37,809 nucleotides of DNA. Origin: a virus. Shown here piece after piece: positions 1 to 37,809 of the stretch; the first letter of the stretch is position 1; each line of letters opens with the position of its first letter. The notes beneath the pieces are model-generated. The model was not told the origin of the DNA. It did no database searches and saw only the letters and a list, made by a program, of their open reading frames with translations. Position numbers and translations under genes: made by a program. The DNA lies in IMG/VR virus record IMGVR_UViG_3300003635_000010, positions 1 through 37,809 of that record, one strand, 5' to 3'.

Positions 1-185
1 TAGTCACGGAGGCCCGAGAGCATCGTGAGATCCTCCACATCTGCGATCCCACGACCCGGCAACTGGTGGAAGTCCGAACAGGACTTCCCGTCGTAGTCAC
101 CGTCCTCCTGTTTGTCGTCACCGTAACTGGTCGAATAGCGGTTCTTCCGACTCCGCCCACGGCTTTGTCTGTCCCATTCAGGCAT
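1..185 (-). CDS. hypothetical protein, 3' end off the window
   Basis: The reading frame starts at ATG 185 and stays open for 61 codons to the left edge, so the gene is partial. The visible part is hydrophilic and rich in Ser, Arg, Asp and Gly, with one Cys and no membrane segment. A GGTGA Shine-Dalgarno-like sequence about 8 bases before the ATG decides the start. It is the last visible gene of a three-gene minus-strand operon (450 to 1). I recognise no family. Confidence 0.6.
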   Translation of the reverse strand, partial: MPEWDRQSRGRSRKNRYSTSYGDDKQEDGDYDGKSCSDFHQLPGRGIADVEDLTMLSGLRD

Positions 186-187
186 CG

Positions 188-289
188 TTAGTCACCACTC
201 GGGGGCTGCACGTGCTTCGGATCGACCGGCTGCTGCTGGTACTGCCACGCTTGGTAGATGCGTCTCAACGACGCTCTCATGCTGCTCAT
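188..289 (-). CDS. hypothetical 33-aa protein
   Basis: The small ORF starts MSSMRASLRRIYQ and ends PPSGD. Its ATG overlaps the TGA of the upstream gene as ATGA, which suggests translational coupling, and its stop lies 2 bases before the next ATG. The sequence is basic at the N-terminus and Gln/Pro-rich later, unlike the acidic neighbours. Function is unknown. Perfect packing between two other frames is the main support. Confidence 0.5.
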   Translation of the reverse strand: MSSMRASLRRIYQAWQYQQQPVDPKHVQPPSGD

Positions 290-450
290 AGAGCCTCCAG
301 AGCGTCGTCCAGGTCGAACTCCTCGGTCTGGTCCTCACCTTTAAACTCCGTCTCACGATGGTTCTCAGGCGGGTCTTCGTCCAATTGTGCGTCCTGTGCT
401 GTCATCCGCTCGGTCGGGTCTTCCTCACCCGACAGATCAAGGTCTGACAT
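286..450 (-). CDS. hypothetical acidic 54-aa protein
   Basis: The protein starts MSDLDLSGEEDPTE and is almost entirely Asp, Glu, Gln and Thr, with no Cys and no hydrophobic segment. The longer frame upstream is rejected because it only translates promoter DNA. The chosen ATG is about 24 bases from a CTTATTA TATA box, which predicts a leaderless or nearly leaderless mRNA. It is the first gene of the operon ending at the left edge. Function is unknown; it is probably disordered. Confidence 0.6.
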   Translation of the reverse strand: MSDLDLSGEEDPTERMTAQDAQLDEDPPENHRETEFKGEDQTEEFDLDDALEAL

Positions 451-521
451 CACTTGCGCAGAGGGTCCAGTCACTAATAAGTGTTTCGGTCTGGTTCGAT
501 AACTGAGAACTATGATGCGGA
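451..521 (-). promoter_or_regulatory. promoter cassette for the 450-to-1 operon
   Basis: A BRE-like CGAAAC and a TATA-like CTTATTA lie at about 474-488. One dyad (ATAACTGAGAACTAT, then GATGCGGA) ends at 521. Unlike most cassettes in this window, no second dyad is recognisable, so this is a degenerate or minimal copy. Confidence 0.6.
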
Positions 522-555
522 CCGACCGCAAAGCTGAGTCGCCCTCGACCCGTCC

Positions 556-678
556 TCAGAGTGCTGCGAGGACGAAGCCGATAGCGAACGCGACCATCAG
601 GAGGATCGTGATGCCCTCGAACGTGAGTACCAGTGCCCCTGCTACCTTGCCAGATGTGTTGAACTCGTCATCGCTCAT
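556..678 (-). CDS. small single-span membrane protein, 40 aa
   Basis: The protein has a short acidic N-terminus (MSDDEFNTSG) followed by about 28 hydrophobic residues to the C-terminus, long enough for one transmembrane helix. Its ATG overlaps the upstream TGA as ATGA, so it is probably co-translated with the 675-1043 gene. It is too short for a family call. A viral membrane micropeptide, for example for host-envelope interaction, is possible, but nothing in the sequence specifies a role. Confidence 0.55.
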   Translation of the reverse strand: MSDDEFNTSGKVAGALVLTFEGITILLMVAFAIGFVLAAL

Positions 679-1043
679 GCATCCTCCATCTCCGTGTATC
701 GCTGCGCGACGAAGTCTCGAAGCTCGGTGACCACGTCAGCGTAGAGAGCCATGTCGGCTCGACCGATGTCGCTGAAGGTGTTGTCCAGCACCCACTCCTC
801 GTGTCCGTCGAGGACCCTGTCGACGTGGTCCATGAGGTTCGTGTCGTCTGCCAGGGCACGGGACAGCGCCTGTCGGTCGTCCTTGGACAGCCCGTACTCC
901 GACTCGCAGTGGCGTGCCAGCACGTCCAGCAGGATGTCGAGGCCGTCGTTGCGCTCGACGAGGTGCCCGGCCAGGGTCGCAGTGAACGAGTCGTAGTGGT
1001 CGTACTCGTCCGGTGAATCGAGGCCGTACGGTGCCACCGTCAT
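675..1043 (-). CDS. hypothetical acidic helical protein, 122 aa
   Basis: I take the start MTVAPYGLDS at 1043 because this ATG overlaps the TGA of the upstream gene (ATGA); the longer frame would overlap that gene by 36 bases. The protein is acidic and probably all-helical, with long amphipathic stretches and a single Cys. No family is recognised. It is the third gene of the run 1516, 1258, 1043, 678. Confidence 0.6.
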   Translation of the reverse strand: MTVAPYGLDSPDEYDHYDSFTATLAGHLVERNDGLDILLDVLARHCESEYGLSKDDRQALSRALADDTNLMDHVDRVLDGHEEWVLDNTFSDIGRADMALYADVVTELRDFVAQRYTEMEDA

Positions 1044-1258
1044 TTGAGGGTCACCTCTAACCCAAGCCCGACCCACTTCGTCTTCTGGACTGACACATCG
1101 AGTTCGTCCTCCACGAACGACTCGAAGTCGTCCTCGGACTGACCGTCGATGAGTGCCCGGAAGATGGCCTCCGTGCTGTCCCCGTCGATGTAGACCTGTT
1201 CGGCTTCGTCACGATTCTCCAGCGCCGTGTGCGTGTGCGAGATGTTCTGTCGCGTCAT
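1040..1258 (-). CDS. hypothetical acidic protein, 72 aa
   Basis: The protein begins MTRQNISHTHTALEN and has the stretch QSEDDFESFVEDELDVSV. Its pattern suggests a short alpha/beta fold. The stop overlaps the next start (ATGA). A 48-base gap separates it from the preceding gene; it contains only a weak TATA-like AGTACTAA and none of the dyads, so it is most likely read from the promoter at 2.17 kb. Function is unknown. Confidence 0.55.
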   Translation of the reverse strand: MTRQNISHTHTALENRDEAEQVYIDGDSTEAIFRALIDGQSEDDFESFVEDELDVSVQKTKWVGLGLEVTLK

Positions 1259-1306
1259 CGTGTGCTACGTATGGTGTATAGTGCGGTTAGTACTTGAATG
1301 TGTCGG

Positions 1307-1516
1307 TTACAGGCCGGACCCCTTCTCGGCTATCTTCGTGGCTCGCTCCTCGATTCGGGACTGACGGAACTCCGTTTCGGCAGCGACCTTCGCAGCCTCT
1401 CGCTCGATGAGGTCCGATTGGTCCAGTGAATCGGTTCCCAGGCCACCGGCACTCGACTGGTGAGCCATCTCGACCACGTGGATAGCCCAGTCCGTAAGCG
1501 ACTTGTCGTCCGTCAT
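1307..1516 (-). CDS. hypothetical protein, 69 aa
   Basis: The start ATG at 1516 overlaps the TGA of the 210-codon gene upstream (ATGA). The protein (MTDDKSLTDWAIHVVEMAHQ, ending EKGSGL) is acidic, with a probable long C-terminal helix rich in Glu, Ala and Arg. It has no Cys and no membrane segment. I recognise no family; the coupling places it in the operon with the zinc-ribbon protein. Confidence 0.55.
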   Translation of the reverse strand: MTDDKSLTDWAIHVVEMAHQSSAGGLGTDSLDQSDLIEREAAKVAAETEFRQSRIEERATKIAEKGSGL

Positions 1517-2145
1517 GCTTCGACCTCCCGGTCCAGCGACGGTGAGCAGTCGTCGCACAGCACATCGACGAGGATGCCACTGTCGCCACCATCCTGGTAT
1601 TCGTGCGTCGAGTGAACACCTTTGGTGAGCGTCGTGGTGAACCGGGAGTCGCACTCGGGACAGATAGCCGTGTTGTCCCATTCCTCGGGATGGTCCGCAC
1701 GGATACGGGTCATGTCTTCGGCAACGTCGCCGTTGCCGGATCGTCGATGCAGAGTATCGACGAAGTACTCGACCTCGCTTCCCACGAAGTGCGGGCACTT
1801 GAGGTTCGTGCAGTAGAACGCTGCGTCGTCGTATCCCTCGGGATTCAGGCCGAGGGACAGGACCATCTCGCTTTCTCCGCATCGGGGACAGCCATCGTGC
1901 ACACTCGGGGTCATGTCTGACGAGCCATCGGCGCAGTCAGCACTGTCGGCAGACTTCAGGCTGCCGAAGTCCACGAGCAACACGCGGGTGCCCGTCTCTC
2001 CCATGCCACGGTGGAAGGTCGTGTCGGAGCCGATTTCGGAAACCTTCGGTTTCCGTGAAGACGATCTTTGATCGTCTGAGGTGTCGATGCGTTCGATGTC
2101 ACTGTACCGCTCGTCGTAGGTCGTTCGAATCGCAGGTGCCGTCAT
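1513..2145 (-). CDS. double zinc-ribbon protein, 210 aa
   Basis: Two zinc-binding Cys clusters are visible: CPRC at 86-89 with Cys 112 and 117, and CPEC at 162-165 with CDDC at 197-200. This suggests two tandem zinc ribbons for nucleic-acid or protein binding. The ATG at 2145 is about 28 bases from a TATA box at 2173-2182, which fixes the start. Residues about 23-37 (SDDQRSSSRKPKV region) are basic and encoded by two perfect hairpins (2037-2077), which looks like an inserted element. An internal start at 1914 (MTPSVHDG) would give a 133-aa protein containing only the ribbons. Function is unknown. Confidence 0.6.
   Translation of the reverse strand: MTAPAIRTTYDERYSDIERIDTSDDQRSSSRKPKVSEIGSDTTFHRGMGETGTRVLLVDFGSLKSADSADCADGSSDMTPSVHDGCPRCGESEMVLSLGLNPEGYDDAAFYCTNLKCPHFVGSEVEYFVDTLHRRSGNGDVAEDMTRIRADHPEEWDNTAICPECDSRFTTTLTKGVHSTHEYQDGGDSGILVDVLCDDCSPSLDREVEA
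2037..2077. repeat. tandem perfect hairpins, REP-like
   Basis: Two adjacent palindromes with three-base loops: CGGAAACC-TTC-GGTTTCCG at 2037-2055 and AGACGATC-TTT-GATCGTCT at 2059-2077. Each has 8 paired bases. They lie inside the reading frame of the zinc-ribbon gene and change its composition locally to Ser/Arg/Lys. They resemble short dispersed palindromic elements more than coding DNA; that origin is inference. Confidence 0.6.
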
Positions 2146-2262
2146 GCTACACTCGAAACGTGGGGAGCTATCGGGATAAACCCTTCGGTCGCAGGTCCGG
2201 ATGATAACTGGGGCTAATGATGCGGACTGATGCGGTCGATCCGGATCATAACTGACGAAAAT
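2146..2262 (-). promoter_or_regulatory. promoter cassette for the 2145-to-556 operon
   Basis: TATA (GGGTTTATCC on the minus strand) is at 2173-2182. Dyad 1 is at 2196-2226, with core ATAACTGGGGCTAAT, and dyad 2 is at 2240-2262. The AAAATAAAAT tract just beyond would be a T-rich terminator for the gene ending at 2279. Confidence 0.7.
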
Positions 2263-2278
2263 AAAATATGGCTCTGTT

Positions 2279-2719
2279 TCAGTCCATCCGGCGGTAGATG
2301 CGGGCCTCATCGAGGTACCCGTGCGACTGGAGTCGGTGCAGCACCAGTTCGTGCAGACGAATCCGCACGTCGAGACGCTGATGCTCCGGTCCAGGCCGGA
2401 AGTCCGACACGTTCGTGACCGACAGCCGGTTTCCAGCTTCGTTGAGTACCATCTGAAGTCCCCCGACCTGTATCTGGTACTCGGTCGCAGACGGACCACG
2501 GTCGACTTCCTCGACCATCGAGTGATCGGACGATGCGAGCGACTTGACCCGCTGTGCGAACGAACACCGACCGTCCATCTGGATGTGGGCGAACCCGCAG
2601 GACCCGAACCCGTCGTACTCGTCGGGGTCGAACTCCCACGCCACGTGTTCGGCCACGTCGTCCAGCGTCTCGGTCAGATCCGACTGTGCCTCCGTGAGTC
2701 CGCTACGCTGGATGCTCAT
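2279..2719 (-). CDS. hypothetical protein, 146 aa
   Basis: The protein begins MSIQRSGLTEAQSDL and contains the segment GSCGFAHIQMDGRCSFAQ (about residues 39-56), a compact Cys/His-bearing motif, followed by beta-rich sequence and a helical Arg-rich C-terminus (LDVRIRLHELVLHRLQ). A strong GAGGTGA Shine-Dalgarno sequence precedes the ATG, and the ATG overlaps the stop of a 21-codon ORF as TAATG. It is the third gene of the operon starting at 3026. Function is unknown. Confidence 0.6.
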   Translation of the reverse strand: MSIQRSGLTEAQSDLTETLDDVAEHVAWEFDPDEYDGFGSCGFAHIQMDGRCSFAQRVKSLASSDHSMVEEVDRGPSATEYQIQVGGLQMVLNEAGNRLSVTNVSDFRPGPEHQRLDVRIRLHELVLHRLQSHGYLDEARIYRRMD

Positions 2720-2784
2720 TACGCCGACTCACCTCGGTTATGTCGGCTCATCAGGCGATGTAGCCCATAGCGAATCGCCGTCAT
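2719..2784 (-). CDS. 21-aa micro-ORF bridging two genes
   Basis: The ORF MTAIRYGLHRLMSRHNRGES(A) starts on an ATGA overlap with the upstream gene and ends on a TAATG overlap with the next one. It also contains the next gene's GAGGTGA ribosome site. It is basic, unlike other products here. It may be a real micropeptide or only a device that carries ribosomes to the 2719 start. Confidence 0.4.
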   Translation of the reverse strand: MTAIRYGLHRLMSRHNRGESA

Positions 2785-3026
2785 CGGAGCTTACTCCCCT
2801 TCTTGGCTGCGAACATGTATCCAGTGTTCGGGCACGTGAAGTGGCTCCATCGCTTGTGACCGCCGGGCACGTCGTAGCCCACCTCGCCGTCTCGATAGTC
2901 GGCTTCGTGAACGTCGTCGCAGTGATGACAGTCCACGAGCGCGCCAGTCTCCACGATGGGATAGCCACGCTTGGACGTTTTTCCGGTGCTAACACGCTTC
3001 TCGCCGTCGACGATGGTTTCTGCCAT
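2781..3026 (-). CDS. small zinc-finger-like protein, 81 aa
   Basis: Cys and His residues cluster at CHHCDDVH (about 33-40), with later His, His and CPNTGY, consistent with one treble-clef or zinc-ribbon site. The C-terminus is basic (AAKKGSKLR). The ATG at 3026 follows the AATTGCA leader shared by many genes here, 26 bases from the TATA box. It is the first gene of a three-ORF coupled operon. Nucleic-acid binding is plausible but unproven. Confidence 0.6.
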   Translation of the reverse strand: MAETIVDGEKRVSTGKTSKRGYPIVETGALVDCHHCDDVHEADYRDGEVGYDVPGGHKRWSHFTCPNTGYMFAAKKGSKLR

Positions 3027-3139
3027 TGCAATTGATACGTGGGGGCGGATGGGGATAAACCTTTCGAAACGGTGTCCGGAACATAACTGACGATAATAAT
3101 GCGGACCGACGCCCGCTCCGGATCATAACTAACAAAAAT
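3027..3139 (-). promoter_or_regulatory. promoter cassette for the 3026-to-2279 operon
   Basis: BRE TTCGAAAGG and TATA TTTATCC are at about 3053-3067. Dyad 1 is at 3075-3105 (core centre 3090) and dyad 2 at 3117-3139 (centre about 3131). Dyad 1 centre to TATA centre is 33-34 bp. The BRE here is among the clearest of the set. Confidence 0.75.
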
Positions 3140-3152
3140 ATCAACCAGTGTG

Positions 3153-3848
3153 CTACGGCATGGGTACGCCAGCACGCTCGGGGAGCGACCCGAACCATGC
3201 GTCGTGCGTGGTGACACCACCTCGGCTGGTGTCGAACACGACCCACTGCGTCATGAACCGCGACCCGAACTCGTCGGACACCGGAAGGTCGTCCAGTTGT
3301 GACACCTGATTGAGGTACTTCTCGGGGACGACACCGGTGTATATGTCGTCCTTCTCGATGCCGAGGAACTGGCTCACGTGCGTGTCGATACAGGCCATGT
3401 GAGGCACACCGAGTTTCGCAAGTGCGTAGGCACCCTTCGCCATGCCGACACCCATGAACTCGTCGTTGATGGCACCGAGTGCGTCGGCGTACTGTTCGGA
3501 CTCGATACACCGAATAACGCGGTCTGCGTCGGACTCCGAGAGGTTGTATAGGATGTACTTGGCCTTGTTGTTACAGTAGTTGACACCACTGTTCCGTAAC
3601 ACGTCGGCCAGCCCGTCCTGCTCACGTGCGCTGGTTTCGAGGACGTTGAGATAGCCCGCTTCGTGCTTGTTCACAGCGGTCTGCGTCGAGATGAGAGCGA
3701 ACGTCGTTGCCTGCTGGAGCATGATGCGCTGGAGCATCCTGTCAGCATCGAGGAACGCCTCTCGGGTTTCACGGACCGACTGCTCGATGCTGTCGTACAC
3801 GTCGCTTTGCTGGCGGTACTGCGCTAACGGCGTCAGGTCTTGCGCCAT
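3153..3848 (-). CDS. HhH-GPD-type DNA glycosylase-like protein (copy 1), 231 aa
   Basis: The order of motifs resembles the endonuclease III/OGG fold: FALISTQTA (50-58), a Gln-containing helix start; GVNYCNNKAKYI (88-99); hairpin MGVGMAKGAYAL (132-143) with Lys 138; and CIDTHVSQFLG (153-163), where Asp 155 matches the catalytic Asp of that superfamily. The C-terminus QWVVFDT...HDAWF is specific to this group. A base-excision or base-recognition role is inferred; Lys 138 is offset by one from the endonuclease III lysine. I chose the ATG at 3848, 23 bases from the TATA box; the upstream MPDP start lies inside the promoter. A clear paralogue is at 7649-8356. Confidence 0.5.
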   Translation of the reverse strand: MAQDLTPLAQYRQQSDVYDSIEQSVRETREAFLDADRMLQRIMLQQATTFALISTQTAVNKHEAGYLNVLETSAREQDGLADVLRNSGVNYCNNKAKYILYNLSESDADRVIRCIESEQYADALGAINDEFMGVGMAKGAYALAKLGVPHMACIDTHVSQFLGIEKDDIYTGVVPEKYLNQVSQLDDLPVSDEFGSRFMTQWVVFDTSRGGVTTHDAWFGSLPERAGVPMP

Positions 3849-3958
3849 ACCTGTACATGGGTCGGGCATCACTTAGTTGTTTCGCTTCGGTATCCGAGGC
3901 ATAACTGAGAGTTATGATGCGGACCGACGGCCCGCTCCGGATCATTACTCAGAAGAAT
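3849..3958 (-). promoter_or_regulatory. promoter cassette for glycosylase-like copy 1
   Basis: The BRE is GCGAAAC with a weak TATA-like ACTAAG at 3871-3878. Dyad 1 is at 3893-3923 (perfect core ATAACTGAGAGTTAT) and dyad 2 at 3936-3958 with a decayed right arm (AGAAGAAT). The spacing to the TATA is again about 33 bp. Confidence 0.7.
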
Positions 3959-3968
3959 AGCGACTTCG

Positions 3969-4118
3969 TCAGGGCCGACGCCCGCCCTCGTACCCGAACA
4001 CGTACCCGCACGACTGGCAGTAGTATCCGGTCGGATTCCCGTACTTCCAGTCCGCCATCTCGCTCACGATGGGACCGCACTCCCCGTCACAGTCGCCTTC
4101 GGACTTGTCTATTTCCAT
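3969..4118 (-). CDS. zinc-ribbon-like protein, 49 aa
   Basis: Cys pairs CDGEC near the N-terminus and CQSCGY (about 34-39) give four possible zinc ligands in a 49-residue protein. A GGTGAT Shine-Dalgarno sequence 9 bases upstream selects ATG 4118; it overlaps nothing and lies 5 bases after the stop of the preceding gene. It follows another zinc-ribbon protein in a two-gene operon. Function is unknown. Confidence 0.6.
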   Translation of the reverse strand: MEIDKSEGDCDGECGPIVSEMADWKYGNPTGYYCQSCGYVFGYEGGRRP

Positions 4119-4123
4119 TTGAA

Positions 4124-4699
4124 TCACCCAGTCGTGATACCGGACTTGGTCTTGCCACAGTTCTGGCACTTGTACCGGTTCGGCACTCGGGTCCGACGTG
4201 ACGACTTGATGCACTCCCAAAACTCGTCCTTCGGTGCGCCACACTTCGGGCACCGGCGACTCTCGTCGGCCGACACAGTAGCGACGTAGGAGCCGGACGG
4301 ACGGCCCCACTCACCGAGCGTGAACAGTTCCCCGGTCCGATTGCACAGCATCGTGTCCTGTCGGGCCAAGTCCTCGGCCACGTCCTGTATGACACCGGGG
4401 TCGTCGTCCTGCCAGTTATCTTCGACGTAGTGAAGCAGCTTATCGGCTCGGCTCGTGTCATCCAGCCAGTCTTTTTCTGCTCCCTCACCATCATCTAACC
4501 ACTCGATAGCGTTGTCGAGGACTTGGGCCAGACGAACTTTCAGGTTGGTCGAGATGGGAATCATCTGCATGTGGCGAAACACCGGCTCCGGCTTGAGAAG
4601 GTACTGACTGCCATCTATCTCGATGTAGCACCCGTTACCCATCTCTTTGAGTTCTACGGTGCGCCCGTCGTCTAACTGGACCTCATCTGCTCTGTCCAT
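4124..4699 (-). CDS. protein with C-terminal zinc ribbon, 191 aa
   Basis: The N-terminal half is acidic and mixed (DGRTVELKEMGNGCYIEIDG looks like a small beta sheet), the middle is helical, and the C-terminus has CPKCGAPKDEFWECI and CQNCGKTKSG, a classical zinc ribbon like those that recognise DNA. ATG 4699 is about 24 bases from the TATA box; the frame extends further, but only into the promoter. It is first of a two-gene operon with the 49-aa protein. Family unknown. Confidence 0.6.
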   Translation of the reverse strand: MDRADEVQLDDGRTVELKEMGNGCYIEIDGSQYLLKPEPVFRHMQMIPISTNLKVRLAQVLDNAIEWLDDGEGAEKDWLDDTSRADKLLHYVEDNWQDDDPGVIQDVAEDLARQDTMLCNRTGELFTLGEWGRPSGSYVATVSADESRRCPKCGAPKDEFWECIKSSRRTRVPNRYKCQNCGKTKSGITTG

Positions 4700-4812
4700 G
4701 TGAACACAGAGGGCCGGGGTACACATAAACGTGTCGACTCGGTATCCGGAACATAACTCAGCGTTATGATGCTGACCGGACGCCGTCGCTCCGAACGATA
4801 ACTGAGAATAAT
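4700..4812 (-). promoter_or_regulatory. promoter cassette for the 4699-to-3969 operon
   Basis: TATA-like TTTATG is at 4723-4731. Dyad 1 is at 4745-4775 (core ATAACTCAGCGTTAT, distal GATGCTGA rather than GATGCGGA) and dyad 2 at 4790-4812. Confidence 0.7.
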
Positions 4813-4862
4813 AGAAAAGCCGTAGATTTGCAGATTTCAGCCGGGGTCCTGTCGAAACAGGG
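4813..4862 (-). terminator. terminator after the 5002-to-4883 gene
   Basis: Reading the minus strand after the stop at 4883, a short hairpin CCTGT-TTCG-ACAGG (4848-4861) is followed by the T-rich CTTTTCTATTATT at 4806-4818. This is an intrinsic-type ending just before dyad 2 of the next cassette. Confidence 0.45.
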
Positions 4863-4882
4863 GGTGACCGGCAATCAGCAGG

Positions 4883-5002
4883 TCAGAGCAGTTCCGGTCC
4901 CTCTCCACCCGTGAACACTGCCCACGGATTCACGGGCTCGTCGGAGGCGATGAGCGATTCCCGCTCGACTTTCGACGGGTCCTTCTCGAAGCGGTCCCTC
5001 AT
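4883..5002 (-). CDS. hypothetical protein, 39 aa
   Basis: The ORF MRDRFEKDPSKVERES...EGPELL starts on an ATGA overlap with the upstream gene's stop. It is charged, with no Cys and no membrane segment. Position and coupling support it; function is unknown. Confidence 0.5.
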   Translation of the reverse strand: MRDRFEKDPSKVERESLIASDEPVNPWAVFTGGEGPELL

Positions 5003-5181
5003 GCGTCGATACCTTCGACCTCGCTCTCCTCGACCCACGGTGCGTCACCACTCTGGTCCGACAGGTCGACGCCGTCCTCGGCTGCCTGCACCTGCACTAC
5101 GTCGGTCCCTCGGTAGGACTCGGTATCGATGATTTCGACTTCGATGCGACCATCGCCATTGGGGTGAGCTATGTCTCCCAT
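4999..5181 (-). CDS. hypothetical acidic protein, 60 aa
   Basis: The protein starts MGDIAHPNGDGRIEVEIIDT, with a probable small beta structure, and ends in an acidic tail (EESEVEGIDA). The ATG follows the conserved AATTGCA leader 26 bases from a TTTATATG TATA box. It is first of a two-gene unit. No family is recognised. Confidence 0.6.
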   Translation of the reverse strand: MGDIAHPNGDGRIEVEIIDTESYRGTDVVQVQAAEDGVDLSDQSGDAPWVEESEVEGIDA

Positions 5182-5295
5182 TGCAATTAGATACTGGGGC
5201 GACGTACATATAAACCTTACGAATCGGTGTCCGGAGCATAACTGAAGCTAATGATGCGGACCGACGGCCCGCTCCGTGTAATAACCAAAAATAAT
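5182..5295 (-). promoter_or_regulatory. promoter cassette for the 5181-to-4883 operon
   Basis: BRE ATTCGTAAGG and TATA TTTATATG are at about 5207-5222. Dyad 1 is at 5230-5260. Dyad 2 (5273-5293) keeps only its left arm and runs into AAAAATAAT, a T-rich tract for the upstream gene. Confidence 0.7.
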
Positions 5296-5314
5296 ACCGA
5301 TCCGGCTCGGCAGA

Positions 5315-5719
5315 CTATGCCGGGGTCGCCACCGCCTCGAACGACTCGTACTCGTTGCCCTCGGTATCGATGAGGGTATCGTCGCGCTCGACCAGCATGA
5401 TTTGGTTGAACACGCTCATGGCGTCGATGCGCTGGCGAAGACGGCCCGCCTGGAGGTTCGATGCGTTGGTCACCCGGTCCGAGGCCCACGCCTCGTAGAA
5501 GGTGATGATACCCGACTCCTTCTCGCGCTCCGCGTAGACCCACTTGTTGTAGGCCACGAGAAGGGTGCGGTCACCGTCCTCCTCGATACGGAGCTTCCGG
5601 TGTTCGCCCGACTCGGCCCCGTCGATGAAGGCGTCGAACAGGCGATTGTAGGTTTCGGCGGACTGTGCGTCGTCGTCGGCACCGGGAACGTCGCCCCGGT
5701 TCGAGGTGTTGTCGCTCAT
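5315..5719 (-). CDS. hypothetical protein, 134 aa
   Basis: The N-terminus is acidic and probably disordered (first ~20 residues); the rest is mixed alpha/beta, including LVAYNKWVYAEREKESG and RIDAMSVFNQIMLVERDD. There is no Cys. It is unusual in this arm because its ATG lies 62 bases from the TATA box, so its mRNA should have a leader of roughly 35-40 nt holding a hairpin. Function is unknown. Confidence 0.6.
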   Translation of the reverse strand: MSDNTSNRGDVPGADDDAQSAETYNRLFDAFIDGAESGEHRKLRIEEDGDRTLLVAYNKWVYAEREKESGIITFYEAWASDRVTNASNLQAGRLRQRIDAMSVFNQIMLVERDDTLIDTEGNEYESFEAVATPA

Positions 5720-5732
5720 GGTTGGAGCAGAA

Positions 5733-5754
5733 CGCGGAGTGCTAATCTTCCGCG
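5733..5754 (-). promoter_or_regulatory. 5' leader hairpin of the 134-aa gene
   Basis: CGCGGA and TCCGCG pair perfectly around a 10-base loop, between the predicted transcription start (about 5757) and the ATG at 5719. Other genes here are leaderless or nearly so, so this leader may carry post-transcriptional control. A CTAAAC at 5760-5765 could be an alternative TATA. Confidence 0.45.
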
Positions 5755-5868
5755 CCTATCTAAACGGTGGGGAGTGATACGTATAAACCTTACGGAACGG
5801 TGTCCGCATCATAACTGGGGCTAATGATGCGGACCGACGGCCCGCTCCGCGTAATAACTCAGAAGAAT
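5755..5868 (-). promoter_or_regulatory. promoter cassette for the 134-aa gene
   Basis: TATA TTTATAC is at 5781-5788. Dyad 1 is at 5803-5833 (core centre 5818, 33-34 bp from TATA) and dyad 2 at 5846-5868. The core module is intact even though the start codon is displaced. Confidence 0.7.
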
Positions 5869-5877
5869 AGTGATCTG

Positions 5878-6024
5878 CTACCGACGAACCTCGGTCCTCG
5901 GGTCGTTCCCGTCCGAGTCGTACCACAACCACGACTTCCCGTCAGTCAGATACAGGGTCCCGTGGTCGTTGGTAAACCCCGGTTCACGTTCTGTTTTCGA
6001 GTGCCACTTGCCGGGCCACGACAT
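5878..6024 (-). CDS. hypothetical protein, 48 aa
   Basis: The ORF begins MSWPGKWHSKTEREPG and has a Trp/Tyr-rich middle (YLTDGKSWLWYDSDG). ATG 6024 is one base after the stop codon of the upstream gene, indicating co-translation. Aromatic density suggests a small folded protein or interaction module. No family is recognised. Confidence 0.55.
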   Translation of the reverse strand: MSWPGKWHSKTEREPGFTNDHGTLYLTDGKSWLWYDSDGNDPRTEVRR

Positions 6025-6025
6025 G

Positions 6026-6331
6026 TTACACCAGTTCCATGTCTATCTTGAAAATCTCGATGAGAACCGCCTCCTCGTCGAGCGTTTCTTTGACGTACGT
6101 GGCCTCTATTTCGAGGTACTCTTTGAACCGTTCTTGGCTCATGTCGTCAGTATCCACGACGAGGCGGGCATGGTCCTCGGTCGTAAGTCCGTTGTTACCT
6201 TCCCAGCCACCAGAGCCGTTGTACCGGCTGTAACCACCGAACGTGAATACCATCTTTGCTTTTACGTCGTCGATGACATCTTCGGCGTATTCGTGCGACG
6301 TGGGGATGACGATGTGTCCTTGGTACGCCAT
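6026..6331 (-). CDS. hypothetical protein, 101 aa
   Basis: It starts MAYQGHIVIPTSHEYAED and contains a Gly-rich stretch GGYSRYNGSGGWEGNNG (about 32-48) between beta-like and helical segments. The second half is acidic and helical. The AATTGCA leader and TATA spacing fix ATG 6331. It is first of a two-gene operon with the 48-aa protein. Function is unknown. Confidence 0.6.
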   Translation of the reverse strand: MAYQGHIVIPTSHEYAEDVIDDVKAKMVFTFGGYSRYNGSGGWEGNNGLTTEDHARLVVDTDDMSQERFKEYLEIEATYVKETLDEEAVLIEIFKIDMELV

Positions 6332-6447
6332 TGCAATTAGTACGTGGGGTCGGATGGGGATAAACCTTTCGAACCAGTGTCCGGAACATAACTCGGCGTA
6401 ATCGTGCGGAGCGGACGCCGTCGCTCCGGATCATAACTCACAGTTAT
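6332..6447 (-). promoter_or_regulatory. promoter cassette for the 6331-to-5878 operon
   Basis: BRE TTCGAAAGG and TATA TTTATCC are at about 6358-6373. Dyad 1 is at 6380-6410 (right arm decayed to GTAAT and ATCGTGCGGA). Dyad 2 at 6425-6447 has a perfect core, ATAACTCACAGTTAT. Confidence 0.7.
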
Positions 6448-6483
6448 TCCGAGTGCTAAAAATAATCGAGGCCGACTGCTACG

Positions 6484-7005
6484 TCAACCGAACAGTTCGC
6501 CGAGTCCTTCCTCCTCCTGCTCGTCTTCGTCCTCGTCTTCCTCGTCGTCAGCGAACAGTTCCTCCAGGTTCGTGCTGTCGTCGTCCTGCTCCATCTCCTC
6601 CATCTCCTCCTCGACCTCATCGATGGCCTCCTCGACCTCCTCGTCGTCCGTGACTTCGTCGTCCGGAATCGCGTAGCTCTCCCCGGTGTAGTCTTTTCGA
6701 CCACCGTCTTCGGGCGACCACGAGTTTCCGGTCGGTTCCATCTCGACACTGACCGAGTCGCCAGCTTCGATGTTACCGAAGTCCCGAATCTCGGACGGAA
6801 TCGTGATACACGACGATGCCGTCACGAACGCCGTGAACTCCATCGCTTCGGTCGGTCCCTCCGGGGTTTCGACCCGAGTCTGGACCTCCTGGTTGTAGCA
6901 CGACCCGACATGGTTCGCCTGGAACCGCGCGGGGACGTGAATCGTACCGTTACTTGAAACAGCCAGTTCCTCCGCGACCGTAACGTCTTGGGTGCTATCT
7001 CCCAT
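6484..7005 (-). CDS. AbrB/SpoVT-like protein with acidic tail, 173 aa
   Basis: Two segments resemble half-repeats of swapped-hairpin AbrB domains: VSSNGTIHVPARFQ (about 16-29) and CITIPSEIRDFGNIEAGDSVSVEM (about 71-94), the latter matching the family pattern IP-x-x-IR...GI-x-x-GD-x-v-x-v. After residue 125 the protein is almost only Asp and Glu. AbrB proteins bind DNA as dimers, so this is a candidate regulator of the viral promoters; the acidic tail could be a DNA mimic or a halophilic adaptation. It has its own complex upstream region. The domain call is moderately sure, the role is inference. Confidence 0.5.
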   Translation of the reverse strand: MGDSTQDVTVAEELAVSSNGTIHVPARFQANHVGSCYNQEVQTRVETPEGPTEAMEFTAFVTASSCITIPSEIRDFGNIEAGDSVSVEMEPTGNSWSPEDGGRKDYTGESYAIPDDEVTDDEEVEEAIDEVEEEMEEMEQDDDSTNLEELFADDEEDEDEDEQEEEGLGELFG

Positions 7006-7160
7006 TGCAATTAATTCATGGAGCCGGTCACGTATAAACTTGTCGCTATAACTATCAGTTATTACGTCGATTCGTGTAACTACATCGACTAATTAGCTGA
7101 CGTAATGAATATGAGTCAGCGTTATGATGCGGACCGATCCGCTGTCGCTCCGGATCATAA
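7006..7160 (-). promoter_or_regulatory. expanded promoter region of the AbrB-like gene
   Basis: TATA TTTATAC is at 7032-7039. A perfect dyad core ATAACTATCAGTTAT is at 7048-7062. Instead of the usual cassette there follow about 40 AT-rich bases, then the left copy of a 45-bp inverted repeat (7089-7133) ending in the usual GATGCGGA, and dyad 2 from 7149. Several operator-like half-sites are therefore stacked upstream of a putative regulator. Confidence 0.6.
7089..7133. repeat. left copy of 45-bp inverted repeat
   Basis: Its reverse complement matches 8408-8452 at 40 of 45 positions, with only one mismatch in the inner 33. Each copy is itself a dyad (GCTGAC ... GTCAGC, 13 bases apart). The pair encloses the AT-rich endonuclease/glycosylase island. 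Confidence 0.75.
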
Positions 7161-7610
7161 CTATGAATTATCCTCTATTACTTCTATCCAGTCCTTTTTA
7201 CCAGAACCAAAGTCATTTATTTCTGCCGATCGGCGTACTATTTCCTTCATCCCTTCTTTGGACTTTATCAGTTCACTTTTATCATCTCTCAGATCACACC
7301 ATTTCTCAAAAGAATCAGATTTTGCTGAACTATCCCATAACTCGCCACTGCTTGACCTAATGAGGGATTCGAGTTTGTTACAACTATCGACAGAGGTAAC
7401 TTCCCATCGCACTAAACCACTATTATCATATTCGTGGATATTTCCGATACCAGTCTGAGATTTCACCGTATGTAGCGTTTCACTATCATCTATATGTAGA
7501 TCAAGGGTAAACTGTGGTCGGGCCTGTACACCAAACCTATTCCGTTCTCTCTCATAGAGGGCCATCTGAAAACAACCCTCACCAATTATTAGACCGATTA
7601 CTTGTTTCAT
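7161..7610 (-). CDS. LAGLIDADG-type homing endonuclease, free-standing, 149 aa
   Basis: Residues 4-15 (VIGLIIGEGCFQ) match the LAGLIDADG core with an acidic Gly-Glu-Gly pair; then come FTLDLHIDDSETL and a GIGNIHEY segment typical of single-motif family members, which act as homodimers. The gene is strongly AT-rich compared with its neighbours, a mark of recent transfer. A TTTAAG TATA box about 25 bases before ATG 7610 gives it its own promoter. The stop TAG lies inside dyad 2 of the adjacent cassette. Confidence 0.8.
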   Translation of the reverse strand: MKQVIGLIIGEGCFQMALYERERNRFGVQARPQFTLDLHIDDSETLHTVKSQTGIGNIHEYDNSGLVRWEVTSVDSCNKLESLIRSSSGELWDSSAKSDSFEKWCDLRDDKSELIKSKEGMKEIVRRSAEINDFGSGKKDWIEVIEDNS

Positions 7611-7648
7611 GTGTGCATTTAATACTTACACACACTTAAATCTTTTGA

Positions 7649-8356
7649 TTAGTATTCTGATAGTCCTGTTTGTCTCCCAAACGAGCTTCCGGGCAACATT
7701 ACTTCAAACCACTCCTCATGTTTTGCAACACCTTCACTTCTATTGGTGTCGAAACATACCCACTGAAACATAAAAGTAGAGAGCCTTTCCGAAAGATTCT
7801 TGTACTCACCTTTTGCTATTTCTATTGCTTCACGATACTCACTAACTGACTTGTAGTCTTTGGCTTTCACGCGGTCGTCCGGAATCATTTGGGCCATATT
7901 AGTGTCGATACACATCACGTCTTTGAAACCGAGCATGGCCGGAATGAACGGGGCCTTGATGTACGACACACCGGCTAACTCGTCGGCCATCAGTTCGACG
8001 GCTTCCCACACATTGCCGGTTTTGAGTCGGAAGATGATGTCGTCGCCCGTGTCACTGAAAATCGTGTCGAAGTTCGACCGTATGTAGTCGAATTTGTTGT
8101 TTCCGTAGTTGACACCTCTCATCACTTCCCGCAATTCGTCCCACGTGTCGGCATTGCAGTATCCGCGAAATGCTCGGCGAAGGATTGAAATGTCGTTTTG
8201 GACCGACATAACCGCGAAGACACTGCTATCGAATAGCATCACTTTTTGGGTGAACCTATCAGCAGATAGGAACGACTCCCGAAGCGTATCCAATTCACGG
8301 CTAATCGTATCGTAGGTATCCTGGTATCGCTCGTAGTGTCGGAACGGGTCGGCCAT
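7649..8356 (-). CDS. HhH-GPD-type glycosylase-like protein (copy 2), 235 aa
   Basis: It aligns by eye along its whole length with the 3153-3848 product: FAVMSVQ (47-53), GVNYGNNKFDYI (81-92), AGVSYIKAPF (128-137) with Lys 134, CIDTN (149-153) with Asp 151, and QWVCFDT...HEEWF. The hairpin lacks the second Gly and the residue after DT is Asn instead of His, so activity may differ. The last ~70 codons (7649-7860) are much more AT-rich than the first part, as if the 3' end was replaced together with the adjacent endonuclease. Start 8356 follows the TATA box by about 31 bases. Confidence 0.5.
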   Translation of the reverse strand: MADPFRHYERYQDTYDTISRELDTLRESFLSADRFTQKVMLFDSSVFAVMSVQNDISILRRAFRGYCNADTWDELREVMRGVNYGNNKFDYIRSNFDTIFSDTGDDIIFRLKTGNVWEAVELMADELAGVSYIKAPFIPAMLGFKDVMCIDTNMAQMIPDDRVKAKDYKSVSEYREAIEIAKGEYKNLSERLSTFMFQWVCFDTNRSEGVAKHEEWFEVMLPGSSFGRQTGLSEY

Positions 8357-8530
8357 TGTTACACTCGAATAGTGGGTCGACGTACGGATAAACCTTTCGT
8401 CTCGGTGTCCGGAGGATTACGCTGACTCATATTCATTAAGTCAGCTAATTAGTCAATCTTGATTGACGTAATAACGCTGAGTTATGATGCGGACCGACAG
8501 CGGTCGCTCCGGATGATAACTGACAAAAAT
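8357..8530 (-). promoter_or_regulatory. expanded promoter cassette for glycosylase-like copy 2
   Basis: TATA TTTATCC is at 8387-8394. The dyad 1 position is occupied by the right copy of the 45-bp inverted repeat (8408-8452). A further half (ATAACGCTGAGTTAT, GATGCGGA) follows at 8471-8493, and dyad 2 is at 8508-8530. It looks like a normal cassette split by about 60 extra bases. Confidence 0.6.
8408..8452. repeat. right copy of 45-bp inverted repeat
   Basis: It is the inverted partner of 7089-7133. It carries GCTGAC and GTCAGC arms around an AT-rich centre. The arms replace the normal cassette dyad at both ends of the island. Confidence 0.75.
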
Positions 8531-8612
8531 AAAAGCGACGACGCCGGTGGCTCCTACTCGAATTTAGACGACTCGCCTCACGGCTACGTCGTCGATTTAA
8601 GTGACCCGATGG

Positions 8613-8795
8613 TCACTCAAAGCCGACCAGCGTCACATCGCACTCGGGGTCCTGTCGCCCGAGTTCCGCGAGGGTTTCGATGGCCGTGGTATTCCGCTCC
8701 TCGGCCTCGATGCCCTCCTCCGTCGTGCGGGAGGACCCGTCCTCCCACTCGAACCGATACACCGCCGTCGTGTCGTCGCCGATGGTGGCGGACAT
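8613..8795 (-). CDS. hypothetical acidic protein, 60 aa
   Basis: The protein MSATIGDDTTAVYRFEWEDG...CDVTLVGFE looks like a short beta-alpha-beta unit, with a helix rich in Glu and Ala in the middle. The ATG follows the AATTGCA leader and a TTTATATG TATA box. After its stop, about 80 bases (8531-8612) hold no supported gene and end in the T-rich TTTTATTTTTG, a likely terminator. No family is recognised. Confidence 0.6.
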   Translation of the reverse strand: MSATIGDDTTAVYRFEWEDGSSRTTEEGIEAEERNTTAIETLAELGRQDPECDVTLVGFE

Positions 8796-8911
8796 TGCAA
8801 TTGGATACAGGAGCGACGTACATATAAACCTTACGAATCCAACTTCGGAGCATTACGCTGAGTTATCGTGTGGACCGGACGCCGTCGCTCCGCGTAATAA
8901 CCGAAAATAAT
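8796..8911 (-). promoter_or_regulatory. promoter cassette for the 60-aa gene
   Basis: BRE ATTCGTAAGG and TATA TTTATATG are at 8821-8836. Dyad 1 (8844-8874) has a one-base variant left arm (ATTACGCTGAGTTAT) and ends GTGTGGA. Dyad 2 at 8889-8911 keeps the left arm and then becomes A-rich. Confidence 0.7.
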
Positions 8912-8923
8912 ACGACGCTGTCC

Positions 8924-9094
8924 CTATCGACGAGGTGCGTCGATCCTGGTGTTCATGTTGGGGTCGGCACGTCGCTCGTGCATCTCTTGCTCCATTGCCT
9001 CGACCCGTCGCTCCTCCCGACACTTGGGACAGTGGTCGTAGCCAGTCAGTGCGCTCACGTCTACGTCGTGACGATGGCAGTAGTCCTGTGCCAT
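8924..9094 (-). CDS. small zinc-finger-like protein, 56 aa
   Basis: The N-terminal half holds CHRHDVDVSAL and CPKC (about residues 6-25), giving Cys and His ligands for one zinc, and the rest is a charged helix (REERRVEAMEQEMHERR). ATG 9094 is about 23 bases from the CCTAAG TATA, so it is leaderless. Its short promoter has a BRE and TATA but no dyads. DNA- or RNA-binding is plausible. Confidence 0.6.
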   Translation of the reverse strand: MAQDYCHRHDVDVSALTGYDHCPKCREERRVEAMEQEMHERRADPNMNTRIDAPRR

Positions 9095-9136
9095 ACATAC
9101 CCGTTGTACCCACTATCACTTAGGTGTTTCGCTTCG
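9095..9136 (-). promoter_or_regulatory. dyad-less promoter of the 56-aa gene
   Basis: BRE GCGAAAC and TATA-like CCTAAGTG are at 9115-9136, almost the same core as the promoter at 3869-3886, but with no upstream dyads. This makes it a natural contrast to the full cassettes. Confidence 0.55.
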
Positions 9137-9218
9137 ACCGTTCGAAAAGAGTGGGATACACTCACTTCGGCTGACCACTGGAATGGTCGGAGCGGACAGG
9201 CGATATGCGACGGTGGCC

Positions 9219-9326
9219 TCACACGCCAACAAAGGGGTGTGCGGGCCGATAGGGAAGAATACCCAGTTCTTCCCGCGTCATCGCCCCCGACCGTTGCCAC
9301 ACGGTCAGGCTTTCCTCCGTCTCCAT
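9219..9326 (-). CDS. hypothetical 35-aa protein
   Basis: The ORF METEESLTVWQRSGAMTREE...HPFVGV is the only sensible frame correctly placed behind a TATA box (CTTATGG at 9348-9356, about 23 bases away). It has no Cys and no hydrophobic helix. Downstream, GACCA/TGGTC at 9173-9188 can form a short hairpin before CTCTTTTC. Function is unknown; the unit could also be a noncoding RNA. Confidence 0.45.
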   Translation of the reverse strand: METEESLTVWQRSGAMTREELGILPYRPAHPFVGV

Positions 9327-9439
9327 TACAGTGTAGGGGTGCTGGTACCATAAGTGTTTTGGCTGTATGTCCGGAGCATAGCTCACAGTTATCATGCGGA
9401 CCGAAGACGCCGTCGATCGGCATAATAACTGCGAAAAAT
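9327..9439 (-). promoter_or_regulatory. promoter cassette for the 35-aa gene
   Basis: TATA CTTATGG lies at 9348-9356. Dyad 1 is at 9370-9400, with one change in the left arm (ATAGCT). Dyad 2 is at 9416-9439 and decays into GCGAAAAAT, T-rich on the minus strand. Confidence 0.65.
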
Positions 9440-9449
9440 AGTGTTCGTA

Positions 9450-9620
9450 TTAGTGCTTCCCGCAGTTGGGACACTTATGAGGTAGCACATCCTCGACGGG
9501 TTGGGACCACGTGTTCCCACAGCTTGAACACGTTGCCTTCATCGTATTACAGTCATGACACACTCTGCCCGTCATGGACTGGCGACCGTTTGTCTCACAC
9601 TCTGGATTAGCGTTACACAT
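9450..9620 (-). CDS. zinc-ribbon protein, 56 aa
   Basis: Eight Cys are arranged as CNANPEC, CHDC, CSSC and CPNCG over 56 residues; the last two pairs form a typical rubredoxin-like zinc ribbon and the first two a second possible site. ATG 9620 is 4 bases after the preceding stop codon, so it is probably co-translated. An internal Met (9575) would remove the first pair. A nucleic-acid-binding adaptor is plausible. Confidence 0.6.
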   Translation of the reverse strand: MCNANPECETNGRQSMTGRVCHDCNTMKATCSSCGNTWSQPVEDVLPHKCPNCGKH

Positions 9621-9624
9621 GGAC

Positions 9625-9876
9625 CTATTCGAGGAACACTTCCCACGGGTCGTCTCGGCTCTTGTTCGCCCCAATGCGGGCGTTATGGTCGTTCAGAACC
9701 CCGAGAGCGTCCGGTTCGAACCCTCTCTCGGTCGTTTCCACGACGATGCCCGCCAGCATGCTGTCACGGACGCCCGTGATACAGTCACACATGGCGAGGT
9801 CGTTCTTGAGGCGCTCACGGCGAACGCTGTTGTTGTCAATCTTGGCTCGGGTCGTGCTATGGTTATCTGCTCCCAT
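9625..9876 (-). CDS. hypothetical protein, 83 aa
   Basis: It begins MGADNHSTTRAKIDNNSVRR and is mostly helical, with CDCITGVRDSMLAGIVV in the middle and a C-terminus DDPWEVFLE that resembles short interaction tails. It has the AATTGCA leader and a TATA box 26 bases from ATG 9876. It is first of a two-gene operon with the zinc-ribbon protein. Family unknown. Confidence 0.6.
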   Translation of the reverse strand: MGADNHSTTRAKIDNNSVRRERLKNDLAMCDCITGVRDSMLAGIVVETTERGFEPDALGVLNDHNARIGANKSRDDPWEVFLE

Positions 9877-9995
9877 TGCAATTCAACTATGGAGAGCGAT
9901 ACGTATAAACCCTTCGACTCCGTCTTCGCATAATTACGCTGAGTTATGATACGGACCGACCGCTGCCGTCTCTCCGCACCATAACCGCCAGTTAT
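9877..9995 (-). promoter_or_regulatory. promoter cassette for the 9876-to-9450 operon
   Basis: TATA TTTATAC is at 9903-9910. Dyad 1 is at 9925-9955 (ATTACGCTGAGTTAT, distal GATACGGA) and dyad 2 at 9973-9995 (perfect ATAACCGCCAGTTAT arms apart from one base). An A9 run at 10,006-10,014 is the T-tract ending the next gene upstream. Confidence 0.7.
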
Positions 9996-10026
9996 ACCGC
10001 GACCGAAAAAAAAATCGGGTGCGACT

Positions 10027-10401
10027 CTACGCCGTGTAGAATCCGCCTATCTTCCCCACGTCGGTCCGACTCGGTCCCTCATCGTGCGCGTTCGGCCCGA
10101 TGACGTAGCCATTGTCTACATTCCAGTTGTAGACGACGCCGTCGTCAGTTTCGACTTTGAGGTCGGCCAGCGGTCGACCCCAGTCCTCGTCGGCCAGCAT
10201 CTCCTTGTCTCGGTCGCTGAGAGACTTCGTGACGGTGCCCTCGACACCGGCTTGGTGGTTGTCGCGGTCGTACTCGACGCCGGGTAGGTCGTCGCTCACA
10301 CCGTGCAGATTGATGCCCATGAAGACCCGGTCACCTTCGTCGAGTTCGGTCGCACTGGTTCGCTCGCGCGCTTCGTCGTCGGGGGAGGCACTTTGTGCCA
10401 T
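10027..10401 (-). CDS. hypothetical protein, 124 aa
   Basis: The N-terminus is disordered and acidic. From residue 20 a beta-rich domain follows (LDEGDRVFMGINLHGV ... VEGTVTKSLSD ... LKVETDDGVVYNWNVDNGYVIGP). The pattern of a small barrel with GDRV and GTV turns resembles SH3/KOW-like folds, but I cannot name a family. A T-tract follows its stop. Start 10,401 has the leader ATTGCAA and a TATA at about 28 bases. Confidence 0.6.
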   Translation of the reverse strand: MAQSASPDDEARERTSATELDEGDRVFMGINLHGVSDDLPGVEYDRDNHQAGVEGTVTKSLSDRDKEMLADEDWGRPLADLKVETDDGVVYNWNVDNGYVIGPNAHDEGPSRTDVGKIGGFYTA

Positions 10402-10534
10402 TGCAACCTATGCTTGTACTGGGACCCGTAAGTATCTTTCGCTTCGGTGTCCGGATGATAACTGGTGGTTAATAACTGACGATTATAATGCGGACCGACG
10501 GCAGCAGTCGCTCCGCACAATAACCGTGAGTTAT
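10402..10534 (-). promoter_or_regulatory. promoter cassette with duplicated dyad 1
   Basis: BRE GCGAAAG and TATA ATACTTAC are at 10,428-10,441. Dyad 1 is doubled head to tail: ATAACTGGTGGTTA is followed directly by ATAACTGACGATTAT (10,450-10,494). Dyad 2 is at 10,512-10,534. An A10 run at 10,539-10,548 is the T-tract of the next upstream gene. Confidence 0.7.
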
Positions 10535-10558
10535 ATCGAAAAAAAAAACGGGTTATTG

Positions 10559-11005
10559 TCAGCGAAGGTAGGTGTACTCTGCGCGCTTGACTTCCGCGAG
10601 GTCGGGGTGTTCCGAAGCGAGTGCCGATGCGTTGACACTCACGAACTCGGTGTAGTCGATGCCTTGCCCGACTGCGCGCATGATGACTTTCCCCGCGTCT
10701 TCCGCGAGGTACTTGTTGTGAGACTCGATGCGCGAGAGTCCGTACAGGGACTCGCCCACCTCGATGCGGTCCTCCAGTTCGGCATCCACCACGTCGGACC
10801 GAACTTCGTCCACAGTGTCCTCCAGCTCCTTGATTTCGGTCCGTAGCTCCACGAGGTCGAGGTCGTCCATGTCCTCGATTTCGTCCGGCTCCAGCGCGTC
10901 GAGTCGCTCGTGCATCGCCGTTACCTGTTCTTGGAGCGAGTCGGGGCTGCTGTCGTTGTTCTGCACGGTTCCGCTGTCCGTCGCGTCGGAATTGCTCTGC
11001 GACAT
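10559..11005 (-). CDS. coiled-coil protein, 148 aa
   Basis: A Ser/Asp-rich disordered start (residues 1-23) is followed by a long heptad-like helix (about 24-85: LQEQVTAMHERLDALEPDEI ... ELRTEIKELEDTVDEV), then a mixed domain ending EYTYLR. This suggests a homo-oligomeric protein. A T10 tract lies right after its stop codon. Start 11,005 uses the ATTACGAT leader variant. Function is unknown. Confidence 0.65.
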   Translation of the reverse strand: MSQSNSDATDSGTVQNNDSSPDSLQEQVTAMHERLDALEPDEIEDMDDLDLVELRTEIKELEDTVDEVRSDVVDAELEDRIEVGESLYGLSRIESHNKYLAEDAGKVIMRAVGQGIDYTEFVSVNASALASEHPDLAEVKRAEYTYLR

Positions 11006-11121
11006 TACGATTAAATCATGGGCAGCCGTATGTATAAACCTTGCGAATCCATCTTCGTACGATAACCCGGAGTTATGGTGCGGACCGACAGCGGTCGTTC
11101 CGGATCATAACTCACAGTTAT
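11006..11121 (-). promoter_or_regulatory. promoter cassette for the coiled-coil gene
   Basis: BRE ATTCGCAAGG and TATA TTTATAC are at 11,032-11,047. Dyad 1 is at 11,054-11,084 (ATAACCCGGAGTTAT), centre 33-34 bp from the TATA. Dyad 2 at 11,099-11,121 has perfect ATAACTCACAGTTAT. The dyad centres are 45 bp apart. Confidence 0.75.
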
Positions 11122-11403
11122 ATCTGCGACGAAACCCAAGCCGGTCGAGGGCTACCCGGCATCGGCATTACCCGAACGCCAGACCCTCTCTCGGATGGGA
11201 AAGCGCCGGTATGGTGACCGACTTACCCTATTCGGGTCGACCGGGACTCTCTCGTTTTCCCCGTGGATTTCAGCCCAACCGATTTCCCGGATGGTAAGTC
11301 CGGTCTATGTGGTTTCGGTAGGCACGCACGCCGGAGTCGGTCGTTGCCTGTATGACATCGCTCGGACCCTTGCTCCGGTACGCCCCTTACCATTGGGACG
11401 CAT
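11122..11403 (-). other. promoter-driven unit without a convincing protein
   Basis: A full cassette drives transcription from about 11,403 leftward, but the region has only two overlapping basic ORFs: MRPNGKGRTGARV... (11,403-11,305, 32 aa, leaderless position) and MVRGVPEQGSERC... (11,393-11,223). Both are Arg/Lys-rich, unlike the acidic proteins around. Complementary segments (GGTAAGTCGG and CCGACTTACC types) suggest RNA structure. It may be a viral noncoding RNA. Confidence 0.35.
11223..11393 (-). CDS. doubtful basic ORF, 56 aa
   Basis: This is the longest frame behind its cassette. It has about 13 Arg/Lys and only four acidic residues, the reverse of every neighbour, and its ATG lies about 33 bases from the TATA rather than the usual 21-26. 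I list it only as the alternative to a noncoding RNA or to the 32-aa ORF at 11,305-11,403. Confidence 0.25.
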   Translation of the reverse strand: MVRGVPEQGSERCHTGNDRLRRACLPKPHRPDLPSGKSVGLKSTGKTRESRSTRIG

Positions 11404-11514
11404 ATAGGTAGAGGGCCGACTATCATATAAGTCTTACGGCTTGGTGTCCGCATCATAACTGGGGCTAATGATGCGGACCGACGGCGTTCGCTCCGGACCA
11501 TAACTGCCAGTAAT
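11404..11514 (-). promoter_or_regulatory. promoter cassette for the unit at 11.4 kb
   Basis: TATA CTTATATG is at 11,424-11,432. Dyad 1 is at 11,447-11,477 (same ATAACTGGGGCTAAT core as at 2.2 and 5.8 kb) and dyad 2 at 11,492-11,514. Confidence 0.7.
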
Positions 11515-11540
11515 AGAAACCGACCCCGGCCCCGTTCGCC

Positions 11541-12098
11541 CTACTCTCGGACCGCCTGATGCATCTCCTCGACCCAGTCGGTCGGTGCGATAAACGCCCG
11601 CTGCTGATAGCGGTCGTCGGCGAACCCGTCCGACAGATAGTGAACGGCCCCGACTTGCCCGACCACTTCGGCGAACATGACACGGTCCTGTTCGTGTGTG
11701 TCGAAGTATTGGCACATGTGTTTCCACTTTTTGAACTCACCTTCCGGGCTGAAATCTACGTCGGCTTCGAGGTGCCCGAACCAGTCGTGAACTGCCCGAA
11801 ACGCCAACTGTTCCATGTGACTGAAATACGGGTGGTCCGTGTGTTGGTTGTACACCCGAAGCTTTTGCTCCGCCCCCACCGTGATAGCCATGTCGAGATA
11901 GTCGTCGTACGGGTCGGCTTTCTGAAATTGAACCGGGACCGGAATCTCTGCGAATAGCTGTTCGATAGTGTTAGCTATATTGTCGTATGCCTGTTCGGTC
12001 CGCGGGTGGTCCTCGAAGGGTAGCGCCCACCGTTCGGTTTCGACGTATGCCTCGCCTATCTGTTCCGCGACCGCGTGGGGAGTCTGGCTTATCGCCAT
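11541..12098 (-). CDS. HDxFGH-motif phage protein, 185 aa
   Basis: The central segment FRAVHDWFGHLEADVDFSPE (about 101-120) followed by GEFKKWKHMCQYFDTHEQDRVMFAEVVGQ resembles a conserved phage protein group with RAVHDxFGH and E...GQ motifs; the several His, Asp and Glu could bind a metal. I recall related sequences in actinobacteriophages but cannot verify this here, and no activity is known to me. Start ATG 12,098 is about 22 bases from the TATA box; the longer frame reaches only into the promoter. Single-gene unit. Confidence 0.55.
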   Translation of the reverse strand: MAISQTPHAVAEQIGEAYVETERWALPFEDHPRTEQAYDNIANTIEQLFAEIPVPVQFQKADPYDDYLDMAITVGAEQKLRVYNQHTDHPYFSHMEQLAFRAVHDWFGHLEADVDFSPEGEFKKWKHMCQYFDTHEQDRVMFAEVVGQVGAVHYLSDGFADDRYQQRAFIAPTDWVEEMHQAVRE

Positions 12099-12211
12099 AC
12101 TCCTACATGGTTCGGGGTACATATAAGTCTGTCGGTACGGTGTCCGGATGATAACTCACAGTTATAGTGCGGACCGCGTCGGCGTCGCTCCGCATAATAA
12201 CCGTGAGTTAT
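12099..12211 (-). promoter_or_regulatory. promoter cassette for the HDxFGH gene
   Basis: TATA CTTATATG is at 12,119-12,127. Dyad 1 is at 12,143-12,173 (ATAACTCACAGTTAT) and dyad 2 at 12,189-12,211 (ATAACCGTGAGTTAT), with 46 bp between centres, the longest seen. A-rich 12,221-12,232 is the terminator tract of the upstream gene. Confidence 0.7.
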
Positions 12212-12242
12212 ATTGCATGCGAAAAAGAAAAAGTCTGTCCGT

Positions 12243-12536
12243 CTACACCTTGTCGTGGCGAACCTTCCACGCCAGTGATTCCTCAAGGTCGTCCTCGTAG
12301 TACTCAGACTTGAGTTCACCGTACCCGTCGACCAGTTGGGCCAGCGTCTCGTCGTCCACGGGCGTGGTCGTGTACGAAACCTCGGTCTTCGAACAGCAAC
12401 CACAGCCACGGCGCTTATGCTCCAGCGTACGAACGACTAACTCGACCACACCGCTATGGTCGTTCATCATGAGCCCGAGCGTGTCAGTCAGCTTGATGTC
12501 TACGTCGGTCACTTCGTCGATAGGCTTGTAGCCCAT
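12243..12536 (-). CDS. hypothetical Cys-cluster protein, 97 aa
   Basis: It starts MGYKPIDEVTDVDIKLTD and has a CGCCS cluster at about residues 44-48 following KRRG. The closely spaced Cys could bind metal or form a redox pair. The C-terminal half is acidic and helical. ATG 12,536 lies about 23 bases from TATA TTTATAC. No family is recognised. Confidence 0.6.
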   Translation of the reverse strand: MGYKPIDEVTDVDIKLTDTLGLMMNDHSGVVELVVRTLEHKRRGCGCCSKTEVSYTTTPVDDETLAQLVDGYGELKSEYYEDDLEESLAWKVRHDKV

Positions 12537-12648
12537 ACCGTTAGATTGGCTGGGATACGTATAAACCCTTCGGTCCTGGCTTCGCACGATAACTGTGAGT
12601 TATGATGCGGACCGACGGCGTCCGCTCCAGATCATAACGCACGGTTAT
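12537..12648 (-). promoter_or_regulatory. promoter cassette for the Cys-cluster gene
   Basis: TATA TTTATAC is at 12,559-12,566. Dyad 1 is at 12,581-12,611 (ATAACTGTGAGTTAT) and dyad 2 at 12,626-12,648 (ATAACGCACGGTTAT). Confidence 0.7.
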
Positions 12649-12658
12649 ATTGCTATCG

Positions 12659-12684
12659 AAAAAAAAAAGCTGAGGATTGGCTCA
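12659..12684 (-). terminator. hairpin plus T10 terminator overlapping a stop codon
   Basis: On the minus strand CTGAG-CCAATC-CTCAG is followed by GC and ten T. The hairpin begins within the TGA of the 127-aa gene. It is the clearest intrinsic-type terminator in the array; similar T9-T10 tracts without a strong stem follow genes at 10,014, 10,548, 14,360 and 14,850. Confidence 0.7.
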
Positions 12685-13065
12685 GTACAGCAGCCCGCGC
12701 TGCTGGACCAGTGCCTCCACGACGCCCGGAAGTTGGCGCGAGACGGTGTCGTGCGACTCGCCGTCGTTCGTGCGCCGATAGTCGAAGGTCCACGGTTCGT
12801 CGTCACTGAAGCGGGTCCAGACGTACACGTCGCCGTCGTCGCACACGACGTGAAGCTCCTGCTTGGCCCGCACACGGGCGAACTGGTCGACGAATCGCAC
12901 GACCGCACGGAGGTCCTTGCCCCCAAGCTCGTACGGGCGTACGTGGCCGACAGAGGCCATCTGCGGGGCGTACGTGAGGTCCTCGGGTGACACGTCACTG
13001 AGGTCGGGGTCGGTCGTGAACTCTACGACTGCACCGTAGTCTACCGGAATTTCGGTCTGCGACAT
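12682..13065 (-). CDS. hypothetical protein, 127 aa
   Basis: The protein is acidic, alpha/beta, with GHVRPYELGGKDLRAVVRFVDQFARV in the middle and a beta hairpin ELHVVCDDGDVYVWTRFSDDEPWTF. A single Cys is present. The stop overlaps its terminator stem. ATG 13,065 uses the ATTGCAA leader, 26 bases from a CTTAAG TATA. I do not recognise it. Confidence 0.6.
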   Translation of the reverse strand: MSQTEIPVDYGAVVEFTTDPDLSDVSPEDLTYAPQMASVGHVRPYELGGKDLRAVVRFVDQFARVRAKQELHVVCDDGDVYVWTRFSDDEPWTFDYRRTNDGESHDTVSRQLPGVVEALVQQRGLLY

Positions 13066-13179
13066 TGCAAATAGACAGAGGGCCGGGTATCACTTAAGTC
13101 TGGCGATCCTGTCTCCGCACGATAACTGCCAGTTATAATGCCGACCGACGGCTCGGTCCGCACCATAACCAGTAGTAAT
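13066..13179 (-). promoter_or_regulatory. promoter cassette for the 127-aa gene
   Basis: TATA ACTTAAGTG is at 13,090-13,099. Dyad 1 is at 13,114-13,144 (ATAACTGCCAGTTAT, distal AATGCCGA) and dyad 2 at 13,157-13,179. No T-tract follows here; a GGCCC-ATAG-GGGCC hairpin at 13,185-13,198 may end the upstream gene instead. Confidence 0.7.
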
Positions 13180-13216
13180 GGAGGTGGCCCCTATGGGCCG
13201 TCGTCGTCCGCCATCG

Positions 13217-13477
13217 TTACTTGCGGATGAACACGCAGGTGTCCAGTTTTCCGTCGATGTTGGCGCGCATGTTCGCCACCCGAACACGATCACCGTTGAT
13301 CGCGTCAGTGAGCGCGCTCGGTGCGCAGTCACCGACCACGTCGATAGCCACCGAAGTGGCCTCGGTAATGTCGTCGCCACCGAATCCACGGACTATCGCA
13401 GATTCGACGTGTTCGCTCTCTCGCAGGTCGCGCGCCAGTGCGTTGAGTTCGGGGAGTTGCATTGTGGTTCTACCCAT
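13217..13477 (-). CDS. hypothetical protein, 86 aa
   Basis: It begins MGRTTMQLPELNALARDL and continues with a beta-alpha pattern (VESAIVRGFGGDDITEATSVAIDVVGD...NIDGKLDTCVFIRK). ATG 13,477 is 21 bases from TATA CTTAAGG; the second Met (13,462) is an alternative. The compact beta-alpha pattern could fit a small regulatory domain, but no family is clear. Confidence 0.55.
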   Translation of the reverse strand: MGRTTMQLPELNALARDLRESEHVESAIVRGFGGDDITEATSVAIDVVGDCAPSALTDAINGDRVRVANMRANIDGKLDTCVFIRK

Positions 13478-13601
13478 TTGGGTAGTGGGGAGACACCCTT
13501 AAGTATCTGTCGCTTCGGACTCCGCATCATAACTCGTGGTTAATAACTGGCGGTTATGATGCCGACCGGGGCCGTCGCTCCGGATCATAACCAGCAGTAA
13601 T
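13478..13601 (-). promoter_or_regulatory. promoter cassette with duplicated dyad 1
   Basis: BRE GCGAC and TATA ACTTAAGG are at 13,496-13,505. Two overlapping dyads ATAACTCGTGGTTA and ATAACTGGCGGTTAT occupy 13,521-13,564. Dyad 2 is at 13,579-13,601. It is the same duplication type as at 10.45 kb. Confidence 0.7.
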
Positions 13602-13628
13602 GCCAACCCCACCGAGTTCCCCCGTGGC

Positions 13629-13832
13629 CTATCCCACGTAGCGGAAGCTGTGGTCGCAGTCGAGTCTGTCGCACGTGTAGTCGTTGTTCCACCCGTTACT
13701 ATATGTAACGAGATTGACTTCACCACACTCGGGACACTCGTACTTCTTGACGTTGGCCTTGATTAGTCGCTCGGAGTTGCGGTGTTCTTTGATCTCTTTC
13801 ACGGTCGGCTCCTCGAAATCGTCCCAAGACAT
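13629..13832 (-). CDS. zinc-ribbon protein, 67 aa
   Basis: A charged N-terminal helix (residues 1-30, basic in its second half) precedes CPECGEVN and CDRLDCDHSF, a four-Cys zinc ribbon with a following His. This resembles short transcription-factor-like ribbons. ATG 13,832 has the ATTACGAT leader and a TATA 27 bases away; the longer upstream frame is promoter DNA. The partner is unknown. Confidence 0.65.
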   Translation of the reverse strand: MSWDDFEEPTVKEIKEHRNSERLIKANVKKYECPECGEVNLVTYSNGWNNDYTCDRLDCDHSFRYVG

Positions 13833-13977
13833 TACGATTAGATACTGGGGAGGCATACGTATAAACCCTTCGATCCCGTGTCCGGAGCATAACTGACGGT
13901 AATGATGCCGACCGGGGCCGTCGCTCCGGATCATAACTGACAGTTATAGCCGACCACAAAAGATAACCGCTGGTTAT
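13833..13977 (-). promoter_or_regulatory. promoter cassette with an extra distal dyad
   Basis: TATA TTTATAC is at 13,859-13,866. Dyad 1 is at 13,881-13,911 and dyad 2 at 13,925-13,947 (ATAACTGACAGTTAT, the exact consensus). A third perfect dyad ATAACCGCTGGTTAT at 13,963-13,977 overlaps the stop codon of the upstream gene. Confidence 0.7.
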
Positions 13978-14075
13978 AGGGCAGCAGCGACCAGTCCGAC
14001 CACGAACGCCAGCCCCACCATACCGATTACACCCGACACCACTATCGCCAACATGCCGACCGCCTCGCGCCACAT
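13974..14075 (-). CDS. tiny membrane protein, 33 aa
   Basis: After MWREAVG the whole sequence is hydrophobic with Gly and Val (MLAIVVSGVIGMVGLAFVVG...), enough for one transmembrane helix. ATG is 3 bases after the stop of the zinc-binding gene upstream. Its stop codon lies within a dyad. It could be a viral membrane micropeptide; function is unknown. Confidence 0.55.
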   Translation of the reverse strand: MWREAVGMLAIVVSGVIGMVGLAFVVGLVAAAL

Positions 14076-14078
14076 CGG

Positions 14079-14222
14079 TCAGATAAGACCGCTGAGCGGA
14101 TTGTCGTGCTCACACGGGAAATCGCCGTCCACTTCAGTCTTGTTGCCACACGGACAAATCGGATGTCCGAATTGGTCTTGAGTGAATCCTTCGGGTAACA
14201 TGCTTTCGGGAATGTCGACCAT
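14079..14222 (-). CDS. small zinc-binding protein, 47 aa
   Basis: MVDIPESMLPEGFTQDQFGH leads into PICPCGNKTEVDGDFPCEHD, where CPC, Cys and His can form one zinc site. ATG 14,222 has the leader ATTGTTACACTCGAATAGTG also seen upstream of the 8356 gene and lies about 28 bases from TATA CTTAAG. It is first of a two-gene operon with the membrane micropeptide. Confidence 0.6.
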   Translation of the reverse strand: MVDIPESMLPEGFTQDQFGHPICPCGNKTEVDGDFPCEHDNPLSGLI

Positions 14223-14341
14223 TGTTACACTCGAATAGTGGGGCGACACCCACTTAAGCCTGTCGGTTTCACCTTCGCACGATAACCCTGAGTTATGATG
14301 CGGACCGACGGCGTCCAGTCCGGACCATAACTGTGAGTTAT
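14223..14341 (-). promoter_or_regulatory. promoter cassette for the 14,222-to-13,974 operon
   Basis: TATA CTTAAGTG is at 14,250-14,258. Dyad 1 is at 14,274-14,304 and dyad 2 at 14,319-14,341 (ATAACTGTGAGTTAT). The A9 run at 14,352-14,360 is the T-tract of the upstream gene. Confidence 0.7.
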
Positions 14342-14367
14342 ACTGGGATCGAAAAAAAAACGGGCCG

Positions 14368-14643
14368 TTAGTCGAGTAGCCGAGCGCGAACGACGATGTC
14401 GCCGTCGACTCTCCCCGCTGATTCCACGTCGAATCCGGCCTGATGCCACGCACACACCGTCTGAAGGTTCGATAGCAGCGGGTAGTCGTCGTATGCGGTA
14501 ATCACCAGACAGTAGTCCTGTTTGGACTGAACGACTGACTTGATGCCATGGAGTTCCTGAAGGTCACCGGCGACGTGGTACTCCACACCGACCATTTTGT
14601 TCACGTCTGCTATCACGTTGGGGTCCGACTCTTTTGCTTCCAT
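14368..14643 (-). CDS. hypothetical protein, 91 aa
   Basis: A ferredoxin-like alternation of strands and helices is suggested (VNKMVGVEYHVAGDLQELHG ... CLVITAYDDYPLLSNLQTVCAWHQAGFDVES...DIVVRARLLD). Two Cys are present, not paired in a zinc motif. ATG 14,643 has the ATTGCAA leader. No family is recognised. Confidence 0.6.
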   Translation of the reverse strand: MEAKESDPNVIADVNKMVGVEYHVAGDLQELHGIKSVVQSKQDYCLVITAYDDYPLLSNLQTVCAWHQAGFDVESAGRVDGDIVVRARLLD

Positions 14644-14829
14644 TGCAAATAGAGAGTAGGGTGGCATACGTATAAGGCTTGCGGTATTGTCTCCGCACAA
14701 TAACTCAGAGTTATGATGCGGATCGGCAGATCGATCAATCCCCGACCTTCGCCCGTGTCCGAGCCCATAACTGTCAGTTATGATGCGGAGCGACCGCTGC
14801 CGTCGGTCCGCATTATAACCGAGAGTTAT
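14644..14829 (-). promoter_or_regulatory. long promoter cassette with three dyads
   Basis: TATA TATAC is at 14,669-14,676. Dyads lie at 14,692-14,722, 14,758-14,789 (ATAACTGTCAGTTAT) and 14,807-14,829 (ATAACCGAGAGTTAT). Between the first two are about 35 unrelated bases, as if two cassettes were joined after loss of the gene between them. The A10 run at 14,841-14,850 is the T-tract ending the upstream gene. Confidence 0.7.
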
Positions 14830-14863
14830 CAAGCAAACCGAAAAAAAAAACTGCCACCCCACC

Positions 14864-15238
14864 CTACTCCAGAGTGGAGTGGTGTTCCATTTCGTGCTCA
14901 CACAGATCGCACGTCTTCGACTCTGCATAGTCGCCTGCCAGCGTCTGCGACCAGTGAGTCCGCGCTCGGTCGTATCCACACTCCGGGCACTCGTCGCCGT
15001 CGTGGAGTTGCACGACTCTCGTGATCTGCTTGACCACGTCGCCGTTGTGCGTTCGACTGATCTTCACGTCTGCGATCCACGCTTCGCGGTTCGAGTTAGG
15101 TTCCACGACAGGCAGTTCTCCGTGTCGGTCCAGTCGCTTCAGTGCGTCCGCACGACTGAAGACTCCGTCGTGATCAGCGTCGAGGCAGTTGATACATTCG
15201 GTTCGCTCGTCGTCAGTGAGTCCGTAGCCGGTTGCCAT
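14864..15238 (-). CDS. protein with EF-hand-like loop and zinc ribbon, 124 aa
   Basis: Residues about 20-31 (DADHDGVFSRAD) fit the EF-hand calcium-loop pattern D-x-D-x-D-G-x-hydrophobic-x-x-x-D. The C-terminal half has CPECGYDRARTHW and CDLCEHEMEHH, a zinc ribbon with extra His. The gene is not driven by a dyad cassette but by the 41-bp operator shared with the XRE gene, so it is probably a target of that repressor. The combination is unfamiliar to me. Confidence 0.6.
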   Translation of the reverse strand: MATGYGLTDDERTECINCLDADHDGVFSRADALKRLDRHGELPVVEPNSNREAWIADVKISRTHNGDVVKQITRVVQLHDGDECPECGYDRARTHWSQTLAGDYAESKTCDLCEHEMEHHSTLE

Positions 15239-15239
15239 T

Positions 15240-15280
15240 GGTAACGCCGGACTGGGTCATTCTATCGTCACCAGTCCGGT
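15240..15280 (-). promoter_or_regulatory. operator/promoter, copy 1 of a 41-bp repeat
   Basis: It is identical over 41 bases to 15,646-15,686. Inverted arms CCGGACTGG (15,247-15,255) and CCAGTCCGG (15,271-15,279) flank a TATA-like GATAGAATG about 25 bases before ATG 15,238. A protein on the arms would block TBP/TFB. Confidence 0.75.
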
Positions 15281-15292
15281 ATCGTTCCAACT

Positions 15293-15314
15293 GTGGGGCT
15301 TCTTTCAGCCCCAC
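15293..15314. terminator. hairpin terminator after the XRE operon
   Basis: GTGGGGCT and AGCCCCAC form a perfect 8-bp stem with a 6-base loop, about 40 bases after the last stop of the XRE operon. No T-tract follows. The hairpin separates this operon from the operator at 15,240-15,280. Confidence 0.55.
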
Positions 15315-15352
15315 ATCTTATGGGCCGTCGTCGTCTCCGAACAACCAGCCCA

Positions 15353-15433
15353 TCATAGGCAGAACACCATCCACGCGAGCGTCAGTGCGGTTACAACCAG
15401 TGCGACGTATGCGACTTTGACTTGGGGGGTCAT
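15353..15433 (-). CDS. membrane micropeptide, 26 aa
   Basis: MTPQVKVAYVALVVTALTLA followed by WMVFCL is a single hydrophobic helix. The ATG is 22 bases after the XRE gene's stop, so both are probably on one mRNA. A further 12-codon ORF (MMGWLFGDDDGP) overlaps its end. Function is unknown; small size keeps confidence low. Confidence 0.45.
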   Translation of the reverse strand: MTPQVKVAYVALVVTALTLAWMVFCL

Positions 15434-15455
15434 CGTTGGGTATTGCGGTTGGCTC

Positions 15456-15644
15456 TTACGACTGGGCCTTGTTGATTTCGAGGGCGATTTTCCGGACCGT
15501 CGACAGGGTCGGGTCGTTGTTACCCGACTCAATCTGTGAGAGTGCGGGTTGACTGATTCCGACTCTGTCCGCGAGGGCGCTTTGCGACAGGTTAGCTTCT
15601 TTCCGTCCGGTACGCAGTTCGTTGGGGGTTGGCACGTCTATCAT
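15456..15644 (-). CDS. XRE/Cro-family helix-turn-helix repressor-like protein, 62 aa
   Basis: The whole protein is one HTH_3 domain: ELRTGRKEANLSQSALADRV (about 9-28) then GISQPALSQIESGNNDPTLS, with the recognition helix around SQPALSQIE. At 62 residues it is a minimal Cro-like domain with no effector region. Its start lies directly behind a 41-bp operator whose arms flank the putative TATA box, which implies autorepression, and the same operator precedes the 15,238 gene. It could be the switch protein of this virus. Confidence 0.8.
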   Translation of the reverse strand: MIDVPTPNELRTGRKEANLSQSALADRVGISQPALSQIESGNNDPTLSTVRKIALEINKAQS

Positions 15645-15645
15645 C

Positions 15646-15686
15646 GGTAACGCCGGACTGGGTCATTCTATCGTCACCAGTCCGGT
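15646..15686 (-). promoter_or_regulatory. operator/promoter, copy 2 of a 41-bp repeat
   Basis: Arms CCGGACTGG (15,653-15,661) and CCAGTCCGG (15,677-15,685) with the same 15-base AT-richer spacer as copy 1. It lies immediately before the XRE start codon at 15,644. Outside the 41 bases the two copies differ, so the identity is constrained. Confidence 0.75.
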
Positions 15687-15698
15687 TACGTCCCGAAG

Positions 15699-15715
15699 GG
15701 GACCGCCGTGGTCCC
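15699..15715 (-). terminator. hairpin after the 289-aa gene
   Basis: GGGACC and GGTCCC pair around a 5-base loop, directly at the stop codon at 15,715. It is a possible transcription end before the XRE operator. Confidence 0.4.
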
Positions 15716-16584
15716 TATTCCAGCAGTTCTTGTAGTGGTTCGTGGAAGGTCGTCGGTCCGGCCAGACAGAACAGGATGTGTCCAATTTCATCCCGTCGGG
15801 CGCGGGTCGCGTCTTCCAGCGCGTCCAGTATCTCCGTCGTAATGGTCCGTAGTTCGCCGGGATTCCGTTCCATTTTCGTCTGGAGGAATCGCTCGCTCCA
15901 TGCCGGGTCGTGGTCCGCATTGACCGGCGTTCCTTGTTGCCGGTATTTGCCGTGGTCATCGTCCGGACCGCGACGGCGTCCGGGGAGCATGTCCTTCAGC
16001 AGCGGGCGAAGGACTCTGTGTCTCCGTGAGTCCAGACACAGGCTGTCAGTGTCGCCCAGCAGGCGGGTGACCATGTTAGCCTTAGTCGGACGCATGTAGT
16101 GGAAGCTACGTCCCTCGTCGGTGTGTAGCCCGCTTAGGACCGCTTGTGCATCCACTACGTCGCCCCGGAGCATGTTCCGCGCCGTATGCTCCGGTAGGTC
16201 CGTGGTCCATGTGTCGTGGACTTTGGCCCACTTCTTGTCGCCATCTCTCGTAGCTTCTAAGAAGCTCTTAAGACTGCTAAAGTCGTTTAGGCCGAGGTCC
16301 GCGGTTAGCTCATCAATGTGGTCGGTGTCGGTCCGGATAGAGCCGACGGACCACAGGTACGCTAATCGGACGTTTCGGGCGCTCTCGTCCGCGTCTTCGA
16401 GAGCATCCGCGAGCGTCCGTAGTTCGGACGAATGTTCGGTTTTGAACCTGTTAATTGCACGAATCAGGTTCTCAGGGACCGAATAGTCCGTATTCGTGTA
16501 ACTCAGCGACTCGAATTGGTCGTTCGTGGAATCATCACAGGCACAATTGCCGGTTTTGAATCCACAATGGGTACAAATGGACAT
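15715..16584 (-). CDS. N-terminal zinc-finger protein, possible HhH-glycosylase relative, 289 aa
   Basis: Four Cys (CTHC at 4-7, CACD at 14-17) form a zinc site at the very start. The helical body has TKANMVTRLLG (167-177) with Lys 168 and SLCLDSRRHRVL (181-192) with Asp 185, spaced like the Lys and Asp of the two glycosylase-like proteins at 3.1 and 7.6 kb; the end HILFCLAGPTTFHEPL also resembles their QWVxFDT...H-x-x-WF. I infer a distant third member. ATG 16,584 is preferred over the TTG at 16,599; a CTAATAAG TATA-like box is about 28 bases away. Confidence 0.45.
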   Translation of the reverse strand: MSICTHCGFKTGNCACDDSTNDQFESLSYTNTDYSVPENLIRAINRFKTEHSSELRTLADALEDADESARNVRLAYLWSVGSIRTDTDHIDELTADLGLNDFSSLKSFLEATRDGDKKWAKVHDTWTTDLPEHTARNMLRGDVVDAQAVLSGLHTDEGRSFHYMRPTKANMVTRLLGDTDSLCLDSRRHRVLRPLLKDMLPGRRRGPDDDHGKYRQQGTPVNADHDPAWSERFLQTKMERNPGELRTITTEILDALEDATRARRDEIGHILFCLAGPTTFHEPLQELLE

Positions 16585-17126
16585 TTGTTGAATCTCCAAT
16601 TTTCGGTTTTGGACTTATTAGGCCCACGTTGCCCGTTTCTGGTCAAAACACCGGTTTAAGGCGGTCGTCCCGCCCAAATGTCCGGTTTAGTAGGGCACCG
16701 GGTAGCTTGCCTGATTCGGTCCGGGGTGGTGCGCGGTGGCTCCCCGCGTCGTTTCCCGGTGGCTCGAATCGCACGGGGGCGCTCCCCCGTACTACCCACT
16801 TGGGGCCGGTTTAACTTAAGGGGCACGCATGCCCACATTCTTGCCGGAACCGTTAATAATCGGAGGTCAAATCATGAGGGTGTGTAATATGATGCGTGGT
16901 AATTAGATGAGCGTCAGATATAGGCTGCGCTCATATGTCTCGGAGTTATTAGCAGGGGTGAAAAAATACGCTGGGTTAATATTCCTACGAGTAATTGCAC
17001 GTATTTTTTTATAACGCGCGGTTATGAAGGGGCGAAGCCCCTGAAGGGGTACTCCCACAGATTTCACGGTATATATTACTGATAAAAAGGAAAAAGTTTA
17101 TATAGCACCCCACCGTACAAGCAAAT
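16585..17126. promoter_or_regulatory. 540-bp AT-rich intergenic control region, possible origin
   Basis: No convincing gene. It holds three CCGGTTTA repeats (16,651; 16,682; 16,806), hairpins ACGGGGG/CCCCCGT (16,773-16,790), ATGAGCG/CGCTCAT (16,907-16,934) and AGGGGC/GCCCCT (17,028-17,042), a 10-bp inverted repeat AAAAAATACG/CGTATTTTTT (16,961-17,009), and one array-type dyad ATAACGCGCGGTTAT (17,011-17,025). BRE/TATA for the HNH gene (AAAAAGTTTATATAG) ends at 17,105. A strong GGAGGT site at 16,862 precedes only a 10-codon ORF. Confidence 0.5.
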
Positions 17127-17927
17127 ATGGGTAATTGGAATTATCGTGATAAATCGGACCTCGAAGAACTCTATATAGATCAGGATCTCACGCAGAAAGA
17201 GATGGCTGATAGAATGGGGGTTTCGGATGGAACAATATCACAATGGATGCAGAGGTACAACATACAAACTGGTAACAGTAAGTGGGCAAAGATTGGTGAA
17301 GACGAAATAGAAGAATTGTATAAACCAGAGCAGTCGTTCTCGGATATGGCTGAGGGGACCGAATATAATAGGGATCAAATTAGAAATGCTTCGATACGGC
17401 ATGATTTACACGATCCGAGAAGAATAGATGATGTTGTTTACACAGACGAGGAGTTGCTCGAACAGATAGAAAACGTTAAATCAGAATACGGATATGTTTC
17501 GAAAAGGCTATTTGAGTCACTTGATGATACAGCAACAGTGAGTGCTATAAGGGATCACTTTGGATCGTGGTTTGATGGCATAAAAAGATCATCAGTTGAA
17601 CCAACAGATGCTCAGATTACGGGCGGAAAATCGACATCGGGAAAATGTGACGAGCGCCCGCACGAAAATCCGAGAGGGTCCCATAGTAAATACAGGTATG
17701 TGAGAAACAAGGTACTCAATCGAGATGATCACGAATGCCAAGTCTGTGGTAAAAATCCATCATCTGATGATGTAGAAATGCTCCATACACACCACATCGA
17801 AGCAGTATCATCATTTGAAGATCCAAACGATTCACATACTACAGATAACCTGATTACACTATGTAAAACGCACCATAATCTTGTCGAGAGAAATGATATA
17901 GACTGTCCAGAACCACCCCAATCCTGA
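17127..17927 (+). CDS. HNH homing endonuclease with N-terminal HTH, 266 aa
   Basis: Residues about 10-45 form a helix-turn-helix (LTQKEMADRMGVSDGTISQW), followed by a second HTH-like repeat, then a C-terminal HNH domain (about 200-253): CQVCGKN, HTHHIEAVSSF, DNLITLCKTHHN. Such HTH-HNH proteins cut specific sites and spread with their genes. It is far more AT-rich than its surroundings, indicating transfer. ATG 17,127 is 23 bases from a TTTATATAG TATA box, so it is leaderless. Confidence 0.85.
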   Translation: MGNWNYRDKSDLEELYIDQDLTQKEMADRMGVSDGTISQWMQRYNIQTGNSKWAKIGEDEIEELYKPEQSFSDMAEGTEYNRDQIRNASIRHDLHDPRRIDDVVYTDEELLEQIENVKSEYGYVSKRLFESLDDTATVSAIRDHFGSWFDGIKRSSVEPTDAQITGGKSTSGKCDERPHENPRGSHSKYRYVRNKVLNRDDHECQVCGKNPSSDDVEMLHTHHIEAVSSFEDPNDSHTTDNLITLCKTHHNLVERNDIDCPEPPQS

Positions 17928-17931
17928 AAAA

Positions 17932-17956
17932 TTCTGGTTCAGTTCTGCAACCAGAA
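17932..17956 (-). terminator. terminator between convergent genes
   Basis: TTCTGGTT and AACCAGAA form an 8-bp stem with a 9-base loop. On the minus strand it is followed by ATTTTTC, so it should end transcription of the 18,456-to-17,973 operon; on the plus strand it follows the HNH stop by only a few bases. Confidence 0.6.
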
Positions 17957-17972
17957 AATAGCCTCTTGTCCG

Positions 17973-18197
17973 TTACGTAATCGGCCCACGTACCTTCGGA
18001 CTGACCAGATACCAGATCGGTCCCAATACGATCAGCACCTGCCCCATGAACTCGGCCCCAAGTCCGTACGCAACAGCGCCCAGTCCGATGAACACCGAGG
18101 CTACCAGTGCCTTCAAGACCGACCAGCGCCACCACTGATCGACCAGCACCGGACCCTCCACGTCGTCCTGCACCAGTTCCCTATCGTTCTCTCCCAT
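17973..18197 (-). CDS. two-helix membrane protein, 74 aa
   Basis: Two hydrophobic segments are visible (about residues 27-43, VLKALVASVFIGLGAVA, and 50-66, FMGQVLIVLGPIWYLVS) after an acidic N-terminus. Two transmembrane helices in a small viral protein could suit a holin-like or envelope role, but nothing specific shows this. ATG 18,197 overlaps the preceding gene by 17 bases. The gene ends at a terminator hairpin. Confidence 0.6.
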   Translation of the reverse strand: MGENDRELVQDDVEGPVLVDQWWRWSVLKALVASVFIGLGAVAYGLGAEFMGQVLIVLGPIWYLVSPKVRGPIT

Positions 18198-18456
18198 CTA
18201 CGTCATTGCCTCCATCCGAAACCACGATACACGCTCGTTCGTCCTCGATGCTCCCAGTCCACGAGTGGAACCCCGACCGATCGAACAGCGATTTGTCGAA
18301 CGGGTGCTCCTGTTCGAACCCGACACCGCATTCGGGACAGTCCCAGTTTGCCACGATCGATCGAAGTTGTCCGACCCCACTCAGGCGTTCGATAGTGGCA
18401 TCACAGTGAACATCGGTACCACACGACGGACAGCGTTGGTCCACGTTCGCATCCAT
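18181..18456 (-). CDS. zinc-ribbon protein, 91 aa
   Basis: CPSCGTDVHC (about 9-18) and CPECG (about 40-44) give five Cys and a His for one zinc ribbon. The rest is acidic and mixed. A CGAAAC BRE and GCTTATG TATA at 18,486-18,500 lie about 34 bases upstream. It is first of a two-gene minus-strand operon facing the late region. Function is unknown. Confidence 0.6.
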   Translation of the reverse strand: MDANVDQRCPSCGTDVHCDATIERLSGVGQLRSIVANWDCPECGVGFEQEHPFDKSLFDRSGFHSWTGSIEDERACIVVSDGGNDVDGRER

Positions 18457-18804
18457 GTTTTCTTCCGTGTTTACGTAATCGGCACACCGACATAAGCGTT
18501 TCGGTCGGGTGGCACGTGTCGGGTCCCACCACTACCTCGTTTGTGGTCGGACAGTAACAACAGAACAAAAGATGCGACCGGACCTCCCCAAAGATGGTCC
18601 CTGTATGGGATTTCCACCTCGGCAGATGTAGGTATGGGTTGGAACAACTTAAAGCTTTCGATTCTCGCTCACGCTGTTCACTGCGAGTCGAAAGCAACCC
18701 ATCGGTTCTTCGAACCTCCGAGTTAAAGCTTTCGATTTGCTTCACCACTTGCTATCAACGTATTCTGACCGAAAGGTTTAAGTATCACGAGTGACTATCA
18801 TCAT
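18457..18804. promoter_or_regulatory. switch region between divergent transcripts
   Basis: It contains the minus-strand promoter for the 18,456 gene and a strong plus-strand promoter (CCGAAAGGTTTAAG at 18,769-18,782). Between them lies a large hairpin: GCTTTCGA, TT bulge, CTCGC pairs with GCGAG, TCGAAAGC (18,654-18,695, 14-base loop). The 15-base TTAAAGCTTTCGATT occurs at 18,649-18,663 and again at 18,723-18,737. No gene is seen here. Confidence 0.6.
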
Positions 18805-18864
18805 ATGGGGTGGAACAGTCGGGGTGTGTCGCATCACCTCGGCCTTTCTACTGTCGCACTATAA
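18805..18864 (+). CDS. 19-codon leader ORF
   Basis: MGWNSRGVSHHLGLSTVAL starts about 21 bases from the TATA, so it is leaderless, and its TAA overlaps the next ATG as TAATG. With no ribosome site for the downstream gene, translation of this peptide probably delivers ribosomes to it. It could be regulatory. Confidence 0.5.
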   Translation: MGWNSRGVSHHLGLSTVAL

Positions 18865-19523
18865 TGTCCGATTCCCCATCTACTTCATCCGATAGCACTG
18901 CGCGTCGACCGTACCAGATCACAGCAGTCTGGATCGATCGTGGAGCCGGGTCAGGATCGTTGAGCAAGACTGACGGCTGGTCACAGAACAAACACACAGA
19001 CTACGAGTACGCGAACGACGGGCGATCGAATACGAGAACGACCTTCTACTGGAAGCAACACGATCAGACGCCTACTCATCTACGAAATAGGAACCGTCAT
19101 CAACTACACCGGGACCCTGACGACCGAACATCGTGGGACACACTTGCGAAGCGAAACGACGGCGTCGGGGAATCGTCACGGAAGCAGGATAACTTCGAGG
19201 CCGACGTACGACGCTGGACGCAGACATTTTGTAATCAACTGAATCTAACGACGTACCAGCAGGATCGAACGATGTACGTGATGGAGCACATCGATCTCGG
19301 TTCGTTCGGCTGGATACCGGCTGAGTCCGTAATTCTTGGTGTGATTACACTCGTGATCGATGCAGAGAATGACGTGGATGCCGACGATTGGTCACCTGAC
19401 GATTGGATCGTCTATCGGGACGACTTCGAAGCACTGATGGACGACATCGACATGGAGCGTGGGACTCTCTGGACCGTGCGCAAGCGTGTGCACCACGACA
19501 CTGATCTCTTTTCCGACGAATAA
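18864..19523 (+). CDS. cyclin-box-like (possibly TFB-related) protein, 219 aa
   Basis: The first 110 residues are Ser/Thr/Asp-rich and probably disordered. Residues about 112-170 (FEADVRRWTQTFCNQLNL ... MEHIDLGSFGWIPAESVILGVITLVID) show the helix pattern of a cyclin box as in TFIIB-like and haloarchaeal RNA polymerase epsilon-type proteins, with a following helical domain. A viral transcription factor at the head of the late genes would make sense; this is inference from pattern only. Start 18,864 is chosen for the TAATG coupling and composition. Confidence 0.4.
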   Translation: MSDSPSTSSDSTARRPYQITAVWIDRGAGSGSLSKTDGWSQNKHTDYEYANDGRSNTRTTFYWKQHDQTPTHLRNRNRHQLHRDPDDRTSWDTLAKRNDGVGESSRKQDNFEADVRRWTQTFCNQLNLTTYQQDRTMYVMEHIDLGSFGWIPAESVILGVITLVIDAENDVDADDWSPDDWIVYRDDFEALMDDIDMERGTLWTVRKRVHHDTDLFSDE

Positions 19524-19579
19524 CAACACATCTACGTATTAAGACGCACCGACCATTACGCCTTATATGATGAACGACT

Positions 19580-20362
19580 ATGATGACTACTGACGAACCA
19601 GTCGTGGAGAGTGACGGGCACGTCACATGCCACGAATGTGAATCGACGTACGAACGGCCTGGATACCACTGGAGCAATGGATCGTGCCAGTACCCCGAGA
19701 TGCCAGACGACAAATCGTCTCTCGTTCTTGGGCTCATGCTTGGTGATGGAACACTACGCACGCACACGTCCGACCCGTTCGTTCAGACGTACATGATCAA
19801 CGAGGAGTTTCTGGAGTGGATCGATGGCGAACTCGAATGGCTCTCGACCGGCGTCTCTCTGTATCGAACAGCAGAGCGTAGTGCGAGCCTAAGTCGGGAT
19901 AATGGACATCCCGATGCAGTCGAGGAGAATTACCACGATGTGTATGTTATGCAGACGCGCACGATGCCTCAGTTTCAACGATATGAGTCGTGGTACGCGA
20001 ACAGTGAGCGTAAACGGTTTCCCGACGGGCTGGTACTCTCCCCGATCGAAGCGAAGGTGTGGTACGCATGTGATGGGTCCCTCAACTGGGACCGGCGCTA
20101 CCCTAATTCACGGCCACACGCGACCATCGGCGTCCGGAGCGAGATGGACGATATTGGGAAAGTATTATCCATGTTTTCCGAGAGCACCTTTGGCACGACG
20201 CCACGTGTGGACGAAAACACGATTCGGTTCTCCGTGGACGAAACGGAGGACTTTCTGGACTGGATGGGCGAGTCACCGCCTGGATTCGAATACAAGTGGA
20301 CGATGTCAAGTTTGGACGACTACGAGGAGCAGAAAGCAGTGGATCTCGGCGATTCAACTTAA
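19580..20362 (+). CDS. LAGLIDADG homing endonuclease with zinc finger, 260 aa
   Basis: A CHECESTYERPGYHWSNGSC finger (17-36) precedes the first motif LVLGLMLGDGTL (48-59); a second motif-like AKVWYACDGSL is at 158-168, each with the acidic metal ligand (Asp 56, Asp 165). Length fits a two-motif monomeric enzyme. It lies between the TFB-like gene and the small terminase gene. Unlike the other endonuclease genes its composition matches the genome, suggesting older residence. A TTATATG box is 15 bases upstream. Confidence 0.8.
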   Translation: MMTTDEPVVESDGHVTCHECESTYERPGYHWSNGSCQYPEMPDDKSSLVLGLMLGDGTLRTHTSDPFVQTYMINEEFLEWIDGELEWLSTGVSLYRTAERSASLSRDNGHPDAVEENYHDVYVMQTRTMPQFQRYESWYANSERKRFPDGLVLSPIEAKVWYACDGSLNWDRRYPNSRPHATIGVRSEMDDIGKVLSMFSESTFGTTPRVDENTIRFSVDETEDFLDWMGESPPGFEYKWTMSSLDDYEEQKAVDLGDST

Positions 20363-20593
20363 AAGAGAGCGCCCATTACAGCTTACGTGAAGGGAGCGAC
20401 TGGTACTCGATTGTCTCCGCTCGCTTCGTCTTCCATCAATATTCGCTTCCCGTTCAGTCCTCCCTTCACTCGCTCGTCGTCCAGCACGCATCCGCTCCAC
20501 GCTCCCTCTCCATCTTTCGTCTTCTCTTTCCGTCGCAACCATTGGTGCACTTGTAATATCCGCGTGCCACGTGCACCAACAACTTAGATATCT
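20363..20593 (+). promoter_or_regulatory. 230-bp gap before terminase, possible packaging or promoter site
   Basis: No gene is seen. About 140 bases are pyrimidine-rich on the plus strand (20,400-20,535, many TCC, TTC and CTC). A perfect 9-bp inverted repeat TTGGTGCAC/GTGCACCAA (20,542-20,550 and 20,571-20,579) encloses a TTGTAATATC TATA-like sequence and ends 14 bases before the small terminase ATG. Confidence 0.4.
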
Positions 20594-21412
20594 ATGGCAT
20601 CCAACGAACCACTACCAGATCGATGTGCAGCAACAGTCACGTCTCGGGTCGGACTCGAAGTTCACGACGATGAACTCGAAGACGTATTCGTCACCTCTGA
20701 TAGGCTCGAATCTGTCGTGCTTGAGAGAGGCGCTGTGCGGTCCGAGAAGGAGCCTGAGTACGAAGACATCTATCCGTACCTATCGAAGGGCTTCTCCGTC
20801 GCACAGGTCAATCTGACGCCATCTGAGGCAACTGAGGAGGATAGTCGAATCATCCCGATTGATATCGAGGACGACGATCCGAAAGTAACCCACCACGACA
20901 CCGAAGTCGAAGGGTACTGTGAGCGGTTCCCGATGGACAGCGGTCGTTGTTACGTCCACGGTGGCACTGCTGGTGCACCAGAAGGGAACACGAATGCGAT
21001 GACACACGGCCTCAATGCCAAGCGATCGAACTACTACGAAAATCTGCCACAGGACGACAAGGAGTTCGTCGAGGCGATGGCCGACTCGTGGATCGAGAAC
21101 GCACCCTTCGACCGTGATAACTTCGCCAAGGTCAACGAGGTGTATCGTGTTGCAGTCGATCAGCTTCGACTGTGGAATGCACAGGACTACTTCGAAGATG
21201 GCCTCATCTACACCCAGGTCGTCGGGCAGAAGGACGACGGTGAGCCACTCGAAGTAGAGGACGAGAATCCGGCGAACCTCGCCTACGATCGTCTGGATCG
21301 TACAACTCTAAGGAAATTGAAGGAGTTAGGAGCACTTGACGATCCCGAGAGCCAGAATGCTGAGGCAACCGAATCGCTGGCTGATAAGTTCGACCAGATC
21401 GCACAGAACTGA
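20594..21412 (+). CDS. terS: terminase small subunit-like protein, 272 aa
   Basis: The segment YCERFPMDSGRCYVHGG (108-124) with APEGNTNAMTHGL (128-140) is the Cys/His plus GN-x-NA-x-x-HG signature I know from small terminase-like proteins of haloviruses and Gram-positive phages. A helical middle and a C-terminal region ending DKFDQIAQN follow. The small subunit recognises viral DNA and recruits the large subunit (24,672-26,144) for packaging; here five genes separate the two. The long acidic N-terminal 100 residues are unusual. Confidence 0.65.
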   Translation: MASNEPLPDRCAATVTSRVGLEVHDDELEDVFVTSDRLESVVLERGAVRSEKEPEYEDIYPYLSKGFSVAQVNLTPSEATEEDSRIIPIDIEDDDPKVTHHDTEVEGYCERFPMDSGRCYVHGGTAGAPEGNTNAMTHGLNAKRSNYYENLPQDDKEFVEAMADSWIENAPFDRDNFAKVNEVYRVAVDQLRLWNAQDYFEDGLIYTQVVGQKDDGEPLEVEDENPANLAYDRLDRTTLRKLKELGALDDPESQNAEATESLADKFDQIAQN

Positions 21413-21433
21413 CGACAACGATGTTCCACCCCC

Positions 21434-21715
21434 ATGACTCGATTCATAGACTTCGTCCCCTTCTGTGGGGACCAGACCGTTTTCTCGGCTGCTGAGGACT
21501 ACTTTACTCGTGATGTGCTCATGTCTGTCCTTGCGGGCGGACATCTTGCAAAGATGATCGAGAAACTGTATTTGATTATCGTGATCCTGTACCTCGGTGG
21601 TTCGGGATCTCTCGAATCGAATTTCTGGTTGTTGCTTCTTTGGACGTTTGGACTGTTTATGGTCCTGTACCTTGCAGCACACTGGAAGACGATTACTGAC
21701 GAACTAAATGATTGA
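21434..21715 (+). CDS. membrane protein, 93 aa
   Basis: Two hydrophobic segments (about 45-58 LYLIIVILYLGGSG and 63-82 NFWLLLLWTFGLFMVLYLAA) indicate two transmembrane helices after an amphipathic N-terminus. It lies in the late operon after the small terminase. Holin-like or virion membrane roles are possible; no motif decides between them. Confidence 0.55.
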   Translation: MTRFIDFVPFCGDQTVFSAAEDYFTRDVLMSVLAGGHLAKMIEKLYLIIVILYLGGSGSLESNFWLLLLWTFGLFMVLYLAAHWKTITDELND

Positions 21716-21720
21716 AGCCA

Positions 21721-22101
21721 ATGAGTGTTAAAGAACCCATGCCAAACATTCACGAGTTCAGTGACGGGTATTACCTCGTCAATGGATTCTACGTTGAACC
21801 GACGGAAGATGCATCGTCACCGCGCATTCAAGACCATATTTACGCACAACTACAGGACCAGTACTACGGTGAGATGTCGACGCCGATCTTGTTCCGACAC
21901 AACGGAACAAAGTATCATTTCCGTATCGAACCGTCCGATGGTGTTCGAAGCGATACCATCGAGATGCCGTTCGAGGTCGTCGAGGAGATGGCAGTTGAAA
22001 CAGTTCCCGTCGAGGAGCAGTTCCTGATGGCGAAGCCTGGGCATGCGCGGACAATTGTAGAGTTAGCAAATCCGAATATTGGCGGATCTATCGGTGATTA
22101 A
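21721..22101 (+). CDS. hypothetical late protein, 126 aa
   Basis: Mixed beta-rich protein with IHEFSDGYYLVNGFYVEPTE near the start and HNGTKYHFRIEPSDG in the middle. I start at ATG 21,721 instead of the TTG at 21,712 that overlaps the previous gene. It ends 2 bases before the next ATG, so it is within the structural operon. Possibly virion-associated; no family recognised. Confidence 0.6.
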   Translation: MSVKEPMPNIHEFSDGYYLVNGFYVEPTEDASSPRIQDHIYAQLQDQYYGEMSTPILFRHNGTKYHFRIEPSDGVRSDTIEMPFEVVEEMAVETVPVEEQFLMAKPGHARTIVELANPNIGGSIGD

Positions 22102-22103
22102 TT

Positions 22104-23438
22104 ATGGGAAATGTTGGAAAACAACGTGAAGTGGAGGAAGCACTTGCATCGTATTCGACACCATTTAAGGTGTTAGCAACAGCAGAACAGGAAGTTCAGT
22201 TTTCTATTGATCCGAACCAGGGTCTGACACGACGGCGGTATCAGTGGTATTCCGACGATGTACTGTTTGATTCAACGTACTTTACAGAGGTTGAATCAGG
22301 AATCGAGGTATCGACAGGGACAGATCCATCTGATGAAGCCCGTATCCACTCGGCTATTTCTGGACAGTATATTTCACAGACGCTCGCCAAGCCTGGAATG
22401 GGGCTTTATATTCACCCTGATAATAGCACTATCAACGATAACAACGAAGTATCACTGACTAACGGCGAAGTGTATGCTGGTGCATTCTGGTGGGACGAGG
22501 TAAACGATCAGGTCGATACCGGCATTGGTTTTAAGTGGGATACTGACGGCTGGAAGTTCTTCGTCAAGTCGCTTGGATCACATCTTGGGGACAGCCCAGT
22601 GTCACAGTCCGAGTTCGACATCGATTCATTCGATAGTGATGGGCCAAGCGGACAGATTCACGATCCACCGATCGGATACGTCTACAACTGGCCCTATACG
22701 TGGTACAACGAGGGGCCGTTCGAAGCTGGCTATCTGAGCAAGGTCCAGAATCAGTTCGAGGAGGCACTTCGATTCAGTACCAATGGGCCATCGACAGATA
22801 CACCGAATTTCCCAGTTCAACTTGTCGTTCGAAATGGTGGAGATGCACAGTCTCTAACGGCTGAACTCGGTGGTATGCAGTACTCAACCTATGGGGGTGG
22901 GATAGACCAGATCGAGTTCCGTGAAACAGATGAAACACGGGTTACGGACGGTAATAATTTCCTTGATCAGTCTAAGGTGTTGACGGAGAACGCCGTCGAT
23001 CCGACAGCCGAGCCGGGTCGACCACTTATCTCGATTCAGCGTGAAGCTGATGCGAAGGATCTTGCCGTTGCTATCCAGCAGATTGACACACGTCCGATCA
23101 GCGACGACATCTACGTGTTCCAGTGGGACGAGTGGAATCCTGATTCGGCACTAACTGGTGAAGACTTTACTGACCCAGTTTCGCCCAATAACGCTGGACT
23201 TGAAACGAAGTTGCTCACTGATACACAGGCAACTGCATATACACCATCGAATCAGGGGATTCTTCGATCTGTTCGACTGTTCGAGGGTGGCGAGAAGAAT
23301 AAGACTGGATCACAAGTCACACAGCGTGTGGACGCTCGTCTCGAAATCGGAGCAACACGTGTAATCACAGCAGTAAACGACGGAGATTCGACGGCAGACG
23401 TTGACCCGTTCTTTGTCAAGATCGAGGAGTCCTACTAA
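22104..23438 (+). CDS. probable virion structural protein, 444 aa
   Basis: A large beta-rich acidic protein with no Cys and many Tyr, Trp, Asn and Gly, the composition of halovirus virion proteins. Segments such as YNWPYTWYNEGPFEAGYLSK and the repeated position of Gly and aromatic residues suggest a receptor-facing or decoration protein. Its TAA overlaps the next ATG (TAATG). It precedes two related 200-aa proteins, so the three may form one complex. Function inferred from position only. Confidence 0.55.
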   Translation: MGNVGKQREVEEALASYSTPFKVLATAEQEVQFSIDPNQGLTRRRYQWYSDDVLFDSTYFTEVESGIEVSTGTDPSDEARIHSAISGQYISQTLAKPGMGLYIHPDNSTINDNNEVSLTNGEVYAGAFWWDEVNDQVDTGIGFKWDTDGWKFFVKSLGSHLGDSPVSQSEFDIDSFDSDGPSGQIHDPPIGYVYNWPYTWYNEGPFEAGYLSKVQNQFEEALRFSTNGPSTDTPNFPVQLVVRNGGDAQSLTAELGGMQYSTYGGGIDQIEFRETDETRVTDGNNFLDQSKVLTENAVDPTAEPGRPLISIQREADAKDLAVAIQQIDTRPISDDIYVFQWDEWNPDSALTGEDFTDPVSPNNAGLETKLLTDTQATAYTPSNQGILRSVRLFEGGEKNKTGSQVTQRVDARLEIGATRVITAVNDGDSTADVDPFFVKIEESY

Positions 23439-24046
23439 TGGTTTCACCAGAAGATAATCAAGAGAATCCGGCACGAGTTCGTTCTGTACATGCTGCACTC
23501 GAACACGCTGTCGTCGCGTCTGACGAGGCAACAGAGCGATCTGCACTCGCAGGTGAGAACTATCGTTTGTCACCAGTGTTCGACGTTACGACGCAACAGG
23601 ATTCTGCATACCTCTACGTAGAGAACAACTCCTCCGATTACTTTATTCTCAACGAGGACACGATCAGTATTGTTGGTGGCAACGCCAATACGTTCGTGTA
23701 TCACAACGCTGATGTCGATGTATCTACGTTCACACAGCAGGACTTTGTCAACACAAGAACAGGACAAGCTGACAGCCAGAACCAGCTTGCATACTTCGGG
23801 TACGACAACGGCGTGACGATCAACGACAAGGGATTGACGTACGAACGGGACTTCGTCGTTGCAACAACCTCATCCCAGGGAAACACGTCGAGTACGTCCG
23901 GAGAAAGCGGGGCTGTTGGCTTTATCATCGACCCCGGAGACAATGCGATGCTCGAAGTACAGAACGATTCGAGCGAAACACTAACCGTCTCGGTCAGCGC
24001 AGAGTTCTACGAACTTCGAACTGATCTTCCAAGTTCAACACAGTAA
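23438..24046 (+). CDS. virion-associated beta protein A (paralogue pair), 202 aa
   Basis: It aligns throughout with the next gene: an N-terminal helix (ENPARVRSVHAALEHAVV), then AYLYVENNSSDYFIL, AYFGYDNGVTINDKGLTYERDF, and the C-terminal beta strand EVQNDSSETLTVSVSAEFYEL. This looks like a jelly-roll-type fold. The pair is a tandem duplication in the late operon, suggesting two subunits or variants of one virion part. No family name can be given. Confidence 0.6.
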   Translation: MVSPEDNQENPARVRSVHAALEHAVVASDEATERSALAGENYRLSPVFDVTTQQDSAYLYVENNSSDYFILNEDTISIVGGNANTFVYHNADVDVSTFTQQDFVNTRTGQADSQNQLAYFGYDNGVTINDKGLTYERDFVVATTSSQGNTSSTSGESGAVGFIIDPGDNAMLEVQNDSSETLTVSVSAEFYELRTDLPSSTQ

Positions 24047-24048
24047 TC

Positions 24049-24669
24049 ATGACAAATCGAAAAAAGCCTGAAGATGGTGCCGAAAATCCGGCCCTCGTCC
24101 GAGCATTCCACGAAGCGTTCGAAAAGAGTCTTCCACCAACGGAAAGTGTCCAGCATCGACTGGCAGTGCAGGGTCGAGACTATCATATCGGCTCTCGATT
24201 CACGATTACGACAGCACAGGGCAGTGCGTACTTCTACATCGATAACAGTATGGGTGATGTCCCGTTTGCGATCGTTACTGACGATATCAAGGTTTCAGGC
24301 GGGAACGCGCTCGTCTATGTTCGTGACGAACCTGATCTCGATCTTGGGACATTTCAGTCGTTCGAGTTCAAGAACGTCCGTTCTGATGTTACTCCGGGTC
24401 CTGGCCAGGATGCGTACTTTGGTTACGATAACGATGTAACGATCAACGACAAGGGCCGTCTTTTCGATGAGAACTTCATCAAGGCAAGCCAAGGTAGTCC
24501 GGGACAGACACAGACAGGTGCTGGTAAGAATGGGGGAGTTTCGTACATTATTGGCCCCGGAAGTACTGGATTCCTCGAAATAGAGAACAATTCGTCGAAC
24601 GAAATCGAAGTATCGATCTCGGCACAGTTCCACGAGACACCACCTGTTCCTGACATCGTGGTAGATTAA
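24049..24669 (+). CDS. virion-associated beta protein B (paralogue pair), 206 aa
   Basis: It shares AYFGYDN-x-VTINDKG and EIENNSSNEIEVSISAQFHE with protein A, and the same start (AENPALVRAFHEAFEKSL). The loops differ, as expected for diverging surface regions. ATG follows the previous stop by 2 bases, and its own stop is 2 bases before the large terminase start. The function is unknown. Confidence 0.6.
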   Translation: MTNRKKPEDGAENPALVRAFHEAFEKSLPPTESVQHRLAVQGRDYHIGSRFTITTAQGSAYFYIDNSMGDVPFAIVTDDIKVSGGNALVYVRDEPDLDLGTFQSFEFKNVRSDVTPGPGQDAYFGYDNDVTINDKGRLFDENFIKASQGSPGQTQTGAGKNGGVSYIIGPGSTGFLEIENNSSNEIEVSISAQFHETPPVPDIVVD

Positions 24670-24671
24670 TC

Positions 24672-26144
24672 ATGAGTGACGAGCTAACTGACTACGAGTA
24701 CCTCCGAGAGAATCCCTCGGAGTTTGTCGAGAATATCATCGGCATCGAGCCGTTCGACTACCAGAAGCAGTTCATGGACGATCCCAGTGATCGAAAGGTT
24801 TTTGTCGCAGGTCGTCAGGTCGGTAAGTCCCGAACAGCGTCGTGGATGGCACTGCACCACGCAGTCACTCATCCTGGCTCACTCGTCCTGGTGACAGCCG
24901 ACGCACTGCGCCAGTCCTCCGAACTATTCAGCCAGTTGCAGACGGAGATCAACAACTCCGGGCTGGCCGACGAACAGTGGGGCATCGAGCGTTCGACGCA
25001 GACCGAGATCGAGTTCTCACACGACTCGCGCATCAAGGTCGTTCCGACCGGTCGCAACGGAAACAAGATTCGTGGGTTCACGGCTGACCTGATCATCATC
25101 GACGAGGCAGCCTTCGTCGAGAACTCCATCTTCGAGGAGGTCATCGAACCGATGACACTCGTGTCTGGCGGTACGATCGTGCTTTCCTCGACCCCGTACG
25201 GAGCAAGCGGGTACTTCTACAACAAGGCAACCGAGGCCGACCTCTCCGACTCCCGTTGGTCCAAGGTAGCCGTGTCCTCGTACGACAACCCCGAGATCGA
25301 GGAGGAAGACATCGAGGACATGAAGAAGGGGAAGACGCGGAACCAGATCAAGCAGGAAATTCTCGGCGAGTTCGTTCCCGCTGGCGACCAGTTCTTCCCG
25401 AACTCGCTCATCCGCAAGTGTATCAACGACGACGTGGAACGTGGTGTCGTCCGATATGCCAGTGGTGACAACGATAAAGAAGTCGATCCACAGGCACGGC
25501 TCTACCTCGGGGCCGACCTCGGTGCTGAGGGATCGGACGAGACGATCCTCTCGATCATCGACGAGTACGGCAACATCTTCTCCGTCGAAAAACACGACTT
25601 CGGTGTCTACGAGGCACGGAAGCGGATTCAGCAACTCGATAACCACTACAACTTCGAACAGATCAACATCGACCGTGGTGGTGTCGGAGAGGGGCCTGTT
25701 GCCGAGCTACGGAACAAGATGGGCAACAAGGTCGAGGCAGTCTACCTGTCCACGCAGAAGAAGCAGTCAGTCTACCAGACGATGAAGGCCGAGATGGAGG
25801 CCGGAAACATTCATCTGCCAGCCGACGAGGACATTCGGCTACAACTCGAAAAGCTCGGGTACAAGAAGACTAAATCCGGTAACCTGTCGATCCACGCTAA
25901 GAGCGGATTCCACGACGACATTCCGGACTCGCTTGCACTTTCAGTGTGGGCGATGCCCGAAACTGGTGGTACCGGTTCGATGGGTGCACAGGGGATGACC
26001 AAGATCAAGACCATCGGTGGTGTCCGGGATGGAGACGATGGCAAGCGTGGCTACGAGTTCGGAGCCGATAGTTCACCCGAGAACGAGCGCGACGAGGATC
26101 TGAATCAGGTCTTCGTAGGCAGCAATAGATTGAATTACGATTAA
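24672..26144 (+). CDS. terL: terminase large subunit, 490 aa
   Basis: ATPase domain: Walker A GRQVGKS (47-53), Walker B LIIIDEA (140-146) with Asp 144 and Glu 145, and the coupling motif SST (172-174). Nuclease domain of RNase H fold: LGADLGAEGSD (279-289) with Asp 282, NIDRGGVGEG (332-341) with Asp 334, and HDDIPDSLALS (414-424) with Asp 415/416. It powers DNA packaging through the portal and cuts the genome. Full length for the family. It is the firmest assignment in the window. Confidence 0.95.
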   Translation: MSDELTDYEYLRENPSEFVENIIGIEPFDYQKQFMDDPSDRKVFVAGRQVGKSRTASWMALHHAVTHPGSLVLVTADALRQSSELFSQLQTEINNSGLADEQWGIERSTQTEIEFSHDSRIKVVPTGRNGNKIRGFTADLIIIDEAAFVENSIFEEVIEPMTLVSGGTIVLSSTPYGASGYFYNKATEADLSDSRWSKVAVSSYDNPEIEEEDIEDMKKGKTRNQIKQEILGEFVPAGDQFFPNSLIRKCINDDVERGVVRYASGDNDKEVDPQARLYLGADLGAEGSDETILSIIDEYGNIFSVEKHDFGVYEARKRIQQLDNHYNFEQINIDRGGVGEGPVAELRNKMGNKVEAVYLSTQKKQSVYQTMKAEMEAGNIHLPADEDIRLQLEKLGYKKTKSGNLSIHAKSGFHDDIPDSLALSVWAMPETGGTGSMGAQGMTKIKTIGGVRDGDDGKRGYEFGADSSPENERDEDLNQVFVGSNRLNYD

Positions 26145-26146
26145 GT

Positions 26147-26302
26147 ATGGTACAGAGGTTACTTATTTCTCCGGAAGGTGTAGAGGCAACGTCGCAGGTT
26201 GACATCACAGAGATGGAAGATCCTGCTGGAAAGAACAGTGTAATAGTACGCAACGATGCATACGAGACAGCATCGGATGGGACATACGAGAACGTAGAAT
26301 AA
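26147..26302 (+). CDS. hypothetical 51-aa protein
   Basis: MVQRLLISPEGVEATSQVDI followed by an acidic beta-rich sequence to YENVE. ATG lies 3 bases after the terminase stop, and the TAA overlaps the next ATG (TAATG). It may be a small head-completion or decoration peptide; function is unknown. Confidence 0.55.
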   Translation: MVQRLLISPEGVEATSQVDITEMEDPAGKNSVIVRNDAYETASDGTYENVE

Positions 26303-26640
26303 TGGCAAGTGAAGCTGATTTCTACATTAAGCAAGGAGATATATCGGAACCACTTCGTGTCCAGTTGCTCGACTCCGCGGGTGATCCGAAGGATTTAACT
26401 GGGGATGACGTGAAGTTTCAGATGAAGCCTGTTGGCGGAGATACCGTTACTGTCGATACGACAGCAACTGTCGACAGTGCATCTGATGGGATGGTTTCGT
26501 ATTCGTGGTCGTCTGGAGATACTGATACATCCGGGTATTACAATGCAGTCTTTCGTGTCGATTACGGATCTACTGGCACATTCGGTGAGACGTTTCCGAA
26601 CTCACAGTATATCGTGGTACGAGTTGACGAGGGCCTTTAA
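26302..26640 (+). CDS. BppU-N-like immunoglobulin-fold protein, 112 aa
   Basis: FYIKQGDISEPLRVQLLDSA then GDPKDLTGDDVKFQMKP, SDGMVSYSWSSGDTDTSGYY and a closing strand match the N-terminal domain of phage baseplate upper proteins (pattern qGD-x-x-P...dG-x-p-dLtga-x-v-f-m...Y-w-x-x-gDt-x-x-x-G-x-Y). In phages this domain anchors baseplate or fibre proteins. Here it stands alone between terminase and portal, so a head-surface decoration role is also possible. Confidence 0.6.
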   Translation: MASEADFYIKQGDISEPLRVQLLDSAGDPKDLTGDDVKFQMKPVGGDTVTVDTTATVDSASDGMVSYSWSSGDTDTSGYYNAVFRVDYGSTGTFGETFPNSQYIVVRVDEGL

Positions 26641-26677
26641 GTGCCACTGACCACTACATATTAAGTGAGAGCGAACG

Positions 26678-29002
26678 ATGGGACGATTTGATGATATTCG
26701 ACGCTCGGTTGCGGAACTAATCGATGCGTCACGTGACCAAGAACCCGAGCCACAGGGCTATCAGGGGGAGGAGCGTGCCTCTGGACTCATTAGAGGCGGT
26801 ATCCTCGAACACGAGCCGGATCGTGACGATCTTGCGTTCTACCGAGAACTGTACGAGAACGTCGGCCCCATCAAGTCAGCTATCGACAACTACTCGTCCG
26901 AGGTCATCGAGCCCGGATGGTATATCACCGCAGATAGTGAGGAGACTGCGGAGCAACTAACTGACTACTTCAAGAATGTCGCTATTCTCAATACCGAGAA
27001 GGACGTGAACGCTTCGGTATTGATGGAAACGATGGTGCGTGAGCGTGAAATTCGGGGAACTATGTTCCTCGAAAAGGTAACGGACGATGAAGGCCGTCAT
27101 CAGGCCCTCTATCCGCTTCAGAACGACACGATCACCATCTACACGAAGCCGGGGAAGGCGATGCTTCCAGCACCCGACGAGGAGGAAGCACAGCCGTTCG
27201 ACCCGGACATTCAACAGCAGCGTGATGAACCACCGCTGAATGCATCGGGTGAGATGGGTGCATACGTTCAGTTCGACGACCTGAAACCCAAGTGGTCGAA
27301 CACGGAAGAAGTCGTGTACACCCGTGACGAGGTAATGAAGTGGGTGCGAGACGCCGACATTGGTAGCCCACGTGGAAACTCTCGGATTGCATCCAGCGCA
27401 CAGCGTGCCGAGGGACTGCTGGAGAAGCTCCACGACAACGACGACGCCGTGAAGTTCAAGGCGTGGCCTCAGATCATCTTCGAACTCGGTGACGAGGATA
27501 ACCCGTGGTCCGAGGACGAAGTAAATGACTTCATCCAGCACTACGACGAGGGTAACATGCGTCCCGGACTCATGCAGGCAGTTGCAGGCGACGTGAGCGT
27601 CGAGGAGTTCGCTGGCGACACAGCAGACATCGAGGCGACACTGAACTTCGATATCTCGATGATTATGTCCGGGCTTCCGGGACCAGTGTACGCCACTGGT
27701 GGCTTCTCACAGAACGTGGCTCCGGCCGTCGCACAGTCACAGCAGCGACAGTTCATCAAAGAAGTGAAGAAGACTCGTCGAGAACTCGAAGCCCTTCTCA
27801 CGCCATACCTGCAAGAGGTGGCGGAGGACTACGATCTCGATGCAGCCGACTCGGTCGAGCTTCACGTCGGACGGCCTGCTGGTGAGGTTGCCCCCGAGGA
27901 TATCGAGGGTAGTATCATCCGGTACACGTCCGACGTGCAACAACAGCAGGATGAACCGGTCGTTCCAACAACGAGTGACGATGTTGTCACGTCACCCGAC
28001 GACGTGAAAGAAAGCTCGAACGAAACGACGAGTGGGAAGGGTAACGGATCTGGCTCACCGCAGGCAGGTCAGACGAACAATGCTCGTCAAGCAGGTCAGG
28101 CATCTGCATCCGACGGCAGTGTCGATTCGGTGAGTTCTGTCGAGCACCTGGGAGATGGTACCTCCTTTCCAGCCGATCGTTACAGCGGAACCGAGGTCGT
28201 GGAAGAACTCGCAGACCCACGACTCGTAAGCACAGCCGAGATCGAAGACGAACTCTCTGACCTGCTCTACGAGGAGCTTCTCTCGGTCCGTGAGACGGTC
28301 GCTGAGACGTTCGAGGGAGCACAGGATCGTCCACTCCGAGACGCAGAAGAAATGGAACGTGCGGTCACACGCAGCGTCCAAGGGCGTCTCAACGAGTCGG
28401 CGGTCGATGCCCGTTCACGTGACCAGTTCGAGGATGCGATTCGATCGACCCTCGATACACTCGGACAGGCAAATCACGATCCACAGATCAACGTCGGCAT
28501 GTCAGTTCGGCACCGACAGCGAGCGCGGTTCCTGTCCGATAACATGGCAGACAACTTCGAGAACGCAGCCGAGGAAATGCTGGAGTTTGCAACTGTCAAT
28601 ACGAGACAGGCAGTCCAGCACGGAGAAGCACCACAGGCTGTGGCAGAACGCTTCCGGTCGTCCTACACAGACGACACACTTCGAAATCGGGCCGATACGA
28701 TGGCTCGGACAGAGGTCATGTCGGCTGTCAACTCACTCAAGATGGCCGAGTACGATCGACACGATGAGATCATTGGTGTCAAGCTGATCAATCCGTGCAA
28801 CGACAACACGACGCCGTTGTGCGACGACCTCGCCTGTGACGATCACGCAGAAGCTGTCTTCGATTCAGACGAGACGCTTGGCGAGCAGTTCCAGTCCGAG
28901 ACACGGGATTCCTTCCTGTTCGACGGATTCGATCCGCTTCCAACCGTACCACCGTTCCACTTTAACTGCCGAACTGAAATCGTTCCAATTACAGAACAAT
29001 GA
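26678..29002 (+). CDS. portal protein fused to MuF-like head morphogenesis domain, 774 aa
   Basis: Residues about 40-430 have portal features: EHEPDRDDLAFYRELYENVG, IKSAIDNYSSEVIEPGW, WPQIIFELGDEDNPWSEDEV, and the helical ISMIMSGLPGPVYA. A low-complexity Ser/Gly/Gln linker (about 440-500) leads to a C-terminal MuF-type domain (about 600-774): RADTMARTEVMSAVNSLKMA, NPCNDNTTPLCDDLACDDH and the ending FHFNCRTEIVPI. Portals form the packaging ring; MuF proteins are injected or assembly proteins. They are usually separate genes. ATG 26,678 follows a 37-base gap. Confidence 0.85.
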   Translation: MGRFDDIRRSVAELIDASRDQEPEPQGYQGEERASGLIRGGILEHEPDRDDLAFYRELYENVGPIKSAIDNYSSEVIEPGWYITADSEETAEQLTDYFKNVAILNTEKDVNASVLMETMVREREIRGTMFLEKVTDDEGRHQALYPLQNDTITIYTKPGKAMLPAPDEEEAQPFDPDIQQQRDEPPLNASGEMGAYVQFDDLKPKWSNTEEVVYTRDEVMKWVRDADIGSPRGNSRIASSAQRAEGLLEKLHDNDDAVKFKAWPQIIFELGDEDNPWSEDEVNDFIQHYDEGNMRPGLMQAVAGDVSVEEFAGDTADIEATLNFDISMIMSGLPGPVYATGGFSQNVAPAVAQSQQRQFIKEVKKTRRELEALLTPYLQEVAEDYDLDAADSVELHVGRPAGEVAPEDIEGSIIRYTSDVQQQQDEPVVPTTSDDVVTSPDDVKESSNETTSGKGNGSGSPQAGQTNNARQAGQASASDGSVDSVSSVEHLGDGTSFPADRYSGTEVVEELADPRLVSTAEIEDELSDLLYEELLSVRETVAETFEGAQDRPLRDAEEMERAVTRSVQGRLNESAVDARSRDQFEDAIRSTLDTLGQANHDPQINVGMSVRHRQRARFLSDNMADNFENAAEEMLEFATVNTRQAVQHGEAPQAVAERFRSSYTDDTLRNRADTMARTEVMSAVNSLKMAEYDRHDEIIGVKLINPCNDNTTPLCDDLACDDHAEAVFDSDETLGEQFQSETRDSFLFDGFDPLPTVPPFHFNCRTEIVPITEQ

Positions 29003-29616
29003 GCAAGAAGAACCTCAAGATTGCACGATTCGAAGATCCTTCAGTCGCAACACTACAGGACTACTCGGAAGGTGATTGGGTCGAATATTCCGACGGCAAT
29101 TACGGTGTTATCGTCGGAAAGGTATCCGGTCCCGTCGAATGGCCGACTGGTGATGAAGAAACAGAGGAAGTTGGTGAGGACGGAGAAAATGTCTACATCG
29201 TCGCTCGCGCAAATGGTGGCTCGAAACCGTTCAGTGCAAGTGAGTTAAACAGTGCAGACCGAAGTGACGTACTGGAAACTGACGAAGTGCCGGACGAACC
29301 CGAGGAAGACATCGATGACGCGGAGATGGCAATGGTGTACCACACCATCAACGATGCGCACGATTACGAGGAGCTTCAACGTGGAAAGGACGAGCTTCTG
29401 AGTGTTCCTGGAGTCGATGACCCCGGTGTGGGATGGGACTCATTTCCTGATTCGTGGGAAAAAGCAGATGAGCCTGCCCGTTTCATTCTTCTTGACGCTT
29501 GGTCGAGCATGAATGGGACGTTTACAGGATGTATGTCAGAAGTAGGATCTCGTCGTCTGTGTGCTTCAATGAAAGACGAAGTCTTAGGAACTGAGAGATG
29601 GCGTAATAGATTTTAA
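28999..29616 (+). CDS. EGDWV-domain late protein, 205 aa
   Basis: ATG 28,999 overlaps the portal stop (ATGA). The N-terminal domain (SEGDWVEYSDGNYGVIVGKV, then VYIVARANGG) is a small barrel like the one in the protease polyprotein at 30,964. The C-terminus has SFPDSWEKADEPARFILLDAW and a Cys pair (GCMSEVGSRRLC). The 3' ~140 bases become AT-rich next to the HNH gene, so the end may have been altered by its insertion. Role unknown, head assembly likely. Confidence 0.6.
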   Translation: MSKKNLKIARFEDPSVATLQDYSEGDWVEYSDGNYGVIVGKVSGPVEWPTGDEETEEVGEDGENVYIVARANGGSKPFSASELNSADRSDVLETDEVPDEPEEDIDDAEMAMVYHTINDAHDYEELQRGKDELLSVPGVDDPGVGWDSFPDSWEKADEPARFILLDAWSSMNGTFTGCMSEVGSRRLCASMKDEVLGTERWRNRF

Positions 29617-29628
29617 GGTAGTCTAAGA

Positions 29629-30225
29629 ATGATAGAGATATCTTGTGACTGGTGTGGAGGATCTACTGAGAAGTATCAGTCCAATATCACTGAAAACAAC
29701 TTTTGTGGGAGATCATGCTATAATGGGTGGAATGCGGAGCAAAAATCAGGTAATGGAAACCCGATGTGGGATGGTGGCAAAGAAGTTGTTTCATGTGAAA
29801 TATGTGGTTCAGAAGTAAAGCGCGATCCATCGAGAATTGCCGAGAATAACTTCTGCTCAGAAAACTGTCGCCTTGAGTGGTTTGAGGAAGAACATGGCCA
29901 AGATTGGCCAATTCTGAAGGGAGAAGATAATCCTGCATGGTCCGGCGGTTATAATGGCTACTACGGTGAAAACTGGAACGAAGAACGTCGCAAAGCACTC
30001 TATTCAGCCGAGTATAAATGCGAGCTATGTGGGCAAACTCGTGAAGAACACTATGATGAATATGAGTTCGATCTCGACGTTCATCATCGAATCCCAGTTC
30101 GGGCATTCGATGTGGTGGAAAACGCAAACTTCCAAGACAATCTGGTAGTTTGCTGCCGAAATTGTCATCAGTCGAAGCTCGAACGAGAACCTGTTCCACA
30201 CAACGACATTCGAGCACCGGCCTAA
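29629..30225 (+). CDS. HNH endonuclease with zinc fingers, 198 aa
   Basis: Two N-terminal treble-clef fingers (CDWCGG...CGRSC and CEICGS...CSENC, about 6-80), with the repeated ITENNFC/IAENNFC pattern, are followed by an HNH domain (about 125-185): CELCGQ, LDVHHRIPVRAF, DNLVVCCRNCH. It is AT-rich and lies between head genes, which is typical of a free-standing homing endonuclease; cutting site and host intein/intron are not visible. Confidence 0.85.
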   Translation: MIEISCDWCGGSTEKYQSNITENNFCGRSCYNGWNAEQKSGNGNPMWDGGKEVVSCEICGSEVKRDPSRIAENNFCSENCRLEWFEEEHGQDWPILKGEDNPAWSGGYNGYYGENWNEERRKALYSAEYKCELCGQTREEHYDEYEFDLDVHHRIPVRAFDVVENANFQDNLVVCCRNCHQSKLEREPVPHNDIRAPA

Positions 30226-30276
30226 TACAATCCAAAGTCGCGGTCGAACAGCACCCCTGTACGGGGACAACAAACA

Positions 30277-30576
30277 ATGTCCGCACAAAACGAAGATTTC
30301 AGATCCCGACGGACAGTACAGATCAACTACGACGAGTTCGCAACCGACGATGATAAATTCGTACACGAGGGTCGCTACGTCCCTGACGACATGCTCCCGT
30401 TTCGAATCCAAGATTCAGCGGGAACATACTTTACAATGGACGGCACTCGGTGCGAGCTACTGGGTGACCTCGGTGGTCATGCAGTGTACCGTCGGGAGCG
30501 TTCTAAGTCCACCATCAGAACGATGGACTGGGACGACTTCGTGACCGCATACGAGCGCGGACGAATACAACTTTAA
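30277..30576 (+). CDS. hypothetical late protein, 99 aa
   Basis: The sequence is mixed and charged: RRTVQINYDEFATDDDKFV, then YFTMDGTRCELLGDLGGHAVY and a C-terminal helix DDFVTAYERGRIQL. One Cys. It follows the HNH gene by 51 bases and precedes another small late gene by 9. Function is unknown. Confidence 0.55.
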   Translation: MSAQNEDFRSRRTVQINYDEFATDDDKFVHEGRYVPDDMLPFRIQDSAGTYFTMDGTRCELLGDLGGHAVYRRERSKSTIRTMDWDDFVTAYERGRIQL

Positions 30577-30585
30577 CAACTAACT

Positions 30586-30948
30586 ATGGCAAACAATACA
30601 AGCAAGACATTCGATCTGTCTGCGTCTGGCTCCACTGTCCTCAAGTTTCGGGGACATCCTCGCTATGACGCATTCCGGGTTGATGTCGAAAACGGTTCCG
30701 GTAATGCTGACGTAAACGTATACGTCGATACAGACGACGAACTCGATAACGTCGATACTGGCTCCGCAACTCAGGTCGATTCTGCTGATGGCGTGGCTTC
30801 TGGCAGTTCCTTCGGAACGGAGGTTTCTGCTCGAACCGTGTTGGTCGAGATCACTGAGGCATCGACATCTGACCCGATTGACGGAACAGTATATGGACAT
30901 AACGCACACGATCCAGCAGAGAACGGCGCTTCATTCGCAAATCGCTAA
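30586..30948 (+). CDS. hypothetical beta-rich late protein, 120 aa
   Basis: Mostly beta strands with Ser/Thr/Asp-rich loops (FDLSASGSTVLKFRGH...ADVNVYVDTDDELDNV...TVLVEITEA). The pattern is like small decoration or spike proteins. It sits directly before the prohead protease gene. No family is recognised. Confidence 0.55.
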   Translation: MANNTSKTFDLSASGSTVLKFRGHPRYDAFRVDVENGSGNADVNVYVDTDDELDNVDTGSATQVDSADGVASGSSFGTEVSARTVLVEITEASTSDPIDGTVYGHNAHDPAENGASFANR

Positions 30949-30963
30949 CACCGGTGTCCAGTA

Positions 30964-33948
30964 ATGCTTGCTTCGTTCGAGAAATCACGCAAGCGTGATG
31001 GACCACCAATTAAAAATATGACAGAAGAAGCAGAGTACGCCGGTATCGGCACAGCGCATCTTTCCTCGGAACTCGATTCCGATGGGCCATACACCATTAG
31101 TGGTGTCGCTCTCGGTGCTGGTGATATCACCGTCGGTTCCTCCGGAATCAAGAAGCACTGGCCTGCGGAGGAACTCAAGGACGCTGCTGGAACACTCGAA
31201 GGGCAGCCCCTCGTTCGAGACCACGAGAACAGTACTGACGGACGAGTCGGCACGGTGACCGAAGCAAGCTACAAGGAGGGTGTCGGCGTCATGTACGAGG
31301 CCGAGATCGCTCCGCACTACGAGGAGCTTGCACAGGACATCGCAGCCGGTATTCAGGAAGTCAGTGCCCGTGCGTACCACGATCCCATCGACGAGCTTGA
31401 GGAAGACGAGGACACTGGTGCCCTTCGCACCTCGAACGTTGTCTTCGACAACCTTAGCGTCGTCTCACAGGGCGCTGCTCCGTCAAATACCGCCGAGATC
31501 GGTGGACTTGACGTAAGCAGTGCAGTGGCGATGGCACAGGGACCCTCCGGTGGTGCCGTGGCAACACTCTCACAGGGCAGTCCACGACCCGCAGCCGAAC
31601 TCGCTGGCAAGTTCAGCGAGGGTGACTGGGTCAAAGGTGATTCATCCGGTGGCACGTGGCACGGTAAAGTGCGTGGTACAAAGCAGGATGGTTGCTATAG
31701 CGAGGAGATCGATGGCAATCAGGAAATCTGTGCTGGTGAAGACGAGTACGTGTACCTGATCGAGAACTACGATCCCGAGTCCGGTGAGTTCACCGACACG
31801 ATGGTGGCCCACAAGGAAGGATCGATCTCGTCGTGGAGTCACGAGGAGAACACTCGTAAGGAACACATCGACGTGATGGCTGCCGAACTTGAATCTGACG
31901 AGTCGGAACTCGACGACGTGTACTCGGACTGGAGCGATGCCGTGAACATGTCCGCGTCTCAACTTGAGTCGTGGGCAGGGCACCCGTGCTCTGATAAGGC
32001 ATCCAAGGACCCCGAGGCGGTTCGAAAGCGAAATATGAGCCTCCTCGAAACTGATAAGTCGGACTGGGGATCGGACGAGATCGAGGATGCTAAGCGCACC
32101 ATCTCGTTCGTGTCTCGCATGTCTGACGAGGAAAATGAGCCTGACGATCCAAAGTCGGGCGGACCGAATGGGTGTCCGAGTGAGTGGGCTATTAGCCTGC
32201 TCAACTGGGCACACAATCCGTTCGACTCCATGCCGGATGTTCCGGACGAAATGGAAGAAGAAAACCGTCATGGGCCACGTGCTCGCCCTGATACGTCCGC
32301 TATGCCGAAGGGTGAGTCTGATGGCACGCCCGAGTGGGAAGAAGGTGACATGGTTCGCTGGCAGGTCGAACCTGACCTGTTCGGTAAGATCGTTCACGTC
32401 GATGACAAGAAGAACGTAGCGATGGTGGAGATCATGGGTATGAAGTCTGGTGATATGACTTCGACCGGCTTCACCATCACTGCTGGCTTCTCTGACATCA
32501 AGCCAATGAAGGTACCCGAGTCCAAGGCGGACATGGGTGGCAAGTGGAAGGATGACGACGATATGTCTGCTCCGAGTGAGATCGAGAAGGCAGTCGTCTC
32601 TGAATTGGCCGAGATCGGTGATATGGACGTGAATGGGCTTGTCATGTGGGACGACCAGATGGGCGCTATCTCCGGCTTCGAGATGTCTGACGGTGAACTG
32701 ATGGTCGAACTTGACGTGATCGAGCGCGAAGACGGTTCGTTCGAGAAGACGGGCGAGTCGGTCATGCGCTCGATGACGAACGTCGATGCGATGTCAGCGA
32801 ACGCCGATGGTGACGTGGCCGAACTCAAGTCGGTTGCAGGCGTCACCTTCGACGGTACGTCCGATGGCAAGCTCGACGAGAGTGCGATTCCGAACGACGA
32901 CTACGAACAGCACTACCTGTTCCCGGAGGACACGAAGTCAGATTCATCCTACCCGGTCGTCGATGGGGATGGCAACCTTCGCAAGGGTAACGTTGCAGCA
33001 GCACACCAACTCGGTGCCCGAGGTGGCGTGAGTGACTCCGAATTGGAGGAGAAGCTCATGGCCCTCAACGAGGAGTGGCCCGAGGGAGAACGACCAATCG
33101 AGATGGAGTCTGACGAGGACTCCGAGGAAAACAGTGCAGCTAACACGTCTGCCGAGTCTGACGACGCAGGCAGTACTATCGGTGACGTAGCCGAAAGCGA
33201 GTCACCGAAGGACGATGACGCTCAGTCTGAGCCGAGTACCATGACTGTTGCTGCACTATCAGCGGATTCGACTACCAACAACACAGATAATTCAACTATG
33301 ACAGAAGTACGATATGACAACGCGACCGAGGACGATATCGAGGAGATGTCCGAGCCGGTCGTCGTGGAGGAAGATGATATCGAGGAGCTTCGAGACAAGG
33401 CTGACGAGGCCGACGAGCTTTCGGAGCGTCTCGACGAGGTGAACAGTTCGGTCGAGGAACTCGCAGAGACGCACGAGACGCTCGACGGAATCGACGAGGA
33501 CAAGCTCGACGAGCTTCGGGAGTACGACGAGGCTGTCGTGCTGACCGGAGGAGAGCACGAGGAGCTTACTGGCCTCGTGGACGAGATCGGGCAGGTCTTC
33601 GCAGACGAACTGGCCGAGTACAGTCCCTTCGACCCCGAGGAGCTTCAGGAGCGGTTCACTCCGCTCGAACTCCGCGACAAGGTCGACGAGCACGACGAGG
33701 CGTCGGTTGCCTCCGAACTCGGCGAGTCCGAGACAGACCCCGAGCCTGACGGTGGCTCGGCAAGTCCCGATGAACTCGGCGACAATGGTGGAGACGCTGA
33801 AGTCGAGGCAACCGAGGATGAGGTCCGTGAAGCTGTTGCGGAGCACCTCGAAGACGGTAAGATGTACCGCCAGGCAGAGAAGGTTCGTGAGGGCGACATC
33901 GCTCTCGACCAGATGGGCATCGACGTAGAGAGCGTCGTTGCCGAATAA
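30964..33948 (+). CDS. prohead protease-scaffold polyprotein, up to 994 aa
   Basis: Residues about 20-180 look like a prohead protease: QPLVRDHENS with His 87, QEVSARAYHD with Ser 134, and NLSVVSQGAAP at 164-173. Then come an EGDWV barrel (about 215-275), a DUF3140-like helical block (about 292-424, ending ISLLNWAHNPF), an EGDMVRW Tudor-like domain (about 457-520), a domain around 645-720, and an acidic coiled-coil (about 780-910) suited to scaffolding. Protease and scaffold guide capsid assembly and are then digested. The M at 31,018 (MTEEAEYAG) is an alternative start; the first 18 residues are basic and atypical. Confidence 0.75.
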   Translation: MLASFEKSRKRDGPPIKNMTEEAEYAGIGTAHLSSELDSDGPYTISGVALGAGDITVGSSGIKKHWPAEELKDAAGTLEGQPLVRDHENSTDGRVGTVTEASYKEGVGVMYEAEIAPHYEELAQDIAAGIQEVSARAYHDPIDELEEDEDTGALRTSNVVFDNLSVVSQGAAPSNTAEIGGLDVSSAVAMAQGPSGGAVATLSQGSPRPAAELAGKFSEGDWVKGDSSGGTWHGKVRGTKQDGCYSEEIDGNQEICAGEDEYVYLIENYDPESGEFTDTMVAHKEGSISSWSHEENTRKEHIDVMAAELESDESELDDVYSDWSDAVNMSASQLESWAGHPCSDKASKDPEAVRKRNMSLLETDKSDWGSDEIEDAKRTISFVSRMSDEENEPDDPKSGGPNGCPSEWAISLLNWAHNPFDSMPDVPDEMEEENRHGPRARPDTSAMPKGESDGTPEWEEGDMVRWQVEPDLFGKIVHVDDKKNVAMVEIMGMKSGDMTSTGFTITAGFSDIKPMKVPESKADMGGKWKDDDDMSAPSEIEKAVVSELAEIGDMDVNGLVMWDDQMGAISGFEMSDGELMVELDVIEREDGSFEKTGESVMRSMTNVDAMSANADGDVAELKSVAGVTFDGTSDGKLDESAIPNDDYEQHYLFPEDTKSDSSYPVVDGDGNLRKGNVAAAHQLGARGGVSDSELEEKLMALNEEWPEGERPIEMESDEDSEENSAANTSAESDDAGSTIGDVAESESPKDDDAQSEPSTMTVAALSADSTTNNTDNSTMTEVRYDNATEDDIEEMSEPVVVEEDDIEELRDKADEADELSERLDEVNSSVEELAETHETLDGIDEDKLDELREYDEAVVLTGGEHEELTGLVDEIGQVFADELAEYSPFDPEELQERFTPLELRDKVDEHDEASVASELGESETDPEPDGGSASPDELGDNGGDAEVEATEDEVREAVAEHLEDGKMYRQAEKVREGDIALDQMGIDVESVVAE

Positions 33949-33976
33949 ACAGCTAACAATACTTTAATATAATACA

Positions 33977-34366
33977 ATGGCACTTCAAGGTGGCGACCGA
34001 GAGTTCGGTCACGGCGATCAGGTCACTGTTGTGTACGATGACGGTACGGATGCCGTCGGTGGCGAGGCAGTTGTCGTCACGGGTCGTGCAGCAACAGGTG
34101 ACCACGTAACAGTTGAACTGACAACCGATGGTGGCGAGTCCGACGCGGTTCTCGCAGAGGGCGCAACATCGGGCGATGCTGTGCAGGCAGTTATGCACGG
34201 GATCGTATGGGCACGTGTTGCTGGTGACTTCAGTGCTGGTGACACAGTTGGTGAGGGCGCAGCAGGTGTGCTCGATGATGACGAAAGCGACTACCGTGTC
34301 CTTGAGGGCACCGCAACGGACTCTGAGTCCGGACTGGACATTGCCCTCATCCGGTACGAGAACTAA
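33977..34366 (+). CDS. capsid decoration-like protein, 129 aa
   Basis: Small beta-rich, Gly/Asp/Val-rich protein (GDQVTVVYDDGTDAVGGEAVVV...VMHGIVWARVAGDFSAGD) placed exactly between protease/scaffold and capsid genes, the usual position of head decoration proteins. The repeated GD turns fit a small barrel. Assignment is by position and composition. Confidence 0.6.
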   Translation: MALQGGDREFGHGDQVTVVYDDGTDAVGGEAVVVTGRAATGDHVTVELTTDGGESDAVLAEGATSGDAVQAVMHGIVWARVAGDFSAGDTVGEGAAGVLDDDESDYRVLEGTATDSESGLDIALIRYEN

Positions 34367-34394
34367 GCAGTATTATAACTAACACAATATAACA

Positions 34395-35264
34395 ATGACA
34401 GATATTGACATCTCCGACATGGATGCTGAGGAACTGGCCGTCAAGGTCGGTGACATCGACGACTTCCGTCTCACGCACCCGATTCTTCGGGACCGCGTCG
34501 AGGAGATTACGCAGGAGAACCTCGTCTGGCGACAGGCGTTCCGGGACTACCCCGCTTCGGATATCAATTCGAACACGGTGCAGTTCCCTGTTCCTGACGA
34601 CGATATCGGCAACCCCGATGTTGTTGCAGAAGGTGCAGAGTTCCCGCGTGAGCAGGAAACGTACAGCAAGAAGACGCTTACCTTCGACAAGTTCGGTTTC
34701 GAGGTTGCACTAACCCACGAGGCCGTCGAGGACTCGATGATCGACGTGGTCCGCGATCAGGTCGATCGTCAGGCCCGACAGATGTCGGAGGAGATGAACA
34801 AGCAGGCGTTCGACGTTATCGACACCAACAATCGTGGTAGCGTCGGAGACGCAGACGGTGTCTTCACCTACGACGACGTGCTGGCCGGACGCCAGCCCCT
34901 CATGCAGGACAACTACGATCCCGATCTGCTCATCGCGGATCTCGACGCAGCCCACGACCTCCTTCAGGACTCCAACTTCCTCGAAGCGAGCGAGATGCAG
35001 GGCGAGCTTCGTCGGTCCGGTCAGATCGGTCGGATCGCAGGCTTCGACGTTGTCGAGGCGGACGACGACTTCAACATCACCGGGAACACGAACCCTGGTG
35101 CTGTGATGATCGACACGGACTTCTACGGCTACGAGGGCGAGCGTGAGCCTGTAACGTCCGAGGAGTACCGTGAGGATCGGACCCAGACCGACGTATACCG
35201 AGTCTACACTCGTGTTGGCTGGCTCGCCATCGATCCGCAGGCGTGCGTCAAGATCGAGGGCTAA
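34395..35264 (+). CDS. major capsid protein, HK97-fold, 289 aa
   Basis: Order of features fits HK97-like capsid proteins: a helical N-arm (ELAVKVGDIDDFRLTHPILR), a strand-rich part (NSNTVQFPVPDDDIGNPDV), FDKFGFEVALTHEAVEDSMI leading into the spine helix (VVRDQVDRQARQMSEEMNKQ), and a C-terminal domain with LLIADLDAAHDLLQD and VYRVYTRVGWLAIDPQ. Length is typical. It follows protease, scaffold and decoration-like genes. It forms the capsid shell. Confidence 0.8.
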   Translation: MTDIDISDMDAEELAVKVGDIDDFRLTHPILRDRVEEITQENLVWRQAFRDYPASDINSNTVQFPVPDDDIGNPDVVAEGAEFPREQETYSKKTLTFDKFGFEVALTHEAVEDSMIDVVRDQVDRQARQMSEEMNKQAFDVIDTNNRGSVGDADGVFTYDDVLAGRQPLMQDNYDPDLLIADLDAAHDLLQDSNFLEASEMQGELRRSGQIGRIAGFDVVEADDDFNITGNTNPGAVMIDTDFYGYEGEREPVTSEEYREDRTQTDVYRVYTRVGWLAIDPQACVKIEG

Positions 35265-35399
35265 CGATCCCTCGCTGCCGAGCAACATAACTCCACTGCG
35301 ACGTGGGACACAAACCCTGACTTCCCACCGTCGCGCACATAACTATGTCGGTAACTTCGAAGAAGATTACCGTACATTAGATAATCAAAGATTATTGTA
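35265..35399 (+). terminator. gap after capsid gene, partial terminator and new start
   Basis: A stem formed by GACG-TGGGA and TCCCA-C-CGTC (about 35,299-35,332) lies after the capsid stop and could limit read-through so that capsid mRNA is more abundant. An 11-codon ORF (MSVTSKKITVH) at 35,345-35,380 is too short to call. AT-rich TTAGATAATC just upstream of 35,400 may be a weak promoter. Confidence 0.4.
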
Positions 35400-35891
35400 A
35401 TGTCCGTCGAAACAGACTACCAACCGAAATACGTCGAACTCGAAGACATTCCGCTCTCCGGACCGGACGACTACAGTTCGGAGGAGAAGCGGAAGGCCCT
35501 GTTTCACGCAGAAGCATCGCTGGAGCTTGACGTGAACAACGGCTCTCTGTTCGAGATGGACGAAGTCACTAACTCACACAGATCGGCGGTAATCAATCTG
35601 GCAACACACGTGTTGACCCACGCTGCCGAGGAACCGTCCGACGTGACTATCGGTGACATGCAATCGGGTGGTGGAACCATCACCGAGTACTCCTCTCGAT
35701 ACCTCGACGAGTACCAGCGCATTGTCGAGGGACTCATCGAGAGTGGGTCCGGTGGACACGGTAACTTCTCGGTTGCAGTCAACAGCGGTGTCGGAAGTGA
35801 CACCGGACGGTACCACGGTATGTACGATACTGGTGCTGAAAACGACTTCGAGGAACGTGTCGACGAGGAAGAAGGAGATACGATCCAATAA
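35400..35891 (+). CDS. head-tail connector-like protein, 163 aa
   Basis: The helical first half (SSEEKRKALFHAEASLELDV, HRSAVINLATHVLTHAAE) and position directly after the capsid gene match head-completion adaptors that bind below the portal. The C-terminal third is Gly/Ser-rich and acidic. Its TAA overlaps the following ATG (TAATG). No exact family can be stated. Confidence 0.6.
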   Translation: MSVETDYQPKYVELEDIPLSGPDDYSSEEKRKALFHAEASLELDVNNGSLFEMDEVTNSHRSAVINLATHVLTHAAEEPSDVTIGDMQSGGGTITEYSSRYLDEYQRIVEGLIESGSGGHGNFSVAVNSGVGSDTGRYHGMYDTGAENDFEERVDEEEGDTIQ

Positions 35892-36466
35892 TGACCTGGG
35901 GACGGGACTTCGAAGAACTGGCTGACAAGCTAAACGAGCTTGCAGAGCGATTCGAACAGACCCGTCAAAAGCGGACGCCTCGTGGACCAGATGGTAAGTT
36001 CGTCTCCCCCGAAGGACGCTTCGATCCGAAGCAACGTATCGCAGCCGGAATTTCCAAAGCAGTTCAGGACGGTATCGTCCCTGACGCTCGAACACGTGCT
36101 GAACGATACGTTCCAGGCGAAGATGCCAGGACAATTCGCTACGAGTCTGCTGGTTGGAACAGACACTTTATCGGTTCGACCAGCGATCTCGTCAAGTACC
36201 ACGAATACGGTACAAGCACACGTGCATCTGATAAATCACAAGCAACCATCAATGCTCCGGGTCGTGGCGGATACGTTATCCCACTCAAGGGATACGACAA
36301 CCTTCCGTTCGATTCTGATAACCTACCTGATGAATTGGATTTTGAGTTCGTTGTCCACCCTGGTGTCGAAGGTCAGCACTTCATCGAAGAATCGTTGCGT
36401 GGCAACACGTGGCTAATCGAAGAATCGGTTGCTGAAGAACTCGACGACATTGACCTCGACCTATAA
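35891..36466 (+). CDS. HK97 gp10-like neck/tail-completion protein, 191 aa
   Basis: A helical basic start (ADKLNELAERFEQTRQKRTP) and the motif LVKYHEYGTSTRA with later VVHPGVEGQHFIEESLRG correspond to the YxxxxEfGT and aPFlrpAl signatures of gp10-like proteins, which act in tail completion or at the neck. Length is slightly above family average. Coupled at both ends by TAATG overlaps. Confidence 0.7.
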   Translation: MTWGRDFEELADKLNELAERFEQTRQKRTPRGPDGKFVSPEGRFDPKQRIAAGISKAVQDGIVPDARTRAERYVPGEDARTIRYESAGWNRHFIGSTSDLVKYHEYGTSTRASDKSQATINAPGRGGYVIPLKGYDNLPFDSDNLPDELDFEFVVHPGVEGQHFIEESLRGNTWLIEESVAEELDDIDLDL

Positions 36467-37161
36467 TGGCACGACCTGATACCGTACTCGATGGCGTCGT
36501 TACGGCGCTCAAAGAGTCTGATCGTCTTCCCGATTCGACGACCTACTCGATCTACGAACTGGACTCTGACGGTGGTCAGGCGAATCTTCGCCCACCCGTC
36601 GTCGAGGTGACGACAACAGATGTCGTTCGGTCCAGTGCACACAATACGGACTTCGTCGAGTACGCAACCGATACGCAGGGAAATGAAATCGGGCGGATCT
36701 TCCGCTCGAAGTTCGAGATGCCGTTCCAGATCGACGTGTGGACGGCAGAAGGTGGTCAGTACGATCCGCACGAGATCGGCGAGGAAGTCAGGTACGCGCT
36801 GTATCAGTACGACGATCAGCAGCGTGGTGACCCACTTCCCGATCCCAGTGATCCGTCGACCAAGCTCGATGAAGTCGTGAAGTTCATGATGAGTGATGGT
36901 GGTGTCAGAAACGACCTGTCGATGACACCGGCACTTCGTCGCTGGCGACAGACGGGTGAAGTGTGGTTCTACGAGACTGTTAACACAGCAGTGGAGTACG
37001 GTGCAGACCCATACGTTGCGCGAGTTCTCTCGGGTAACGGTGACGTGATTGCATCGGAAGACGCCTCGGAAGTCGAGGCAACGAACGTTGCGCACGTCGA
37101 TGGTGTTCAAATCGAGTTCGATGCGACACCCAACGTAGAATCGGCAGCAGATCAGAACTAA
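36466..37161 (+). CDS. tail terminator-like protein, 231 aa
   Basis: The start MARPDTVLDGVVTALKESDR, the middle FEMPFQIDVWTAEGGQYDPH and EEVRYALYQYDDQQRGDPL resemble tail terminator/tail-completion proteins that cap the tail tube, where a strand-helix-strand core with a divergent loop is common. Its position between gp10-like and sheath genes supports this. The C-terminal 60 residues are acidic. Confidence 0.55.
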   Translation: MARPDTVLDGVVTALKESDRLPDSTTYSIYELDSDGGQANLRPPVVEVTTTDVVRSSAHNTDFVEYATDTQGNEIGRIFRSKFEMPFQIDVWTAEGGQYDPHEIGEEVRYALYQYDDQQRGDPLPDPSDPSTKLDEVVKFMMSDGGVRNDLSMTPALRRWRQTGEVWFYETVNTAVEYGADPYVARVLSGNGDVIASEDASEVEATNVAHVDGVQIEFDATPNVESAADQN

Positions 37162-37176
37162 TCAATACAATTAACT

Positions 37177-37809
37177 ATGGCAAGCACAACAACTTACGGC
37201 GACTTTCCGGGCGTGACAGTCACGACTGCTGGTGGCGCTATTACAGGCGTTGCTATCGGTCGTGAGCAAAAGCTCGTTCTCGTCGGACGTGGCAATCCGA
37301 ACAATGGATCTGCATCGGTCAACGAGGCCACGCAGATCAATTCCCGCCTCGACTCTGATACGCAGTTTGGTGAGAATACCGAGCTTGCAGAGCAGATGAA
37401 GGATGCTCTTGCAAACGGTGCCAACATCGACTTCCTCTACGGCGTGATGTGGGAGACAACGGGTGTCACTGACGAGAATCACACGAGCACGACGTTTACG
37501 CTCGATAACAACCCGATTTACGAAGACACGAGTAGCACAGGATCTGGTAACGAGGGTAGCGGAACGCTCGTTATCACTAATGGATCGTCTGGAGACGATC
37601 TAACGGTCGAGTTCCGATACGATAGCCCACCGTCGTCACCGTCCGATACTGGTACAGCATACGTCAACCCTATCACAGGAGAAGTGGAAATTAACTCCAC
37701 TGACTCTGATTTCGACGTGGACTATCAGTACCCCGATATCGCATCGGCACGCAGTGAGGCCGAGACGGTCTTCGGTGACGAGGAGACTGGCATCATCGCA
37801 CAGCTTACG
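37177..37809 (+). CDS. tail sheath protein, N-terminal part
   Basis: The frame is open for 211 codons to the right edge. It begins MASTTTYGDFPGVTVTTAGG and continues AITGVAIGREQKLVLVGRGN, the N-terminal strand pattern of contractile tail sheaths (short Gly-rich strand, then a segment ending in vGrG). ELAEQMKDALANGANIDFLYG also fits the family. This is the main evidence that the virus has a contractile tail. The C-terminal part lies outside. Confidence 0.7.
   Translation, partial: MASTTTYGDFPGVTVTTAGGAITGVAIGREQKLVLVGRGNPNNGSASVNEATQINSRLDSDTQFGENTELAEQMKDALANGANIDFLYGVMWETTGVTDENHTSTTFTLDNNPIYEDTSSTGSGNEGSGTLVITNGSSGDDLTVEFRYDSPPSSPSDTGTAYVNPITGEVEINSTDSDFDVDYQYPDIASARSEAETVFGDEETGIIAQLT

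Follow-up and report, generated by a model that had tools for sequence, protein, structure and literature searches.

In phage T4, the free-standing homing endonuclease SegG is encoded beside gene 32 and co-converts it, and in T4-like systems the neighbour gene is co-converted over hundreds of base pairs from a distant cleavage site (PMC2988022). Fungal mobile ORFs supply the gene ahead of them with a replacement C-terminus, as in atp6 of Allomyces and in atp6, atp9, cox2 and nad3 of Glomus (PMC3630166). In HF2, intergenic repeats of the general kind considered below are proven promoters (PMC8707807). We compared these systems with a locus on an IMG/VR virus record, a single uncultured contig of 37,809 bases that was analysed over its whole length (the window). 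With modest confidence, we favour the reading that the locus holds two separate things: a homing block, made up of an endonuclease gene and the 3' end of the adjacent glycosylase gene (copy 2), and diverged inserts in two neighbouring promoters.

Salt-loving archaea are the host class of the virus, and its terminase and capsid proteins showed 40-45% identity to those of Halogranum tailed virus 1 (HGTV-1). The left 15 kb consists of small minus-strand genes with a similar intergenic unit ahead of nearly each of them (~22-24 copies), and nearly all small genes of this early array have an individual promoter with a ATAACTnnnAGTTAT dyad. Read on the plus strand, the unit runs from a TATA box (ATAAAC) through GTCCGGAnnATAACTnnnAGTTATnATGCGGACC to a second ATAAC dyad, and in most units the TATA box lies 44-46 nt from the far half-site. 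The units are quasi-palindromic, and a repeated intergenic unit with TATA/BRE upstream of the genes is a halovirus-type pattern. In this respect the array resembles the class I/II repeats of HF2 (PMC8707807) and the dyad arrays of HGTV-1 and contig L018, all of which place a repeated BRE/TATA unit before many early genes; the promoter role is proven in HF2 and predicted here. HGTV-1 and L018 share the array design with other dyad sequences, and the HGTV-1 units lack an insert such as the one described below. This one-dyad-per-gene arrangement of the early array in HGTV-1 and contig L018 (L014, L018, L020) comes with a dyad sequence particular to each virus, and since the dyad differs virus by virus, virus-specific regulators are suggested. 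Farther along the contig, 53-nt direct repeats (15236-15288 and 15642-15694, 92% identical) with the dyad CCGGACTGG...CCAGTCCGG surround a small HTH_3 repressor-like gene (15456-15644, minus strand), and are probably its operators.

The original prediction singled out two 45-bp inverted repeats, at 7089-7133 and 8408-8452, as the bounds of an island. We confirmed that 40 of the 45 positions are identical after reverse-complementing, and that the repeats enclose a LAGLIDADG_1 gene (7161-7610, minus strand) and a second Ogg-like glycosylase gene (7649-8356, minus strand). The match exceeds 45 nt: 62 nt align ungapped at 82% (7073-7134 with 8407-8468), and if a single gap of 8 nt in a loop is allowed, the match reaches from the ATAACT dyad as far as GCGGAC, giving inverted arms of ~87 nt. 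Inverted bracketing is no evidence for a mobile unit, because the array units are quasi-palindromic and other pairs match too. Several pairs of units formed inverted repeats comparable with the island pair or better than it; 10466-10534 and 14767-14835 agree over 69 nt at 84%, and this same pair (units 10470 and 14765) also matches in inverted orientation at 41 of 45 positions. The same generality bears on the proposal that a site-specific recombinase flips the segment 7100-8450 between the repeats. Arms of ~87 nt with internal dyads would suit such an invertible segment, but inverted arms occur throughout the array, both enclosed genes lie on the array's strand, and no tyrosine or serine recombinase (PF00589, PF00239) was found on the contig, which is possibly incomplete. 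The proposal thus found no support, and we regard inversion as very improbable.

The real anomaly of the island flanks is a shared insert, not their inverted bracketing. A 32-nt core, CTAATTAGCTGACGTAATGAATATGAGTCAGC, occurs only at 7089 (plus strand) and 8421 (minus strand, one mismatch). Anywhere else on the contig the closest match differs at 10 positions; in 20 shuffles the top matches carried 10-15 mismatches. An origin by chance or through misassembly is scarcely credible; the region lies on a single uncultured contig and is covered by no relative found, but an agreement of 31/32 in the core stands far from the 10-15 mismatches of the shuffles, both reading frames are intact and the predicted folds are confident. 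Folding of the repeat arms as single strands beat shuffled sequences mildly (z -1.3 to -2.9), so no RNA is argued for here, and no structured RNA or tRNA turned up when the repeats were searched.

The left promoter unit (7033-7172, minus strand) belongs to gene 6484-7005 and comprises a TATA box (7033-7040), an ATAAC dyad (7048-7062), the insert, the half-site GTTATGATGCGGACC and an outer dyad (7158-7172). The right unit (8384-8530, minus strand) belongs to glycosylase copy 2 and comprises a TATA box at ~8387, a split half-site, the insert, an intact dyad (8471-8485) and an outer dyad. The left insert (7063-7120, minus strand) is 58 nt long, reads GCTGAC...GACGTA on the minus strand and sits within the promoter dyad. 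The right insert (8421-8470, plus strand), within the dyad of its own unit, is the same element in the opposite orientation, and is 50 nt long. The repeats had been said to contain their own dyads, and each insert copy indeed has two hairpin stems: GCTGAC/GTCAGC and GTCGAT/ATCGAC on the left, GCTGACT/AGTCAGC and GTCAATC/GATTGAC on the right. Two such stems arose in 42 and 75 of 20,000 shuffles. Stem 1 is nearly unchanged between the copies, and stem 2 still pairs despite a different sequence and loop length (loop 2 has 12 nt in one copy and 2 nt in the other). Pairing kept across a sequence change is suggestive only, as the contig holds just two copies.

The normal dyads of the two units were not replaced, as had been supposed, but split by the insert, which makes both units outliers in spacing, with ~93-101 nt from the TATA box to the far half-site. 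Aligned to normal units, the right unit reads GTCCGGAGG-ATTAC-insert GCTGACTCATATTCATTAAGTCAGCTAATTAGTCAATCTTGATTGACGTA-ATAAC-GCTGAGTTATGATGCGGAC, and the left unit, on the other strand, GTCCGCATC-ATAAC-insert GCTGACTCATATTCATTACGTCAGCTAATTAGTCGATGTAGTTACACGAATCGACGTA-ATAAC-TGATAGTTAT. Deleting the insert and one ATAAC in silico restored a canonical dyad at both places, and the restored right dyad differs by a single base from those of units 8852 and 9931. ATWAC stands on both sides of the inserts; the palindromic target supplies it anyway, so with two copies a 5-bp target duplication and a site preference look the same. The opposite orientations of the inserts are natural, because the target is palindromic. 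The left unit has also lost ~14 nt at 7041-7062, including the TATA-proximal GTCCGGA half-site. The lengthened spacing may affect expression. Downstream of the left unit, the product of gene 6484-7005 (minus strand) could be a regulator, judging from a weak MazE/AbrB-like domain (PF04014, E 0.003, below the cut-off) and a long acidic tail.

Small palindromic insertions are known as MITE-like elements and mitochondrial double-hairpin elements. The inserts resemble them in their length of ~50 nt, their two hairpins, their presence in two copies and their fixed target, and differ in being limited to two copies, with neither a known enzyme to mobilise them nor a proven target duplication. It is unlikely that they represent a new class of ~50-nt double-hairpin elements that spreads in archaeal viruses by entering palindromic early-promoter operators either way round, and rewires single genes of the cassette array, with a neighbouring homing endonuclease perhaps supplying the breaks for copying.

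A non-mobile origin of the inserts was also considered. Two promoter units, 10470 (within 10430-10495) and 13541 (within 13505-13566), carry an extra 14-nt tandem ATAAC dyad at the place of the inserts, implying that this spot tolerates growth. The inserts might be extra protein-binding dyads, produced when the ATAAC dyad was copied in tandem and the copies then diverged. Recombination between quasi-palindromic units would next have copied one unit over the other in inverted register, bringing the two promoters under separate regulation. The insert is composed of short dyads, as such expanded operators would be, and the TATA box lies just downstream of both copies. HF2 offers a likeness, since in its repeat IR4.5 the gamma motif is swapped for an inverted repeat that has a single other copy in the genome (PMC8707807). 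Against this, nothing in the core recognisably points to descent from the ATAAC dyad, and relative to transcription the copies face opposite ways. On balance we judge operator expansion somewhat unlikely, and small inserts that spread into two promoters remain our preferred account of the flanks.

The gene next to the left unit (7161-7610, minus strand) encodes a single-motif LAGLIDADG homing endonuclease of 149 aa (PF00961, E 5e-11) with a GC3 of 0.34. Its AlphaFold model (pLDDT 88) has the LAGLIDADG fold and motif, and the best PDB matches were the archaeal I-TnaI and I-Vdi141I. Both of these enzymes are homodimers, and the island endonuclease is probably a homodimer as well. The gene is a separate ORF between two complete genes, outside any intron or intein, and thus free-standing. 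Its private spacer (7611-7648, minus strand; CAAAAGATTTAAGTG) lacks the dyad unit of the array, and we read it as promoter-like because of a haloarchaeal BRE/TATA pattern. The stop codon sits inside the outer dyad of the next unit, 40 nt from the left insert, and at this distance the insert could have arrived with the endonuclease tract. Cleavage of the common ATAAC dyad by the enzyme was rejected by reasoning, as the viral genome itself contains ~22 of these sites. Viral relatives of the endonuclease are free-standing and lack flanking inverted repeats; HVTV-1 gp117 is also a free-standing LAGLIDADG protein (34% aa identity), but adjoins prohead protease and capsid genes without flanking repeats. 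The contig has a further LAGLIDADG_2-like gene (19580-20362), which is of native composition.

Glycosylase copy 2 (7649-8356, minus strand; 235 aa) is predicted to adopt an HhH-GPD fold of the archaeal Ogg type, in which the catalytic Lys134 and Asp151 are retained and invariant. Profile searches matched it to archaeal Ogg structures, with a Pfam score for copy 2 alone that stayed below the cut-off, and the predicted fold (pLDDT 89) most resembled the 8-oxoguanine glycosylases of Thermotoga and archaea. Its paralogue, copy 1 (3153-3872, minus strand), shares 34% aa identity with it, which does not exceed the identity of either copy to the HGTV-1 or HATV-2 homologues. This contradicts the suggestion that the endonuclease had duplicated a cassette, and copy 2 is, by its sequence, an ancient paralogue of copy 1. 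The second 'endonuclease III' of HGTV-1 (gp212), not far from a LAGLIDADG gene, was examined as a parallel and set aside, having no sequence relation to copy 2.

Codon usage revealed a border inside copy 2. At codon 169 (position 7849), GC3 dropped from 0.68 to 0.34 (permutation p 0.0002); none of 19 other genes tested had as strong a step, their lowest p being 0.018. The log-odds of synonymous codon usage changed from -0.37 before codon 169 to +0.72 after it (+0.67 with training on the HNH genes of the contig only), against references of +0.62 for the island endonuclease and -0.38 to -0.95 for native genes. Copy 1 and three homologues showed no significant GC3 step at the matching place. Since codon usage switches at codon 169, the AT-rich block comprises 7161-7849, that is, the LAGLIDADG gene and the last 66 codons of its neighbour (7649-7849, minus strand), which have endonuclease-like codon usage. 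The last third of copy 2 thus looks imported together with the endonuclease, a foreign origin suggested by codon usage, not phylogeny. Counting against this reading, plain GC content gave an AT-rich tract at 6996-8535 that coincides with the repeats, which explains the earlier impression of a repeat-bounded island, and codons 1-169 of copy 2 are about as AT-rich as native genes become. Neither part of copy 2 clearly exceeded the other in protein identity to homologues, and tblastn found no displaced native C-terminus downstream at E up to 10. Two more AT-rich endonuclease genes, both of the HNH type, are present at 17127-17927 (GC3 0.36) and 29629-30225 (GC3 0.41); sister contig L092 has separate matches to the former at 480-941 and 1131-1586, representing two copies or one broken gene.

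The position of this border bears on the idea of a composite mobile unit, in which the endonuclease and copy 2 travel together and the repeats serve as ends or recombination arms. Just these two genes lie inside the repeats, the low-GC tract fits, and the 32-nt core is restricted to this pair. Yet the codon-usage border falls inside copy 2, whose 5' leader is typical of the array (29 nt, one mismatch to the leader at 14214). In addition, relatives of the endonuclease lack such repeats, the repeats themselves have diverged (12 against 2 nt in loop 2), and no transposase or recombinase was found. We therefore consider a composite unit quite unlikely. What stands of the original prediction is a block of mobile type, with a homing endonuclease and a foreign-looking gene end; its borders lie at ~7161 and 7849, not at the repeats. 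The repeats are probably not the ends of an endonuclease unit, and are most likely insert copies in two promoters. Searches of phages, plasmids and IMG/VR patterns, in which records close to the window may have been masked, gave no DNA relatives of the island, five IMG/VR pattern matches being chance matches. Protein scans of IMG/VR likewise found no close relatives of the endonuclease or copy 2, and scans of genome contigs found none for copy 2 either. Alignments of terminase and capsid identified sister contigs (capsid 83-95% identical), none of which extends to the array. No empty site was seen in the relatives found, which do not cover the region.

The codon-usage block fits co-conversion of a free-standing homing endonuclease and the neighbouring gene's 3' end. 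The enzyme would cut glycosylase alleles without the endonuclease gene, near or upstream of codon 169, and repair of the break would copy the endonuclease together with the adjoining glycosylase 3' end. The other end of the tract may fall in the conserved promoter unit downstream, where the repeated array would offer homology for the crossover. The inserts of 50-58 nt probably spread separately from the endonuclease, most likely by insertion of a small element or by being copied from one promoter unit to another. As with SegG and gene 32 in T4-like phages (PMC2988022), the endonuclease gene is intergenic and outside introns, but here it is of the LAGLIDADG rather than the GIY-YIG or HNH type, belongs to an archaeal virus, and has a presumed cleavage and homing activity. 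The likeness to the fungal mobile ORFs is that a LAGLIDADG gene stands right behind a host-gene 3' end of apparently different origin, fused in frame into a hybrid gene; the locus differs in having no displaced native C-terminus, and in that codon usage takes the place of phylogeny.

A note of caution follows for arrays of this kind: where all promoters are quasi-palindromic, finding a gene between inverted repeats says little. If our reading is right, this locus of an archaeal tailed virus would parallel, with a LAGLIDADG enzyme, both the neighbour-gene co-conversion of T4 and the C-terminus replacement in fungal mitochondria. It would also mean that promoter units in one-promoter-per-gene arrays can acquire hairpin inserts at a set position, which might be a source of regulatory change.
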